From the NCBI GenBank assembly GCA_022793875.1, contig JAAWDR010000026.1, forward strand, positions 1-64,000: a stretch of 64,000 nt of DNA, given 5' to 3'. Each line of letters starts with the position of its first letter. Position 1 is the stretch's first letter. The notes beneath the pieces are model-generated. The model made no database searches. It saw only the letters and a list, made by a program, of their open reading frames with translations, and was not told the DNA's origin. Of this stretch, positions 1 through 64,000 are shown in pieces. Made by a program: the position numbers and the translations under genes. This DNA is from Clostridia bacterium. Lineage in GTDB: Bacteria; Bacillota; Clostridia; TANB77; CAG-508.

Positions 1-190
1 AGTCCTGTATTAAACCGAGGAATGCAATGAAAAATAAATATAAGTATCTATTTTTCCGTGAACATTCCTCATTTTCTTATTTAAACATTTCTATTTTTCA
101 CTTCAATCAAGCGATACATACTAAAATATAGCTCTATAGGAAGGGTATCCAACCATCAATAAAAAAGTGTCTGGTATCAAGATATAATAT

Positions 191-230
191 AAAAAGATAG
201 ATTTATGAATATAATAAAATCTATCTTTTT
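191..230. terminator. Bidirectional hairpin terminator
   Basis: Arms AAAAAGATAGATTT and AAATCTATCTTTTT flank a short AT loop, with T-rich tails on both strands. It lies just downstream of the minus-strand Asn-rich peptide gene and probably ends that transcript and whatever enters from the left. Nothing else was recognised in bases 1-190. Confidence 0.6.
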
Positions 231-266
231 TAATAGTTATTTTTATTTTAAAAGCAGTAGCAATAA

Positions 267-371
267 TTATCTACAGTTGTTATTATTGTTTTGTCTTTCA
301 TTATTTTGGTTTTGATTATTGTTATTATTGTTGTTATTATTTTTATTATTATTTTTGTTCTTATTTGACAT
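267..371 (-). CDS. Small Asn-rich peptide (34 aa)
   Basis: The ORF track gives 109 aa, but only the last 34 codons follow a good ribosome site: GGAGG lies about nine bases upstream of the ATG at 371. The product begins MSNKNKN and is almost entirely Asn with a few Gln, Lys and Arg, ending in NCR. A minus-strand terminator follows. The function is unknown; the low-complexity hydrophilic composition resembles small spore or cell-surface peptides of clostridia, but that is only a resemblance. It is divergent from murD, and the upstream part of the ORF is not supported. Confidence 0.5.
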   Translation of the reverse strand: MSNKNKNNNKNNNNNNNNNQNQNNERQNNNNNCR

Positions 372-442
372 AGAAAAGCACCTCCATTCGCAATTTGTAA
401 TAATAGTGTAGCCAAAAACAAATAAAAATATTCTAATAAAAA

Positions 443-471
443 TTGTTTTTTTATTTAAAAAGAGATATAAT
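443..471 (+). promoter_or_regulatory. Sigma-A type promoter for murD
   Basis: TTGTTT, 17 bp spacer, perfect TATAAT, about 80 bp upstream of the murD start on the same strand. Confidence 0.6.
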
Positions 472-552
472 AATAAACGAAAAAGAAAATTAAAGAATAT
501 AATAGAACAAACAAAAAAGAAAATGTGTCCCTTTTGGACAAGGAGGAAATGT

Positions 553-1965
553 ATGAATTTTGAAAATGAGAAATTAAAAGAATTTAATGAGTACATAAGA
601 TTTAGGAGAGTAGCAGTAATTGGATTAGGGGTAAGTAATTTACCATTATTAGATTATTTATATGAAAAGAAAGCACAAGTAACTGTTTTTGATGAAAGAA
701 CAATAAATGAAATTTCAAAAGAAATAGTAAATAAAATAACAGAATATGGATTTGAGTTTTCTTTTGGTAAGAATTGTCTTGAAAAATTGCAAGGTTTTAA
801 TATTATATTTAGGTCACCAAGTTGCCTTCCTACAAGAAAAGAATTACAAGATGAATCAAATAGAGGAGCAATAGTTACAACAGAAGTTGAAATGCTAATG
901 GAAATGTGTCCATGCAAAATGATTGGTGTTACTGGAAGTGATGGTAAAACTACTACAACAAGTATGATAAATGCAATTTTACAAAAAGCAGGATATAATA
1001 CATTTTTAGGTGGAAATATTGGAACACCTTTATTTACAAAACTTAATGAAATGAAACCAGAAGATATTGTTGTATTAGAGTTAAGCAGTTTTCAGTTAAT
1101 GAATATGAAAATAAGCCCAGATATAGCTGTTATTACTAATATAACTCCAAATCATCTAAATATACATAAAGATTATGAAGAATATATTGAGGCTAAGAAA
1201 AATATCTTCAAAAATCAAGATGAAAACGGAATATTGATTTTAAATTATGATAATGATATAACAAGAGAATGTAGTAAAGAATCTAATGGAAAAGTTGTAT
1301 TTTTTAGTAGTAGCACTAAATTGGATGATGGTTTTATTGTAGATGAAGATATTATAAAAGAATGTGAAGATAAGGTTAGAAAACATGTTTTGAATACAAA
1401 TGAAGTTATTTTAAGAGGAAATCACAATTTTCAAAATATAGCTACAGCTTTAGCTGCAACAAAAACTTTAGTAGATATAGATGTAGCAGTTGATGCAATA
1501 AAAGAATTTAAGCCAGTTGAGCATAGAATAGAGTTTATAAGAGAAATTGATGGTGTTAAATGGTATAATGATTCTGCAAGTTCTTCTCCTACTAGAACTT
1601 TGTCAGGTATAAATGCTTTTAAAGAAAATATAATTTTAATAGCAGGTGGATATGACAAAAACTTAGAATATGAACCACTTGCAAAACCAGTAGTAGATAA
1701 AGTGTCAACTCTCATTTTAATTGGTCAAACTGCTGAGAAAATATTTGATGTTGTAAAAGAAGAGTCTGATAGACAAAATAAAAAGATTAATATTTATATG
1801 TGTGATTCTTTAGAACAAACAGTACAATTAGCTAAAAAATCAGCTAGAAAAGGTGATGTTGTATTATTTTCACCTGCTAGTGCAAGTTTTGATATGTTTA
1901 AAGATTTTGCAGATAGAGGTCGCAAATTTAAAGAACTAGTTATTACAATATTTAACCAAATTTAA
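553..1965 (+). CDS. murD: UDP-N-acetylmuramoyl-L-alanine--D-glutamate ligase
   Basis: MurD adds D-glutamate to UDP-MurNAc-L-Ala with ATP in cytoplasmic peptidoglycan precursor synthesis. The 470-aa product has the Mur ligase order: an N-terminal Rossmann-like domain (VAVIGLGVSNLPLLDY), the ATP loop GVTGSDGKTTTTS near residue 127, the central NITPNHLNIH motif, and the C-terminal EHRIEF and YNDSAS segment with a late DKN. Length is normal for MurD. The ORF track starts at 523, but AGGAGG at 541-546 points to the ATG at 553. It appears monocistronic, about 40 bp ahead of the next gene, with its own promoter. Confidence 0.95.
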   Translation: MNFENEKLKEFNEYIRFRRVAVIGLGVSNLPLLDYLYEKKAQVTVFDERTINEISKEIVNKITEYGFEFSFGKNCLEKLQGFNIIFRSPSCLPTRKELQDESNRGAIVTTEVEMLMEMCPCKMIGVTGSDGKTTTTSMINAILQKAGYNTFLGGNIGTPLFTKLNEMKPEDIVVLELSSFQLMNMKISPDIAVITNITPNHLNIHKDYEEYIEAKKNIFKNQDENGILILNYDNDITRECSKESNGKVVFFSSSTKLDDGFIVDEDIIKECEDKVRKHVLNTNEVILRGNHNFQNIATALAATKTLVDIDVAVDAIKEFKPVEHRIEFIREIDGVKWYNDSASSSPTRTLSGINAFKENIILIAGGYDKNLEYEPLAKPVVDKVSTLILIGQTAEKIFDVVKEESDRQNKKINIYMCDSLEQTVQLAKKSARKGDVVLFSPASASFDMFKDFADRGRKFKELVITIFNQI

Positions 1966-2007
1966 TATAATTACATATGATATATAAAAGTATAAGGGAG
2001 GTTTATT

Positions 2008-2649
2008 ATGCAAAATAAAATATCATATGATGAATACATAAGAAGTATTTTAGGATATCCACCTACAAATTCAGTTAATAATATATATCAAGATATTAGT
2101 CAAAATGTAGATTATCAAGACACATTAGATATAGAACTTGAAAAATGTTATCCTGAAATATATAAGATAGTATATCCAATGGTAATGACAAAATGCAATA
2201 ATTTTAGGGGCAATATATCAAATAATGATATCGAAAATATGACAGATGAGATATATTATGCTTTAGAAGAAAAAGAAGAAAATAGAGAGACTAACAATTT
2301 AAAAAATGATGTTAGAACAACTTCGACACAAACATCAACATTAACGAAAACTACAAATAAAGTAGTAGATAGTAAAATAGTAGAAAAGACTGATGAAAAA
2401 CGAGAAACTAGAGAAACAAGGCAATTTAATAGAGGCTTACGTGATTTAATAAAAATTTTATTAATAAGAGAATTATTAAATAGACCAGGAAGGCCAAATA
2501 GACCACATCCACCAATGCCAGGACCAGGGCCAAGACCACCAGTAAGACCGCCAATGAGACCACCATTTGGACCAGGACCTGGAGGTCCAGGAAGACCACC
2601 ATTTAATAGAGAATTTGAAGCTTATAATTATGATATTTTTGAATATTAA
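2008..2649 (+). CDS. Unknown protein with Pro/Arg/Gly-rich C-terminal tail
   Basis: 213 aa with a strong site (AGGGAGG) before the ATG. Residues 1-85 look globular and acidic (contains NSVNNIYQDISQ). Residues 90-150 are polar and Thr/Lys-rich. Residues 163-203 are a Pro/Gly/Arg repeat tail (PGPGPRPPVRPP), and the chain ends in aromatic residues. There is no signal peptide or membrane helix. The family is not recognised. Pro-Gly-rich tails occur in spore coat or surface proteins of clostridia, but I have no further evidence for that role here. It is followed by its own terminator. Confidence 0.75.
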   Translation: MQNKISYDEYIRSILGYPPTNSVNNIYQDISQNVDYQDTLDIELEKCYPEIYKIVYPMVMTKCNNFRGNISNNDIENMTDEIYYALEEKEENRETNNLKNDVRTTSTQTSTLTKTTNKVVDSKIVEKTDEKRETRETRQFNRGLRDLIKILLIRELLNRPGRPNRPHPPMPGPGPRPPVRPPMRPPFGPGPGGPGRPPFNREFEAYNYDIFEY

Positions 2650-2664
2650 AATGAAAAAATTTCC

Positions 2665-2697
2665 AAATATGCAAATTTAATTTTGCATATTTTTTTT
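2665..2697 (+). terminator. Intrinsic terminator
   Basis: AAATATGCAAA / TTTTGCATATTT stem followed by a T-run, directly after the Pro-rich protein gene. Confidence 0.75.
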
Positions 2698-2817
2698 ATC
2701 TTTGCAGAAAATAATTATGAAAATGCAAATTTTTAAGTAAAAAATTATACTATTTGAATACTAATTTGAATATTAATAAAAAATTTGCATTAAAATTAAG
2801 AAGGGATGGTATAAAAA

Positions 2818-3264
2818 ATGAAAGTAAAAGATTGTATGTGTCAAAATGTATGTTGTGTAAAGCCAGAAACAAAAATAAATGAAGTTGCAAAATTAATGAG
2901 TGAAAAACATATAGGATGTATACCAGTATGTGATGATAAAAATTGTATATGTGGAATTTTAACAGATAGAGATATATTATTAAGAACAGTTGCATGTAAT
3001 AAGGATATAAATACAACAACAGCAAGTGATATAATGTCAACTAATGTATGTACTTGTAAAGAAGATGATGATATGGTTAATGCAGAAAATAAAATGTCTA
3101 ATTTTCAAATAAGAAGATTACCTGTATGTGATGAAAATAATTGTGTTATAGGAATTTTAACAATGGGAGATTTAGCTCATAATGATACTGAATTAGGAAA
3201 GCAAGAAGTATGTACAACTATAGAAAATATTTGTGATTGCCATAACCATAAAAATAATCAATAA
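2818..3264 (+). CDS. Cys-rich tandem CBS-domain protein
   Basis: 148 aa. Two CBS motifs fill the chain: CBS1 about residues 7-60 (ending GILTDRDILLR) and CBS2 about residues 70-125 (ending GILTMGDLAH). CBS pairs bind adenine nucleotides and usually act as regulatory modules; the partner is unknown. It is unusual in carrying more than ten Cys residues (CMCQNVCC, NCICG, CTCKE, CDCH), which suggests metal binding or redox sensing, an inference only. The ATG follows GAAGGG, and it is flanked by terminators on both sides, so it is probably monocistronic. Confidence 0.85.
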   Translation: MKVKDCMCQNVCCVKPETKINEVAKLMSEKHIGCIPVCDDKNCICGILTDRDILLRTVACNKDINTTTASDIMSTNVCTCKEDDDMVNAENKMSNFQIRRLPVCDENNCVIGILTMGDLAHNDTELGKQEVCTTIENICDCHNHKNNQ

Positions 3265-3274
3265 TTAAAATGAT

Positions 3275-3330
3275 AAAAGTATATTAGTATAAATTATGAT
3301 AATTTAATTTTATTAGTATACTTTTATTTT
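3275..3330 (+). terminator. Intrinsic terminator
   Basis: AAAAGTATA ... TATACTTTT arms with a T-rich tail after the CBS-domain gene. Confidence 0.55.
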
Positions 3331-3425
3331 ATTATATAATAAAACCCTTTTTTATACTTTATGATAATATAATAGGAATATAAAATGGAAAATAACGTAT
3401 AATAATTATATAGGAGTAAACTATT

Positions 3426-4523
3426 ATGATTATTGATATGTCTTATTGGACAAGAGTATTAAGAAAGATTTTATATGTTATACTTATTTTATTAGGTCTA
3501 TTTTTGGCATTTAAACTATCCATATTTTATATGCCTTTTTTAGTTGCATTTATAATCTCGTTAATAATAGAACCATTAATTAGATTAATTATGAAAAAAA
3601 TGAAATTAACAAGAAAAATAAGTTCAATAGTAATTTTTGCAATTGTTGCTATAATAATATTTGGAAGTATTATTTGGGGAATAGTATCTTTATTTTCAGA
3701 AGCTTCTAATCTATTGCAAGATTTAAATGTATATGTAGAAAAAATATATGTGTTATTTCAAAACCTAATAAGTAAGATAAATTTAGAAAAGATTAGTTCA
3801 TCTGGACAAATGGCAACAATATTTCAAAACTCAACTGTAGGAATATTAAATTCAGTTTCTAATTGGGTTAGAGATTTTCTTACAGGACTTCTAAATATGG
3901 TTACATCATTGCCAACAATAGGAATTTATTTTGTAATAACAATTATGGCATTATATTTAATATGTGTAGATAAAGTCTATATTTTAGATCAAATAGAACA
4001 TCATTTTCCACAAAAATGGGTAAATAAATTGGGTTCACATATAAGAGAATTAACAAAAACATTGGGTGGGTACTTAAAAGCAGAGGTAACATTAATTTTT
4101 GTTTCATTTATAATTTCATTAATTGGATTATATATATTAAAAATTGCTAAATTTAATATACAATTTCCGCTTCTAATGGCACTATTTATTGGATTTGTTG
4201 ATGCTTTACCTATTTTAGGTTCTGGAGCAGTAATGATACCATGGGCAATAATTTCAGGCCTTAATGGAGATTTAAAACTAGGAATAGCAATTATAATTTT
4301 ATTTATTATAATGTCAATTACAAGACAATTTTTAGAACCAAGACTTGTAAGCAAACATATTGGAACACATCCAATATTTACTTTAATTGCTATGTATACA
4401 GGCTTTAAATTTATTGGGATTATGGGAATGTTGATAGGACCTATAATATTAATTATTATAAAAAATGTTTTTGCTACTTTAATTGATGAAGGTGTTGTAA
4501 AAAGTATTTTTGATAGAAGATAA
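3426..4523 (+). CDS. AI-2E family permease (YtvI/PerM-like)
   Basis: 365 aa integral membrane protein with about seven to eight hydrophobic helices. It opens with two helices (residues 14-50), has a periplasm-side amphipathic stretch around 90-130, and ends with the family signature region GFVDALPILGSGAVMIPW and IGMLIGPIIL. The order and length match AI-2E/PerM exporters; in spore-formers the paralogue YtvI is a sporulation integral membrane protein, but substrate and role cannot be read from sequence. AGGAG lies nine bases before the ATG at 3426. It is convergent with the next gene, with a shared terminator. Confidence 0.85.
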   Translation: MIIDMSYWTRVLRKILYVILILLGLFLAFKLSIFYMPFLVAFIISLIIEPLIRLIMKKMKLTRKISSIVIFAIVAIIIFGSIIWGIVSLFSEASNLLQDLNVYVEKIYVLFQNLISKINLEKISSSGQMATIFQNSTVGILNSVSNWVRDFLTGLLNMVTSLPTIGIYFVITIMALYLICVDKVYILDQIEHHFPQKWVNKLGSHIRELTKTLGGYLKAEVTLIFVSFIISLIGLYILKIAKFNIQFPLLMALFIGFVDALPILGSGAVMIPWAIISGLNGDLKLGIAIIILFIIMSITRQFLEPRLVSKHIGTHPIFTLIAMYTGFKFIGIMGMLIGPIILIIIKNVFATLIDEGVVKSIFDRR

Positions 4524-4526
4524 ATT

Positions 4527-4554
4527 GAAAAGGTCTCATTTTAGAGACCTTTTA
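4527..4554. terminator. Bidirectional terminator between convergent genes
   Basis: AAAAGGTCTC ATTTTA GAGACCTTTT is a near-perfect hairpin with U-tracts on both sides. Confidence 0.85.
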
Positions 4555-5107
4555 CAATATTCCATTAGTTGGAATATAACTATCATCAGGAGGATAAACA
4601 TACTCATCAGAAGAAGGCTTAGGAACAACATCAATCTCAATAACATTTAAAATAGGCATATCACCATGATAATCACCTTTTAGAATCTCACCAGTAACTT
4701 GAACCCAAGTATCATTAGCAAAATCTTTAGCATTATCATATTGACAAAGAAAACCTACAATAACACTTTGATAATTAGAATTTATAATCATATCTCTAGC
4801 CAAAACAAATTGATTACCTTCTAAATCTAAAACTCTATAAACATATCCTGTAAAACAAATCTTTTTTCCCACATAAGAATCAATATTTTCATGAACAGTT
4901 TTTAAAACATTTGTATAATTTTTAGAAGATATTTGAGAAACACCATTTTTATTAGGTATACAGCCTCCGTCTCTTGTACTGTTATTTGCACCTATAAATA
5001 CTTTATACATGACAATTCCTAATATACATACTAAAAGTATTATAACTCCAATAAAAAAATACTTGAATATTTTACTTCCGATTTACTTTCACATTAAATA
5101 CAAACAT
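4552..5107 (-). CDS. Membrane-anchored OB-fold-like protein (DUF1980-type), frameshifted near its start
   Basis: The ORF track shows 152 aa from 5010. The soluble part (GKKICFTGYVYRV, NQFVLARDM, NTWVQVTGEI) resembles the C-terminal DUF1980/YcgQ-type OB-fold-like domain. Upstream of 5010 the same frame encodes a hydrophobic anchor (FFIGVIILLVCILGIV) but no start codon. Deleting one base at 5080 (a C before GGA on the coding strand) joins this to an ATG at 5107 preceded by AGAGGA, giving about 184 aa with an N-terminal membrane helix. I therefore read the intact gene as 4552-5107 with a +1 insertion. The function is unknown. Confidence 0.65.
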
Positions 5108-5176
5108 ATATAATCCTCTTTTCAAATAATTGATAATAAAATATATGAAAAAATAATCAAAATATTACAAAAATAC

Positions 5177-5204
5177 TTGCTAAAAGCACATTTTAATGAT
5201 ATAG
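5177..5204 (+). promoter_or_regulatory. Possible promoter for secA
   Basis: TTGCTA, 16 bp, TATAGT, about 45 bp before the secA start. The match is moderate. Confidence 0.35.
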
Positions 5205-5248
5205 TTACAAAGGAAAAATAAAACAAAAACCTAGGAGGAATAACAAAA

Positions 5249-8002
5249 ATGAAATTATTTAAAACATACAGTGAAAAAGAAGTAAAAAGAATAATGCCAA
5301 CAATAGAAAAAATCAACAGTCTAGAACCAGAAATGGAAAAACTAACAGATCATGAATTAAGAGAAAAAACAAATCATTTTAAAGAAGAATTAAAAAACGG
5401 AAAAACATTAGATGATATATTACCAGAGGCTTTTGCAGTTGTAAGAGAAGCATCAAAAAGAGCATTAGGAATGAGACACTTTGATGTACAATTAATAGGT
5501 GGAATTATATTACATCAAGGAAGAATAGCTGAAATGAAAACTGGTGAAGGAAAAACATTAGTTGCAACATTACCAGTATATTTGAATGCATTAGAAGGAA
5601 AAGGTGTACATGTAATTACAGTAAATGATTACTTAGCAAAAAGAGATAGTGAATGGATGGGAAAACTATATAAATTCTTAGGACTATCAGTTGGACTAGT
5701 AATAGCAGGAATGGATCCACAAGCAAAACAAAAAGCATATGGAGCAGATATAACATATGGAACAAATAATGAATTCGGATTTGACTATTTAAGAGATAAC
5801 ATGGTAATCTACAAAAATCAATTAGTACAAAGAGGACTACATTATGCAATAGTTGACGAAATCGACAGTATTTTAGTTGATGAAGCAAGAACACCACTTA
5901 TAATTTCAGGTAGAGCAAATGAATCATCAGATTTATATAAAAAAGCAAATGATTTTGTAAGAAAATTAGAAGCAAAAGTAATAGTTGAAGAAGATGTAAA
6001 AAACTTTGAACAAGCAGAAGATAATGAAAATTATGATTACATTATAGACTTAAAAGCAAAATCAGCATCATTAACACAAAAAGGAACTAAAAAAGCTGAG
6101 GAATTTTTCGGATTAGAAAACTTTAATGATTTAGAGAACTCAACATTAGTACACCATGTAAATCAAGCATTAAGAGCACATGGAGTAATGAAAAAAGACA
6201 TAGATTACATAGTAAAAGATGGAGAAGTTTTAATTGTTGATGAATTTACAGGACGTATTATGTATGGAAGAAGATACAATAATGGACTACATCAAGCAAT
6301 TGAAGCTAAAGAAAAAGTAAAAATAGCAGATGAATCTAAGACACTTGCTACAATAACATTCCAAAACTATTTCAGAATGTATGACAAATTATCTGGTATG
6401 ACAGGTACAGCCATGACAGAAGAAGCAGAATTTGAAGAAATTTATAATTTAGATGTTGTAGAAATACCAACTAATAAACCTATGGTAAGAAATGATAAAA
6501 ATGATGTTATTTACAAAAATGAAAAAGCAAAATTTAGAGCAGTAGTTGAAGAAGTAAAGGAAAGTCATGAAAAAGGTCAACCAGTTTTAATTGGTACAGT
6601 ATCAATAGAAAAATCTGAAAAATTAAGTAAATTATTAACAGAAGCTAGAATACCACATGAAGTATTAAATGCTAAATCACATGAAAAAGAAGCTATGATA
6701 GTTGCACAAGCAGGTAAGTTTGGAGCAGTTACAATAGCAACAAACATGGCAGGACGTGGTACTGATATTATGTTAGGTGGAAATAGTGAATACTTAGCAA
6801 AAGAAGAAATGAGAAAAAATAGAGTTCCAGCAAATCTAATAGAAGAATCAAATACTTATTATGAAACAGATGACCAAGACATACTAAGAGCAAGAGAACA
6901 ATTTAGTACATTAGTTAAAAAATATGATGAACAAATAAAAGATGAAAAGCAAAAAGTTATAGATGCAGGAGGATTAAAAATAATAGGTACAGAAAGACAT
7001 GAATCAAGAAGAATTGACAATCAGTTAAGAGGACGTTCAGGACGTCAAGGAGATGTTGGAGAATCAAGTTTCTTTATAGGGTTAGATGATGATTTAATGA
7101 AAATATTTGGTGGAGATGCTATAACAAGAGTTTACAACACATTAGGTGCAGATGAAGACATGCCAATAGCTTCAAAAATCATTTCAAAAGCAGTTGAAAA
7201 CGCTCAAAAGAAAGTTGAAGGAAGAAACTTTAGTACTCGTAAAAATGTACTAAAATATGATGATGTTATGAATGCACAAAGAGAGATTATCTATAAACAA
7301 AGAAGAGAAGTTTTAGATGGAGAAGATATACATAACAGCATATTAAATATGATAAGAAGCATAGCAGAAGAAATTGTTCTAACATTTATTGAAGGTGAAG
7401 AAGGAAAAAATATAAATGAAGAAAGCTTAAGTGCAGAAATAACAAATATATTTGGATTAGATATGGCTGACTTTATTAAAGAAAATAGAAATGATTCAAA
7501 TGCTATTATAGAAGAATTACAAGCACAAGCAATTGAAAAATATCAAGCTAAAGAAGATGAAATAACAAGTGAAAAATTAAGAGAACTTGAAAGAGTTGTA
7601 ATGCTTAAAATAGTTGATGAAAAATGGATGAACCATATTGATAGCATGGACGAACTAAAAAATGGTATCGGATTACGTGCTTATGGACAACAAGATCCTG
7701 TTGTAAAATACAGAATGGAAGGTATGGATATGTTTGAAGAAATGGTTTCAAACATAAAACTAGATGTTGTTAAAATTCTTATGAATATCAGAAAACAAAG
7801 TGAAAATGCTCAAAGACAAGAAACAGCAAAAATAACAGGTGCAGCTTTAGAGGCTATTAATAGTGTTGATGGAGGAAAGAAAATAAGTACTCCTGAATAT
7901 AGTCAAACTGTTGTAAATGAAGGGCCTAAAGTTGGTAGAAATGATTCTTGCCCTTGTGGAAGTGGGAAGAAATACAAAAATTGCTGTGGCAAAAATCAGT
8001 AA
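5249..8002 (+). CDS. secA: Preprotein translocase ATPase SecA
   Basis: SecA is the cytoplasmic motor that pushes unfolded preproteins through SecYEG. The 917-aa product is full length: Walker [15 protein letters not shown] near residue 100, DEAD-like [16 protein letters not shown], the preprotein cross-linking insert after it, [20 protein letters not shown] and the [11 protein letters not shown] helicase motif, then the scaffold/wing region and the C-terminal zinc ligand [19 protein letters not shown] precedes the ATG. In many Bacillota prfB follows secA; here an integrase follows instead, so the element probably sits between them. The conserved 3' end is a plausible attachment region. Confidence 0.98.
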
Positions 8003-8057
8003 TATCAACACTTTCAGCGATTGTGCAATAGCAAAAAAACATAAAAATATAGCAGAA

Positions 8058-8147
8058 TGTTCGCAATTTGTTCGCAATCATATAAAAATGTTCACAAAAA
8101 AACCTGAACCCCTTTTATATCAGTTAAAAGCTCCTTGCGAACAAATT
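8058..8147. repeat. Integrase arm-type repeats at left end of element
   Basis: Three copies of TGTTCGCAA lie here: 8058-8066, 8069-8077 and an inverted copy at 8135-8143. The second and third sit in a perfect 13-bp inverted repeat, AATTTGTTCGCAA (8065-8077) and TTGCGAACAAATT (8135-8147). Position between secA and the integrase start suggests integrase or excisionase arm sites next to attL. This is inferred; the right end is not in the window. Confidence 0.5.
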
Positions 8148-8159
8148 TTGAATATATTA

Positions 8160-8195
8160 AATGTCAGTATTTCGATCGGTACTGGCATTTTTATT
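8160..8195 (+). terminator. Terminator-like hairpin before integrase
   Basis: AATGTCAGTA / TACTGGCATT with G-U pairing, then a T-rich tail. It separates the secA transcript from the integrase gene. Confidence 0.6.
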
Positions 8196-8240
8196 GTTGA
8201 GTTTCATTTTACTAAAATAATTAGTAAAGGAGCGATAACA

Positions 8241-9509
8241 ATGGTTAATGTAAGAAAAAGGGGAAAGGTGTATCAATATCAATTTGAGATTGCACCAGTT
8301 GATGGAACAAGAAAATACGTCAACAAATCAGGTTTTAAAACCAAAGCAGAAGCAGAGAAGGCAGGCATAATAGCGTATAACGAATATACGCAAACAGGAC
8401 ACAGTTTTACGCCAAATACAATGTCATATTCAGATTATTTAGATTATTGGCTTAGAGAACATTGTCAGATTAATTTAAAGTATCATACGATACAGGCATA
8501 TTCAAACATTATAAAAAATCATATTAAACCAAGATTAGGATTTTATAGGTTATCACAAATAACGACATCTACACTTCAAGAATTTTTAAACAATTTATAT
8601 GTAGAAAAAGCTTTTTCAAAGAACTTTATGAAAAATATATTGAAGGTATTAAAAACATCATTTTCGTATGCAACAGATGTAGTAGGATTTGTAAAAGAAA
8701 ATCCTGCATTAAAAGTAAGAATCCCAAGATATGATGTTCCAGAAGAAGATCCTGCTCATATATTTAGTAAAGAAGAAATTGAAATAATTCTTGAAAGATT
8801 TCAAAATAACCACGCATTTTATTATGCAATACTAACAGCTTATCATACAGGATTAAGAGTTTCAGAAGTATTTGGACTAACCTGGAATGACATAGATTTA
8901 GAAAAGAAGACACTAACTGTCAATAAAAATATTTTAAAAAAGAACCAAAATGGAGCTACACACGGAAGACATATAAGTGGTAAAGCGACAACAGTATGGT
9001 ATTTTGGTACTTGTAAAACAAAAAGTAGTTATAGGACTATTGAAATTGGAGATACTTTAGTAAATGCTTTAAAGGAATTTAAAGCAGAACAAGAAAGAAA
9101 TAAAGAAGAATATGGCAATTTATATATGAAACATTATATGAAAGAAACATCTAATTATTATAATAATAAACCAGAGATAAAAATATTAAATGCTTATTCA
9201 GAATTAGATATTGCTTTACCAGAAGTTGATCTTGTATTTGTAAAACATAATGGAGTATTTGAAGGAACAGATACTTGTAAATATCCGTTTAAGGTAATTC
9301 ATTATGAATTAGGAATAAACTGTAGATTTCACGATTTTAGAGATACACACGCAACAAGATTAATTGAAGCAGGAGCAGATATAAAAGCTGTTTCAAAAAG
9401 ATTAGGTCATAGTACAATAAAAACAACTTATGAGATATATGTAAGAGTAACAGCTAAAATGAATAATGATGTAGTCGAAAAATTTGAGCAATTTGCTTTA
9501 TCATCATAA
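8241..9509 (+). CDS. Tyrosine recombinase / integrase of the conjugative element
   Basis: Catalyses site-specific integration and excision. From the ATG at 8241 (AAAGGAG upstream) the product is 422 aa, like Tn916-family integrases; the longer ORF from 7917 overlaps secA and is not credible. Domains: an N-terminal AP2-like arm-binding segment (VRKRGKVYQYQFEI), a core-binding SAM-like domain about residues 65-150, and a catalytic domain with Arg in HTGLRVSE, the HDFRDTHATR box, LGHSTIKTT and the nucleophile in TYEIYVR. All catalytic residues are visible, so it should be active. It lies 238 bp after secA. Confidence 0.93.
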   Translation: MVNVRKRGKVYQYQFEIAPVDGTRKYVNKSGFKTKAEAEKAGIIAYNEYTQTGHSFTPNTMSYSDYLDYWLREHCQINLKYHTIQAYSNIIKNHIKPRLGFYRLSQITTSTLQEFLNNLYVEKAFSKNFMKNILKVLKTSFSYATDVVGFVKENPALKVRIPRYDVPEEDPAHIFSKEEIEIILERFQNNHAFYYAILTAYHTGLRVSEVFGLTWNDIDLEKKTLTVNKNILKKNQNGATHGRHISGKATTVWYFGTCKTKSSYRTIEIGDTLVNALKEFKAEQERNKEEYGNLYMKHYMKETSNYYNNKPEIKILNAYSELDIALPEVDLVFVKHNGVFEGTDTCKYPFKVIHYELGINCRFHDFRDTHATRLIEAGADIKAVSKRLGHSTIKTTYEIYVRVTAKMNNDVVEKFEQFALSS

Positions 9510-9512
9510 AAA

Positions 9513-9552
9513 AATAACTGCAAGCTAAAACGCTACGCTTGCAGTTATTAGG
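9513..9552 (+). terminator. Intrinsic terminator after integrase
   Basis: Perfect 13-bp stem AATAACTGCAAGC / GCTTGCAGTTATT immediately after the integrase stop. Confidence 0.7.
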
Positions 9553-9564
9553 TATACATAAAAC

Positions 9565-9593
9565 TTGAAAATATTGTAAATTTATGCTAAAAT
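9565..9593 (+). promoter_or_regulatory. Strong sigma-A promoter for a small ORF
   Basis: TTGAAA, exactly 17 bp, TAAAAT. The predicted start of transcription is only about ten bases before the ATG at 9609. Confidence 0.6.
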
Positions 9594-9608
9594 ATGGGCA
9601 AGGGAAAG

Positions 9609-9746
9609 ATGAGTGCAAAAAATGTCGAAAAAAATCAAAATTTCATCAAGTATTATGAACTTTACAAACAATTAAGAAATGAAGGATATACAAAAGAACA
9701 AATCTTAATCATTATTAGGAAGGTTTTCAACAGGAACAACAATTAG
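9609..9746 (+). CDS. Small ORF (45 aa), function unknown
   Basis: Not in the ORF track. It encodes a 45-aa charged helical peptide beginning MSAKNVEKN and ending in RNNN, with a middle KQLRNEGYTKEQI stretch that resembles a short helix-turn-helix-like segment. AAGGGA is close to the ATG and a strong promoter lies just upstream, so the leader would be very short. Its 3' end overlaps the convergent XRE gene by about 40 bp, so the transcript could also act as antisense RNA. The excisionase position next to int is suggestive, but the sequence is not recognisable as an Xis. Confidence 0.4.
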   Translation: MSAKNVEKNQNFIKYYELYKQLRNEGYTKEQILIIIRKVFNRNNN

Positions 9747-10175
9747 TTTTGCAGATTCTAAAGCTTTATCAGGCTCTTGATAAAGCTTTTTATTATCCTT
9801 AATAACCTTTTCAAATAATTCAAGATGTTCTTTTTTTATTTCTTCATCAGCTTTTAATGCACCAACACTAACTAAGGTTTCTTTTAGAAAAGAATACGTT
9901 TGAGCAGATTCAGCAAGTATTTTCAATTGTGGATCTGAATTAGTAAGAACTTCAATATCAACATTTAAAAAATTACAAATTTTTAATACTGTAGAAACGT
10001 GAGGATAATTATAACCTTTACAAATATTTGTGATAGTTCCTTTTGTAACTCCAATACCTTTTGCTAAATCAACTTTTTTCATTTGTAATTGATCCAAAAG
10101 TTTTTCTAAATTTTTTCCAAAACTAGAATTATATATAATATCATTATTGTTGTTTTTTTTATTATCTTTTGGCAT
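9705..10175 (-). CDS. XRE-family transcriptional repressor (element control)
   Basis: 156 aa with an N-terminal Asn/Lys stretch, then a helix-turn-helix about residues 20-75 (KVDLAKGIGVTKGTITNIC) and a C-terminal helical part. Typical of ICE or phage repressors that hold early genes silent. AAAGGAG is placed correctly before the start. It is divergent from the replication module, and the 250-bp divergent region contains several ATTTAAGTT half-sites and a palindrome at the opposing promoter, which makes autoregulation plus repression of the rightward operon likely. Confidence 0.85.
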   Translation of the reverse strand: MPKDNKKNNNNDIIYNSSFGKNLEKLLDQLQMKKVDLAKGIGVTKGTITNICKGYNYPHVSTVLKICNFLNVDIEVLTNSDPQLKILAESAQTYSFLKETLVSVGALKADEEIKKEHLELFEKVIKDNKKLYQEPDKALESAKLIVVPVENLPNND

Positions 10176-10208
10176 AAAAAACTCCTTTCAGTTAATTTGG
10201 ATATATTT

Positions 10209-10421
10209 ATTTAAGTTGAATTTAAGTTAAATTGCAATTTCAATAAAGTTAAAAATAGCAACTTAAATTTGCTTCATTTAATTAACCTTTAATACATTAT
10301 AAAGAAAAAAGCGAAATTAATCAAGTCATTTTACAAAAAAATATCAATTATCTGTACTTTTTTATTAAAATATCTTGACACATTTTAATAAGAGTGATAT
10401 ATATTTTATTGAACTTAAGTT
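10209..10421. promoter_or_regulatory. Divergent control region with operators and rightward promoter
   Basis: ATTTAAGTT occurs at 10209 and 10220 (11 bp apart) and inverted at 10260, and the palindrome AACTTAAGTT lies at 10412-10421. A strong promoter TTGACA, 17 bp, TATATA spans 10375-10403 and points right, so the palindrome overlaps its start point. This is consistent with binding by the XRE protein encoded to the left. Confidence 0.65.
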
Positions 10422-10650
10422 TAAATTAGATGTAAAAAAAGGAGGAAAGAGTATGAAAAATGGCTAAACAAAAGCAAAAACATATTTTTTTTGAAAAATA
10501 AGTACAGACAATTGATACAATTCTAATAATAAAGTGGACATTGTAACAATTTATTTTTTACATATAAAGTACAACAAATTGATACTAATGTGTGAGAGTT
10601 CTATTAAATTAGAATTTTATTTTTAAATTAGAAGTACAGACAATTGATAC
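10341..10650. repeat. GTACAGACAATTGATAC repeat cluster (four copies)
   Basis: Copies at 10502-10518 and 10634-10650 are identical. 10569-10585 is a variant (GTACAACAAATTGATAC) and an inverted variant lies at 10341-10357. The three direct copies are 65-67 bp apart and each is followed by a T-rich stretch. Two more copies occur at 23161 and 23224. Possible DNA-binding sites, iterons or RNA leader elements. The region 10502-10707 holds no other gene I can support except a 13-codon ORF at 10460. Confidence 0.7.
10460..10501 (+). CDS. Possible 13-codon leader peptide
   Basis: GGAGGA at 10441 precedes ATGs at 10453 and 10460; the second reads MAKQKQKHIFFEK then stop. It resembles the first residues of the replisome organiser at 10959 (MAKKKGKQKRYFW), so it may be a decayed copy of that start or a leader peptide. 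Weak evidence. Confidence 0.2.
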   Translation: MAKQKQKHIFFEK

Positions 10651-10707
10651 AAAAAATATGTGAATATTAAAAAATATAATTTTATTACAGCAAAATAGGA
10701 GAAAACT

Positions 10708-10914
10708 ATGAGCGAGTTTATTAGAAAAGAGTTTTTAAGGTTTATATATCAATTCATATTAAATAAGAAATATAGCACAGCAGAAAAGCTAATGGATTTT
10801 TTAATTAATAATGAAAATGATATAAATTTGGTTAATTGGTATTTAGAATTTAAAAAATTATTATATGAAAGACCATTAATAATTTGTCAAAGAATCAGGG
10901 AATATTTGAGGTAA
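10708..10914 (+). CDS. Unknown small protein (68 aa)
   Basis: First complete gene of the rightward replication operon, with AGGAG before the ATG. The product is a basic, helical, soluble protein (contains NKKYSTAEKLMDFL) with no recognised family. It sits 45 bp ahead of the replication initiator gene, as small conserved ICE proteins often do. Confidence 0.6.
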   Translation: MSEFIRKEFLRFIYQFILNKKYSTAEKLMDFLINNENDINLVNWYLEFKKLLYERPLIICQRIREYLR

Positions 10915-10958
10915 GCAAAAGAATTAAAAAAATATACAAGAGAAAAGGAGAAATTATT

Positions 10959-11987
10959 ATGGCAAAGAAAAAAGGAAAACAAAAAAGATATTTTTGGTTA
11001 AAACTAAAAGAGGATTGGTTTAGTGGTACAACTGAAAAATATCTAAAATCATTACCAGCAGGAGATAGTTTGCTAATAACATATTTAAAAATTCAATTGA
11101 TAAGTTTAAAAACAGAAGGATTTTTAAAATATGAAAGATTATTACCATCTGCAGAAGAAGAAATAGCAATGTTAATTGATGAACCAGTAAATAATGTAAG
11201 ATTACTTATAAATGTATTATTAAAGACAGGGGCAATCGAAAGACTAGATGATAATTCTCTTTATTTGTTATCTTTACAAAATTTAATTGGCTCAGAAGGT
11301 AGTAGTACAGATAGAGTAAGAAGATTCAGAGAAAGACAAAAGGCGTTACAATGTAACAATAATCAGTTACAAATAGAAGGCGAAACAATTGAAACAATTG
11401 GAACAGAAGTGGAAAATTCAAAAGCGTTACAATGTAACGAAAATGTAACGCAAGATGATAATGACGAAAATTTGAAAATATTGCAAAATCTGGATTTGAA
11501 GGCACAGCGTTACAATGTAACACAAATGAAACGTAATGGTAACGGAGAGAAAGAGCAAGAACAAGATTTAGAGCAAGAACTAGAGCAAAATAACACTACA
11601 CTAGACTACACTACACTTGAAATTATATTTAATTATATAAATAAATATGAAGTGAAAAAACAATTAGATTTTTCTCTCACAGAAGAGCAACAAAAAGAAC
11701 AAGCTAGAATGTTTTTAGTAATAAATACACTTAAAAAACTAGAACTATATTTACCAGATGAAAAAGCATTGGAGATTATGACAAAAGATAGACAAAAAGA
11801 TTTGCTTATTCAATATTACGTTATAGATGAATTTTCTAAAAGTCCATATAATTTTTTACTTTATAAATTAAATACAGAAAATTTTAATTTTAGATATAAA
11901 AAAGCAATGAAGTACGTTGATAAATCAGACTTGGAAAGATTTGTAAGCTATTTAATAGCTTGTTTGCAAGAGGAATTACTAGGTTAA
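10959..11987 (+). CDS. Phage-type replisome organiser / replication initiator
   Basis: From the ATG at 10959 (AAAGGAG upstream) the product is 342 aa; the ORF track start at 10884 lacks a ribosome site. Residues 10-120 match the phage replisome organiser N-terminal domain (RYFWLKLKEDWF, LPAGDSLLITYLK), a winged-helix domain that binds the origin. The middle (about 125-230) is a low-complexity linker encoded by DNA that carries three identical palindromes. The C-terminus is helical and could contact a helicase loader or DnaD-like partner. It probably replicates the excised circle. Confidence 0.85.
   Translation: MAKKKGKQKRYFWLKLKEDWFSGTTEKYLKSLPAGDSLLITYLKIQLISLKTEGFLKYERLLPSAEEEIAMLIDEPVNNVRLLINVLLKTGAIERLDDNSLYLLSLQNLIGSEGSSTDRVRRFRERQKALQCNNNQLQIEGETIETIGTEVENSKALQCNENVTQDDNDENLKILQNLDLKAQRYNVTQMKRNGNGEKEQEQDLEQELEQNNTTLDYTTLEIIFNYINKYEVKKQLDFSLTEEQQKEQARMFLVINTLKKLELYLPDEKALEIMTKDRQKDLLIQYYVIDEFSKSPYNFLLYKLNTENFNFRYKKAMKYVDKSDLERFVSYLIACLQEELLG
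11345..11521. repeat. Three 13-bp palindromic iterons inside the replication gene (candidate origin)
   Basis: GTTACAATGTAAC, a perfect palindrome, occurs at 11345-11357, 11426-11438 and 11509-11521, spaced 81 and 83 bp. Each is preceded by GC in GCGTTACAATG. Half-sites (GTTACAAAT, ATGTAACGC, GGTAACGG) lie between and after them. Origins embedded in initiator genes are known for phage-type systems. Confidence 0.65.
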
Positions 11988-12030
11988 AAGAGTATAATTT
12001 TATGTTTTTTTATATTTTTAGGAGTTAGAA

Positions 12031-12291
12031 ATGAAACAGATTATTATGCAATTAAAGGCATTAGGAGTAATAAGATTTGTTTTATTCTATTTACTTGTAG
12101 CATTAGAGTTTATATTAAATTTACCATATATCATCATTAGAAATATTTATTTAATATTCAATCTAATGTTTAAGAGAACAGACAAATTTTTTGAAAGAGA
12201 ACGAATTATATTACTCCTAAAAATAGGTTTTACCAGAAAATTTTTATATAAATGTAAAGAGGATTATAAGCATTATATAAAAAACTTATAA
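12031..12291 (+). CDS. Small basic membrane protein (86 aa)
   Basis: TTAGGAG precedes the ATG. Residues 12-50 are strongly hydrophobic (VLFYLLVALEFILNLPYIII), giving one long or two short helices. The C-terminal half is Lys/Arg-rich and probably cytoplasmic. No family recognised. It lies between the replication initiator and a coiled-coil DNA-binding protein. Confidence 0.6.
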   Translation: MKQIIMQLKALGVIRFVLFYLLVALEFILNLPYIIIRNIYLIFNLMFKRTDKFFERERIILLLKIGFTRKFLYKCKEDYKHYIKNL

Positions 12292-12329
12292 AATTTAATT
12301 TTATTACAAAAGAAATTGGAGGAATTGTA

Positions 12330-12839
12330 ATGGGGCAAAAAGTTTATACGCAAAAAGAGATTAGTATAATGTTTAATAAATCTTTAGCACTATTAGCTCA
12401 TTACAAAAAAGAACTAATAGAAAAAGGATATATGTATAAAAATGAAAAGGGGAAAAATGTAATAAATCAGGAAGGAGCAGAATATTTAAGGCGAAGATTT
12501 GCTGAAATAGACCAATCTAAAAGAAAAAATAAAAATGTAAAAGAAGATAAAATTGTATTAGAGCAAGAAGTTAAAATTTTACAAAAAGAAAAAGAGTGGT
12601 ACAAAGATAAACTAGAATATTACAAGAATCAAGCTGAAGATTGGAAAAAACAAGCAGAAAATTGGAAAGATGAAAAAAATAAGGAGTATAAAGATAAAGA
12701 AATTTGGAGAGAAATGGCTATAAAAAATGAAAGAATACTTTTAGAAAATCGAAAGATGTTACTATCATCTTCCAAAGAAAAACCTAATATTTTTAAAAAA
12801 TTAAAACAAAAAGAAAGGGGAAATAATGAAGGAGCTTGA
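12330..12839 (+). CDS. HTH plus coiled-coil protein (KfrA-like architecture)
   Basis: 169 aa. Residues 1-55 look like a winged or simple helix-turn-helix (YTQKEISIMFNKSLALLAHY), and residues 65-145 form a long charged coiled coil rich in Lys, Glu and Trp (YKNQAEDWKKQAENWKDE). This is the architecture of plasmid KfrA-type or other accessory DNA-binding proteins; I infer a role in partition or replication control. A GGAGG site precedes it, and it overlaps the next gene by 14 bp, so the two are probably translationally coupled. Confidence 0.6.
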   Translation: MGQKVYTQKEISIMFNKSLALLAHYKKELIEKGYMYKNEKGKNVINQEGAEYLRRRFAEIDQSKRKNKNVKEDKIVLEQEVKILQKEKEWYKDKLEYYKNQAEDWKKQAENWKDEKNKEYKDKEIWREMAIKNERILLENRKMLLSSSKEKPNIFKKLKQKERGNNEGA

Positions 12840-13008
12840 TGGAAAATATTGTTTATATGAAAAGAGTAATTATGTTTGTGGCATATTGAAAGTTAAGGAT
12901 TGCAAAAAATGTAAATTTAAAGTTCCAAATACAGAAGAAAATTATCAAAAGAAAATAATACAGGTTGAGAAAGATATTGATATGTATAAGGCTAAACATC
13001 TCATTTAA
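12826..13008 (+). CDS. Small putative zinc-binding protein (60 aa)
   Basis: Four Cys in the first half (C-x8-C-x7-C-x2-C, including DCKKCKF) suggest one zinc site. The C-terminus is a charged helix. It overlaps the coiled-coil gene by 14 bp; AAGGGGAAA is the likely ribosome site. Such short Cys-motif proteins are common in Firmicutes conjugative elements, but no function is known to me. Confidence 0.6.
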   Translation: MKELDGKYCLYEKSNYVCGILKVKDCKKCKFKVPNTEENYQKKIIQVEKDIDMYKAKHLI

Positions 13009-13022
13009 TATAGGAGGTCCAA

Positions 13023-13301
13023 ATGGAAGAAGTTAATTTAGAAGAATTTCTATTAAAATATGATTTTAGAATAACTAATGATAAAGATATTCCTTTAACA
13101 AGAGTTATAAGAATATGTTTAGATACAGTTGGAGAAAATGATTGGATATATTTTGGATTATATTATTTTGATTCAGAAGAAAACATTCGTAAAAGATTAA
13201 GACTTGTATTAAATGAAAAAATTTTAAAACAATACATATCGAATTTCTATTATGATGAAGAGAGAAAAGTCTTCAGTATATATTTAGAAGATAGGAGTTA
13301 A
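13023..13301 (+). CDS. Unknown protein (92 aa)
   Basis: TAGGAGG lies close before the ATG. Acidic, mixed alpha/beta composition (DWIYFGLYYFDSEE), no membrane or signal segment, family not recognised. It is inside the replication operon with 14 bp to the gene before it. Confidence 0.55.
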   Translation: MEEVNLEEFLLKYDFRITNDKDIPLTRVIRICLDTVGENDWIYFGLYYFDSEENIRKRLRLVLNEKILKQYISNFYYDEERKVFSIYLEDRS

Positions 13302-13328
13302 AAATAAACAGTTAAGGAGGATTTTGAA

Positions 13329-13865
13329 ATGAATCAAACTAATAATGAATTTTTAGAGAAGATGAGAGAAGTAATTAAAGAAGAATTATCTAAAATAGAT
13401 GTTAGGAAGATGAGTTTTGATAGATGTTTAAATAATATAATTGTTATTTTAGAAAATTACAAAACTTTAAAACAATTCACAGCACAGGTTGAAAACGTAA
13501 AGTTTAGTAAAGAAGAAATAGACCAGGCAAAACAAAAAGAAATTGAAAAAATGATGAAAGAAGTTTTTTCAAATAAAGAGATTTATTTAGAATCCTTATA
13601 TAAAAAGCATTTACAAACTAGATTATTTTTGAACTTTTTAGAAGGTACGTTTGAGGAATACATAAAAGAAACTGAAATTTCTATGAAACCAAAAAGCGAA
13701 TTGAAAATTGCAATATTATCAGAAGTGTATATGGAAGGAAAAGAGATTAAACAATTTTTGTATGAACACAACTTGGGATATGGCAGAACATTTTATTATG
13801 CAAGGAATGAACTATATGAAGAACTAGCTGTAAGAGTATTTGGAATTTATGCACTAAAATTATAA
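13329..13865 (+). CDS. Probable ArpU/RinA-like phage-type transcription regulator
   Basis: 178 aa, AAGGAGG before the ATG. Mostly helical with a C-terminal segment (residues 115-178) that looks like a sigma-like helix-turn-helix: a spaced pair of helices, then GRTFYYARNELYEELAVRVF, which matches the shape of ArpU/RinA-type regulators of phage and ICE late genes. The match is by pattern only. It may control downstream element genes. Confidence 0.45.
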   Translation: MNQTNNEFLEKMREVIKEELSKIDVRKMSFDRCLNNIIVILENYKTLKQFTAQVENVKFSKEEIDQAKQKEIEKMMKEVFSNKEIYLESLYKKHLQTRLFLNFLEGTFEEYIKETEISMKPKSELKIAILSEVYMEGKEIKQFLYEHNLGYGRTFYYARNELYEELAVRVFGIYALKL

Positions 13866-13902
13866 GATAGATAAGAAACAAAAGAGAAAGAAGTGATAAT
13901 AT

Positions 13903-14361
13903 GTGAGATCAATTAGGAAAATACGCCAAAGAATAAAAAAGAATCCTACTGATATTCCTTATGATGTAAAAGTATCAGTAGCAATTAGAGATAATGGTAT
14001 GTGTATTAATTGTAAAAATAAAAAAGGAATAGGACAACCTAATGCTCATTTTATAGCAAGGCAATTTGGTGGACTAGGTATTGAGGAAAATATTTTAGAA
14101 TTATGTGATATTTGTCATAAAGAATTTGATAATTCAATAGGTAAAGAAAAAGTACAATTAGAACAAAAGTATGAAAAATATTTGAAAAGTAAATATCCAT
14201 ATTGGAACAAAGAAATGTTAGTTTTAAGAAGTTATAAAATAAAAAAATGCAAGTTGTGTAATAAAGAATTTGGAACAAAGTCAAGTAAAGAAAAGATTTG
14301 CAAGGTATGTAAAAACAATCTCAAACTAAAGCAACTTGCGTGTTCCACTAAAATTTCGTAA
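13903..14361 (+). CDS. HNH endonuclease-like protein
   Basis: 152 aa starting at GTG 13903 (the ATG two bases earlier is followed by a stop). The HNH box spans about residues 34-75: CINC, then the His of AHFIARQFGG, Asn in EENILEL and CDICHKEFD with the second Cys pair and final His. A second zinc pair (CKLC, CKVC) follows at the C-terminus. Its last codons run into the first hairpin of an oriT-like module, and the stop codon lies in the hairpin loop. It could be a nicking enzyme or a homing-type nuclease; the role is not proven. Confidence 0.7.
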   Translation: MRSIRKIRQRIKKNPTDIPYDVKVSVAIRDNGMCINCKNKKGIGQPNAHFIARQFGGLGIEENILELCDICHKEFDNSIGKEKVQLEQKYEKYLKSKYPYWNKEMLVLRSYKIKKCKLCNKEFGTKSSKEKICKVCKNNLKLKQLACSTKIS

Positions 14362-14493
14362 GAAATTTAGTGGCAGGATAAGAAAAACGGAGGTTTTTCT
14401 GGTTACACTTAGAAAGACAAGCTTTCTAGTCCTCTTTTAGAGCTAAAAATGTTAAGAGGATTTAAAGATGGCATACACTTCGGTGTATTTTTT
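14335..14493 (-). other. oriT-like module A (inverted copy of 19915-20070)
   Basis: Read on the minus strand this contains TATCCTG^CC (14380 to 14372), an exact fit to the IncP/MOBP nic consensus YATCCTG^Y. Directly 5' of it is an 8-bp hairpin (arms at 14381-14388 and 14393-14400), and on the other side a hairpin at 14345-14373. A further hairpin TAGAAAG/CTTTCTA lies at 14410-14428, and a UUCG-loop hairpin ATACACTTCGGTGTAT plus T6 at 14473-14493. It can also be read as a structured transcript ending in a terminator on the plus strand. See the findings. Confidence 0.65.
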
Positions 14494-14522
14494 AGCAAAG
14501 GATAATGGAGGAACATTGAAAA

Positions 14523-14741
14523 ATGGCTATTTTTATAACAGTATTCATAACAATAGTGCTTTTTTGTATAGTTTTTCTTTTATATTGTTGTATTGTTGTA
14601 GGAAATCAAAGTAAAACTGATGAAGAAAGAGAATTTGAAAATTTAGAACAGTCAGAATATATAAAGAAATCAAAAGAAATAAAAAAGCAAAATAAGAAAA
14701 ATAGATATAAAGATAAAAATGATAAAATTATTTATCTTTAA
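14523..14741 (+). CDS. Small membrane protein (72 aa)
   Basis: GGAGG upstream. One N-terminal membrane helix (residues 2-28, ITVFITIVLFCIVFLLYC), then a very charged Lys/Glu tail. Sits between the oriT-like module and topB, probably co-transcribed with topB. Function unknown. Confidence 0.6.
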   Translation: MAIFITVFITIVLFCIVFLLYCCIVVGNQSKTDEEREFENLEQSEYIKKSKEIKKQNKKNRYKDKNDKIIYL

Positions 14742-14755
14742 GAAAGTAGGTACAG

Positions 14756-16846
14756 ATGAAAAGTTTAATAATTGCAGAAAAACCAGAACTTGCAAAATCA
14801 ATAGTAAATGCAATAGATGGGAAAGTAAGTAACAAAGAAGGATATTTTGAAAAAGGAAATTATATAGTAACGTGGGCTTATGGTCATATTTTAAGATTAA
14901 AGACACCAGAGGAATATGATGAAAGCAATGAAAATTGGGAAATAAAACAGTTGCCAATATATTTTGAAAACTGGGGGAAAGTTCCTATTGGTAAAACTAA
15001 GAAACAGTTTAATATTATAAAAAAACTAATAAATGAATGTGATGAAGTAATTAATGCAGGAGATATAGATGAGGAAGGACAATTATTGATAGATGAAATA
15101 ATTGAATATTGCAAATTCAAGGGTAATGTTAAAAGAATACAAACATCTGCATTTAATGAAGATTACTTAAAGAAAGCATTGAGAAATTTAGAACCTAATT
15201 CAAAATATAAGACTTGGGGAAAGAGTGCAAATGCAAGAGCAATAGCAGATTATGTTGTAGGTATAAATCTAAGTAGATATTTTTCTTTATTAAATGAAAC
15301 CACATTGTCAGTAGGAAGAGTGCAAACTCCAACATTAGGATTAGTAGTAAATCGTGATTTAGCAATTGAAAATCATATAAAAGAAAAATATTATGACGGA
15401 TATGTAGATATTAATGTAAATGGAAATATTGTTAAGGCAAAATTAGAAAATAAAGATAATGTTATTTATAAAAATCAAGAAGAGTTAAAACATATATTAG
15501 ATAAGTTTATAAATAAAAATCTAAAAGTAAATATAACAAAACAAATTAAAAATGAAAATGCTCCATTACCATTTAATCTAACTAAGTTACAATCTCATAT
15601 TAGTAAAAAATATAAAATTAAGCCTGATGAAACATTGAAAATAACGCAGGATTTAAGAGAAAAATATCACGCAATAACATATAACAGAAGTGATAGTCAA
15701 TATCTTAATGAAGAACATTATAAAGAAGCACCAGAAGTTATAAAAAAGGTATTAAAAAATATTGATTTAAAATTAGATTTAGATTATAGTAATTTACCTC
15801 ATTCAAAATGTTTTGATGATAGTAAAGTAACAGCTCATCACGGAATCATACCAACTTTAATAAATTTAGAGTTATCTAAAATGAATGATAAAGAACAAAA
15901 AGTATATAAAGAAATTTGTATGTATTATTTAATCCAATTTATCAGACCATTAAAAAAAGAGATTACATATTTAGAAACAGAAGATCAAAATAAATATAAG
16001 TTTAAAGCAAGTTCAACAAATATTTTAGATGAAGGATTTAAGAAATACTTAGATAAGGATAGTAATAATGATAATATAGAATCAACATTGTCAAAATTAT
16101 TAGATGGATTATATACTGGAATTATAATAAAAAATGATATTAAAGAAATAGAAACAAAACCACTTGCAAGATATACACAGGCAAGCCTAATAGAAGATAT
16201 GACAAGAATATCAAAATATGTTGATGATCCTAAAATAAAAGAAATATTAAAACGAAAAGATAAGGATAAGGAAGGCGAAAATGGAAGTATAGGTACAAGT
16301 GCAACACGAGCGAGCATTATTCAAAATCTGATAAAAAGAGGATATATTAAAGAAGAAAAAGATAAAGTTATTTCGACAGAATTAGGTAGAGAATATTATA
16401 AGATATTACCTGACGAATGGAAAAAAGCAGATTTAACAGCAAAGTGGTGGATTATCCAGGAAGAAATACGAGATGGAAAAGCAGATCAAAATAAGCTATT
16501 AAAATCTATTCTTTTAGATATAAAAAATGTTTTAGAAACGAAAGATGTGTCAAAATTCAAATTAAAGAGAGACTATAAAAGCGAAAAGACAATATTAGGA
16601 CATTGTCCTTTATGTGGTAAAGACATTATCGAATCTAATAAATCATATTATTGTTCTGGATATAAAGAGGGTTGTAAATTTTCAATTTGGAAAACTATAT
16701 CAGGAAAGAAAATATCAAAAACAAACGCTAAACAATTGTTAGAAAAAGGAATAACAACAGAAATAAAAGGTTTTAAATCTAAATCTGGAAAGCAGTTTAA
16801 TGCAAAATTACAAATTATAAACGAAGAAATCAAATTTTTATTTTAG
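14756..16846 (+). CDS. topB: Type IA DNA topoisomerase (TopB/topoisomerase III-like)
   Basis: Relaxes or decatenates DNA via single-strand passage; such genes are standard in Gram-positive conjugative elements. 696 aa. The N-terminal TOPRIM domain has the Glu of IIAEKPELAKSI and acidic residues in GDIDEEGQLL. The catalytic Tyr sits in ITYNRSDSQYL near residue 306 (family form ITYPRTDSRYL). A zinc ribbon (CPLCGKD ... CSGYKEGC) closes the chain. Length is normal. The N for P change next to the Tyr is a mild departure. Ends at a shared terminator with the convergent XRE gene. Confidence 0.93.
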   Translation: MKSLIIAEKPELAKSIVNAIDGKVSNKEGYFEKGNYIVTWAYGHILRLKTPEEYDESNENWEIKQLPIYFENWGKVPIGKTKKQFNIIKKLINECDEVINAGDIDEEGQLLIDEIIEYCKFKGNVKRIQTSAFNEDYLKKALRNLEPNSKYKTWGKSANARAIADYVVGINLSRYFSLLNETTLSVGRVQTPTLGLVVNRDLAIENHIKEKYYDGYVDINVNGNIVKAKLENKDNVIYKNQEELKHILDKFINKNLKVNITKQIKNENAPLPFNLTKLQSHISKKYKIKPDETLKITQDLREKYHAITYNRSDSQYLNEEHYKEAPEVIKKVLKNIDLKLDLDYSNLPHSKCFDDSKVTAHHGIIPTLINLELSKMNDKEQKVYKEICMYYLIQFIRPLKKEITYLETEDQNKYKFKASSTNILDEGFKKYLDKDSNNDNIESTLSKLLDGLYTGIIIKNDIKEIETKPLARYTQASLIEDMTRISKYVDDPKIKEILKRKDKDKEGENGSIGTSATRASIIQNLIKRGYIKEEKDKVISTELGREYYKILPDEWKKADLTAKWWIIQEEIRDGKADQNKLLKSILLDIKNVLETKDVSKFKLKRDYKSEKTILGHCPLCGKDIIESNKSYYCSGYKEGCKFSIWKTISGKKISKTNAKQLLEKGITTEIKGFKSKSGKQFNAKLQIINEEIKFLF

Positions 16847-16856
16847 AAAATAATTA

Positions 16857-16897
16857 AAATCCAGGAGAATCAAATAATTATTCTTCTGGATTTTTTA
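16857..16897. terminator. Bidirectional terminator after topB
   Basis: AAATCCAGGAGAAT / ATTCTTCTGGATTTTTT hairpin between convergent topB and the XRE gene; it overlaps the end of the latter. Confidence 0.75.
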
Positions 16898-17138
16898 ACC
16901 AATTTTTAGCTTCAACATTTTTAAATACTTTATCATCAAAAAAGTCTTTTAACTCTATATCAAAACCTTCACAAATATATAGCAAATTTTCTAATCTAAT
17001 TGTTTTGGTACTTCTTTTTAAGAAAACAGAAAGCGTGTTACGAGGTATACCTGTTAAAATACTTAAATCATATATCTTCATATTATTTTCTTTCATAAGT
17101 TGCTTTATTCTTACTACAATTGCGTCAGATAATTCCAT
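16878..17138 (-). CDS. Small XRE-type regulator (86 aa)
   Basis: GAGAGGAG fits the ATG at 17138 better than the track start at 17156. A helix-turn-helix occupies residues 15-70 (MKIYDLSILTGIPRNTLSVF), with a short acidic C-terminus. Divergent from the Spo0A-like gene with 145 bp between starts, so it probably regulates that promoter and its own. Confidence 0.8.
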   Translation of the reverse strand: MELSDAIVVRIKQLMKENNMKIYDLSILTGIPRNTLSVFLKRSTKTIRLENLLYICEGFDIELKDFFDDKVFKNVEAKNWLKNPEE

Positions 17139-17231
17139 CAATTTATCTCCTCTCATAGATACAATTATTTAAAATTATATCAAAAAAAGTTTATTTACCT
17201 GGTCAAGCGATTGAACAAAAAAGAAAAACTA

Positions 17232-17260
17232 TTTATTTTTTTGTGATATTATGTTATAAT
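17232..17260 (+). promoter_or_regulatory. Extended -10 promoter of the Spo0A-like gene
   Basis: TTTATT, 17 bp, TATAAT with an upstream TG (TGTTATAAT), followed by AGGAGGAG and the ATG at 17284. Confidence 0.65.
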
Positions 17261-17283
17261 ATATGGCTAGGAGGAGAAGTTTT

Positions 17284-18057
17284 ATGAAAAAGGATTTTTA
17301 TATTCTTCAAATAGAAGATGAAGAAGCATTAGCAAAACAAACAGAAGATATGATAAAAGAGAATTGTCCTTTTGTTACGAGAATGAAAACTGTTGGAACA
17401 GGAGAAAAAGGGATTGAAGAAATACAAAAAGAAATGCCAGATTTTATTATTTTGAATCAATATATGCCAGGAATTACAGGGTTAGAAATGCTTGAAAGAT
17501 GTCATAGTTTAGAACTAAAACTTCCCGAAGTGATCGTAATTACAGGTGGGTTAAAAACTAAAGAGGAAGAAGATAGATTTTACGAATTAGGAGTAAAGTA
17601 TATTTCTTCAAGACTACTTAATGATATTCAAAGAAGGTTTATTTTTTATTATATTGTGGAATGTTATAAAAGTTCAACTAAAATAGAAGAAGAAGATATG
17701 ACAAGAATAATATCGAAACAATTGAATGAAATAGTTGAAGATATAAGAAATATAAAACAGCCATATAATGTTGCATTATTAGGCTATCTTCTTAGGCACT
17801 TATTAATAAATAATATTGAATATACAACAGAGATAAAAGATGATTTATATAAAGAATTACAAGAAAAAAATAATTTAACAGAAGATATGATAAATGAAAT
17901 ACGAGAAAGAATAGAGGAAGTAATAGAAAAAAACTATATAAACGAAAATCCAATAAGAAAGTTAAATTATAGTATAAATAAAGATGAAATTCAGAAAGAA
18001 TTTTTTCATAAGTTAAAAGAAAATGTTTTAAAAGATATAATTGCTGAAAGTAACTAA
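17284..18057 (+). CDS. Spo0A-like response regulator with degenerate receiver
   Basis: 257 aa from the ATG after AGGAGGAG. Residues 4-115 have the receiver fold order (FYILQIEDEE, then DFIILNQYMPG, then VIVITGG), but the phospho-acceptor Asp is Asn in LNQYMPG and the usual Lys-Pro is missing, so it probably is not phosphorylated. Residues about 145-250 (GYLLRHLLINNIEYTTEIKD, later TEDMINEIRERIEEVIEK) align in pattern with the Spo0A DNA-binding domain. It likely acts as an element-encoded transcription factor. An XRE gene is divergent. A more degenerate relative is at 46336. Confidence 0.7.
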   Translation: MKKDFYILQIEDEEALAKQTEDMIKENCPFVTRMKTVGTGEKGIEEIQKEMPDFIILNQYMPGITGLEMLERCHSLELKLPEVIVITGGLKTKEEEDRFYELGVKYISSRLLNDIQRRFIFYYIVECYKSSTKIEEEDMTRIISKQLNEIVEDIRNIKQPYNVALLGYLLRHLLINNIEYTTEIKDDLYKELQEKNNLTEDMINEIRERIEEVIEKNYINENPIRKLNYSINKDEIQKEFFHKLKENVLKDIIAESN

Positions 18058-18181
18058 CTTAAAGTTGCTTATTTTTAGAACTGCAACTACTACAAATAAG
18101 AGTGGTTGCAATACAAACAGATTATTCAAAAAATCTCTTACTCATAATATAATTGAAAATATTGTGAGAGAGGGAATTGAT

Positions 18182-18532
18182 ATGAATTTTAAAAAGATAG
18201 GAAAGAAAATAGCTGATAAAAGAAGTTTATTAGGAATTACACAAGAAGAGTTAGCAGAAAAAGTTAATTCTTCAGCTAATTATATATCTAATATAGAAAC
18301 AGGAATCAAAAGTGGAAGTTTAATTTTCTATATTAAAGTGGCAAATGAATTAAAACTAAGTTTAGATTTCTTATTTAGTGAGGAACTTCCAAATTTAGAT
18401 ACAAATACAGCAACTAATAATGAAATTATAGAAATGATTGATATGCTAAGTAAAGATGAGAAGCAAATGGCAAATATATTTATTAAGAATATTGTTAAAG
18501 GTTTGATAGAATTAAGAAATGAAAATAAGTAA
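18182..18532 (+). CDS. XRE-family regulator (116 aa)
   Basis: GAGAGGGA precedes the ATG at 18182; the ORF track start at 18041 lies within the preceding gene. Canonical XRE helix-turn-helix in residues 5-65 (GITQEELAEKVNSSANYISN), then a short helical C-terminal dimerisation part. It is 125 bp after the Spo0A-like gene and directly before promoter module M1. Confidence 0.85.
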   Translation: MNFKKIGKKIADKRSLLGITQEELAEKVNSSANYISNIETGIKSGSLIFYIKVANELKLSLDFLFSEELPNLDTNTATNNEIIEMIDMLSKDEKQMANIFIKNIVKGLIELRNENK

Positions 18533-18656
18533 ACATAAATTTTTGCAAAAAGTTTGCAAAATACTGCAGTATACATTCAATAATTCAAGTGCTAAAATAT
18601 TAATATGAAAAATTATATTTAAAGAAAGCGAGAGAAATCTTGGCTTTCTTTTTTTG
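18531..18656 (+). promoter_or_regulatory. Regulon promoter module M1 with leader terminator
   Basis: Begins at the stop codon of the XRE gene. Boxes TTGCAAAA at 18543 and 18554 (11 bp apart), CTGCAGTATAC, then extended -10 TGCTAAAAT (TAAAAT 18593-18598). A hairpin AAAGAAAGC / GCTTTCTTT plus T-run (18621-18656) stands in the leader before the parB-like gene. Same architecture as modules M2-M5. Confidence 0.8.
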
Positions 18657-18674
18657 CACAAAGGAGGAAAATTG

Positions 18675-19916
18675 ATGGCTACTTTATTGGAAAAACATAT
18701 GAAATTAGAAGAAATGAAAAAAATAAGGAATTGGAGGAATGAAGGTTATGAATTAGAAAAAATTAAAGAATTAGTTGATAAAACTAATATTACTGAAGAA
18801 GAAATTAAGCAAGTATTTTATGAAAATTCAGAAGAGATTCAAGAGCAAGAACAAAATGAAAATTTAGAAAATTCAGAAATACAAAAAGACATAGAAGAAA
18901 CAAAAAATGATATTGAATTTACAAAGATTGAAGATGAATCTGAAGAAGAAAAAATTGAAACAGAGTTAAATAATGAAGAATTACAAGAAAGTAATTTTGA
19001 TGATCTTGAAGAAATAGAAGAAAGTGAAATAGAAGTAGTTGATGATATACAAGAGAGTATTCAAGATGAAAAATATGAACTTATAAAAGATGAAGATTTA
19101 GAAGATTTTCCAAATCAACCTTTTAAAATGTATTCAGAATCAAGAAAAAATACAATGATAGAAAGCATTAAAATAAATGGAATCATAGAACCAATAGTTG
19201 TAAGAAGAACAGAAAATGGGAAATTTCAAATATTATCTGGTCATAATAGAAGATTATGTGGAAGAGAAGCAGGACTAACTGAATTTAAGTGTATTGTAAA
19301 AGAGAATATGACAGAAGATGAAGCTAGATTATATATGGTTGATAGTAATTTAATGGTTAGAGATGTAATGCCTACTGAAAGAGGTAAAGCTCTAAGTATA
19401 AGAAAAGAATGTTTAAAAAATGAAAAAATAGCTTCTAAAATTGAAAATGAAATAATGCAAGATAATGTAAATAAGTTAGATACAATTCAACAAAAAATGA
19501 TAGAAGAAAACCAAATGAGTAATGGTAACATTCAAAGATATATACGATTAAATTATTTGATTCCAACTCTTGGAGAAATGGTTGATGATAAAATAATAAA
19601 TTTAAAAACAGGAGAAAATTTAAGCTTTTTAAATAAAAAAGAGCAAAGAGATGTTGCAAATATAATTGAAAAAGAAAATATTAAAATATCAGAAGCTATG
19701 TCAAAGAAAATTAAAAAGTCTTCTGAAAGTGGAGAACTAACAAAAGAACTAATGAAACAAATATTAATAAAAGAAAAGGATAAAAAGTTAGAAATAAGAG
19801 TAATTTTCTCTGAAGATGAAATTAAGAAATACTTTAATAGAATCAATAATGGTAATGTTACAGCAAAAGACTGTAAAGACTATATTTTAGCAGTTTTGGA
19901 AGAACAGACAGCATAA
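18675..19916 (+). CDS. ParB/Spo0J-family protein
   Basis: 413 aa from ATG 18675 (AAAGGAGG). Residues 1-40 are basic/helical, 45-130 form a very acidic Glu/Asp-rich linker (EEIEESEIEVVDD), and the ParB N-terminal nuclease-like domain follows (about 140-230: IIEPIVVRR, LSGHNRRLCGREAGL), then a helix-turn-helix region and a C-terminal Lys-rich part. No ParA neighbour is present, so it may act in relaxosome assembly or gene control rather than classical partition. It ends at oriT-like module B and is driven by module M1. Confidence 0.85.
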   Translation: MATLLEKHMKLEEMKKIRNWRNEGYELEKIKELVDKTNITEEEIKQVFYENSEEIQEQEQNENLENSEIQKDIEETKNDIEFTKIEDESEEEKIETELNNEELQESNFDDLEEIEESEIEVVDDIQESIQDEKYELIKDEDLEDFPNQPFKMYSESRKNTMIESIKINGIIEPIVVRRTENGKFQILSGHNRRLCGREAGLTEFKCIVKENMTEDEARLYMVDSNLMVRDVMPTERGKALSIRKECLKNEKIASKIENEIMQDNVNKLDTIQQKMIEENQMSNGNIQRYIRLNYLIPTLGEMVDDKIINLKTGENLSFLNKKEQRDVANIIEKENIKISEAMSKKIKKSSESGELTKELMKQILIKEKDKKLEIRVIFSEDEIKKYFNRINNGNVTAKDCKDYILAVLEEQTA

Positions 19917-20070
19917 AAAATACACCGAAGTGTATCTCATCTTCATAACATCTGCATAAAAAATGATGTAGCAGAGGAGTAGAAAGCTTGCCTTTCTAAC
20001 TGTTGACAGGAAAGACACTTCTTTCCTTATCCTGCCCTTAATTTCTTTTTGGAAATTAAGGGAACACGAA
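19915..20070 (+). other. oriT-like module B upstream of the relaxosome genes
   Basis: Plus strand: hairpin AGGAAAGA-CACT-TCTTTCCT (20008-20027) directly followed by TATCCTG^C (20028-20035), an exact IncP/MOBP nic consensus, then an 11-bp hairpin CCCTTAATTTC / GAAATTAAGGG (20035-20062). Further left are TAGAAAG/CTTTCTA (19980-19998) and ATACACCGAAGTGTAT (19920-19935). It lies directly before the RHH and relaxase genes, the usual oriT place, and is the inverted counterpart of module A. Confidence 0.7.
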
Positions 20071-20093
20071 AGATAAAGCAAGGAGAGATAAAA

Positions 20094-20579
20094 TTGAATA
20101 GTAAAATTATTAAAAAGAAAGAGGAAAGCAGAACAGAAAAAGTTTATGCTGTAGTTCCTAAAACATTAAAAGACGCATTAAAAAAATATGTTGCTTCAAT
20201 AGCAAAAGAAGATAGAAAAGCGACTGAAAGTGAAATTATAAATAGAGCATTAGAAGAATACCTTGAAATTAAAGCTAATGAAAAAAGTGTAAGTAAATTA
20301 GAAAAAATGTTAGAAAAAATAATAGAAGAAAAGTTAAGTAGAAAGTTTGAAAGACATATTGCATTGTTAAGTAAGAGTGCAAAAGCAAGTTTTTCTTCAA
20401 TATTTTTACAAGCTTATGTATTATCATACATATTTAATAGTGAAGATGATCAGCAATTCATAAAGGATAAAATCAATCTTGCAAATAAATTGGGTTATCA
20501 AGCAATAAAATCTCCATATTTTGAAGATGACATCACTAGAATATTACCTAAGGACTTAAATTTTAAAAATTTAATATAA
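20094..20579 (+). CDS. Ribbon-helix-helix relaxosome accessory protein (MobC-like)
   Basis: Likely TTG start at 20094 with AAGGAG; the track start at 20049 lies in the oriT hairpin. 161 aa. Residues 15-60 (EKVYAVVPKTLKDALKKY, then ESEIINRALEEYLE) fit a ribbon-helix-helix DNA-binding domain; a coiled segment and a C-terminal helical domain follow. Position between oriT-like module B and the relaxase suggests that it binds oriT and helps the relaxase. Confidence 0.7.
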   Translation: MNSKIIKKKEESRTEKVYAVVPKTLKDALKKYVASIAKEDRKATESEIINRALEEYLEIKANEKSVSKLEKMLEKIIEEKLSRKFERHIALLSKSAKASFSSIFLQAYVLSYIFNSEDDQQFIKDKINLANKLGYQAIKSPYFEDDITRILPKDLNFKNLI

Positions 20580-20589
20580 GGAGTAGTAT

Positions 20590-21459
20590 ATGGAAAAAGA
20601 TTATAAAGAACAATTAAAAAGTGTATGTAAAAAATATAATTTTAAATATGTAGAATACTCTGAAAATAAAATAGCATTATGTGCAAAAGATACAGATAGG
20701 CATTGGAGTGATTGGATTAAATTAGATTTAAAGAATAAAGATGTAACATTGGTAGGAAATACAGATAATTGTAATTTTTGGTTTTGTGATACTAGAAAAG
20801 ATATGACACCAGAAAAAATAATAGAATTTGTAGCAGACCTTAATACTATGCTTCGTAAATTTAATAATTCATATATTTCTGTAAAATCTTTAATAGATCC
20901 AGAAGATTGGCAAGAAGTTGCAAAAGTACAAGACGCTTATGAGGATAATAGATATAAAATTCAATTTGAAGAAATTGTGTTTGGTTCAGATAATTATATT
21001 TATTTTTCTATATTAAAGGAAGAATATTTATTTAATGGATTATTTAGAATACACGATCCTTCAAACGGAAATGATATGACGTTAGTTAGTATAAGTGATT
21101 GTGAAAAGAAGAAAGATCAAGATTTCTTTAATGCACATTGGGAAGAAATAGAAAATGAACTTTGTGAACGTGCAATAGAAAGACAAATTTCAGATGTTAT
21201 TGAAAAAATAAATAGTTCTAATAATTCTCATTTATTTAAAGGTATTGCTAATTGTGTTTTAGATGAATTAAAAGATGATATGAAAAAAGGAAAAATTAGT
21301 GAATATTTAAAAGTTGATTATGATTCTGTAATAAATATTACAGAAAGAATTTTAGATGATGAATACTTTATAGAAAGTGTAAGTAGTTGTATATGCTATG
21401 CAATTGATATGAAGGAATCAGAATTAGAAAATATGCAAGAATCAGAAAAATCTTTGTAA
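20590..21459 (+). CDS. Unknown relaxosome-operon protein (289 aa)
   Basis: AAGGAG before the ATG. Soluble, acidic, with several Trp and Cys (DRHWSDWIKLDL, CNFWFCDTRKDM) in the first 100 residues, and a helical C-terminal half. No recognised domain. Eleven bases after the RHH gene and 16 before the relaxase, so probably co-expressed with both. Confidence 0.6.
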   Translation: MEKDYKEQLKSVCKKYNFKYVEYSENKIALCAKDTDRHWSDWIKLDLKNKDVTLVGNTDNCNFWFCDTRKDMTPEKIIEFVADLNTMLRKFNNSYISVKSLIDPEDWQEVAKVQDAYEDNRYKIQFEEIVFGSDNYIYFSILKEEYLFNGLFRIHDPSNGNDMTLVSISDCEKKKDQDFFNAHWEEIENELCERAIERQISDVIEKINSSNNSHLFKGIANCVLDELKDDMKKGKISEYLKVDYDSVINITERILDDEYFIESVSSCICYAIDMKESELENMQESEKSL

Positions 21460-21475
21460 AAAGGAAATATAGTAA

Positions 21476-23137
21476 ATGGATAAAGATAGATTTAGTGATG
21501 GAGTTTTCTTTAAATGGTTAAATCAAAAAGAAATATATAAAAAGTATGATAATAAAGGTAGGTCAATACGAATACAAGCGTATTTAGACGAGCTACACGA
21601 AGATTATATTGCTACTAGACCAGGTGCTGATTTTGGAGATGATTTACACGGACTTTTTGGATATATAAATGGTAATTCTAATGTGGAAAAAATGGATTTA
21701 AAGGAAATAAAAAAGTATGTAGTAAATAAAACTTTAAACAATATAGATATATATAAAACTGTAATTTCACTTAGTGAATCTGACGCAATTCAATATGGAT
21801 ATACAATTAAAACTGCTTGGAAAGATTTAATAATTGAACGAATAAATGAAATAGGGGAACAGTATGGAATAAAACCAGAAAACATTGAATGGACAGCTTC
21901 ATATCATTCTAAAAAAAATAATCCACATTGCCATTTGCTTTTTTGGAATAAAAATCAAAATTTAGAACTTCAAAAGAAACCATTTGTTAGATATAAAAAG
22001 ATTAGAAAAGCATTATCAAAAAGTATATTTAAACTAAAATTAAAAAGTTTATATGATATTAAAAATGTTTCTAAAAAACAAATAGCAAATTTAACAAATG
22101 AGGAATTGCAAAAATATAAAGATACACTAAAAGAATTTTATAAGAATCCAGATATGCAATTAAGAATTGTAGATACAGATAATGAAGAAAAAATAATAAT
22201 GGATAGCTTAAAAGATTTAGAATTAGAACATCATATTTATATTTGTGATATAGAAGAACCTAATAATTTTACAGAAATAAAGAAAATAGAGGTAGACAGA
22301 TTTGAATTTAAAAATTGTGGAGAACAATCAATACTTTATAGGCAAAATTCTTTTTTAGACACAGCAGAGTTTTTAGCAAATTTCTCAAATTTAAAAGTAT
22401 TTGATAGTAAAAGTGAGTTAGAAAATTATATAGCTCAAAAGAATAAAGAACATATAGACATAGAAAACAAACTTAAAGAAATAATGCCAGATATTTTTGG
22501 AATACCAATAATATCAAATAAATTCAAAGAGCAAAATTTCGATATTATTCTTAATAAAATAGCAGAGTTAAAAAGTATATCTAATAATTTTGAAAATGGT
22601 TATAAATACAAATATCAAATACCAGAAGTAAAGATGTATATAGATGAACTATCTAAACTTATTCTAAATACTTCAGAAGATTGCAAAAATGAATTTGATG
22701 AATACATACAAACATCAATAAATGTTTCAAGAATTATTGCTGATATTGATAATAAAAAGGACTATGAAAAAATAAGAAGAAGAGCAGAAAGCGAAATGTT
22801 TAACAAGATAGGAAATCAGATAATGCAATTTGTAAAAGAAGTTAGTTTTGAAGAATATATTAGAAGGAAACAAGAGTGGATAGATAATAGAATTAAATAT
22901 GCAGAAAAACAAGGAATAAAGAAGGCAAATGAAGATATATATTTAAAACGATTTGAAAGTCAAAATGCTAGAAAGATGATAAATGATATATTTCAAATGC
23001 TATCAGAAGAAAACATATCACTTAATGCTTATTACAATAGATTAAAGAATAGTAGCAATTTATCTAAGCAAGCTAAGAAAGAAATATACTTAAAAAATAG
23101 AATGAAAGGAAATATAGATTGGGGATTAGAAAGATGA
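21476..23137 (+). CDS. mobL: MobL-type conjugative relaxase
   Basis: Nicks oriT and pilots the transferred strand. 553 aa. The N-terminal 190 residues carry the family pattern, including HGLFGYINGN and the metal-binding His cluster in SYHSKKNNPHCHLLFW. The remainder is helical and coiled, with a basic C-terminus that may contact the coupling protein. The catalytic Tyr cannot be fixed by eye. Length suits MobL relaxases of Firmicutes elements. It follows the RHH gene and oriT-like module B, and precedes the secretion operon. Confidence 0.88.
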   Translation: MDKDRFSDGVFFKWLNQKEIYKKYDNKGRSIRIQAYLDELHEDYIATRPGADFGDDLHGLFGYINGNSNVEKMDLKEIKKYVVNKTLNNIDIYKTVISLSESDAIQYGYTIKTAWKDLIIERINEIGEQYGIKPENIEWTASYHSKKNNPHCHLLFWNKNQNLELQKKPFVRYKKIRKALSKSIFKLKLKSLYDIKNVSKKQIANLTNEELQKYKDTLKEFYKNPDMQLRIVDTDNEEKIIMDSLKDLELEHHIYICDIEEPNNFTEIKKIEVDRFEFKNCGEQSILYRQNSFLDTAEFLANFSNLKVFDSKSELENYIAQKNKEHIDIENKLKEIMPDIFGIPIISNKFKEQNFDIILNKIAELKSISNNFENGYKYKYQIPEVKMYIDELSKLILNTSEDCKNEFDEYIQTSINVSRIIADIDNKKDYEKIRRRAESEMFNKIGNQIMQFVKEVSFEEYIRRKQEWIDNRIKYAEKQGIKKANEDIYLKRFESQNARKMINDIFQMLSEENISLNAYYNRLKNSSNLSKQAKKEIYLKNRMKGNIDWGLER

Positions 23138-23160
23138 ATTGTATTTTTTTTAAAGAAAAA

Positions 23161-23240
23161 GTACAGACAATTGATACAAAAATACAATTTTTAAAACCTG
23201 CAATCTCTTATTTTATCTATATAGTACAGATAATTAATAC
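23161..23240 (+). repeat. GTACAGACAATTGATAC repeats, second cluster
   Basis: Perfect copy at 23161-23177 and variant GTACAGATAATTAATAC at 23224-23240, 63 bp apart, in the 160-bp gap between relaxase and secretion genes. Same repeat as at 10341-10650. Confidence 0.7.
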
Positions 23241-23300
23241 AAAATGTTCCACAATAAACATTAATATCAATTTTAATAACAATTTGCAAAAGGAATAAAA

Positions 23301-23537
23301 ATGATTAATATTTTAATTTTTATAATTTCACTACTTGTTTATGGATTTTTATTAAGAATATTTGGCTATTCATATAAGACTTTTATTCAAGTAGTAATTA
23401 ATGCAACTTTAGGCTTGATTGCATTGTATGTATTAAAGCTTATAGAAATTCCAGTACAAATAAATTGGATTTCAATAATAATTACAGCATTTTTAGGATT
23501 ACCAGGAGTAGTTGTAATTACAATTTTTAAAAATTGA
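23301..23537 (+). CDS. BofA-like small membrane protein
   Basis: 78 aa with three hydrophobic segments. The pattern NATLGLIALYVL followed by a polar turn and FLGLPGVVVI resembles the pro-sigmaK processing inhibitor family BofA, whose chromosomal members sit in forespore membranes and control SpoIVFB. Here it opens the type IV secretion gene run, so a different membrane role is likely. AAAGGAA is the ribosome site. Confidence 0.6.
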   Translation: MINILIFIISLLVYGFLLRIFGYSYKTFIQVVINATLGLIALYVLKLIEIPVQINWISIIITAFLGLPGVVVITIFKN

Positions 23538-23549
23538 AAGGGGAAAAAA

Positions 23550-23831
23550 ATGATAACTGATGAAACAAGGCGTGAAAGCTATCAAAAAATAATACCAAAG
23601 CAACCAGTTCGCTATGATCAAATCATTTACATATTAAAAAACAATCCAGAAGGAATGACAGCTAAAGAAATAGCAGTTGAATTACATAAATTGAAACTAA
23701 TTCCAAGTACAGAAAGAAATTTTGTTTCTCCTAGATTAACGGAGTTAGTGAAACAAGGAAAAGTTAAAACGATAGGTAAAAGAGTTTGTCAATATTCAAA
23801 TAGAAAGGTTGCAGTATTTAAAGTTATTTAG
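23550..23831 (+). CDS. Winged-helix DNA-binding protein (93 aa)
   Basis: GAAAGGGG before the ATG. Residues 20-85 (YILKNNPEGMTAKEIAVEL, SPRLTELVKQGKVKTIG) form a winged helix with a wing-like C-terminus. It may regulate the secretion operon or serve as an accessory protein; no closer family recognised. Confidence 0.65.
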   Translation: MITDETRRESYQKIIPKQPVRYDQIIYILKNNPEGMTAKEIAVELHKLKLIPSTERNFVSPRLTELVKQGKVKTIGKRVCQYSNRKVAVFKVI

Positions 23832-23862
23832 ATAAACCATACAAAAGAGGAGAAAAATAATA

Positions 23863-26032
23863 ATGAACAAAAGATTAAGTTTAAAAATAATAGGAATGAT
23901 ATTTGCATTTCTCATTAGTATATTTTTATCAAGTTTAATTACCTTTTGCTTAATGCAAATATTTTTAAAACAGCCAGAAGAAATTTTAAAAATAAATGTT
24001 TTTAGAGTTTTAGAAACAGTTGTAAGTTCTAAAGAAAGTATTCAAATTTTTGTATTAACCATTATAAGTTTTATGTTATTTGCTACATTTTCAGTTTTCA
24101 AATTCTTCAGAACAAAAGATTATCATAGCAAAACATATAAAGTAACGGACAATATTGAGATTCCTGTTCCAGTAGGTGGAAAGCAGACACAACACGGCTC
24201 TGTGTGGTGGTTGGATAAAAAGAATTTTAATAAAACATTTGGAACAAACACAATAGATCCTGAAAATCCTACAATACAAGAATTATTAAAAAGGTCAATT
24301 GATGATAAGGAAATAATAAAAAAATCTGAAAATGATGAATCAGTAAAAATTAGTTTAGATGTAGAACCATTACCAGAAGAATTAAGAAAACCTATCTTTT
24401 CTAAAGGTGGTTTAGTTGTAGGAAAAAAGGATAGAAAAATTATAAAGCCATATATAAAACATATAAAACTACCTAAGACAACAAAGTATTTAAAACTTCC
24501 TTCAATAAAAGTAAGAAAAGTTGAAGATGTATTTTTTATAAATGATGATTTACATTCATTAACAATAGGAGCAACGAGATCAGGAAAAACAAGAAGCTTA
24601 GTTCTTCAAAGTATAAATAATACAGCATTAGCAGGAGAGAATATGATAATTAGTGATCCAAAACGGGGAGCTGTTTGAATACACTTGTGTGGAATTAAAA
24701 AGGTTAGGATATAACGTATTAACACTTGATTTTAAAACACCATTAAAGAGTTCTAAATACAACTTTTTGCAACCAGTAATTGAAGCTATAAAACAGAAAA
24801 ATACACCAAAAGCAGAGAATTATGCAAGTGATATAGTGCAAAGTTTAGTTGGAGATGTAAAAGGAAATGGCGAAGCTATTTGGAACAACGGGGAAAAGGC
24901 TGTAATAAGAGCGACTATAATGGCTGTCATAATGGAAAATATAGATAATCCAAAACTTCAAAATCTTCCTAATGTATATCATTTCATTGCAGAAATGTGT
25001 AAAGAGCAAGAAGATAAGACAACATTAATTGATACATATTTAGACTTTTTAAAAGAAATTGATAATACACACCCTGCAATTGCAAGTTTTGCACCTGCTC
25101 AAATGGCAGCGAGCAAAACAAGAGCGTCATTTTACACATCAGCACTTTCTACATTAAATATTTTTATGGATAGTTATGTAGCAAGTATGATTAGTGAAAA
25201 TGAGATAGATATAAATAAATTTAATGAAGAAAAAACAGCACTTTTTATGATTTTACCAGATGAAAAAACAACCTTCTATGGCTTATGTAGTTTATTTGTT
25301 AATCAAGTATATACAAAGCTTGTAGAAATGGCTGATGAGAGGGGTGGTCGCTTAAAAATTCGTACTAATTTTATATTAGACGAATTTGGTTAAGGTAACT
25401 TTTCAGCAATACCTAATTTTCGGACGGATTTTTAACAGTTCGGACGGACGGAAGACGGAATTAAATTTAACTTATTTATTCAGAGTTTTAGCCAATTGAA
25501 TGAAAAATATGGAGATAATGTAGCTCAAAATATAATTGATAACTGTTTCGTACTTAATTACTTGAAAACATCATCAGAAACAACTGCAGAGCGAATTTCA
25601 AAACGTATTGGCACTTATACTACAACAAGTTGGTCGGAGAGTAGTGATAAAAAATCTGATAATAGTGGAAGTAATTCTATGAATTTAATTTCAAGGGCAT
25701 TACTAACAACAGATGAGATTCTAAGATTACAAAGACCATATTTGCTAGTTATGTGTGCTGGAACAGAGCCTGCTATAACTAACTCTCCTGATTTAAGTAA
25801 ATGGACTTTTAATAAACTTTTAGGATTAGGAGATAAGAATTGGAACATTAAAGTAAGACAACTTAGAGAAGACGCAAGAGTTATTAGAGAAATAGTACCA
25901 CTTGAATTATGGGATATAGATAAGCAGACAATGGAACTTAAACAAAAAAAGAAGGAGCGAGAACTGGAGGAAAGACGATTGAATTTTATGAAAAGACAAG
26001 GGGCAATCGAATATCCAAAGGGAAATTTATAG
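23863..26032 (+). pseudogene. virD4: VirD4/TcpA coupling protein, interrupted by insertions
   Basis: Type IV coupling ATPase that hands the relaxosome to the secretion channel. Three ORFs (23863-24678, 24653-25393, 25496-26032) form one gene of 718 codons once 13 inserted bases are removed. Two N-terminal membrane helices (residues 8-35 and 63-82), Walker A GATRSGKTRS, and Walker B FILDEFG. Breaks: an extra C at 24664 (DPK|GELFEY), six bases TAAGGT at 25391 that add a stop after DEFG, and Cs at 25421, 25425, 25441, 25445, 25449 and 25456. Every C stands before GG. Repaired, the region reads NFGGFLTVGGGRGIKFNL. Either a sequence artefact or a real pseudogene. Confidence 0.85.
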
Positions 26033-26046
26033 GAGGAAAACAAAAG

Positions 26047-26403
26047 ATGAAAATTAAAGAAAAATTATTAACACTAGGAACATCATTAGGACTAGGCATA
26101 ATGTCATTAAGTAATACGGTATTTGCTGACATTGTAACAGAAGTATCAGGTGGAGGAGAAATACAAAGTAGTAAAATTGGCACAGGAATGTTAAGACTTG
26201 TAAAGGATTTAACAGGAACATTACAATGGATAATTCCATTTGTGGGAGTAGGATTTATTTTGTGGCACATTTTTAAGATTATATCAGGAGATGAAAGAGA
26301 TCAAGAAATACACAAAAAAGGAATTATTAAAGTTTTAGTTTGTATAGTAGTTGGTTTAATAGTAGTAACAATTGTAAATCTAATGGGAAGATATTTCTCA
26401 TAA
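26047..26403 (+). CDS. VirB2/TrbC-like pilin-type membrane protein
   Basis: 118 aa with an N-terminal signal peptide (to about VFADIV), then two membrane helices (LQWIIPFVGVGFILWHIF and VLVCIVVGLIVVTIV) separated by a short charged loop. This is the shape of small T4SS pilin-like proteins in Gram-positive elements. AGGAGG site; next in the secretion operon after virD4. Confidence 0.75.
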   Translation: MKIKEKLLTLGTSLGLGIMSLSNTVFADIVTEVSGGGEIQSSKIGTGMLRLVKDLTGTLQWIIPFVGVGFILWHIFKIISGDERDQEIHKKGIIKVLVCIVVGLIVVTIVNLMGRYFS

Positions 26404-26422
26404 TTCACGGAGGTAAAGAAAA

Positions 26423-27187
26423 ATGAATAAAAAAGAACAAATTGAAAAAATGAATTTAGAAGTAAAAGAAAAATTGGATTTAACGGATAAAGAATATAAA
26501 GATTCAAAAGAAGTATTAAGCAGATTAAATGAAATGGATTTAGAAAATAATCCAGAATTATATGAAAATACGCAACCAGAAGTTAAGAATCCAACAGAAA
26601 GACAAAAGAAAATTAAAGAATTAGAAGAACGTAAAAAACAAGCAGAGGAAGAAGAAAAAACACTTATAGAAAACTTTTCAGAAGAGATAGGACAAAGTAT
26701 AAAAGATACAGAAAAAATTTGGGGGTATTTAAAGCGTTATGCTTTAATTGGAATGGTTACAGGAGTACCAGGAATTGCATTAACTTGTTTATATGATAAA
26801 TGGAAAGAAAATTCTATGGTAAAAGAGCTAAAGGAATTAAATCAAAAAGTTGTTGCAAGTCAAAATGAACCAGAATTGCATAAGGAACTAGCAGAAAAAT
26901 ATCAAAAATATGAAAGAGAATTTTGCAAAGTACATCATATTGACAAGATACAAGAAAATATCAAGAAATCTAATTCTTTTTTAGAGATAAAAAAGAATAA
27001 AGAAACATTACTTGGATTTGTTAATGAGATTAATAAATATAAAAATATAGATAAAAAAGAAACAGAAAAGGAATTTGAAAAATTAAAACAATTATCTGAT
27101 GAGTTTATAAAACAAGAAGAGAGTAAAGAAAATATTGAAGAAGAAACAGTTGAAGAGGACGAAGAAATAGTAATAGAACCAAAATAA
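26423..27187 (+). CDS. Coiled-coil protein with one membrane segment (T4SS operon)
   Basis: 254 aa. Long charged coiled coil (residues 1-90), a single hydrophobic segment near 105-122 (YALIGMVTGVPGIALTCL), and a second coiled, Lys/Glu-rich half ending in an acidic tail. CGGAGG precedes the ATG. Function unknown; a scaffold role in the secretion channel is inferred from position. Confidence 0.65.
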   Translation: MNKKEQIEKMNLEVKEKLDLTDKEYKDSKEVLSRLNEMDLENNPELYENTQPEVKNPTERQKKIKELEERKKQAEEEEKTLIENFSEEIGQSIKDTEKIWGYLKRYALIGMVTGVPGIALTCLYDKWKENSMVKELKELNQKVVASQNEPELHKELAEKYQKYEREFCKVHHIDKIQENIKKSNSFLEIKKNKETLLGFVNEINKYKNIDKKETEKEFEKLKQLSDEFIKQEESKENIEEETVEEDEEIVIEPK

Positions 27188-27204
27188 AATAGGAGGGAAT
27201 TTAT

Positions 27205-28053
27205 ATGGTAGTAGGTGTTTTAATAGCAACAGCAATTTCATTTCTATTTGGATATATAGCTCAGGCAATTTTCAATTGGTTTAATGGTGTTTATGATGTT
27301 ATGTTTTGGAACGCCTTTGCTATAGAAATAAATTTTAGAGGACTTTCAAATTTTAGTATTTCAGGACTTTATAATGCAGTTTATACTTTTGCAATTGCAG
27401 TATTAATAATGTTTTTTGTAAAAAAAATGATTGAAGTTTATATGGCTTGGTCAAATGGAGATCCAGAAGTAAGTCCAATGACAGTTGTTATAGGTTTTGT
27501 TAAAGCATTAATAATAATGATTTGTTTTGGATTTATATATACGCAATTTGCTTGGATTTGTTATGACTTATATCAATCTATTTTTATAGGAATGTTAGGG
27601 AATTTTCAAACAATGGGTGTAACAGTTGGAAATGTGGCTTGGAATATATTAGGAGCATTTTTCTATTTAATAATAGCGATTTATATGGTTCTAATATATT
27701 TCCAAACTCTAACAAGAGGTATTGAAATGTTTATATTACGTTTAGCGATTCCAGTAGCTTGTATTGGACTTCTTAATTCTGATGGAGGAGCGTTCAATGG
27801 ATATGTGAAAAAGTTCATATCAAATGCTTTTACAGTAATAGTACAACTAACATTATTACAATTTGCAATTTTACTTATGAATAATGCACATATTATTTTG
27901 TCATTATCTACTGTAATGATAGCAAATAGAACGCCACATTTGTTAAGAGAGTTTATGGAAACATCAGGAGGAAATTCAAGTCTTGGTTCAAAAGTTTCAA
28001 CAGCTACAAGAACAGTAAGCAGTTTTAAAAATATTGTTAGTAAAGGTAGATAA
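27205..28053 (+). CDS. VirB6/TrbL-like polytopic channel protein
   Basis: 282 aa with about six membrane helices (opening VGVLIATAISFLFGYIAQA) and a short Ser/Thr-rich tail. This matches VirB6/TrbL inner-channel proteins of mating-pair systems. AGGAGG site; three bases separate it from the next gene. Confidence 0.8.
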   Translation: MVVGVLIATAISFLFGYIAQAIFNWFNGVYDVMFWNAFAIEINFRGLSNFSISGLYNAVYTFAIAVLIMFFVKKMIEVYMAWSNGDPEVSPMTVVIGFVKALIIMICFGFIYTQFAWICYDLYQSIFIGMLGNFQTMGVTVGNVAWNILGAFFYLIIAIYMVLIYFQTLTRGIEMFILRLAIPVACIGLLNSDGGAFNGYVKKFISNAFTVIVQLTLLQFAILLMNNAHIILSLSTVMIANRTPHLLREFMETSGGNSSLGSKVSTATRTVSSFKNIVSKGR

Positions 28054-28055
28054 AA

Positions 28056-28589
28056 ATGATTTATATACGAAAAAATTTAGATAATATATTACACCCTAAT
28101 GAAGCCTATACATTAACTTATTTGGATAACAAAGGAAGATTAGTAAAAACAACAAAAGAAATTGATTTGTATAAGATTTGCAATCAATTATATGAAACAA
28201 AACAATTAATAGAAAAAGGAATAATAGCTTCTAGTAAATATGATTATGACGAATGTTGTAGTTATGTATATGGTTTCAATACAAGAAAAGCAATTGAATT
28301 AGTGAAAAAACATATACAAGATTTAAGTGTAACAATAATTCAAATTACATTAGATAAAGAACAAGTTTATTCAGTACAAAATTTAACGGAAGTATTAGAA
28401 AATACGAAAGAACAAATAAAAGTGAGAAATGAATTGATTAAAGAATATCAAGAAGAGGAAGAAAATTATAGAAAAGGTTTAGTAAAGAAAGTGATTCATA
28501 TTCAATCAGAAAAGGATTTTAGAAATCAAGAAATATCAAGATATAAACGAAAAATAAAAGAATATGAAGAATCGTCAATCGAAAGATAA
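28056..28589 (+). CDS. Unknown coiled-coil protein (177 aa)
   Basis: Starts two bases after the VirB6-like stop, so is translationally coupled. First 100 residues mixed; the last 80 are a Glu/Lys coiled coil (KEYQEEEENYRKGLVKKV). No membrane segment or known domain. Confidence 0.6.
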   Translation: MIYIRKNLDNILHPNEAYTLTYLDNKGRLVKTTKEIDLYKICNQLYETKQLIEKGIIASSKYDYDECCSYVYGFNTRKAIELVKKHIQDLSVTIIQITLDKEQVYSVQNLTEVLENTKEQIKVRNELIKEYQEEEENYRKGLVKKVIHIQSEKDFRNQEISRYKRKIKEYEESSIER

Positions 28590-28612
28590 ATTATAAAAAT
28601 ACGGAGGACAAA

Positions 28613-29239
28613 ATGAGTAGAATATATCACATAGTAAATTATTTAGGATATTTAGCAGGTTTTGCTTGTGTACTAATGATTGCAGTTGCAGTTTATAAAA
28701 TTCTAACTGGAGATGATATGGAATATAGAAGATATTTAACCAGGATAAAAAATGGATTAATAGCATTGATTCTTATATTAACAATTAGTACCACAAAAAA
28801 TCTAGTATTAACTTATTTTCCATACGTTCAGTCAGCAGACGCAATAGGAGATTTTTCAAGTATTCAAGTATCAGTAACAGATGGAACACTAGAAAAAGAA
28901 GCTAAAGATAAAAAAGGAAGATGGACTATTTCGATAGATGGAGAGTTGTATGTAAAAACAGATGTTAAAAAAATAAATTTTGGTAGTTTTATGAACTCTT
29001 GGAAGAAAGATGTTGATGTGTTTAAAGCGTATGATGAATGTCAAGGAATAACAAGTGGAGGAGTTGCAGAAGAAAAATATTATATGTATTGGACTAAGCA
29101 CGATAATAAAAGTGTAGGACTACTTATCCCACCTGCCTTAAAAGGAAGTATACACAATGATGATGAATTTAAAGAGCTAATACTTAATCCGTGGATAAGT
29201 AGTGGTTGTGAATCTCAATATAAACACGTTGCAAATTAG
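28613..29239 (+). CDS. Membrane-anchored T4SS operon protein (208 aa)
   Basis: CGGAGG site. Two N-terminal hydrophobic helices (residues 10-32, YLAGFACVLMIAVAVY, and 48-66, LIALILILTI) and an extracytoplasmic C-terminal domain with two or three Cys. The helix pair resembles small VirB2/Maff2-type proteins, but the large outer domain is unlike them. Function unknown. Confidence 0.6.
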   Translation: MSRIYHIVNYLGYLAGFACVLMIAVAVYKILTGDDMEYRRYLTRIKNGLIALILILTISTTKNLVLTYFPYVQSADAIGDFSSIQVSVTDGTLEKEAKDKKGRWTISIDGELYVKTDVKKINFGSFMNSWKKDVDVFKAYDECQGITSGGVAEEKYYMYWTKHDNKSVGLLIPPALKGSIHNDDEFKELILNPWISSGCESQYKHVAN

Positions 29240-29251
29240 GAGGATTTTGAG

Positions 29252-29593
29252 ATGAAAATAGTAAAAAAGTCAAAAATGCCTGATGGAACAGATATACAAA
29301 TTGAAGATTGGAAAAATGTTTATTCACATATTAAGACACTATCAATTGCAACATATCCAAAAGCCAAAAATACAAGTATGTCTGGTTTTATAGAAAGAAA
29401 TAAAACATTTAGATTAGAATTATCAAAACTTGAAAATGATGAACAAGTAGAAAATATATTTAATGAATTAGAAAAAGGTACAATTTCATTAGAAGAGTTA
29501 AGCGACTATTTTTATAATGGTCATAAAGATATGTATTACTTAGGAATGGTTGATAATGAAGAATTACAAGAAGAATTAGATGAAGAAATATAA
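29252..29593 (+). CDS. Unknown acidic protein (113 aa)
   Basis: TAGGAGG site. Soluble, Glu-rich C-terminus (EELQEELDEEI), central KAKNTSMSGFIERNKTFRLE stretch. No family recognised. Located inside the T4SS operon before the PrgI-like gene. Confidence 0.55.
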   Translation: MKIVKKSKMPDGTDIQIEDWKNVYSHIKTLSIATYPKAKNTSMSGFIERNKTFRLELSKLENDEQVENIFNELEKGTISLEELSDYFYNGHKDMYYLGMVDNEELQEELDEEI

Positions 29594-29633
29594 TAGTTAC
29601 CTTTTTAAAAAGGTAGAAAGGAACACAAAAGAT

Positions 29634-29954
29634 ATGGAAGATGAGAGTAGATTTCAAATAAATATGCCTGCTAATGTAAAAATAAGGGTTGAGATTATAA
29701 ATGGTATTGGAATTAAAGAAATGATAACAACAGCAATAGCAGGAGTAATAGCAGTCTTTATAGCATTGATTTTTAATGCACTATTTAACAATTATTTAAT
29801 TGCATTAGGAATATGGATTCTAATAACAGGTGCTACATTTATCTCTGTTATGAAAGACAAGTATAACACCTGTATAGCAGAATTAATAAACAATATGATT
29901 AAGTTTTATCAAAGACAAAGGATATTTAATTATGTAGTCAAGGAGGAACAATAA
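29634..29954 (+). CDS. PrgI/VirB3-like membrane protein
   Basis: Start at ATG 29634 (GAAAGGAAC) is better than 29580, which lies in the preceding gene. 106 aa; two hydrophobic helices (MITTAIAGVIAVFIALIFN and YLIALGIWILITGATF) and a basic C-terminus (YQRQRIF). PrgI-family proteins are the VirB3 equivalents that pair with VirB4 in Gram-positive elements; it directly precedes virB4 and its stop overlaps the next ATG. Confidence 0.75.
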   Translation: MEDESRFQINMPANVKIRVEIINGIGIKEMITTAIAGVIAVFIALIFNALFNNYLIALGIWILITGATFISVMKDKYNTCIAELINNMIKFYQRQRIFNYVVKEEQ

Positions 29955-30565
29955 TGATATTAGATCTTTTAAAAAGAAAAAAGAAAAACAATAATATAAA
30001 AACTTCAGCTAACTTATTTTTAAATATAAAAGATGTGCAAGGTAATTTCTTATATACGATTGATAATAAAGTTCTATGCTATTTAAGAATATATCCAAAA
30101 AACTGTAAGCTAATGTCAAAAGAAGAGCAAGTTGCACACGGACGAAGTATAACAAGAAATTTTGCAAGTGAATTAAAACCATTAAAACTTTATTTTACAA
30201 ACAGACCAATAGATTTAAGAAAAAATCAAGATTTTCAAGCAAGTCTAATGGAAAAGGAAAAAGAAGCTCTTAAATTTTCACTATTGGATAAAAGAAGTAG
30301 AAGTTTTGGGGTGTTATCTACAACAGGAAAAGCATTAGAAAGCGAAATATACTTAATGATTTGGGCTGAAAATGATGAATATGTAGAGCAGGAACTGGTT
30401 AAAAGAATAAATGAAATACGAATGAAATTAACTAATAGTGGATATAAGACAGAAGTTTTAGATGAAAGACTGATTATTCAATTAATAAATAGTTACAATA
30501 ATCCAGATATAGCTTATATAGAAGATCAAAATTATTTAGAAAGTCCATTACAAGTTAAAATTTAA
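29954..30565 (+). CDS. virB4: VirB4-type ATPase, N-terminal part
   Basis: 203 aa, AGGAGG site. It corresponds to the N-terminal non-ATPase domain of VirB4-like conjugation ATPases (CD1110-type), usually one chain of about 800 residues. Here the frame stops at 30565 and the rest starts at 30607 or 30625 in another frame. The 41-bp gap contains the palindrome ATTAGCGTTACGCTAAT and no repairable C-before-GG, so this may be a genuine split gene or an additional disruption. Confidence 0.7.
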   Translation: MILDLLKRKKKNNNIKTSANLFLNIKDVQGNFLYTIDNKVLCYLRIYPKNCKLMSKEEQVAHGRSITRNFASELKPLKLYFTNRPIDLRKNQDFQASLMEKEKEALKFSLLDKRSRSFGVLSTTGKALESEIYLMIWAENDEYVEQELVKRINEIRMKLTNSGYKTEVLDERLIIQLINSYNNPDIAYIEDQNYLESPLQVKI

Positions 30566-30606
30566 CAAAAAATTACGAATGATAAAAATATATTAGCGTT
30601 ACGCTA

Positions 30607-32456
30607 ATGGAAAGAGAGTTACAAATGAAAACAAAAGAAATAGAAACAATGCCTATTAATCAGGAGTTATTAGCACTTATAACTCCACAAGGTATTGAAT
30701 TAAAACATAATAAAGTGCAATTAGGAGAGTATCAACACAAATTGCAATATGTAAGTTCTTATCCATCTGCAGTAAATGTTGGTTGGTTATTGAATTTAAA
30801 AGATATACCAAATACTACTGTAAGCCTTGTAATTACACCGATAGAGAACGTACAAGAATATGTTGAGGGAGTGTCAAAAGGTTTAACAACAGATAAAAAT
30901 ATTTTCAATACCACAAGCAATGAAGCATTGAAAACACAAGCTGAATTTAAAATAAAATCTGCTGAAAAAATCATAAAAGATATAACTGTCGATAATATCC
31001 CATACGTTAATGTATCTTTTGTATCTAATACAATAGGAGAAACAGATAATAATTTTAATGAAAATTGTAGAACAGTAAGAAACAAAATAGCAGGAATGGG
31101 ATTAAAAGCTAGAGTACCTGCATTTATTCAAGACAAAGCATTAAGACAAAGTTCTCCTTATGATACATACTATGAAGATATTAGTAAAATATCTAATAAA
31201 ACAATGAGCCTGGAAGCTCTATTCTTAGGATTACCCTTTTCTGGAAGTGGGTTAGTAGATGTCGAAGGTTACTATTTAGGAACTGATGAAGATGGAAGAA
31301 TGATTGCTTTTTCCCCATTTTTTAAGGGAAATGATAGAACAAATTCAAACATTGTTATAGAAGGTTCTAGTGGTTCTGGTAAATCATTTCTTGCAAAAAA
31401 AATAATGCTTAATGAGTGGTTGAATGGAAGTAAAATTTTTGTAATAGATCCTGAATCTGAAATGCGTCCAATGTGTAAGTTATTAGGTGGGAAATGGATT
31501 GATTGTAGTGGTGGAACTGGAAATAATGTGGGTAGAATTAATCCTTTACAAGTAAATCCACTTCCTGAAACAACAACATTTGAAGATGATGAAAATGGAG
31601 AATACACTTCAAGTAAATCAGCCTTAGGATTACACTTAGATTTTCTAAGTACATTTTTTAAATTATATTATCCTGAAATAACATCTTTACAAATGAGTTT
31701 ACTAATGGAGATATTAGAAGAATTATATAAAACTTATGGTATTACTTATGATACAGATATTACAAATATGACTTCAAAAGAATTTCCAATTATGCAAGAC
31801 CTTTATAATTTGCTGATAGAAAAAGTTAAGGCAAATACAGAACATAAGAAAGAAATAGAAGAAATAAGAGCAGTAGTAAGAGAACTTTCAATTGGTCATC
31901 ACGGAGAAATATTTAATGGATATACTTCATTAGATTTAGATAGTAGTTTTGTATGCTTAGACGTTTACAGTTTGCAAGGAGCTTCTGAAAAAGTAAAAAG
32001 ATGTCAATATTTTAATATTTTAAGATATTGCCAGGATCAAGCATTTAGGAATCGTGAAGAAAGATGTTACGTTGTTTGTGATGAAGCCTATTTATTGGTA
32101 GATAGAAAAGTACCACAAACAATTGAATTTTTGAGAAATTTTTGTAAGCGTGCAAGAAAATACGAATGTGGACTTATGGTTATTACTCAAAGTTTAGTAG
32201 ACTTTTTAGCACCAGAAGTTCGTATGTATGGACAAGCTTTCCTAGATAATTCTACATACAAATTCTTTTTCGGAATTGATGGAAAAGATTTAGAAGAAGT
32301 TGTGAATTTATATAACTTAAATCAAGAAGAAAAGGCTATATTAAGCCAAAAAGATAAACGGACGTGGATTGTTTTTCATAGGTTCACGGACATACTTTAA
32401 TAAATGTAAAAGCATTAGAATGGGAAAAGGAATATTTAATTGGTGGTGGAAGATAA
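30607..32456 (+). CDS. virB4: VirB4-type conjugation ATPase, C-terminal part, frameshifted near its end
   Basis: Powers pilus/channel assembly and substrate transfer. Start at 30607 or, with a better GAGAG site, 30625. Walker A EGSSGSGKSFLAKK near residue 252, Walker B CYVVCDEAYLL, and a late VITQSLVDF motif. The track ends at 32400, but removing Cs at 32359 and 32387 gives KDKGRGLFFIGSGHTL and runs to TAA 32454-32456, touching the next ATG. Both Cs precede GGA. Length after repair is about 615 codons. Confidence 0.85.
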
Positions 32457-33164
32457 ATGTCAGATAACAAGGCAAAAGATTTAACAGAAACAGTATTTAG
32501 TTTTTTATCAATAAAAGTAAAACTAATAATAATTGGTATTTGTATAGGTGTATTAATTATATTTATTGGAATATTTGGATTAATAGGAGTATTTAGTTCC
32601 TCAAATGCTAATTCTGATGATGAGAGTTCAAGTAGCTCTGTTTCATCAGGAAGTTCAACAGAAGTGGTACGAGATACATATAAGTATATAGGAGCAAAAT
32701 TCAATATGCCATTTGAAGCGTGGAATAGTACAAAAGATGTAATAACATCAAAATTCTCTCCTAGCAGAACAATAACTGTAAATGGAGTAACACAAACAAA
32801 AGCTCACACAGGAATAGATCTTGTATGTATATCAAAAGCAAGTCCAAAAATATGTGCTTCTCTTCCAGGAAAAGTGGTAGTTGCAAATCCAGGTTCGACA
32901 GGATATGGAAATTATGTAGTGCTACAACATACAGCAGATGATGGTTCTATCTTTTATACTCTATACGGACATATGATACAAGGCTCAATTCAAGTTGCAG
33001 TAGGAGATGAAGTTGAGCAAGGTAGAGTATTAGGAACAATGGGGAGTACAGGCAACAGTACAGGAAACCATCTTCATTTTGAAGTTAGATTAGGAACTAA
33101 TTCAAGTAGTAGTGCTGTTAATCCGTTTCCATATCTATTTGGGAGTTCACAAAATAAAGGATAA
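32457..33164 (+). CDS. M23 (LytM-type) peptidoglycan endopeptidase of the conjugation machinery
   Basis: 235 aa. N-terminal membrane anchor (residues 22-46, LIIIGICIGVLIIFIGIFGL), Ser-rich linker, then an M23 domain about 95-225 with zinc ligands in HTGIDLV and HLHFEVR. It opens the cell wall locally so the channel can assemble, as VirB1-like hydrolases do. Start follows the repaired virB4 stop directly. Confidence 0.9.
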   Translation: MSDNKAKDLTETVFSFLSIKVKLIIIGICIGVLIIFIGIFGLIGVFSSSNANSDDESSSSSVSSGSSTEVVRDTYKYIGAKFNMPFEAWNSTKDVITSKFSPSRTITVNGVTQTKAHTGIDLVCISKASPKICASLPGKVVVANPGSTGYGNYVVLQHTADDGSIFYTLYGHMIQGSIQVAVGDEVEQGRVLGTMGSTGNSTGNHLHFEVRLGTNSSSSAVNPFPYLFGSSQNKG

Positions 33165-33174
33165 GGAGTAAGAA

Positions 33175-33525
33175 ATGAAAGAAAAACAAGAATTAAAAAA
33201 ACAATTAATAATATTAAGTATAGTTTTACTATTTGTAATTGGAATAGCAATTATTCTAAATATGAAAGATAGAAATACAGAAAGTTATACTAAAATAAAA
33301 GATTCAACATCATCACAACAAGAAAATGTTCAAAATACAAGTGTAGATGATTTTATGGATAGATTAAAAGGTTTAGTAGAGGAAAACGATAATACTATAA
33401 CTAATAAAACAGACGATCAAAGCACAATACACTATGAAAATACAGATATAATTCAATTAGATACAGGAGAAATTGTTTTGTATAGTGAAGAGGAACAAGA
33501 TAATCAAGACTTTCAAGAAGAATAA
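33175..33525 (+). CDS. Small membrane-anchored acidic protein (116 aa)
   Basis: AAGGAG site. Membrane helix residues 10-27 (LIILSIVLLFVIGIAIIL), then an outer polar Thr/Asp/Glu-rich domain. No recognised family; the place after the M23 gene suggests a cell-envelope channel component. Confidence 0.6.
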   Translation: MKEKQELKKQLIILSIVLLFVIGIAIILNMKDRNTESYTKIKDSTSSQQENVQNTSVDDFMDRLKGLVEENDNTITNKTDDQSTIHYENTDIIQLDTGEIVLYSEEEQDNQDFQEE

Positions 33526-33542
33526 TAAAAGGAGCTGTAACA

Positions 33543-34727
33543 ATGGAGAATGATAGATTATATAAGAAATATATTTATATTTCAAAAGAGCCAAGAGCAA
33601 TTATAGAAGAATATTGCAAAGAACATAGAATTAACTTAGTAATGAGATTCATAAATGAATATAACTTAAAAAAGTTCTTAGAAACGGAACTTAGAAATTT
33701 GAATGGAGTTGATTATTTAATTATAGATTTACAAGCAATAACAACTTCTACATCAGAAGATGAAATTACAAGCTCAATAGAATTGATAAGAAGAATGTAT
33801 AATGTTAGAATTATCATTTTAGCTGAAGGCTATAAAGAAGGAAATGTTTTATTAGGAAGATTATTCAATTTAGGGATTTATAATATTATTACAGCTAAAA
33901 ATGATGTAATATTTGCAGATGAAATTGAAAAAGCTTTTTCGATTGAAGGAATGACTTTTGGTAATGCAATGAAATATAAAATTAATGACAATATGTTAGT
34001 AATAAATAAAACAACAAAAGTAGTTAAAGAAAATATAAAAAGAGTAAAACAAACTATTACAATTGGAATAGCAGGAACAGAACGTCATATTGGAGCTACA
34101 ACAGTTGCAATAAATATAGTCAAATATTTATCAGAATTAACTAATGTTACAGCTTGTTATATAGAAAATAATCAGCATAATTCTATATATAGCTTAGTTG
34201 AAGATGAATCAATTCCTACCATTTATAATGAGGTATTAAGAAAGATTACATATAAAGGAATAGACTTATATCAAAGACCAGAAAATTTGGCAGATATATT
34301 AAAATTTGAATATGAATTTTATGTGTTTGATTTTGGCAATTTTGATGAAATGAGTAAAGAGGAAATATCTTCATTTTTAACGAGAGATTTAAAAATAATT
34401 GTTTCAGGAAATAAGGCGTGGGAAATAAACAAACTAATTGAAACATTTATGATTATAGGCGAAGATATTAATTCGTATTTAATGTTTAATTTTGTTAGAA
34501 ATGAAGATAAAGAAAACTTTAAAGAAAGCTTAGGAAAGTTTTGGAAAGAAAGAGCTTCATTTAGTGAATTTGTTCCAGAACCATTTATTATAGGTAATAA
34601 AAGTTTTTATGAAAAAGTATTAAAAGATTATTTATTAAATACCACTATTGAAGAAATAAAAGATAAAAAAGGCTTGTTAAATATATTTAAAAAGAAAAGA
34701 GATAAAGAAGATGTTAAGAAAAAATAA
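33543..34727 (+). CDS. CpaE/MinD-like P-loop protein with degenerate Walker A
   Basis: 394 aa. An N-terminal receiver-like region (1-145) precedes a MinD/ParA-like fold about 175-380. The deviant Walker A is altered: GTERHIGATTVAINI has neither the signature nor the P-loop Lys, so ATP hydrolysis is doubtful. The order matches CpaE-type proteins of pilus systems. AAAGGAG site. Last gene but one of the T4SS run; the next gene overlaps by 17 bp. Confidence 0.65.
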   Translation: MENDRLYKKYIYISKEPRAIIEEYCKEHRINLVMRFINEYNLKKFLETELRNLNGVDYLIIDLQAITTSTSEDEITSSIELIRRMYNVRIIILAEGYKEGNVLLGRLFNLGIYNIITAKNDVIFADEIEKAFSIEGMTFGNAMKYKINDNMLVINKTTKVVKENIKRVKQTITIGIAGTERHIGATTVAINIVKYLSELTNVTACYIENNQHNSIYSLVEDESIPTIYNEVLRKITYKGIDLYQRPENLADILKFEYEFYVFDFGNFDEMSKEEISSFLTRDLKIIVSGNKAWEINKLIETFMIIGEDINSYLMFNFVRNEDKENFKESLGKFWKERASFSEFVPEPFIIGNKSFYEKVLKDYLLNTTIEEIKDKKGLLNIFKKKRDKEDVKKK

Positions 34728-35022
34728 ACCAAAATCCATATATGATAAAGCAGTAGAAAAGAAAAATGAAAATATAGAAAAAGAGAGATTATATAAGAAT
34801 CTCAATTTAGATAAAGATAAAAATACTATTGTTTTTGAAAAGAAAACAAGTACAGGAATAAAAGTATTAAATTTTATTGCAGATTCAGTAGGAAAGATTA
34901 TTGAATTATTAATACTTTTAATAGTTTTAGCATTATTAACAATTGGAGCAACTGTTTTAATTAATCCAGAACTAAGGAATAATCTATTGGAAATACTAAA
35001 CAATATTAATTTCTTGACATAA
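34711..35022 (+). CDS. Small membrane protein ending the T4SS operon (103 aa)
   Basis: Overlaps the CpaE-like gene by 17 bp. Charged N-terminus (residues 1-60), then a membrane helix (LLILLIVLALLTIGATVLI), short tail. Its stop codon is the first base group of promoter module M2. Function unknown. Confidence 0.6.
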   Translation: MLRKNKPKSIYDKAVEKKNENIEKERLYKNLNLDKDKNTIVFEKKTSTGIKVLNFIADSVGKIIELLILLIVLALLTIGATVLINPELRNNLLEILNNINFLT

Positions 35023-35250
35023 CTTTTTGCAAAAAGTTTGCAAAATCCTGCAGTATACTTTAATGATTCAGGGTGTTAAAATATAGATACAAACTAAGAA
35101 ATAGATATACTTTTTAGATAAGTATGTAGAGTAGAGCTATATTTTAAAAATGAAATATTATTCTTGCTCCTTTCAATAATATTTGGTAATCCCCTTTTAT
35201 ATTTCTTGATCTGCATACTTATCTAAGGAGTATATAAAAATAAGGAGGGG
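35017..35250 (+). promoter_or_regulatory. Regulon promoter module M2 with a long structured leader
   Basis: Same boxes as M1 (TTTTTGCAAAAAGTTTGCAAA, CTGCAGTATAC, TGTTAAAAT with -10 at 35077-35082). The leader holds a 15/16-bp long-range stem (35114-35129 with 35211-35226) enclosing a perfect 10-bp hairpin AAATATTATT / AATAATATTT whose loop carries CTCCTTT. No T-run follows, so control at translation is more likely than termination. Confidence 0.7.
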
Positions 35251-35253
35251 AAT

Positions 35254-35673
35254 ATGAAGAGAAAGATTATATTGATAAGTATTATATTACTAGCAATAAT
35301 TGGAATTATCGTAGGAATTATAATATGTATTAACCAGGATAAAACTGATTATGATAGAATTTATCTTAATTCATTAGAATTTGATGGAAGACTTGCAGAA
35401 TATACATTTAATCCAAAATTAGATGATAAGGGAACATATAAAATCAAATTTAAAGTAAAGGATAACTTAAAAGATAATGTTCACATAAGTTTATATAAAC
35501 TTGAAAATGGAAAAGAATTAAATATAAAACTTGATGATAAATTGGAATCCGAAGAAATTGAAAAATTAAATGAATTGAATTTAAAGCTAGTGATATATAA
35601 AGAAAAATCTTATAATATGCTAGATAAAGACTATATTGATATAGGCTATTTATCTATAAATAATGCTAACTAA
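35254..35673 (+). CDS. Membrane-anchored extracytoplasmic cargo protein (139 aa)
   Basis: AAGGAGGGG site. Signal-anchor helix residues 5-28 (ILISIILLAIIGIIVGIIIC), then a beta-rich outer domain. No family recognised. First gene under module M2, followed by a terminator. Confidence 0.6.
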   Translation: MKRKIILISIILLAIIGIIVGIIICINQDKTDYDRIYLNSLEFDGRLAEYTFNPKLDDKGTYKIKFKVKDNLKDNVHISLYKLENGKELNIKLDDKLESEEIEKLNELNLKLVIYKEKSYNMLDKDYIDIGYLSINNAN

Positions 35674-35728
35674 AGATAAAATATATATAAGATACAAAAG
35701 ATAAAATTAATAAAATACAAAAGATGAA

Positions 35729-35763
35729 AAAGTCAGGAATTTAGGTTCTTGGCTTTAATTTTT
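35729..35763 (+). terminator. Intrinsic terminator
   Basis: AAAGTCAGGAA / TTCTTGGCTTT (11 bp with two G-U pairs) and a T-run after the M2 gene. Confidence 0.7.
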
Positions 35764-35847
35764 GTATTTTATATATACTTTTCATTATAGGAGTGATATA
35801 ATTACTAATAGTAAGAGAAATAGTAATTTTGAGAAAGGAATTTATAT

Positions 35848-36048
35848 ATGTGTAAATGTTGTGAAGAAATAGAAAATTGGAAAGAAATTAATCAAAATAA
35901 TGAAAATATAACAAGCAAAATATTCGCCGAATTGTCTATTCGTAGTTGGAGAAAAGGAGAGAAAAAAGTTAGAGGAAATGAATTTAGTAATGTAACTACT
36001 AACCAATACGAATTAAGGTATTGTCCTTTATGTGGAAAAAAACAATAA
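35848..36048 (+). CDS. Small zinc-finger-like protein (66 aa)
   Basis: N-terminal CKCC and C-terminal CPLCGKKQ likely form one zinc site. The middle is polar. AAAGGAA precedes the ATG. Similar small Cys-motif proteins occur in phages and ICEs; role unknown. Confidence 0.6.
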   Translation: MCKCCEEIENWKEINQNNENITSKIFAELSIRSWRKGEKKVRGNEFSNVTTNQYELRYCPLCGKKQ

Positions 36049-36117
36049 GAATAGTAAATGCTTTTTATAATTTAATTAGAACTAAAATAAAATTAGTAAT
36101 TTATCGAGGAGATAGAA

Positions 36118-36771
36118 ATGAGAATTTTTAGTGCATTAATTTTAGGATTGATAAGAAACATATTTCCATTAATATTAGCATTATTTGCTGTAATAAGGGT
36201 ATCGAAAATACAATCAATCAGTAGAAAAAATAAAATTATATTAAGTATTATTATCTTATTTTGTATATTTATAATAAGTAATTTGATTTGGCGTTATCAA
36301 GGGGATTTTGAAACAATTCTTATGCTATATGCGATTTTTATATTATTGGTATACATAGGACCAGTGGTTCTGTTAGTATTTGCTATAAAATGGATAATAA
36401 AAACAACTTCTATAAGTAAAAAATTTAAAATAATACTGCTTGTTATTATTTCAATTTGTGTTTGTATTATTCTAAGTAATTATAGAAATGAAACGATTGA
36501 TGAAAAATATATAAAACTAAATGAAATTGTTAATAATGAAAGTCTTATTGGATTATCAGAAGATGAAGTGGTTGAATTATTAGGAAAACCAGGTTACATA
36601 GATACTGATCCTAGACAAGGATTTACTTTTTATGAATATGGTGCAGGAACAATATATGAAGAATGGTTTTGGGGAAAATGTTATAAAACAAAATATTATC
36701 GATTAACTATTTTATTTGATAAAAATGGTATTGCAAAAATTGCTTCTATAAAAGACATTACAGATTTATAG
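36118..36771 (+). CDS. Polytopic membrane protein with BamE/SmpA-like C-terminal motif
   Basis: 217 aa; four hydrophobic segments in residues 1-125, then a soluble end with GLSEDEVVELLGKPGYI, the motif shape of SmpA/BamE-like domains. GAGGAG site. Cargo of unknown role. Confidence 0.6.
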   Translation: MRIFSALILGLIRNIFPLILALFAVIRVSKIQSISRKNKIILSIIILFCIFIISNLIWRYQGDFETILMLYAIFILLVYIGPVVLLVFAIKWIIKTTSISKKFKIILLVIISICVCIILSNYRNETIDEKYIKLNEIVNNESLIGLSEDEVVELLGKPGYIDTDPRQGFTFYEYGAGTIYEEWFWGKCYKTKYYRLTILFDKNGIAKIASIKDITDL

Positions 36772-36834
36772 AAGATTGTACTGATTAAAAGAGATCAGAG
36801 AAAAATTACAAATTGTCGAGTAGGAGAAAATGAT

Positions 36835-37305
36835 TTGAAAACCTTAATAATTTATGCTAGTAAAACAGGAACAACAGAAAAATGTGCTAAAGAAATAAAT
36901 AGGCAGTTAAAAGATTCTAAAATAGTAAATATATTAAATCAAAATGAAGATATAAATGAATATGATTTAATTATTATTGGTACGCCAATTAGAATGGGAA
37001 TGATAGACAAAAAAATAAGAAAGTTTTTGATTAGTAATATTGAAAATTTAAAATCAAAAAAGGTAGCATATTTTATTTGTTGTGGTTTTAATGAAAATTG
37101 GAAAAGTTATTATGAACAAAATATTCCAAAAGATTTATTAGATACTGCTATTATTTATGATACTTTTGGAGGAGAAATGGATATACAAAAACAAAAAGGA
37201 TTCGATAAATTTATTACAAAGATGGTAAGCAAAAACATAGAAAAAGATAAAGAAATAAAAATCTTAAATGAAAATATTGATAAATTTATAAAAGCATTAA
37301 GTTAG
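36835..37305 (+). CDS. Flavodoxin-family protein
   Basis: 156 aa, TTG start with TAGGAG. The FMN phosphate loop is visible at the N-terminus (YASKTGTTEKCAKEI), and IIIGTPIRMGMIDK fits the second flavin loop of flavodoxin/protoporphyrinogen oxidase-like (HemG type) proteins. Cytoplasmic electron carrier or oxidoreductase; the partner is not evident. Confidence 0.8.
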   Translation: MKTLIIYASKTGTTEKCAKEINRQLKDSKIVNILNQNEDINEYDLIIIGTPIRMGMIDKKIRKFLISNIENLKSKKVAYFICCGFNENWKSYYEQNIPKDLLDTAIIYDTFGGEMDIQKQKGFDKFITKMVSKNIEKDKEIKILNENIDKFIKALS

Positions 37306-37340
37306 TGAAAAATTACAATAAGTAGAGAGGGGTGATTTTT

Positions 37341-37940
37341 ATGCCTAAAATACATTGGATAGGAATTATAGAAGAAAATAAAATAAGAGAGTATCAAAGA
37401 GGCAGTTTAGATTCTAAAGCAATAAAAATTAAAATGCCTAAAAATATGAATGAACTTATGATTAAAGGGTTACCATTTTTGATTCCTGCATTTATTATTA
37501 TGTTTGTATCTATGAATATAAAAACTGTTATAAATCAACAAAATATAGTTAATAGACCATTTATATTAGTTGGTGCGATTATAGGCTTTATTCTTTTATT
37601 AGTACACGAATACTTACATTCAATAGTATATCCAAAAGAAGCTAACTCTTATATTGGAATTGCAAAACCTATTACATTTGTATCTTTAACATCATATCCA
37701 TTATCAAAGAGAAGATTTATTGTTATGAGTTTGTTACCATATATATTAGGAATAATTCCTCTTATATTATTTTGGTTATGCCCTGCAAGTTTAACAGAAT
37801 TAAATGGTATATTTTTTGGAATGGCTTGTATGGGAATGGCTAGTCCTTATCCAGATTCATATACAGTCTACCAAATAATAAAACAAGTTCCTGAAAATAA
37901 GAAAATACAAAATTACGAAGATGATATTTACTATATTTAG
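37341..37940 (+). CDS. DUF3267-type membrane metalloprotease-like protein
   Basis: 199 aa from ATG 37341 (GAGAGGGG); the GTG at 37332 is less likely. Membrane helices at about 45-65, 78-95 and two later. HEYLHSIVYP is an HExxH zinc motif in the second helix, as in DUF3267 proteins. A peptidase role is inferred from the motif only. Confidence 0.75.
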   Translation: MPKIHWIGIIEENKIREYQRGSLDSKAIKIKMPKNMNELMIKGLPFLIPAFIIMFVSMNIKTVINQQNIVNRPFILVGAIIGFILLLVHEYLHSIVYPKEANSYIGIAKPITFVSLTSYPLSKRRFIVMSLLPYILGIIPLILFWLCPASLTELNGIFFGMACMGMASPYPDSYTVYQIIKQVPENKKIQNYEDDIYYI

Positions 37941-37998
37941 TAACAAAAAATTACAATTTGTGATTTTGTTACTTATATTTAATAAAATTATAAAAAAT

Positions 37999-38027
37999 TG
38001 AAACTTTTTTGAAAGTTACTTGTCTGT
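37999..38027 (+). promoter_or_regulatory. ECF-sigma type promoter
   Basis: TGAAACTTTT element and a GTCTG -10 about 16-17 bp downstream, 25 bp before the ECF sigma gene. This fits autoregulation by the encoded sigma. Confidence 0.6.
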
Positions 38028-38048
38028 TATAGTGAAAGCAGGTAAAAA

Positions 38049-39545
38049 ATGGAGAAAGATGTAGATAAAAAATTATATAATGATTATTTAGATGGACAAA
38101 AAGAAGCTTTTGAGTTCTTATATAACAAATATAAAAAAAGAATTGAATATTTTATTTTTAATATTGTAAAAGATTATCAAAAAGCAGAAGATCTTACACA
38201 AGAAACTTTTATATATGTTATGCAAAACAAAATGAAAGAAAATGTTTCTTTTAAATATTATATTTATATGGTAGCAAAAAGTAGAGCAATAAATCATATA
38301 AAAATAGAAAAGAGAAGAACGGAAATAACAGAAGAATATTTATATAATTTTACTGAAAATATTGAAAAAGATGTATTAGAAGTTATAACTAAAGAAGAAA
38401 CAAAAAAAGAAGTTATTGAAGCAATAGAATTGTTAGATGAGAAATACAAAAATGCAATATATTTAGTAAAAATTGAAGAATTATCTTATGAAGAAACTTC
38501 CAAAATACTAGGTCAAACTCTCCAAAACACAAAAAACTTAATTCATAGAGGTAAAAAAGAATTAAGAAGAATCCTGCTAAAGAAAGGATTTGATGATATG
38601 AATAAAATACTAAAAGTAGTTATTGTCATTCTTTGTATAACAGTAAGTTTAACAGGAATAACATTTGCAGGAGTTACAATTTATAATACATTTATAAAAA
38701 AACAAGATAAAATAGAAACAAGAGGATTATTTGATGATGGTAGAGGATATACAGATTATGAAACAGACTTAATGGCTAATGATATGACTTGGCAAGATGA
38801 TGTAAGATTATATTATAGAACAATAACAAATTCTAATGATTACGAAAAATACAAATCAAGAATATCAACATTTCCAGAGATTTCTGAAATTAATTTTAAT
38901 GAAAATTTCATTGTAATTATTGCAAATGAAAATTATAGAGATTTTGATGAAATTGATATGGAAATTTCAAATGTTTATGCTGATGAAACTACAACTAATA
39001 TCATAATGAAACAAAAAGAAAGTCCAAATATGAACGATACAACAAATGTATGGTATGCTATTGTTGATAATTCACAATTAAAAGATAATGTAAAGATAAC
39101 AATAGAACACAAAGAGTTTAGGAATGAGAATGTTATAGAAATCTCAAAATTACCTTTGGATTATTCTGTTAATACAGCAATAGAAGATGGTTGCTTTACA
39201 TTGAAAAATAATAAAGTAGTATCTTCTAATGAAAATCAACTAGATGAGTTCATAGAAAAAACACAAAAAGGAGAAAATAGTTTTATAAGGGTATATAGTA
39301 ACTATGAAGGAGAAATTACTATAATAGATGTAAATTTTGAAAATGGAATATATTATACTGATACAATAGTTCTAGGTACTGAAAGAAAATATCATAATAC
39401 ATATAAAAATTTAAAAAGAGAAGAAATTAGAAATGGTAATTATAAAGATATTGAATATGTATTTTATGAGGGTAGAAATCCTAATGGAGGATCTCCTTTG
39501 GTAATTATTCAAAATTGGTTAGAAGATTATAGAAAAAAATCATAA
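38049..39545 (+). CDS. ECF sigma factor fused to a membrane sensor domain
   Basis: 498 aa. Residues 1-180 are a full ECF sigma: region 2 (QKAEDLTQETFIYVM) and region 4 (EELSYEETSKILGQTLQNTK). A membrane helix follows (about 185-207, VVIVILCITVSLTGITFAG), then about 290 outside residues. In normal systems sigma and anti-sigma are separate proteins; here the sensor is in cis, so release would need proteolysis or internal initiation. An internal ATG with GAAAGGA upstream precedes DDMNKILKVV, so a separate anti-sigma-like product could also be made. No frameshift is visible. Confidence 0.75.
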   Translation: MEKDVDKKLYNDYLDGQKEAFEFLYNKYKKRIEYFIFNIVKDYQKAEDLTQETFIYVMQNKMKENVSFKYYIYMVAKSRAINHIKIEKRRTEITEEYLYNFTENIEKDVLEVITKEETKKEVIEAIELLDEKYKNAIYLVKIEELSYEETSKILGQTLQNTKNLIHRGKKELRRILLKKGFDDMNKILKVVIVILCITVSLTGITFAGVTIYNTFIKKQDKIETRGLFDDGRGYTDYETDLMANDMTWQDDVRLYYRTITNSNDYEKYKSRISTFPEISEINFNENFIVIIANENYRDFDEIDMEISNVYADETTTNIIMKQKESPNMNDTTNVWYAIVDNSQLKDNVKITIEHKEFRNENVIEISKLPLDYSVNTAIEDGCFTLKNNKVVSSNENQLDEFIEKTQKGENSFIRVYSNYEGEITIIDVNFENGIYYTDTIVLGTERKYHNTYKNLKREEIRNGNYKDIEYVFYEGRNPNGGSPLVIIQNWLEDYRKKS

Positions 39546-39572
39546 ATTATGTTTTGTAAGGGAGATAAAACA

Positions 39573-40196
39573 GTGAATAAAGAAAAAGGGTTAAAAATAA
39601 TTGTTGTTTTAGCAATAATAATCGATTTAATAACTTTTGGAAGTTTAATATATAGCAATAATAGATTAAAGCAAGAAATAGCATATTTGAAATATGATTA
39701 TAAAGAATTACAAGATGGTGTATTACAGCAAAAAGAAAATATATCTAATATTAAATCGAATGTTGATGAAATAGTTGAATTTGTTAATAAAGAAAAAGAA
39801 CAGAAAAAAATTGAAAGTGATCCATACTATAAAGCTGTTAATGATTTAGATAGTACAATATTTTTAACAGATTTTGAAAATTATATACCAAATAATAATG
39901 ATGTAAAAATAACAGAGAAAAAAGCAAAAGAAATTGCTCAAAAAGGATTTGAAGAATCCAAAAGTAGAATTGCTAGAGAAGGAACCGACGATATTGATTC
40001 AGAAACAATAAAAATAGAAGAAATTGTTGCAAATAATTATTTTACTAGATATTATTATCAAGGAAATGAATTTTATGATAATATAAAAAGAAAATGTTAT
40101 GCTATTCAAAGAGAAAATGATATGGGATGTGGAGTTACGATTTATGTTGATGTAACAACAGGATTGATAATTGCAGGTAGAGCATTTGGAGATTAA
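39573..40196 (+). CDS. Membrane-anchored coiled-coil / PepSY-like protein
   Basis: GTG start at 39573 follows AAGGGAG; the track start at 39549 lacks a site. 207 aa: signal-anchor helix (LKIIVVLAIIIDLITFGSLI), coiled coil about 30-80, and a C-terminal part with a PepSY-like pattern (KKAKEIAQKGFEESK, VDVTTGLIIAGRAFG). It follows the ECF fusion gene closely, so may be co-transcribed and extracytoplasmic. Confidence 0.6.
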   Translation: MNKEKGLKIIVVLAIIIDLITFGSLIYSNNRLKQEIAYLKYDYKELQDGVLQQKENISNIKSNVDEIVEFVNKEKEQKKIESDPYYKAVNDLDSTIFLTDFENYIPNNNDVKITEKKAKEIAQKGFEESKSRIAREGTDDIDSETIKIEEIVANNYFTRYYYQGNEFYDNIKRKCYAIQRENDMGCGVTIYVDVTTGLIIAGRAFGD

Positions 40197-40256
40197 TAAT
40201 AAATTACAATTTTGAAGTTAGATATAAAATAGCATTAAATTAATTTTAAATATATG

Positions 40257-40288
40257 AAAGCCGATTTTGATTTTGGCTTTTATTTTTT
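40257..40288 (+). terminator. Intrinsic terminator
   Basis: AAAGCC / GGCTTT hairpin with a long T-run between the cargo genes and the restriction-modification operon. Confidence 0.75.
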
Positions 40289-40308
40289 GCCAAAAATAGA
40301 CAAATTTA

Positions 40309-40337
40309 TTGAGGAAAAAAACGATTTGTGATACAAT
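40309..40337 (+). promoter_or_regulatory. Promoter of the type I R-M operon
   Basis: TTGAGG, 17 bp, TACAAT with an extended TGA, about 27 bp before hsdM. Confidence 0.6.
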
Positions 40338-40364
40338 AACTACTGGAAGGAGTACAATAGGAAA

Positions 40365-41822
40365 ATGGATAATAATATAAAATCAATAATAGATAAAATA
40401 TGGTTAGTATTTCATTCAGGAGGAGTAGCAAATCCTTTAACTTGTATAGAGCAAATTACATATTTGCTATTTATTAAAGGATTAGATGATATAGAATTAA
40501 AAAATGAAAGAGATGATGTTCTTTTAGGTATAAAATCTAAGAGAATATTTGACGAACAACATCAAGATTGTAGATGGAGTATTTTCAAAGATTATGAAGC
40601 TTCAAGAATGTTTAAAGTAATGCAAGAGAAAGTATTTCCATTTATTAAAAGCTTGGGTAGTGATAAAGATTCAAGTTATGCTAAATATATGGAAGACGCA
40701 ATGTTTTTAGTACCTACACCAATAGTATTACAAAAAGTTGTTACTTCAATAGATAAAATAGATATGAGTGGTAGAGATACAAAGGGAGATTTATATGAAT
40801 ATTTATTATCTAAATTATCTACTGCAGGAACAAACGGACAATTTAGAACACCTAGACACATTATAAAAATGATGGTTGAATTAATGAAACCTAATAGCAA
40901 AGATGTAATAGTAGATCCTGCTTGTGGAAGTGCAGGTTTTTTAGTTGAAGCAGGGGAATATTTGAGAAATAATGAAGAGAATTTATTCAATCACGAAGAG
41001 AGTTTGCAACATTTTAATAATACAATGTTTTATGGTTTTGATATGGATAGAACAATGCTAAGAATTAGTGCAATGAATTTAATACAACACGGAATTGAAA
41101 ATCCTAATATTGAATATAAAGATTCATTATCAGAAGATAATTCAGATGAAAGTAAATATACATTAATTTTAGCAAATCCACCATTTAAAGGTTCTATAAA
41201 TAGCGATATAACATCAAAGAAATTATTAGATATGACAAATAAGACAAAGAAAACAGAATTATTATTTTTAGCATTATTCTTAAAAATACTAAAAATAGGT
41301 GGTAGATGTGCTTCAATTGTACCAGATGGAGTATTATTTGGAAGTTCTAATGCTCATAAGGCAATAAGAAAAGAATTAATAGAAAATCATAAATTAGAAG
41401 CAGTTATTTCAATGCCAAGTGGTGTATTTAAGCCATACGCAGGAGTATCAACAGCTATTTTAATATTTACGAAAACAAATGCAGGTGGAACAGATAAAGT
41501 GTGGTTTTATGATATGACAGCAGATGGATATAGCTTAGATGATAAAAGACAACCTGTAAATGAAAATGATATACCAGATATTATTGAAAGATATGATAAT
41601 AGATTTTCAGAAGAAGAACAGAACAGATTAAAAACTGAAAAATCTTTCTTTGTTACAAAAGAAGAAATTGTGAATAATGGATATGATTTATCAATAAATA
41701 AATATAAAGAAATAATTGTTGAAGAAAAAGAGTATGAAGATCCAAAAATAATTTTAAAAAGATTAAGAGAGAAAGAAAAAGAGTTTTTAAAATGTTTAGA
41801 TGAATTAGAGGAAATGTTATGA
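40365..41822 (+). CDS. hsdM: Type I restriction-modification methyltransferase HsdM
   Basis: 485 aa N6-adenine methyltransferase subunit. N-terminal helical HsdM domain (1-140), SAM motif VDPACGSAGFLVEA and catalytic NPPF in LANPPFKGS. The TPRHIIKMMVELM segment is also typical. Forms M2S with HsdS and R2M2S with HsdR. It overlaps hsdS by four bases. Protects host DNA from the co-encoded nuclease and may help establish the element. Confidence 0.95.
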   Translation: MDNNIKSIIDKIWLVFHSGGVANPLTCIEQITYLLFIKGLDDIELKNERDDVLLGIKSKRIFDEQHQDCRWSIFKDYEASRMFKVMQEKVFPFIKSLGSDKDSSYAKYMEDAMFLVPTPIVLQKVVTSIDKIDMSGRDTKGDLYEYLLSKLSTAGTNGQFRTPRHIIKMMVELMKPNSKDVIVDPACGSAGFLVEAGEYLRNNEENLFNHEESLQHFNNTMFYGFDMDRTMLRISAMNLIQHGIENPNIEYKDSLSEDNSDESKYTLILANPPFKGSINSDITSKKLLDMTNKTKKTELLFLALFLKILKIGGRCASIVPDGVLFGSSNAHKAIRKELIENHKLEAVISMPSGVFKPYAGVSTAILIFTKTNAGGTDKVWFYDMTADGYSLDDKRQPVNENDIPDIIERYDNRFSEEEQNRLKTEKSFFVTKEEIVNNGYDLSINKYKEIIVEEKEYEDPKIILKRLREKEKEFLKCLDELEEML

Positions 41823-42958
41823 TAAGTAAAATGAAATTGAAAGATGTAGGAATAATAGTAACAGGAAATACACCAAGCAAGAAAAATAAAGATTACTATG
41901 ATTCAAATGATATTAATTTCTTTACGCCTACAGATTTTGAAGATGGTAGAATAAATGATTTTGAAGAATCAGTAAATTATATTTCAAACAATGCAAAAGA
42001 AAAAGCAAGAATACTACCAAAAGGAAGTGTACTTGTAACTTGTATAGGAATAATAGGAAAAGTAGGAATAGTAGAAAAAGAAAGTGCATTTAATCAACAA
42101 ATAAATGCTATTATACCAAATAAAGATATTATAGATAATAGATATTTAGCTTATTGGTTAATATCAAAAGCAGATTATTTAAGAAAAAAAGCTAATGCAC
42201 CAGTTGTTCCAATAATAAATAAAACAGACTTCCAGGAATTAGAGATAGTTGTTCCTGATATGGAAACGCAAAAGGAAATAGTAAATAAATTAAATAAAAT
42301 GCAAAAACTAATAGATTTAAAGGAAGAACAAAAATGTTTATTTGAAGATTTAATTAAATCTCAGTTTGTCGAGATGTTTGGTGATTTAGAAATCAATAAT
42401 AAAAAATGGAAGATTGTAAATATTTTAGAAGTTGCAAGTATAGATACAAATATGACTAAGGACTTTGAAAAGTATGCAGAATTACCACATATAGGAATAG
42501 AAAATATAGAAAAGAATACAGGCAAGTTAATCAATTATATTAGTGTAGAAAAATCTAATTTAACAAGTGGAAAATACATATTTGATGAAAGACACATTAT
42601 TTATAGTAAGATAAGACCAAATCTCAATAAAGTTGCTACACCTGATTTTAAAGGATTATGTTCAGCAGATTCTTATCCGATATTAACTAATGAAAAATGC
42701 AAGAAGGAATATTTAGTGTTTGTGTTAAGATCAGATTATTTTTTGAATTATATTTTGAGTTATAGTTCAAGAACTAATATACCTAAGGTTAATAAGGAAC
42801 AATTAAGTGGATTTGATTTTCCATTACCACCAATAGAACTACAAAATCAATTTGCAGATTTTGTTAAACAAATCGATAAACAGAAATTTGAAATACAAAA
42901 AAACTTAGAAGAAATGAAAAAAACAAAAGAAAATTTAATGAATAAATATTTTAATTAG
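41819..42958 (+). CDS. hsdS: Type I specificity subunit HsdS
   Basis: 379 aa with two target-recognition domains (about 1-150 and 190-345), each followed by a coiled helix (EIVNKLNKMQKLIDLKEEQK; the second ends at the C-terminus). Sets the bipartite recognition site of the R-M complex. ATGA overlap with hsdM. Both domains look intact. Confidence 0.92.
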   Translation: MISKMKLKDVGIIVTGNTPSKKNKDYYDSNDINFFTPTDFEDGRINDFEESVNYISNNAKEKARILPKGSVLVTCIGIIGKVGIVEKESAFNQQINAIIPNKDIIDNRYLAYWLISKADYLRKKANAPVVPIINKTDFQELEIVVPDMETQKEIVNKLNKMQKLIDLKEEQKCLFEDLIKSQFVEMFGDLEINNKKWKIVNILEVASIDTNMTKDFEKYAELPHIGIENIEKNTGKLINYISVEKSNLTSGKYIFDERHIIYSKIRPNLNKVATPDFKGLCSADSYPILTNEKCKKEYLVFVLRSDYFLNYILSYSSRTNIPKVNKEQLSGFDFPLPPIELQNQFADFVKQIDKQKFEIQKNLEEMKKTKENLMNKYFN

Positions 42959-42968
42959 GGGAAGAAAT

Positions 42969-45900
42969 ATGTCAAATTTTGATTTTTTAGAAAATAATAA
43001 ATTATTTAGAAGTTTTGCAAAGGCAAGTATTGAAGCAGAAAAAGGATTAGAAACAAATCCAGTAACGTGTATTATGCTTAGTAGAAAAGCTTTAGAATTA
43101 GGGGTAAAGTGGTTATATGCTAATGATAAATTATTGATTATGCCATATCAAAACAATTTATCATCACTTATACATACAATAACTTTTAAAAATATAGTAA
43201 ATGAAGATGTAAGAAAAGGAATTGATTTTATTGTTAAAAAAGGAAATTTTGTAATTCATACAAATAGCAATATTTCAAGAGATGAAGCAATCCTAGTATT
43301 AAAATGTTTATTTAGTTTTATGAAATGGATATATTTTAATTATGACCAAAATTATGAAGAAATTGAATTTGATATAAACAAACTTCCAGAAGAAAGCAAT
43401 GAAAATTTAAAACTAGCAGAAAGAGAAAAATTAGAGCAAGAATTAGAAGAACAAACTAAGAAGCTAGAAGATACTTTAAAGGAAAATGAAGAGTTAAGAA
43501 AGCAATTAACAGAAGAAAGAGAAAGTAAGCAAAAGAGTAAAAATTTCGAGATAAAGGACTTATCAGAATTTGAAACAAGAAAACAATTCATTGATTTAGA
43601 TCTACAAATATCAGGTTGGGATTTTAATGAAAATATTACAGAAGAACTAGAAGTACAAGGAATGAAAAATGCTGAAGGAATAGGATATGTAGATTATGTA
43701 TTATTTGGTAAAAATGGATTGCCGTTAGCAGTAGTTGAAGCAAAAAGAAGTAGTAAAAATGCTCACGAAGGAAAACAACAAGCTAGTCTTTATGCAGACT
43801 GTTTAGAAGAAAAATATGGACAAAGACCTGTTATATATTATACAAATGGAATAGAAATTTATTTTTGGGATAATTTAGATTATCCAGAAAGAAGAGTGCA
43901 AGGATTCCACACGCAAGACGAATTACAAAGATTAGTAAATAGAAGAAAAGCAAAACAAAGTTTAGAACATATTTTTATAGATACAAAAATTACTGATAGA
44001 CCATATCAATTAGAAGCAATAAAAAGAGTATGTGAATCCTTTGAAAATAAACATAGAAAAGCATTAGTGGTTATGGCTACTGGAACTGGAAAAACAAGAA
44101 CAGCTATATCATTAGTAGATGTTTTGACTGGTAAAGGTTGGGTACAAAATATTTTATTCTTAGCAGATAGAACAGAACTAATAAAGCAAGCTAAAAAGAA
44201 TTTTGTTAAATTACTTCCAGATGTTTCTTGCTGTAATTTACTAGATTCAAAAGATAGTCCAGAGGATTCAAGGATTGTTTTTTCTACATATCAAACAATG
44301 ATAAATGCAATAGACAATATGAGAAATAAAGATGGAAAAAGATTATTTACACCAGGACACTTTGATTTAATAATTATAGATGAAGCTCATAGAAGTATAT
44401 ACAAAAAGTATCAGTCAATATTTGAATATTTTGATGGATTATTAGTAGGATTAACAGCTACTCCAAGAAGTGATGTGGATAGAAATACATATAGTTTTTT
44501 TGAATTAGAAAACAATGTTCCTACATTTGCTTATGAATATCAAGAAGCAATAGATGATGGATATTTAGTAGATTATCATAATATTAAAACTTCAACAGAA
44601 TTTTTAGAAAGAGGAATTAAATATAGTCAGTTAAAAGATGAAGAAAAAGAAGAATATGAAAATTTATTTGAAGAAGACGAAAATGTTCCAGAGGAGATAG
44701 ATTCTTCAGCAATAAATACCTGGTTATTTAATAAAGATACTATTAAGAAAATCTTAGAAACATTAATGGAAAAAGGACTAAAAGTTGAAGGTGGCGATAA
44801 GTTAGGAAAGACAATAATATTTGCAAGAAATCATAATCACGCAGAGGAAATAGAGAAAGTATTTAATTCTTTATATCCACACTATAAAGGAGATTTTGCA
44901 AGAGTAATAGATAATAAAGTAAATTATGCAGAAACATTAATAGAATTATTTGAAGATCCTAAAAAATTACCACAAATATCAATTTCAGTAGATATGTTAG
45001 ATACTGGTATAGATGTTCCAGAAATATTAAATTTAGTATTCTTCAAACCTATAAAATCAAAAGTTAAGTTCTGGCAAATGATTGGTAGAGGAACACGTTT
45101 ATGTGATAACGTATTTGGCGAAGGAGTAAACAAAAAAGAGTTTTATATTTTTGATTGTTGTAATAATTTTGAGTTTTTTGAGGAAAATGCAAAGGGAATT
45201 GAAACAGGAGCAACAGAGGGATTAACAGAAAAAATATTCAATTCAAAACTTGATTTAATTGTAGAGTTACAAAATTTAGATTATCAAAGTATAAACCAAT
45301 ATGTAGAATATAGAAAAGAGCTAATACAAGAATTTTTAGAAGCTATAAACGAATTAAATGATGAAAGTTTTATTGTAAGATCTAAAAAGAAATATATTGA
45401 CAAATATAGCAAAGTCGAAAATTGGAATAGTATATCAAGTATAGATAAAGTAGAAATAAAGGAAAATCTAACACCAATATTTATTGTTACAGATATAGAT
45501 GAATCAGCAAAAAGATTTGATAACTTAGTATATTCTTTACAAGTAAGAAAAATGAAAAATAAATATTGTAGTATGCAGATAAATAGCATTGTTTCATTAA
45601 TTGAAGAACTAAAAGAATTAGGAACTATTACACAAATAAAAGAAAAGGCAGAACTTATACAAATGACAGCAAATAGTGGATATTGGGAAAGAGCTTCATT
45701 TTTTGATATAGAGAATGTAAGAACACAGTTAAGAGATTTAATAAAATTTATAGAGAATCCACCAAGAAAGATATGGAATGTAGATATAGAAGATACAATT
45801 ATAGTAGATGAAGAACAAAAGAATATTAACAGAGATAACTTTGAAGATTATAAAAAGAAAGTTAAGAAATTTTTAGAAGGAAATATGGATAACTTAGTTA

Positions 45901-46307
45901 TTTATAAAATAAAACATAATCAAATATTAACAGAAATAGAAAAAGAAGATTTAGAAAGAATTATGTTTGAAGAATTAGGAAATAATAAAGACTTTGTTGA
46001 AGCCTTTGGAGATTCAAATGTAGTACAAGTTGTTAGAAACTTAGTAGGATTAGACAGAGAAACAGCAAATCAAATATTCTCGAAATATATTAATGACAAT
46101 AGATTGAATAGTAAACAGATTCAATTTATAAAACAATTAAAAGAATATCTAATTGTAAATGGAATAATTAGTTTAGAAAAACTAAGAGAGCAACCATTCA
46201 GCACGATAGGTTCTATATCAGATATATTTAAAGATAATATAAATACTTTTAATGAAATCAAAGAAGACATAGAAATGATTAATGAAAACACTATAAAATT
46301 TGCTTAA
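42969..46307 (+). CDS. hsdR: Type I restriction subunit HsdR with N-terminal DUF4145
   Basis: 1112 aa. DUF4145 about residues 1-125, coiled coil 140-190, PD-(D/E)xK nuclease (VDYVLFG, LAVVEAKR) about 195-290, then SF2 motor: VVMATGTGKTRTA, DEAHRS, GLTATP, and motif VI MIGRGTRL. The C-terminal helical domain contacts HsdM. Cleaves unmodified DNA after translocation. GGGGAA site 10 bp after hsdS. Confidence 0.93.
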   Translation: MSNFDFLENNKLFRSFAKASIEAEKGLETNPVTCIMLSRKALELGVKWLYANDKLLIMPYQNNLSSLIHTITFKNIVNEDVRKGIDFIVKKGNFVIHTNSNISRDEAILVLKCLFSFMKWIYFNYDQNYEEIEFDINKLPEESNENLKLAEREKLEQELEEQTKKLEDTLKENEELRKQLTEERESKQKSKNFEIKDLSEFETRKQFIDLDLQISGWDFNENITEELEVQGMKNAEGIGYVDYVLFGKNGLPLAVVEAKRSSKNAHEGKQQASLYADCLEEKYGQRPVIYYTNGIEIYFWDNLDYPERRVQGFHTQDELQRLVNRRKAKQSLEHIFIDTKITDRPYQLEAIKRVCESFENKHRKALVVMATGTGKTRTAISLVDVLTGKGWVQNILFLADRTELIKQAKKNFVKLLPDVSCCNLLDSKDSPEDSRIVFSTYQTMINAIDNMRNKDGKRLFTPGHFDLIIIDEAHRSIYKKYQSIFEYFDGLLVGLTATPRSDVDRNTYSFFELENNVPTFAYEYQEAIDDGYLVDYHNIKTSTEFLERGIKYSQLKDEEKEEYENLFEEDENVPEEIDSSAINTWLFNKDTIKKILETLMEKGLKVEGGDKLGKTIIFARNHNHAEEIEKVFNSLYPHYKGDFARVIDNKVNYAETLIELFEDPKKLPQISISVDMLDTGIDVPEILNLVFFKPIKSKVKFWQMIGRGTRLCDNVFGEGVNKKEFYIFDCCNNFEFFEENAKGIETGATEGLTEKIFNSKLDLIVELQNLDYQSINQYVEYRKELIQEFLEAINELNDESFIVRSKKKYIDKYSKVENWNSISSIDKVEIKENLTPIFIVTDIDESAKRFDNLVYSLQVRKMKNKYCSMQINSIVSLIEELKELGTITQIKEKAELIQMTANSGYWERASFFDIENVRTQLRDLIKFIENPPRKIWNVDIEDTIIVDEEQKNINRDNFEDYKKKVKKFLEGNMDNLVIYKIKHNQILTEIEKEDLERIMFEELGNNKDFVEAFGDSNVVQVVRNLVGLDRETANQIFSKYINDNRLNSKQIQFIKQLKEYLIVNGIISLEKLREQPFSTIGSISDIFKDNINTFNEIKEDIEMINENTIKFA

Positions 46308-46335
46308 AATATTCTTTATTACACAGGAGAAGATA

Positions 46336-47106
46336 ATGAATAATAATGTAGTTAATATTGTAATTTATAGTAAGGAAACTGAAATTTTAAATGATTTAAA
46401 ATATGCAATTGAAAAGGAATGTACCTTTTTTAAACAAAATACACAAATAGTTAATGATATTAAAAAAGTTGATAAGATAGAAAATATAAATATTTTAATT
46501 GTAGTATTTAAAAATCAAAGAATGAATATAGTTAAGAACTTAAACAATAAAGCAGAAAAACTAATTATAGTAGACTTAAAAAAGGGCATTATCAAAGGAA
46601 ATCAAGAAAAAGTAGAAGAAATCACAAAAACAGAAGATATAAGGGCAATTGCTTTTTCTATTGTATTTAACTATTATGATGAATCAAGAAAGAAAAAATT
46701 TGAAGAAGTTCAAAAGCAAAATGATTCAAATTTAGATAAAGGATTAAATAAATTTGAAGGCAAGGAAAATTTTAAAAGAGAAATATCATTAAAAATAGAC
46801 AAAGCATTAACTATAAATGGCAGAAATTTTAAAGGATTTGAAGAATTAAAGACTATGATAATGTTTTGCATAATCAATGATATTTCTATAAAAGAAAATA
46901 GTAATGATTATAATTACATATATGACGCTACAGCAAAGATTCTTAATGAAACAAAAGGAAGAATGAAAGATAATATAACTACAGGATTAGCAGTAGTAAG
47001 ACATAGAAAATGCAAAAGTAAAATTGGCAATTGTATTATTGAAGTAAAAACTAAACCAATTGCAGAACAGATTATATTGATTGGAAAAGAAATTATAGAA
47101 ATGTAA
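46336..47106 (+). CDS. Second Spo0A-like regulator, highly degenerate
   Basis: 256 aa from ATG 46336 (CAGGAGAA). Residues 1-115 have a receiver-like alternation (VNIVIYSKETEI, NILIVVF) with no acid pocket or phospho-acceptor. Residues 165-255 (FKGFEELKTMIMFCIIND then KGRMKDNITTGLAVV) follow the helix order of the Spo0A effector domain, as in the gene at 17284. The resemblance is weaker here. It sits between hsdR and module M3, so may regulate the modules. Confidence 0.5.
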   Translation: MNNNVVNIVIYSKETEILNDLKYAIEKECTFFKQNTQIVNDIKKVDKIENINILIVVFKNQRMNIVKNLNNKAEKLIIVDLKKGIIKGNQEKVEEITKTEDIRAIAFSIVFNYYDESRKKKFEEVQKQNDSNLDKGLNKFEGKENFKREISLKIDKALTINGRNFKGFEELKTMIMFCIINDISIKENSNDYNYIYDATAKILNETKGRMKDNITTGLAVVRHRKCKSKIGNCIIEVKTKPIAEQIILIGKEIIEM

Positions 47107-47235
47107 ACATAAGATTTTGCAAAAACATTGCAAAATCTTGCATTATACTTTTTTAAATTGATGTGTTAAAATATGGACACTAGCTTATAATAAGTATATT
47201 TTATATAGTGCTACAAAAGAGGAGTAAATAGATGG
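47104..47235 (+). promoter_or_regulatory. Regulon promoter module M3
   Basis: Starts at the preceding stop codon (TAAACATAAG). TTTTGCAAAAACATTGCAAA twin boxes, TTGCATTATAC core, and extended -10 TGTTAAAAT at 47164-47172. This is the most diverged of the five copies; only a weak hairpin is seen in its leader. Confidence 0.7.
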
Positions 47236-47254
47236 TAGAAAGTAGGGGATTACA

Positions 47255-47506
47255 ATGGGAAAAATATACAAAGAAGCTAATAAATGTGAAACAGAAACAA
47301 CAATAAATGTATTATATAGCGAAAAAATAATGTCTATCTATACAAATAGAGTTGATTTAGAAAGAAGACTATATAAAATATTAGGAGAACCTAAAAAAGA
47401 ATATATAAAAGGAAGGTCTATTTTAGGTAGCTGTTGGGAAATACCATTAAATGACACGAGCAAAATCAATAAAGTTATACTAAAAGCTAATATTTATGGA
47501 ATTTAA
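47255..47506 (+). CDS. Unknown small protein (83 aa)
   Basis: Starts at ATG 47255 after GTAGGGG. Soluble, contains ETETTINVLYSEKIMSIYT and a C-terminal SCWEIPL. No family recognised. First gene after module M3. Confidence 0.6.
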   Translation: MGKIYKEANKCETETTINVLYSEKIMSIYTNRVDLERRLYKILGEPKKEYIKGRSILGSCWEIPLNDTSKINKVILKANIYGI

Positions 47507-47535
47507 AAAGAGTAATGAAATTATGGAGTGATACA

Positions 47536-48234
47536 ATGTTAAGAGTAGATGTAATAACAGATTATATGAATTATTATAAAATAAGTAACAAAACTATATC
47601 AATAGAAGATGTTGCTAAAACATTAGTAAAATGTAAAATTTTAGATAAACGAGCTAAAAAATATAACATAGTAGGATATAGTTTTGAGGAATTGCTATAC
47701 AATGAATTGATGGATATAAAAGAACAGATTTGTTTTTCTTTTATGACTTTACTAGAATATAGTCTATATTATGAACAAGAAGATGAAAAACTTTATATGA
47801 TAGAACCAATATATCAAGGTATGAGTTTTTTAGTTGATATAATAAATAAAACAGGAGAAACAAGAAAGTATTGTAGATATAAAAATGTAATAAAAACTAT
47901 TATGAAGTATGAAAATGATTTTTATGATAATAATTTAAGAAATTGCAATGAAATAGAAAAAGAAATTTTAATAAAAAATGATTTAATAGAACATACTGGA
48001 GATTTCTTATTTAATTTAGAATATTGCAGATTAGTAGATAATTCAAATAAAGAGAAATCAGAAGAATATTGGAATGCAATAATGAAATTAATTAATACCA
48101 TAGATAAGGTAGGAGAACAAAAAAATATACAATCAAATAGGAATATAGAAGAAAGTATTAGAAGAAAAACACTAACATATTTAACTAAAAATAATAAAGA
48201 GCTAAAAGATATATTTGAATATAACATTCAGTAA
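47536..48234 (+). CDS. Unknown helical protein (232 aa)
   Basis: ATG 47536 has GGAGTG upstream; the track start at 47515 is less likely. Helical, acidic, with a few Cys and Tyr clusters (TLLEYSLYYEQEDEK). No membrane segment. Second and last gene of the M3 unit; its stop codon starts module M4. Confidence 0.55.
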   Translation: MLRVDVITDYMNYYKISNKTISIEDVAKTLVKCKILDKRAKKYNIVGYSFEELLYNELMDIKEQICFSFMTLLEYSLYYEQEDEKLYMIEPIYQGMSFLVDIINKTGETRKYCRYKNVIKTIMKYENDFYDNNLRNCNEIEKEILIKNDLIEHTGDFLFNLEYCRLVDNSNKEKSEEYWNAIMKLINTIDKVGEQKNIQSNRNIEESIRRKTLTYLTKNNKELKDIFEYNIQ

Positions 48235-48367
48235 ACATAATTTTTTGCAAAAAGTTTGCAAAATCCTGCAGTATACATTCAATTTTTCAAGTGCTAAAAT
48301 ATTAATATCAAAAATTATATGTGAATGAGAGAGCTAATTAGAGAAATTTAACTAGCTTTCTTTTTTG
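48232..48367 (+). promoter_or_regulatory. Regulon promoter module M4 with leader terminator
   Basis: TTTTTGCAAAAAGTTTGCAAA, CTGCAGTATAC and TGCTAAAAT (-10 at 48295-48300), nearly identical to M1. GAGAGCTA / TAGCTTTC hairpin plus T6 lies at 48329-48366, before the gene at 48386. Confidence 0.8.
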
Positions 48368-48385
48368 CTGTTTTTAGGAGGAATT

Positions 48386-49417
48386 ATGAAAGGTATTATT
48401 AAGAGTGGTCTAGTTACAGGACTATTAGCAATGTGTTTAATGTCGAATGTATATGCGACAGATAACAAAACAATAAATAAAACAATTTTAAAATCAGAAG
48501 AAAGTAGTTTTTTAACATCAATAGAGCAAGAAATGGAAGAGAACGAAACTAAGTACAAATTATCAAATTATTTTAAAGAAGATGATACAGAAAATTCAAA
48601 AATAGTTACAGCATATAAAAAAGATGTAATTAAGAGTAATACAAAAGAATCTATTATAAGCCACTTTGGAGATAACCTAAACTATGAAGATGAAGAGTAT
48701 TCTGGTGTAATTGCCTTGAAAGATTATGATATAAAAACAATTAGCAATGGAAAATATGAAGCAATTGATGAAAAGAAAATTAACTTTAATAAATATAGCA
48801 AAAATGATTTAGATAATATTGAAAAAGAAAAAGTTATAGGTGGCGTAACATATTCACTTATTAATGTTAATTGGAAAAATGATGAAACAGAAAATATTGA
48901 TGGTCAAGAAGTACCAATAACTTATAAAGGTACAATGATATATCAAGCAGTAGTAACAAGAAATAATCCTTATAGTTATGAAATAACTGTTACATACGAA
49001 GGAAGTGTTGAAAGAAAAGATCCTATTTATTTATATACATTAGAGTATGAAAAAATTCAAGAAGAACCAATAATTGAAATTATTGAAGAAACAAAAGATT
49101 ATACAGTTCCTACAATAATTATAAGTGGATTAGGTATAGCATTAGTAGTTGTTTATTGTATAGGAAAAACAACAGCAAGAGTATATGTTAAAACAGACAA
49201 TGGATTCAAATTAATAAGAGTTGTTAGACTAAGTAAGAAACACAATACAATTAATTTAAGTAATTACAAACACAAAACAGTTACAAATATGTTTGCAATA
49301 AAAACTACAAATGGATTCTATAATAAAAATCAAAATATACTTATCAAAATAAAGAAAGATAAGATTACTAAAAATGTATATCTAAATAGTGCTTATATTG
49401 ATTTTATATTAGGGTAA
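48386..49417 (+). CDS. Exported membrane-anchored protein (343 aa)
   Basis: AGGAGG site before ATG 48386. Signal peptide (ends about MSNVYA), a polar extracytoplasmic domain with a VTYSLINVNW core (about 25-240), a membrane helix near 245-265 (TIIISGLGIALVVVYCIG) and a basic inner C-terminal domain. First gene of the long unknown operon; no family recognised. Confidence 0.65.
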   Translation: MKGIIKSGLVTGLLAMCLMSNVYATDNKTINKTILKSEESSFLTSIEQEMEENETKYKLSNYFKEDDTENSKIVTAYKKDVIKSNTKESIISHFGDNLNYEDEEYSGVIALKDYDIKTISNGKYEAIDEKKINFNKYSKNDLDNIEKEKVIGGVTYSLINVNWKNDETENIDGQEVPITYKGTMIYQAVVTRNNPYSYEITVTYEGSVERKDPIYLYTLEYEKIQEEPIIEIIEETKDYTVPTIIISGLGIALVVVYCIGKTTARVYVKTDNGFKLIRVVRLSKKHNTINLSNYKHKTVTNMFAIKTTNGFYNKNQNILIKIKKDKITKNVYLNSAYIDFILG

Positions 49418-49430
49418 TATGGAGGACAAA

Positions 49431-50447
49431 ATGGAATTAGAAAATGCAACAATAATAGATTTTGGAGAAGTAGAACTTTTGGCAAATAAAGAAGAACTTT
49501 ATATGGGGTTCAAGAATGAAGCAAAATTTAAAATAAATTGGTGTAGATTAAAGGATAAACCAGACCAATTAATATGTTTAAATATAGAATGTGATAAATT
49601 ATCAGAAGAGATAAAAGAAAAAGAAATACCAATAGTTAATATTACAGAAATGATTAGATTGCAGTTTATGGAATTGTTAGAAAAGGAATTAAATAGCTTT
49701 ATTGGAAAAAATATCAATAATATTTCATATTTTTTTGAAAAAGACGAATATACTGACGCAAATCGAAACAAATATTATGCTAATCCAGAATTTTTAAAGA
49801 TTTCAGATATTGGCATTGATTTTTTTAATGAAAATGCAAGTATAGAACAAAAATCAAAAGTTCATACATCATTTTGTATTTATGATGAAATAAACAAATC
49901 AAAACTTAAATATAAACCTTCTGCTTATTATTCAGAAAAAATAGTAGAAATAGATATGAAAGAAAATAAAATCTTAACAGAACCTTCTACTATTATGAAT
50001 TTAGTTTATAGCGAAGTGGATTTGTGTAAGATTTTAGCATATAAACAATACGAACTAGGAATAACACCCCCTTTTTATAATGAGATAGCGAAAATTAATA
50101 GATTTTTAAAAGATAAAAAGACAATTACAGTATTATTAAAAGATAATACAGAAATAAAAATTGAAGCAGATATAACAGACATTATTGATTTCTATAATGG
50201 AGTATTTTCGATAAATCGAAATTTATTAAATTTATCTTATGATGAAGCAAATAGAGAAAAAGTGGATATTAATAATTTAAAAGCTTTAAGACACGGAAAA
50301 ACGGAAATTAGTATAAATACAGAAAATTTAAAGCCATTAGAACAACAATTAGATGAAATAATTCATAATGAAAATAAAGGAATAATTTGTAATATTACAA
50401 ATCAAGAATTAGAAAATGAAGATCAAGGAGATACAAATGAAATTTGA
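49431..50447 (+). CDS. Unknown protein, tandem paralogue 1 (338 aa)
   Basis: ATG 49431 lies after ATGGAGGA, whose own ATG (49419) is the track start. The N-terminus (GEVELLANKEELYMGF) and the core ITPPFYNEIAKINRFLKDKK are shared with the next gene, which is clearly a paralogue. Soluble; several Trp/Cys in the N-terminal part. Unrecognised family, likely a cytoplasmic protein with an ordered mixed fold. Confidence 0.6.
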   Translation: MELENATIIDFGEVELLANKEELYMGFKNEAKFKINWCRLKDKPDQLICLNIECDKLSEEIKEKEIPIVNITEMIRLQFMELLEKELNSFIGKNINNISYFFEKDEYTDANRNKYYANPEFLKISDIGIDFFNENASIEQKSKVHTSFCIYDEINKSKLKYKPSAYYSEKIVEIDMKENKILTEPSTIMNLVYSEVDLCKILAYKQYELGITPPFYNEIAKINRFLKDKKTITVLLKDNTEIKIEADITDIIDFYNGVFSINRNLLNLSYDEANREKVDINNLKALRHGKTEISINTENLKPLEQQLDEIIHNENKGIICNITNQELENEDQGDTNEI

Positions 50448-51381
50448 AAACGCAATTGAAATACATTTAGATAATGTAATTTTATTAGGAAATAAAAGGG
50501 ATTTTAAATTGCAAGGATATGATAATAAGTTCTTACAACTTTGTCATTGGTGCTATTTAAAACAATTACCGAATCAAATATTTTGCCTATATCAAAATAT
50601 AATTAAAGATTTTAATTATAGAGATGAATTAGACAAAGAAATATTTAATAGTGATGTTAAAATAGTAGATTTTAAAGAGAGTATATATAAAGAGCTAGAT
50701 AGGATATTTAGAGATAATATCAACAAATTTGTAGAAAAAAATATAAATAATATAGCATATTTCTTTGATTGCAATGCAAACGAATATCAAAAGATTAGTT
50801 TATATGAGATGGGAATTGATTTAAGAGAAAAAAGAGTTTATGGAGTTGATGAAAATATTAATATATTACTTAATAATTTTCAATATAAAGATATTGCTAA
50901 TGGAATAGTTGAATTATCTACAAGAGATGGAAAAGAACATTTAATATTTGATATGAAAACAATAAGATTTGAAAATAATGATGTAGACATATTTAAAAAA
51001 GTATATAAATTACCTACATTAAAGAAATTCCTCGCTTATGAACAATATAAGAGAGGAATGACACCACCATTTTATAATGAAGTAGCAAAGATAAATCAAT
51101 TTTTAGAGGGAAAAAAGACAGTTACTCTATTATTTAATAAAGGATATGAAAAACAAGTACCTGCTCAAATTGCTCAAATATTAGCGACTAATGGTAAAGA
51201 ATTTTGGATAAATACTCAAGTGGATAATATGGATATAAGCAATTTAAGAGCTATTAGATATGGAAAGAAAGAATTGCCAATAGATATAGAAAATTTAAAA
51301 TCATTAGATAAACAGTTAGATGAAATGCTTGCAAATAATGAACAAAATTTAGAGAAAGAGGAATTAGAAATTGAAAGTTAA
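50437..51381 (+). CDS. Unknown protein, tandem paralogue 2 (314 aa)
   Basis: ATG 50437 with AAGGAG; overlaps paralogue 1 by 11 bp. It shares TPPFYNEVAKINQFLEGKK and the ending block of LRAIRYGKKELPIDIENLK with it (there LKALRHGKTEISINTENLK). The two arose by duplication and have diverged strongly elsewhere. Function unknown. Confidence 0.6.
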   Translation: MKFENAIEIHLDNVILLGNKRDFKLQGYDNKFLQLCHWCYLKQLPNQIFCLYQNIIKDFNYRDELDKEIFNSDVKIVDFKESIYKELDRIFRDNINKFVEKNINNIAYFFDCNANEYQKISLYEMGIDLREKRVYGVDENINILLNNFQYKDIANGIVELSTRDGKEHLIFDMKTIRFENNDVDIFKKVYKLPTLKKFLAYEQYKRGMTPPFYNEVAKINQFLEGKKTVTLLFNKGYEKQVPAQIAQILATNGKEFWINTQVDNMDISNLRAIRYGKKELPIDIENLKSLDKQLDEMLANNEQNLEKEELEIES

Positions 51382-52264
51382 TAAATCACAAGAAATAAAT
51401 ACAATATCAGATCGTATAAAGCAAGCTGTATGGAATGGCGAAATTAAAGATTCAAAAGGTTATATTGTAGATTTAAGTAATATAAAAAATACAATGGAAA
51501 TAACAGCAACTATTGAAGAACCGATACACGAATCATTTACAACTGAATCACACTTTTATATTGAAAAAGATAAGGTTGATATTGAAACAGCTATTGATAA
51601 ATATGAAGAAATGAAAAATCCATATATATTTAATCTTATAGAATATAATAATCTATTAAAATTACCAGAAGAAACACAAAAAATGTTTTTAGGTAGTTTG
51701 TTAGATATAGAAACAAGAATTGCAAATACAGAAAACAAGGAAATCAAATCAGATGATTTAAGAGTTAGACTGTTTAAAAAAGAAAATGAAAAGAAAAGAT
51801 TATACTTAGAAAAAGAAAATACAGAAAAAGAGTATATGGAACTATCTAAAAAGAAAGATGAAAATACTAAAAATATCAATAAATATGTAGAAATATTAAA
51901 AAGAAATAGTGAAATGTTTAGACCAATAAATATATTAAATAGAATATTTTCAAAGCAAGAAACAGAAGAACAAAATAAATATTATAAAAGTGAAGCTGTT
52001 AAATTGGAAAAAGAAAATATAAAAAATACAGAATTAATATTTGAAAAAATGTTTTATAAAAATGAATTAAATAAACAGATTCAAAGTATAGAAAAAGAAG
52101 TTGATAAATTACGAGAACAATACAAATTAGAAGATGAAGCAAAAGAGAAAGAAACGGATATGTTAAAAGAAAAAAATATGTTGTTTAAAGTATTTGGAAT
52201 AGATGTTGAAAATGAATCTATAAAAGAAAATGAAATACAGATTGAACAAGAAAGTGAAGTATAA
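51371..52264 (+). CDS. Coiled-coil protein (297 aa)
   Basis: TTG start at 51371 inside the end of paralogue 2. First 115 residues mixed, then a long Glu/Lys coiled coil (120-275). No membrane segment. Possibly a scaffold for the operon's other proteins; not a known family. Confidence 0.6.
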   Translation: MKVNKSQEINTISDRIKQAVWNGEIKDSKGYIVDLSNIKNTMEITATIEEPIHESFTTESHFYIEKDKVDIETAIDKYEEMKNPYIFNLIEYNNLLKLPEETQKMFLGSLLDIETRIANTENKEIKSDDLRVRLFKKENEKKRLYLEKENTEKEYMELSKKKDENTKNINKYVEILKRNSEMFRPINILNRIFSKQETEEQNKYYKSEAVKLEKENIKNTELIFEKMFYKNELNKQIQSIEKEVDKLREQYKLEDEAKEKETDMLKEKNMLFKVFGIDVENESIKENEIQIEQESEV

Positions 52265-52265
52265 A

Positions 52266-53096
52266 ATGGACAATGTAGACTTTTATTTAGAAGATTTAAA
52301 AAGCAAATTTAATAAAATTGATTTCAATAAATATTATTTAAGTTATTCTGGTGGAAAGGATAGCCACTTTCTGTATTGGTTTATAAAGGAATATTTAAAA
52401 GATGATAAAATTCAAATTGTTGGTATAAACACCTATATGGAACACCACGAAATTTTAAAAAGAATATATAATAATTGTGATGTGGTTTTATACCCTAAAT
52501 TAAAGCCATTAGAAATTAAAGAGAAATATGGAATACCTTGTTTCTCTAAGTGGCAAGACGATATGATATGTCGCTATCAGAACGGAAGTCGTAGACCATA
52601 TCTTATAGAAAGAGTTACAGGAATACATAAAGACACAGGAGAAAAAGTTATTGGACGTTTTAAACTAAATAACACAGCTAGAGAGAAATTATTAGATGGT
52701 TCTTTGCATAAAATTAGTCCAAAATGCTGTGAATATTTAAAGAAAAAACCAATTAAGGAATTTGAAAAAGAAAGTGGAAAGAAAGCTATTTTAGGAGTAA
52801 GAGCCAATGAAAGTGCATTAAGAAAAGTACAATATACATCTTGTTTTACTAAAAATGGAAAGTTTACACCAATATTTGATTTGACAGATGAATTGCTTAA
52901 TGAAATTTATAGAAAATATAAAATAGAACTACCAAGCCTATACAAATATCTTAAAAGGACAGGTTGTTGTGGTTGCCCGTATGGCTCTTATAAAGGAGAT
53001 ACACAAAAAGAATTAGCTTTAATAAGTGAAGCACAAAAACAATATGTATATAAAGTTTTTAAAGAAAGTTACGAAGTGCTTAAAATTAATGTATAG
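52266..53096 (+). CDS. PAPS-reductase-like PP-loop protein
   Basis: 276 aa from ATG 52266. The PP-loop SYSGGKDSHFLYWF near residue 29 activates ATP, as in PAPS reductases and tRNA-thiolation or DndC-type enzymes. Cys-rich elements follow (KCCEYL, TGCCGCPYGSY). This is the phage/ICE-type relative, and the substrate cannot be deduced; sulfur or nucleotide transfer is likely. It is one of two PP-loop proteins in the window. Confidence 0.8.
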   Translation: MDNVDFYLEDLKSKFNKIDFNKYYLSYSGGKDSHFLYWFIKEYLKDDKIQIVGINTYMEHHEILKRIYNNCDVVLYPKLKPLEIKEKYGIPCFSKWQDDMICRYQNGSRRPYLIERVTGIHKDTGEKVIGRFKLNNTAREKLLDGSLHKISPKCCEYLKKKPIKEFEKESGKKAILGVRANESALRKVQYTSCFTKNGKFTPIFDLTDELLNEIYRKYKIELPSLYKYLKRTGCCGCPYGSYKGDTQKELALISEAQKQYVYKVFKESYEVLKINV

Positions 53097-53107
53097 AGGA
53101 GAACGTT

Positions 53108-53614
53108 GTGAAAAAATTTATTATTAATAAGATACAATATTTATATAAACATATAAAATCTAAAATAGAAAGTATAGAAGAAGAAAAACAAGAATTGTCA
53201 GGAAATACAATAGAAAATACTATTGATAAACTTAATCTATCAGAAACATTTGATATAAGTAGAATTAGATATGATTATGGTATTAAGTTAAAAAATGATA
53301 ATTTGGTAAAAGTAAATAGCAAATTATTAGAAATAGACAAAGATGGTAATTTGTATTTCTTAAACGATAATCCAAAAGAAAAAATCGAAGTTGGTAAAGT
53401 TGAAGATTGTCTATATGAATTTGATTTATATAATGAAGAATGGAAAAAGGCTGATATTGTTCGTATATTAAGTTGTACCAATTTTGTTATAAAAGGTAGT
53501 AAACTAAAAGAAATAAGCAAAGCTATTTTAGAAAATAGAGGACTGGAATTTTATACAAGTATTAATAAGAATAAAAATAATATAAAATTTGGAGGTTTGA
53601 GCATATATGAGTAA
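53108..53614 (+). CDS. Unknown protein (168 aa)
   Basis: GTG start with GAGGAGAAC. Charged N-terminal helix and beta-rich rest (GKVEDCLYEFDLYNEEWKKA). No membrane part, no family recognised. Overlaps the next gene by eight bases, so coupled. Confidence 0.55.
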   Translation: MKKFIINKIQYLYKHIKSKIESIEEEKQELSGNTIENTIDKLNLSETFDISRIRYDYGIKLKNDNLVKVNSKLLEIDKDGNLYFLNDNPKEKIEVGKVEDCLYEFDLYNEEWKKADIVRILSCTNFVIKGSKLKEISKAILENRGLEFYTSINKNKNNIKFGGLSIYE

Positions 53615-53957
53615 TAATTTGACTATTGAAAATATAAAGAAAGAAGTAGATGGCAGAAATATAATAGATGTTAAACTAAAAGATATGGTAGAACTTTTAA
53701 ATAAGTTTAAAGAAGATTTGGGAAATCCCTATTTAACAGAAGAAAAAACATTAGAAGAATGTAATAGCGTAGTATTTAATCCATTAATGGAAGAATATAT
53801 GGGATATAGAAAAGCATATATACAAAAGGCAATTAGCAAAGAAGAGTTTGAAAATCTAGTAGAATCATTTGTAAAACAGGACCAATTTATGAACTTATAT
53901 GAAAAAGCAATTGTTGTAAGTAAATCAGAAGCAGAAAGCGAGGAAATAGCAAAATGA
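53607..53957 (+). CDS. Unknown helical protein (116 aa)
   Basis: GGAGG upstream within the preceding gene. Acidic helical protein with no known motif. Overlaps the next gene by four bases. Confidence 0.5.
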   Translation: MSNNLTIENIKKEVDGRNIIDVKLKDMVELLNKFKEDLGNPYLTEEKTLEECNSVVFNPLMEEYMGYRKAYIQKAISKEEFENLVESFVKQDQFMNLYEKAIVVSKSEAESEEIAK

Positions 53958-54490
53958 GTATAATGCAAGATTTTGAAGAATCAAGAAAAATGATCGGAGC
54001 TGAAAAATATGACGCAATAGAAAAGTATCTTAACGAAGTTTGCCCTAAAAGCAATTATGATAAGTATAATAAAGAATTAAATAGTTTAATTAATATACCA
54101 TCAGATGAATGGCTAAAGAAAAAGGAAGAATTAGAAGAAAAATATGGAATAATTTTTTTAGATGATATTTTATATAAAACAGAAGAATGGGATAAATTTG
54201 AAACTTGGTATAATGAAAAAAGTAAGACATATATAATTGAACTATGGGAAAATAACGCTGATAGAAATGATGGATTTGGTCAAATTGAAGCAGATGATAT
54301 AAAAGATTTAGGACAAGCTATAAAAAAAGCAAAAGAAATATTTGAAACAACGGAATGTGTATCTATTGAAGTACAAAATTATATTAGTAGAGAAGCGTTA
54401 TATTTTAGAGATAAGGTAAATGAAAAATACTTTTTTGTTAAAGAAAATGTGAAAACGGAGGAAGAAGAATTAAATGAACCAGGAGAATAA
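53954..54490 (+). CDS. Unknown acidic protein (178 aa)
   Basis: ATGA-overlap start. Contains TYIIELWENNADRNDGFGQI, a pattern seen in small ICE or phage antirestriction-like and unknown proteins, but no confident family. Stop overlaps the next start by 17 bp. Confidence 0.5.
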   Translation: MSIMQDFEESRKMIGAEKYDAIEKYLNEVCPKSNYDKYNKELNSLINIPSDEWLKKKEELEEKYGIIFLDDILYKTEEWDKFETWYNEKSKTYIIELWENNADRNDGFGQIEADDIKDLGQAIKKAKEIFETTECVSIEVQNYISREALYFRDKVNEKYFFVKENVKTEEEELNEPGE

Positions 54491-55292
54491 AAATAAAAAA
54501 GAACAAGCCTTACAAGATATACAAAAATTAGATAAAATATACTCAATATTAGTTAATACAAAATTTAATGATCAGAATTTATATATATTGACAGATAAAA
54601 TATCTGATGTAGTAAATAAAGAAATTAGCAATAAAATGACCAAAAATAATATTTCTCATCAAGAATACGAAGAAGCAATTGATAAAAGCCATATTGTCGA
54701 AATGAATAAAGATGAAATGATTCGTTTTTATGCAGATAAAATAGTATATGATTGTATTACTGACTGTTCTGAAAATAATAGAATATTTAGTGTTGATGAA
54801 TATACAAATAATGACTTTATAATTAAAAATTTTGCTGAAATTGTAAAAAGAATCAATTTAGATGAGAGAGTAAGCGATTTAGAAGTTGATAGTGATAAGA
54901 AAGAAATTGATATGGTTTTTTATTTAGACTATTGTCCTCATTACTTTCAAGAAGATTTGGATATAGATGATGACAATAGATGTAGATATATAGAAAATTT
55001 TAAAAATTATATAAATCATTATACTGAAATGCGTCCTGATAAATGGATTAGAACTAATACAAGGGAATTAATTCGTGATTTTATCAATATCGAGCGTGAA
55101 AACGAAGATACTGAATTAATGTATAATGTATTAAACGAAGAATTATATAATTGTGGATTTGTTGAAAAATATTTAGATGGATATACTGTTACAATAAATG
55201 CTGACAATATAGATGAACTAATTAACCAGTTAGACGAGCGAATTAATGAACTAAAAAAGACATTAGAAGAGGGAGAAATTGAAAATGAATAA
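54474..55292 (+). CDS. Unknown acidic helical protein (272 aa)
   Basis: Overlaps the genes on both sides. Asp/Glu/Asn-rich; a Cys/His stretch (FYLDYCPHYFQED) in the middle, and a C-terminal coiled segment (ADNIDELINQLDERINELKK). No recognised domain. Confidence 0.5.
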   Translation: MNQENKNKKEQALQDIQKLDKIYSILVNTKFNDQNLYILTDKISDVVNKEISNKMTKNNISHQEYEEAIDKSHIVEMNKDEMIRFYADKIVYDCITDCSENNRIFSVDEYTNNDFIIKNFAEIVKRINLDERVSDLEVDSDKKEIDMVFYLDYCPHYFQEDLDIDDDNRCRYIENFKNYINHYTEMRPDKWIRTNTRELIRDFINIERENEDTELMYNVLNEELYNCGFVEKYLDGYTVTINADNIDELINQLDERINELKKTLEEGEIENE

Positions 55293-56496
55293 TATATTAG
55301 ATATTCTGGAGAAAAGATTAAATAGTTTAAATTGGATTACAAGCGTAAAAAATGTTCAAAATATGCTAAAAGTAACAACACAAGAAGGAATAGAATATAT
55401 TTGTAAAGCAGAACATAAAGAAAATGAAACAATAATCATAGTAAAAGATTGTGCCTTAAATTTTTGTTATGAAAATAAATTCTCTAATAGTATGACAACT
55501 GATGACTTTTATAGAGATTTTATTGTGGTAGGAACTGAAGCAGAAATATTAAAAAATGAAATATGTTTAAAATCGTTTAAAAAAGGATTAACAGATTTTA
55601 AGGAGAAAAATCAAGTATTTAATTTGGATTCAATATTAGATACAAGTGTATGTGAACAATATAAAAAAGATAATAAAATCGCTATTCTTGCTGAATATTT
55701 ATGGAATAAAGGATATGAATTTTCAAGTAAATATCCTTATCCTGAAGAAGTTGACAAGCAGTACAATTATATTGCAGAAAGAACAAATAATATTTCATCA
55801 GTTTTAGAATTAAGAAAATTTATGGAGAAGAATCCAGATATTAATACTTATTTAGATGAGAAAGAAATATCAGAAGATATAGATTCTTTAAATACTTTTA
55901 GAGAAATAGAGTATTCGTATAAAAATATAGTAGCAAAAACTTATATAAGTATTGGAAGATTAAATGAAAAAATTTTAGTTTTTGATACAGAGGGAATAAA
56001 TGAAGTTGCTAATTGTCATATTGAAGATTATAAAGATGTATATAAAAGTAAATTAATAGAAGTAATGTTCAAAGAGATAGAAATATGTAAAGACTTAAAT
56101 AAGAAAATGAAATTAATACAACTATTAAAACCAGGAGAAGGAATAGATTTTGATATATGTGATAATATATATGATTTTGAAGTTGCATTTGTAATGAATG
56201 ACGAAGAGCCAAAAGATAATTATGATAAATATTTGAGATATTTAGCCGAAAATTTAGATGTCATAAATGTGAAAAATAAAGCAGGTAATATTGTTGTAGA
56301 TTTAGATAAATATGTTCGAGAAAATATAAAAATGTTTGTAGAACTATTTGAAGATGATGATATTGAAAATAATATAGATAGAACTATGACTATGATTAGT
56401 GGTAATTCAAGTGAAACAGTATATAAAAAAGCTTTGGAATATTTAGGAGTAAATACTATAGAAGAGGAGAAAGAAGAAAATGAGCAAGAAAAATAA
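55285..56496 (+). CDS. Unknown protein (403 aa)
   Basis: ATG 55285 with GGGAG is preferred over TTG 55279. Two halves: 1-130 mixed and Cys-containing, 160-400 acidic with a repeated beta-like pattern (YISIGRLNEKILVFDTEGI). No family recognised. Overlaps the sortase gene by 17 bp, so it may be translated with it. Confidence 0.55.
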   Translation: MNNILDILEKRLNSLNWITSVKNVQNMLKVTTQEGIEYICKAEHKENETIIIVKDCALNFCYENKFSNSMTTDDFYRDFIVVGTEAEILKNEICLKSFKKGLTDFKEKNQVFNLDSILDTSVCEQYKKDNKIAILAEYLWNKGYEFSSKYPYPEEVDKQYNYIAERTNNISSVLELRKFMEKNPDINTYLDEKEISEDIDSLNTFREIEYSYKNIVAKTYISIGRLNEKILVFDTEGINEVANCHIEDYKDVYKSKLIEVMFKEIEICKDLNKKMKLIQLLKPGEGIDFDICDNIYDFEVAFVMNDEEPKDNYDKYLRYLAENLDVINVKNKAGNIVVDLDKYVRENIKMFVELFEDDDIENNIDRTMTMISGNSSETVYKKALEYLGVNTIEEEKEENEQEK

Positions 56497-57043
56497 AATA
56501 ATTATAATATTAAGTATATTAGTTATATTGTTATTTGGAATGGTTATAATTTTTAATTATAATAAAACAAAGACAATTGATACAAATAATGGTTCTGAAA
56601 TTAGTCAAGATGATACAAATAACAATGAAGAAACAAAAAATTATGAAATAAAAGATTTAGGAACAATTGAATGTGAAAAGATAGAGTTAAATGCTCCAAT
56701 AAAAGAAACAACGAATTTAGATGTATTAGAAACTGCAGTAGGACATTTTGAAGACACAGCAATTTTTAATGGAAATGTTTGTTTAGCAGGGCATAATTCT
56801 GGAATAAATAAAAACGGCGAAGACATTGGATTCTTTAAAAGATTAAACGAATTGGAAATAGGGGATCAAATAATATATCATCATACATTTGGAGAATATA
56901 TTTATAAAGTTTCTGAAATAAAAGAAATTGAAGAAACAGATTTTTCTGTATTAGAGCCATCATCAACTGATAAGCTAACCTTAATAACTTGTGTGAAAGG
57001 TCAAAAGAAATTGAGATTGTGTGTAATTTGTGATAGAATTTAA
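56480..57043 (+). CDS. Class D-type sortase
   Basis: Transpeptidase that links surface proteins to the wall. 187 aa: N-terminal anchor (IIIILSILVILLFGMVIIF), a polar linker, then the sortase barrel from about residue 60, with the catalytic His in CLAGHNSG, Cys in TLITCVKG and Arg in KKLRLCVI. All three catalytic residues are present. End of the M4 operon; the adhesin at 62740 is a plausible substrate. Confidence 0.88.
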   Translation: MSKKNKIIIILSILVILLFGMVIIFNYNKTKTIDTNNGSEISQDDTNNNEETKNYEIKDLGTIECEKIELNAPIKETTNLDVLETAVGHFEDTAIFNGNVCLAGHNSGINKNGEDIGFFKRLNELEIGDQIIYHHTFGEYIYKVSEIKEIEETDFSVLEPSSTDKLTLITCVKGQKKLRLCVICDRI

Positions 57044-57154
57044 AAAAAGATGGAAATTTTATGCACTTACAATATAGAAAAGACAATAAGGAAAATTAAT
57101 TAGGATATATTGAAGATGAAAGATTAGAATTTTAATAAAATTTATGTAAATCCA

Positions 57155-57183
57155 TTTATTTTTCTTACAAAATATGGTATAAT
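57155..57183 (+). promoter_or_regulatory. Extended -10 promoter
   Basis: TTTATT, 17 bp, TATAAT with TGG before it, about 24 bp upstream of the gene at 57207. It resembles the promoter at 17232-17260. Confidence 0.6.
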
Positions 57184-57206
57184 ACCTAAAAAAGTGAGGT
57201 GTTTTA

Positions 57207-57680
57207 ATGAATAGAACCAAAAGTATTTATCAAACGCTGAACGAAAGAGAAAAATATATTTTAGAAAAACTTGAAATAAGAGAAGAGGATTTAAAGCCTG
57301 AAAACATAAAAGATGTACTGTGTGTTATGCTAAGAATGACAAAGAGAATATCAGAATTGCCTATTACTAATGAACAAGTCATTTCAGCATTAAAAAATTA
57401 TGAAGAATCATATGATACTTTTTTTAAAAATGTTAAAATTATATTTACAGAAAATGATTATCCTGATGTAAAGATAAATGTTTTTAGAACTTTAAAAGAT
57501 GAAAATAAAAGTATTATTGAAATGCTTGGAGTTAAACTGGAAGACAGAGAAATTACAAGCAAGGAATATGCTGAAAGTTTAAATATTTTAGTAAATAAGT
57601 TACTTATAAAATTTGGAACTGGAATTAAGCAAAGGGAATGTTATAAGTTAATTGAAAAAATTGCAGACTGTTTAGAATAA
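57207..57680 (+). CDS. Unknown helical protein (157 aa)
   Basis: GTGAGG site. Entirely helical, charged, with no membrane segment (contains NEREKYILEKLEIREED). Own promoter and terminator, so probably expressed independently of the M4 operon. No known family. Confidence 0.6.
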   Translation: MNRTKSIYQTLNEREKYILEKLEIREEDLKPENIKDVLCVMLRMTKRISELPITNEQVISALKNYEESYDTFFKNVKIIFTENDYPDVKINVFRTLKDENKSIIEMLGVKLEDREITSKEYAESLNILVNKLLIKFGTGIKQRECYKLIEKIADCLE

Positions 57681-57705
57681 TAAGAAATTATTTTTTAGAA
57701 ATAAT

Positions 57706-57740
57706 AATGCAAGATGTAAAATAGCATTTTGCATTTTTAT
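57706..57740 (+). terminator. Intrinsic terminator
   Basis: AATGCAAGATG / CATTTTGCATT hairpin with T-run after the helical protein gene. Confidence 0.65.
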
Positions 57741-57759
57741 TTTTACATTTTTGAATAAG

Positions 57760-57788
57760 TTGTAATAATGAAGCTTATATGCTATAAT
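57760..57788 (+). promoter_or_regulatory. Sigma-A promoter
   Basis: TTGTAA, 17 bp, TATAAT with an extended TGC, upstream of the membrane protein at 57823. Confidence 0.65.
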
Positions 57789-57822
57789 GCTTTTATTACA
57801 TAACTAATTAAGGAGAGATTTT

Positions 57823-58086
57823 ATGGATCAATATACATATTTTATTTTAGGTATAATATTGGGATTATCAATTGCAGTATATTTCTTTTTAAACAGAGAA
57901 GAGAAAATTGAAAAAACTATAAAACTTAATCAAAAAATATTTTCAAGTAAAAAATTGGATAATACAATGGAAAATGTAGTAGATAGAATAAGAAATAAAG
58001 TAGGAGAGCTAAAAAGAGATTTAACTGAAGAAGAAAAGAACGAGATAATAGAACAATGTTATAAAGAAAAATTTAATATTCAATAA
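57823..58086 (+). CDS. Small membrane protein (87 aa)
   Basis: AAGGAGAG site. Membrane helix residues 6-24 (YFILGIILGLSIAVYFFL), followed by a charged helix. Unknown function; own promoter. Confidence 0.55.
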   Translation: MDQYTYFILGIILGLSIAVYFFLNREEKIEKTIKLNQKIFSSKKLDNTMENVVDRIRNKVGELKRDLTEEEKNEIIEQCYKEKFNIQ

Positions 58087-58183
58087 GATTCTTTTTTTAA
58101 TCATAACATAATGTTAAATTTTTAATATATTATAAATGAGATAAAAGGATAAATAGTAATATTACATATAAAGGAATAATTTA

Positions 58184-59476
58184 ATGGGAAAAAAATATTT
58201 AGAAAAAAATGTATTAGACGCAACGCTAGAAAGATTGGAGCTTATTTTTAACGAATTTGAAAACATTTATTTTTGTGTTAGTGGTGGAAAAGATAGTTCT
58301 GTTATGGTACAGCTTGCTAATATTGTAGCTGAAAAAATGAATAAACAGTTTGATGTGCTATATATAGACTTTGAAGCACAGTATAAAAAAACGATTGAAC
58401 ATATATATTATTTAAAAACTTTATCTAAAATTAGAGATTTTTATCACATAGCACTTCCAATGGCTTTAAGAAATGCTGTATCAGTATTACAACCAAAATG
58501 GATTTGTTGGGAGGAAGAGAGTAAACATTTATGGGTAAGAAATATGCCAGAAGATAGTATTAATATAACCAATTGTCCATTTGAATGGTTTAGAAAAGGA
58601 GAAGAATTTGAGGAATTTATAATACAATTTGCTGATTGGTATCAAAAAAAGTATAATAGCAAAGTTGCTTGTGGCATAGGAATTAGAACAGATGAAAGTA
58701 TAAATAGATTTAGAACAATTGCATTTCAAGAAAAAAAGACAACTTATCAAAATTATAATTGGACAACAAAAGTAAAAATGAATGAGAAGCATATAGATGT
58801 ATATAATTTTTATCCTATATATGATTGGCGAGTTGAAGATATTTGGGGAGCAGTAAGTAAATTAGACTTAGAATTTAATTATATCTATGAATTAATGTAT
58901 AAAAACGGATTAAGTATTTATGAACAAAGACTTTGTCAACCATATGGAGATGACCAAAGAAATGGATTAGATCAATTTAAAGCATTAGAATATGATACTT
59001 GGAGTAAGGTATTAAGTAGAGTAAATGGTGTTAATTTTGGAAATATATATTGTAAAACTACTGCTTTAGGAAATATCCAATCCACAAAACCAGACTTTAT
59101 GTCTTGGCAACAATATACAATATTTTTATTAGAAAGTATAGGAATATATAACGAAGATTTAATGTTACATTATTATAAAAAAATAAAGAAATTTATGGTA
59201 TGGTATAAAGAAAGAGAAGGAATAGAGGTTAAAGATATTCCTGAAACTGATGATACTAAGCTAGAAAATCAAAAAAAAGTAATCTCGTGGCGAAGAATAG
59301 CAAGAGCTATTGAAAAAAATGACTTTTATTTAAAAAGATTATCATTTGGACAAACAAAAACAGATGACGAAACTTTACAAAAGTTAATACATAAATGGGA
59401 CAATTTATTAAATAAAAATACAAAAACAGATGATAAAACACTAATAAAAATTATTGAGAATATGAATAACGATTAA
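58184..59476 (+). CDS. IbrA-like PAPS-reductase family protein (DUF3440-type)
   Basis: 430 aa. PP-loop CVSGGKDSSVMVQL near residue 32, then the IbrA/DUF3440-like middle (WYQKKYNSKVACGIGIRTDE, FYPIYDWRVEDIWGA) and a helical C-terminus. IbrA proteins are usually paired with a ParB-like IbrB; no such partner is adjacent, though the ParB-like protein at 18675 is on the same element. Substrate unknown. AAAGGAA site. Confidence 0.8.
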   Translation: MGKKYLEKNVLDATLERLELIFNEFENIYFCVSGGKDSSVMVQLANIVAEKMNKQFDVLYIDFEAQYKKTIEHIYYLKTLSKIRDFYHIALPMALRNAVSVLQPKWICWEEESKHLWVRNMPEDSINITNCPFEWFRKGEEFEEFIIQFADWYQKKYNSKVACGIGIRTDESINRFRTIAFQEKKTTYQNYNWTTKVKMNEKHIDVYNFYPIYDWRVEDIWGAVSKLDLEFNYIYELMYKNGLSIYEQRLCQPYGDDQRNGLDQFKALEYDTWSKVLSRVNGVNFGNIYCKTTALGNIQSTKPDFMSWQQYTIFLLESIGIYNEDLMLHYYKKIKKFMVWYKEREGIEVKDIPETDDTKLENQKKVISWRRIARAIEKNDFYLKRLSFGQTKTDDETLQKLIHKWDNLLNKNTKTDDKTLIKIIENMNND

Positions 59477-59549
59477 TATTAATGAGGAATAGAAAACTCT
59501 TAATATGTAATCATACCAAAAGATAGTAATTTGAAAGGTAGATGAGTTT

Positions 59550-60086
59550 ATGAAAAAGAAAATTTGTATTGGTGCAGGAATAATTTTAATTATACTTATA
59601 GTTGCAGGAATTATAACAAACTATGCAGATAGTGGTAGAGTAACAACAGGACACGAGCCAAAGTATTGTATTAAAATAGTTAGTAATGATGGTAGTAAGA
59701 TAACTTATTGGGGATTAGGTTATAAAGTTATTAGATATGTTGGAGTCTCTCCAAATGAGCCTTATGAAAGTAATATTGGTGTAAAAATGGGAAGTTGGTT
59801 TATGAAATACGATTTACCAAATGAAAAAAGCATCACAATAGAATATGATGGTAAAACGGTAGAAATAAATAATTATGATGACATCAATAAAATTTATAAT
59901 ATATTAGTCAATTCAAAATACAACTCTGAAATATGTGATGGAATAAATACTCATAAAATAACAATAGACAACGAAGTATATTATTTAAAAGAAAGCTGTC
60001 AAGAAATTCAAAAAGGAAATAAGCAGTCAAAAATATCAAAAGAAGATTTAGATACGATATTAAAGATAATTGATAGCAAACAGTAA
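59550..60086 (+). CDS. Membrane-anchored extracytoplasmic protein (178 aa)
   Basis: GAAAGG site. Signal-anchor (ICIGAGIILIILIVAGII), outer beta-rich domain. No family recognised. The post-stop motif AAATTACAA follows. Confidence 0.55.
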   Translation: MKKKICIGAGIILIILIVAGIITNYADSGRVTTGHEPKYCIKIVSNDGSKITYWGLGYKVIRYVGVSPNEPYESNIGVKMGSWFMKYDLPNEKSITIEYDGKTVEINNYDDINKIYNILVNSKYNSEICDGINTHKITIDNEVYYLKESCQEIQKGNKQSKISKEDLDTILKIIDSKQ

Positions 60087-60118
60087 TTCAAATTACAATT
60101 TGAAAGAGAGATAAAATA

Positions 60119-60595
60119 ATGGATATTCACTTTGGATTTTCATATATAGGTTTCATATTCTTGTTAATGTTAATGATACCTAATATTATATGGAATAAAA
60201 ATCAACCTAAAAACTATGGAAAATATGTAAAAAATGAAAATAAAGTATTACTAATATTTGAAAGAATAGGAGAAATGCTAGTAACTTGTATATCATTGAT
60301 ATTTAGTGATTTTAATATAAACAAAATATCTAATTGGACTATTATATTGTTAATTGCTTTTATTCTAATGATTTTATATGAAATATATTGGATTAGATAT
60401 TTTAAAAGCAATAAAACAATGAAAGATATGTACAGTAGTTTATTAAAAATACCAGTTGCAGGAGCGACTTTGCCAGTAGTTGCATTCCTATTATTAGGTA
60501 TATATGGTAAAAATATATTTCTAATCATATCAACAATAATATTAGGAATCGGACATATAGGAATACACTTAAATCATAAAAAAGAATTAGAGTAA
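60119..60595 (+). CDS. Polytopic membrane protein (158 aa)
   Basis: Four hydrophobic helices and a basic end. GAGAGAT site. Unknown cargo; followed by AAATTACAA. Confidence 0.55.
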   Translation: MDIHFGFSYIGFIFLLMLMIPNIIWNKNQPKNYGKYVKNENKVLLIFERIGEMLVTCISLIFSDFNINKISNWTIILLIAFILMILYEIYWIRYFKSNKTMKDMYSSLLKIPVAGATLPVVAFLLLGIYGKNIFLIISTIILGIGHIGIHLNHKKELE

Positions 60596-60641
60596 GAAAT
60601 TACAATAAGTATGGTAGGTAATAAAGGAGAAAAATTTATAT

Positions 60642-61076
60642 ATGAAAAATAAAAAATCAACAATTATAATATGTATAGTTATAATTGTAATTATATTTAT
60701 TGTTTTTTGGTTATATTCAAATACAGGTTTAAAAGGATTTGAAAATGAAATTTCTAACTTTATATTACCAGAAAATATTGAAAAAATTACAATAAAAAGT
60801 GGAATAGGAGATTCTGGGGGGAATGGAGATTATTCAACATATCGTGTAGTCTTAATAGTAAAGACAGAAATGTCAATAGATGAATTGAATCAAGAATTTG
60901 AGAATAGAAAATTAACATCTTCAAGTCATATTGTAAATAGTGGTACACCTATTTGTTATATTACTCATTGCGAAGATACTATATTCAAATCACAACGAAA
61001 TTTTACATTGTCATTTGATGAATTAGAAAAAGTTGAAGATTTTACCGATTATTATTTTATAGAATTTATAAAATAA
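60642..61076 (+). CDS. Membrane-anchored small protein (144 aa)
   Basis: AAAGGAG upstream. N-terminal helix (TIIICIVIIVIIFIVFWLY), outer domain. Unknown function. Confidence 0.55.
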   Translation: MKNKKSTIIICIVIIVIIFIVFWLYSNTGLKGFENEISNFILPENIEKITIKSGIGDSGGNGDYSTYRVVLIVKTEMSIDELNQEFENRKLTSSSHIVNSGTPICYITHCEDTIFKSQRNFTLSFDELEKVEDFTDYYFIEFIK

Positions 61077-61112
61077 AGTAATAGCACAAATTAAAATTTA
61101 TATGGAGGAGAT

Positions 61113-61550
61113 ATGGAAGAAAGATTTAAAGTTTCAATGACAGTTGGTCTTATTTTAATAAATAAAGAAAACGAAATTCTTTTAATGAAAAGGTGTAATA
61201 CTGGATATATGGACAATAAGTATGCTCTTGTAGCAGGACATTTAGAGAAAAATGAATCATTGAGTTGTGCAATGATTAGAGAAGCTAAAGAAGAAATCGG
61301 AATAGATATTTGTAGTAAAGATATTGAATTTGTATGTGCAATAAGGCGAGGAGATAATGATACATATGTGAATAATTATTTTAAATGTAATAAATATGAG
61401 GGTAGTATTGAAAATTTAGAAAAGCAAAAATGCTCAGAATTAAAATGGTTTGATATAAATAATTTGCCAAGAAATATAATACCAAATGATAAAAGAGCAA
61501 TTAATAATATGATTAATAATATTGTTTTAGATGAGTATGATTTTAAATAA
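61113..61550 (+). CDS. Nudix hydrolase
   Basis: 145 aa. Full Nudix box G-x5-E-x7-REAKEEIG within residues 48-70 (REAKEEIGIDI). Hydrolyses a nucleoside diphosphate-X compound; substrate not predictable. GGAGGAG site. Confidence 0.88.
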   Translation: MEERFKVSMTVGLILINKENEILLMKRCNTGYMDNKYALVAGHLEKNESLSCAMIREAKEEIGIDICSKDIEFVCAIRRGDNDTYVNNYFKCNKYEGSIENLEKQKCSELKWFDINNLPRNIIPNDKRAINNMINNIVLDEYDFK

Positions 61551-61603
61551 AACAGAATATAACAATGTAAAAGATAATTTATTAAATTAATAATACAAAT
61601 TAT

Positions 61604-61635
61604 AGATTAGTTTTATGAGAACTAATCTTTTTTTA
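61604..61635 (+). terminator. Intrinsic terminator
   Basis: AGATTAGTT / AACTAATCT hairpin plus T7 after the Nudix gene. Confidence 0.85.
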
Positions 61636-61643
61636 CAGCAAAC

Positions 61644-61672
61644 TTGACACAAAAGGTAATATGATGTAAAAT
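61644..61672 (+). promoter_or_regulatory. Strong sigma-A promoter
   Basis: TTGACA, 17 bp, TAAAAT with a TG just upstream. It drives the exported protein at 61759 after an 85-nt leader. Confidence 0.75.
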
Positions 61673-61758
61673 ATACTAAAGAAGGTTTATTATTTATCAC
61701 TAAGACAGGGAGTTCATAGGTAAGACATAAATAAAATAAGAAAGGAAAGTGATGAATA

Positions 61759-62565
61759 ATGAAATCATTTAAAAAAGTATTAATTATAATTATTTTAATT
61801 TTAACAGTAGGATTAATTTCAGGAGCATTAGTATTAGCAAAGAATCAAAAAAAGGAAGAAATAGAAGAAGTAAGCACACAATCTTTGGAAAGCACAAATG
61901 AAATAGAAATAGAAGATAAAAAAGAAGATCAAGAAATTATTGTTTCTATTGAACAACAAGAAGAAACAGAAGAAAACCAATTGAAAAATACTAATGAAAC
62001 TATAGAAAACGAATTACCAAAAGAAAATCTTATAAAAAATGACAGCACAGTCGAACAAAATAAAACAGTTAAAAATAAAACATCTCAAAACGGAAATCAA
62101 TCAAAATCACTACAAACAAATCAAGATACACAAAACACTAAACAACAATCATCTACACCACAATCTCAACAAATTAATCAAGAAACAAAACCAGTAGAAC
62201 AGAGTAAACCAGTAGAGGTTAAAAAAGAAGAACCTAAACCAGTAGTAACAACACCAGTAAGAACATATAAAGAGAATACAACGTATATTTCAAAATTAAG
62301 AAACACAATCACTACAACAGTAAAGAATAATATATCATCTTTAAACAAATATGGAATAACAAGTTTTGAACAATATAAAATAATAGAAGATTCAAGTATT
62401 TGTGCATATAATGGAGGAAACAGAGGAGGTTGGACTTTTGAAAATCCGACAGCATATAATACTTTTGTTAAGAGTATTTTAAAAGGAACATCATTAAGAA
62501 TATATGCAGTAGATGAATACCAAAATGGAGAATATATAGAAACATTGTGCTATTATGGACATTAG
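61759..62565 (+). CDS. Exported low-complexity protein with small C-terminal domain (268 aa)
   Basis: GAAAGG site. Signal-anchor (VLIIIILILTVGLISGALVL), then about 130 residues rich in Glu, Lys, Gln, Asn, Thr (a wall-spanning linker), then about 90 residues forming a compact domain with two Cys (contains GNRGGWTFENPTAYNTFVK). Likely surface-exposed; family not recognised. Confidence 0.6.
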   Translation: MKSFKKVLIIIILILTVGLISGALVLAKNQKKEEIEEVSTQSLESTNEIEIEDKKEDQEIIVSIEQQEETEENQLKNTNETIENELPKENLIKNDSTVEQNKTVKNKTSQNGNQSKSLQTNQDTQNTKQQSSTPQSQQINQETKPVEQSKPVEVKKEEPKPVVTTPVRTYKENTTYISKLRNTITTTVKNNISSLNKYGITSFEQYKIIEDSSICAYNGGNRGGWTFENPTAYNTFVKSILKGTSLRIYAVDEYQNGEYIETLCYYGH

Positions 62566-62569
62566 GAAA

Positions 62570-62710
62570 TTAACATAATTTTTTGCAAAAACATTGCAAA
62601 ATACTGCAGTATACATTCAATAATTCAAGTGCTAAAATATTAATATGAAAAATTGTAAATATGAAAGGAAGCTATCCAGAAAGAGCAGTCTGGATAACTT
62701 CTTTTTTTAT
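62570..62710 (+). promoter_or_regulatory. Regulon promoter module M5 with strong leader terminator
   Basis: TTTTTGCAAAAACATTGCAAA, CTGCAGTATAC, TGCTAAAAT (-10 at 62633-62638). GAAGCTATCCAGA / TCTGGATAACTTC hairpin (12 of 13 pairs) and T7 at 62668-62708, before the adhesin start. Confidence 0.85.
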
Positions 62711-62739
62711 TTCTTTTTCAAAACAAAGGAGGAATTTTT

Positions 62740-64000
62740 ATGAAAAAAACGAGAGAGAAAATGGCAATTATAATGATAATTTTACTGTTGTTATCATCAT
62801 ATATAACACCATTTTTAAACGTAGTAAATGCGTTTAGTGTGAGTAACGCATATATTTATACTGTAAAAGAAACAGAATATCATTTGCAATTTTGGGACAC
62901 TAAACAAAATGCCTGGTCCTATATAATTACAAATTATGTTGGTTATACAGGAGAAGATGGGAAATTCTATCCTGCCTATTGCTTAGACGCAGATAAGCAC
63001 GGAGTAGGAGAAGAAGCACCTTATACAGTAACAGTAACAGAAGCTATTCAAAATCCAGAAGTATGGAGAGTTTTATTTCACGGATTTCCATACAAAACAC
63101 CAGGAGAGTTAGGAGTAGCAAATGATTATGACGCATTTTGTGCAACAAAGCAAGCAGTATATTGCATATTGTATGGTTATGATCCTTCAACAAGATATAA
63201 TGGAGGAGATGACAGAGGTACAGCAATTAAAAATGCAATAGTAACAATGGTAACAAATGCAAGAAATGGGGTTGGTGGTAATTATACATCTCCACAATTA
63301 GCAATTAATAAAATAGGAAATTTGACAAAAGAAGGAGAATATTATTCTCAAACTTATAGCGTAAGTTCAAATGTACCATTAGGAAATTATAGTGTATATC
63401 AAATTTCAGGGTTACCTTCTGGAAGCTATTTTGCAAATACAAATGGCTCACAACAAACAACTTTTTCTGCAGGAGAAAATTTTAAAGTTTATATTCCACA
63501 GAAAAAGATAGTATCAAACATTTCAGCTTATATTGGTATTGATGGTAGCTGTAAAACATATCCTGCTCTATATGGTAAAGCACCTAATTCATCAGTACAA
63601 AATTATGCGTTAGTAACAGATCCATTTGAAAATGGAAGTGCTGACACAGAAATTAAGATAGCACCAACAGGAGAGGTAATTATCGAAAAAACTAGCACAA
63701 CAGATAATATATGGAATGGAGCAATTTCAGGTTCATTAATTCCAAATGCAAAATATAATCTATACAATTCTAATATGAATTTAATCAACACATATACAAC
63801 AAATTCAGAAGGTAAAATTCACATTTCTGGTTTATCTTTAGGAAAATATTATATTCAGGAAACAACACCTACACCAGAATTTACAACATTAAATGATGAG
63901 ATATATTCATTTACATTAGATTATATGGGCGATAGCAAAGATGTAAAAGTAACTAACACACCTGTTCCAGGAGGATATTTTTCTGCTATTAAACTTTCAG
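62740..64000 (+). CDS. Thioester/Cna-B type surface adhesin, 5' part (runs off the window)
   Basis: Start ATG 62740 with AAAGGAGG; open to the right edge, so at least 420 codons. Not in the ORF track because no stop is reached. Signal peptide (IIMIILLLLSSYITPFLNVV), then a thioester-type domain with the Cys of YPAYCLDADKHG and CATKQAVYCILYGY, which suggests an internal Cys-Gln bond as in thioester adhesins, followed by Cna-B like repeats (ETTPTPEF). Likely anchored by the sortase at 56480. Confidence 0.8.
   Translation, partial: MKKTREKMAIIMIILLLLSSYITPFLNVVNAFSVSNAYIYTVKETEYHLQFWDTKQNAWSYIITNYVGYTGEDGKFYPAYCLDADKHGVGEEAPYTVTVTEAIQNPEVWRVLFHGFPYKTPGELGVANDYDAFCATKQAVYCILYGYDPSTRYNGGDDRGTAIKNAIVTMVTNARNGVGGNYTSPQLAINKIGNLTKEGEYYSQTYSVSSNVPLGNYSVYQISGLPSGSYFANTNGSQQTTFSAGENFKVYIPQKKIVSNISAYIGIDGSCKTYPALYGKAPNSSVQNYALVTDPFENGSADTEIKIAPTGEVIIEKTSTTDNIWNGAISGSLIPNAKYNLYNSNMNLINTYTTNSEGKIHISGLSLGKYYIQETTPTPEFTTLNDEIYSFTLDYMGDSKDVKVTNTPVPGGYFSAIKLS

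Follow-up and report, generated by a model that had tools for sequence, protein, structure and literature searches.

P0001, the product of an open reading frame at positions 17284 to 18057 of the window (the whole stretch of 64,000 nucleotides analysed here), is tentatively best explained as a functional pseudo-response regulator descended from Spo0A, which forms part of the switch of an integrative conjugative element (ICE) and would act through contacts with proteins, not with DNA. Since normal phosphorylation appears to be lost, and a Spo0A-like grip on DNA is probably lost as well, its most likely mode of action is contact with other proteins, rather than recognition of the repeated promoter boxes of the element.

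Carrier element, gene and receiver domain

The carrier is an ICE of about 92 kb integrated in secA of an uncultured spore-former, and P0001 sits inside it, in agreement with its preliminary description as the product of a mobile element. The segment bounded by two 17 bp attachment repeats contains integrases and replication genes of phage type, together with genes for a topoisomerase, ParB, a relaxase (a weak match), a coupling protein and VirB4; the landmarks used here are:

7917–9509 (+): tyrosine integrase open reading frame adjoining the 3′ end of secA
7993–8009 (+): left copy of the attachment repeat, AAATCAGTAATATCAAC, in the 3′ end of secA (the right copy occupies contig positions 100032–100048)
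18654–19916 (+): ParB-like gene, the first of the transfer operon behind module M1 (see below)
21476–23137 (+): relaxase-like gene (weak Pfam match, E = 0.0035)
30607–32400 (+): VirB4/TraG-type ATPase

Near-identical pieces of the element (>99.9%) were also found in G073, a genome of another genus, for which shared-sample binning is possible because that bin is fragmented and incomplete. The host genome encodes SpoIVA and two intact Spo0As, and a link of P0001 to sporulation is therefore possible. Elsewhere on the element at least three copies of a repeat, AAGTACAGACAATTGATACAA, are present (at approximately 10500, 10632 and 23159), two of them in a non-coding stretch at 10.4–10.7 kb near the replication genes and one after the relaxase gene; these repeats are possible iterons or oriT-related sequences.

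The gene itself and its start signals are as follows:

17250–17282 (+): extended −10 (TGTTATAAT) and Shine-Dalgarno sequence of P0001, both kept in the element of genome G276
17284–18057 (+): P0001, with a pseudo-receiver (aa 1–115), a linker helix and an acidic, degenerate Spo0A-type effector (aa ~136–257)
17455–17457 (+): codon AAT for Asn58, at the phospho-Asp position; Asn also in the orthologue P0002

The open reading frame comprises 257 codons for amino acids and has a good ribosome site, AGGAGGAG lying a few bases 5′ of its ATG. A further in-frame ATG at 17263, 5′ of this start, shares bases with the Shine-Dalgarno sequence and does not lie in the reading frame of the G276 orthologue; the previously described start at 17284 is therefore correct. 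Residues 7–104 matched the Pfam receiver family (PF00072, E = 1.3e-10), and the predicted structure of this part has the alternating alpha/beta fold of receivers, including those of Spo0A (1qmp and 5wq0). The best NCBIfam match was Spo0A itself (TIGR02875, residues 22–231), at 35.5 bits and thus below the cut-off of 200. Individual residues were assigned by aligning P0001 with the two intact Spo0As of the host, divergent Spo0A-like proteins and phage Spo0As. An ILN-type motif with Asn in place of Asp had been described, and the sequence does read FIILNQYMPGITG, Asn58 occupying the phospho-acceptor position in the alignment. The conserved Lys, already described as missing, is replaced by Arg110, whilst the acidic pair is represented by Glu11-Asp12 and Thr87 is retained. 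The orthologue P0002 has the same Asn and Arg, with Glu-Glu as its acidic pair and an Ile where P0001 has Thr87; conservation of the Asn rests on this single comparison because only two orthologues are known. Judged by these residues, the conclusion holds that the P0001 receiver is a pseudo-receiver lacking what phosphotransfer needs and would not be canonically phosphorylatable. The loss of the canonical phosphorylation residues from both orthologues also supports, at the level of sequence, the proposal that the protein acts without phosphorylation.

P0002, which is 55% identical to P0001 and comes from a different genus (G276), was the one other full-length orthologue found among 390 genomes of the same family; its gene belongs to a sister element, where it is flanked by the topoisomerase/HTH and XRE genes that also flank P0001. 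A search extended to the order returned no orthologues beyond the family. A public metagenome-assembled genome carries an identical copy (L080), with flanks 99.4% identical, and this copy and one unrelated receiver were all that a search of genome contigs returned. Viral contigs yielded no relatives of P0001, phages no match to the protein, and plasmids only a single match to an unrelated receiver.

Between P0001 and P0002, dS (0.92) was similar to that of the neighbouring genes (0.38–0.86) and dN was higher (0.31 vs 0.03–0.12), giving a dN/dS of about 0.34 (0.05–0.29 for the neighbours), which indicates purifying selection on what is the fastest-evolving gene of the region; P0001 is therefore maintained yet fast-evolving. 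That it is a decaying remnant without function, as its rate, the loss of key residues and its very narrow distribution might suggest, is highly improbable, given that both orthologues are open over about 256 codons with this ratio at a dS of about 0.9 and that the promoter, the ribosome site and the C-terminal tail are conserved.

The C-terminal domain and the neighbouring regulators

A profile built from P0001 and P0002 matched the Spo0As of the host over its full length and aligned with Spo0As colinearly over 199 columns (E = 3e-12). This match, carried chiefly by the receiver, supports the relationship to Spo0A that had been claimed. For the C-terminal domain alone, profile comparison with Spo0A was not significant (E 0.06–0.33), and P0001 has no match to Pfam Spo0A_C (PF08769). 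A custom HMM of Spo0A-type effectors scored P0001 at 15.6 bits, a value reached by 0 of 2000 shuffled sequences, and P0002 at 5.2 bits, reached by 21 of 2000. AlphaFold, run on the P0001 C-terminus with phage Spo0A rows and alone, placed the helices in a Spo0A-like order at a pLDDT of about 40–47, and Foldseek returned nothing significant for this low-confidence model. Of the described Spo0A order of effector helices, then, the order itself fits in the models, whereas their low confidence and the weak HMM match leave the fold unproven; the domain is probably, though unproven, Spo0A-derived.

The domain is also strongly acidic. It carries a net charge of −8 in P0001 and −9 in the orthologue, compared with +3 for the effector of host Spo0A and +4 to +7 for the effectors of other divergent Spo0A-like proteins of the family. 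The basic recognition helix of Spo0A, SRVERAIRHAIEVAW, is not conserved, P0001 having NLTEDMINEIRERIEEVIEKNY in its place; over this segment, where the alignment is weak, the basic residues of Spo0A are lost and the net charge is −4 in P0001 and −6 in the orthologue against +2 in Spo0A. Three residues of the GKPT loop of Spo0A are also absent from P0001. The most conserved part of P0001 and P0002 is the last 35 residues, which include several Lys. The acidic effector argues against DNA reading of the Spo0A kind, an argument that falls short of proof because of the weak alignment in the recognition-helix region. Acidic proteins can still bind DNA via local basic patches.

The position of P0001 is switch-like, in that the gene adjoins a divergent HTH gene and precedes both an XRE gene and the first box module. 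The signals around it are:

16878–17156 (−): P0006, divergent Cro/C1-type HTH regulator (HTH_26)
18048–18078 (+): hairpin resembling a terminator that spans the stop codon of P0001 (AGTAACT..AGTTGCTTATTTTT), kept in G276
18125–18170 (+): promoter-like TTCAAA-17-TATAAT, overlapped by the inverted repeat CTCATAATAT-N8-ATATTGTGAG
18182–18532 (+): P0005, HTH regulator of the XRE type encoded 3′ of P0001 (88% identity to its G276 counterpart)

The hairpin at 18048–18078 was not flagged by a terminator scan. Upstream of P0006, inside the intergenic region that it shares with P0001, is a palindrome, GATAYAAT-N7/8-ATTATATC. The inverted repeat before P0005 is likely its autoregulatory operator and differs from the TTGCAAAA modules described below; P0005 and P0006 thus each seem to have a putative operator of their own, unlike the TTGCAAAA boxes. 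The stretch 18050–18190 before P0005 is also predicted to fold strongly (z = −5.6; −3.4 in the orthologue) into three hairpins; in the last of these the Shine-Dalgarno sequence is paired, and this hairpin also overlaps the promoter-like site.

Phage and ICE switches usually pair a divergent HTH gene with an XRE gene beside it. This layout, the conserved putative operators at P0005 and P0006 and the retention of both flanking regulators in G276 would fit a P0001 that is an anti-repressor or co-factor of P0005 or P0006 and switches the element from quiescence to transfer and back, with no contact to DNA and no effect on sporulation. We consider this unlikely: P0001 and P0005 may not be co-expressed, because the terminator-like hairpin separates them and P0005 apparently has its own promoter, and a fast-evolving P0001 beside a slowly evolving P0005 is unlike a tight partner of the latter.

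The box modules and their reader

The described TTGCAAAA twin boxes are real, with 35 occurrences against 10.8 expected, and five full modules lie in the window. Each comprises a 42 bp operator followed by an extended −10, and two further copies outside the window bring the element to seven:

18533–18598 (+): M1, operator ACATAAnnTTTTGCAAAAA-GTTTGCAAAAT-ACTGCAGTATAC with extended −10 TGCTAAAAT, upstream of the ParB/relaxase/T4SS operon
35017–35082 (+): M2, same operator as M1
47107–47172 (+): M3
48235–48300 (+): M4
62573–62638 (+): M5
contig positions 73359 and 98055: M6 and M7, outside the window

Across 27 aligned occurrences the consensus is ACATAAnnTTTTGCAAAAAcaTTGCAAAATncTGCAGTATAC, followed at a fixed distance by a TGnTAnAnT extended −10 in 27 of 27, and the TGCA cores of the operator are 11 and 10 bp apart. 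The search pattern did not include the columns of ACATAA, of the terminal AC and of the −10, and their near-invariance is independent support for that reason. Seven scattered copies of TGTCGAA, the core of the Spo0A box, were counted in the window (1.6 expected); no relation to the modules was seen.

The operator occurs in about 20 of the 390 family genomes. Outside the element family of P0001 it mostly precedes recombinase genes (L051–L079), either an HTH gene plus a tyrosine integrase or a serine recombinase of ~541 aa, and a search of viral contigs with the module found no relatives. It looks as though small integrative elements share the operator of the large conjugative element, which might then induce them in trans.

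According to the preliminary description, P0001 could read the twin boxes. As a phosphorylation-independent, Spo0A-like master activator it would be well placed, M1 beginning 0.5 kb downstream, and boxes spaced 11 and 10 bp apart by the −35 region with a fixed extended −10 would accommodate tandem binding in the manner of Spo0A at class II promoters. P0001 is moreover present in both full-module elements whose P0001 region is readable (G000/L080 and G276); the contig of G084 is a run of N exactly at the expected position. This reading is nevertheless improbable. Besides the acidic effector and recognition segment, the operators are near-identical between G000 and G276, whilst P0001 is only 55% and P0005 88% identical. 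Among the family genomes, relatives of P0001 are found together with modules in one element family only, and proteins with a P0001-like C-terminus are encoded in genomes without modules (G032, G129 and G057); in G032 and G057 no convincing operator-like repeats were found near the P0001-like genes.

A sister element in G182 also speaks against P0001 as the reader. It has homologous relaxase and T4SS genes, and at the homologous place between a phrog_1558-type gene and ParB, in an element that is partly assembled, there is no P0001/P0005/P0006 cassette. A phased triple box of another sequence (TTTCAAAAATGTTTCAAAAAACATTCATTGAC) nonetheless occurs three times in the G182 element, with a similar −10 downstream of it:

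L161:11102, L161:14017 and L160:17481: triple box TTTCAAAAATG-TTTCAAAAAACA-TTCATTGAC of G182

Those copies that could be placed precede genes homologous to genes of the P0001 element, so that regulation through such boxes apparently occurs in an element that has no P0001 at the homologous position.

Some other protein of the element most likely reads the modules, the leading candidate being:

13329–13865 (+): phrog_1558 family protein, 178 aa, 94% identical in G276

In phages, genes for late activators often follow the replication genes. The phrog_1558 gene of the element, likewise located behind the replication genes, could encode an activator of that style, P0001 being unrelated to the modules. 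Its product is among the most conserved between the elements (80% identical in G084), and it has diverged (31–35%) in the elements of G182 and G032, the modules of G182 having diverged too. We regard this assignment as possible, if on the unlikely side, since no Pfam, NCBIfam or PDB family marks the protein as a regulator, phrog_1558 being without assigned function, and since other shared proteins, such as the ParB-like one at 20049–20579, fit equally well. P0005 was ranked low as a reader because its likely own operator is unlike the modules. A second degenerate Spo0A-like protein of the element, P0007, was set aside as a universal reader, not being seen in the G276 element.

Proposed function and comparison with known systems

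Under the explanation that we tentatively prefer, a pseudo-response regulator working through protein contacts, P0001 would no longer read DNA autonomously and would be controlled by its abundance instead of by phosphorylation, and this abundance would depend on transcription that starts in the intergenic region common to it and the divergent P0006. It would bind a partner protein, which might be host Spo0A or its kinases or a regulator of the element such as the XRE protein P0005. If the partner were Spo0A or its kinases, binding could keep the donor cell from sporulating during transfer. In this more specific form, which we think rather unlikely, P0001 would be a decoy whose pseudo-receiver occupies the kinases of Spo0A or Spo0A itself, whose DNA-binding domain no longer binds and which keeps the donor vegetative, with P0007 as a further decoy. 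Were this so, conjugative elements of spore-formers would manipulate the sporulation decision with proteins made from Spo0A, complementing the effector-only Spo0As of phages, and the way in which mobile DNA negotiates with dormancy could be tested concretely.

P0007 lies directly upstream of M3:

46303–47106 (+): P0007, degenerate Spo0A-like protein, 267 aa

Its receiver is unrecognisable, and its C-terminal effector remnant matches the Spo0A-effector HMM at 16–18 bits, second-best among the 1733 chunks of protein sequence taken from the window and from related loci, behind one known Spo0A-like protein. Among the genomes searched it was found only in G000 and G073. Degenerate Spo0A-like proteins recur in the bacterial family of P0001, and genome G032 encodes two more that are Spo0A-like or P0001-like (L045:11794–12453, − strand, and L045:16415–17050, + strand), one of them behind an AbrB-like gene.

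The operator sharing resembles that of mobilizable islands of the SGI1 type, SGI1 answering AcaCD of IncC plasmids (PMC4605294), in that small integrative elements carry the operator of a conjugative element before their recombination genes. It differs from SGI1/AcaCD in being found in Firmicutes, with another operator and other proteins, and in that induction by the large element is here our inference. The shared 42 bp operator suggests that small integrative elements of the family eavesdrop on the transfer programme of the conjugative element, and we found no description of such an operator-sharing network in this bacterial family.

With Spo0A (TIGR02875; Response_reg + Spo0A_C), P0001 shares its length and its layout, a receiver followed by a C-terminal domain (predicted to be helical in P0001), but it falls below the family cut-off, lacks a Spo0A_C match, has lost the phospho-Asp and Lys and has an acidic effector. 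Gut phages carry effector-only Spo0A homologues (L114–L122; PMC10294663), which are likewise Spo0A-derived, located on a mobile element and free of phosphorelay control; in these the DNA-binding domain is conserved and the receiver dropped, whereas P0001 keeps a pseudo-receiver and has a diverged, acidic effector. Spo0A-type proteins, several of them effector-only, are encoded at 28 loci on viral contigs (L112–L139). Pseudo-receiver response regulators without the aspartate (PMC12632262, PMC4395418) have, like P0001, a receiver fold lacking the catalytic Asp and Lys, and replacement of the Lys by Arg is a common change among them (PMC12632262). A limited literature search found no described pseudo-receiver that has an output domain of the Spo0A type or is carried by a conjugative element, and no description of a doubly degenerate Spo0A relative on such an element. 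Pseudo-receivers and phage effector-only Spo0As are thus already known, and P0001 represents a new variant, a Spo0A relative degenerate in both domains and carried by a conjugative element.
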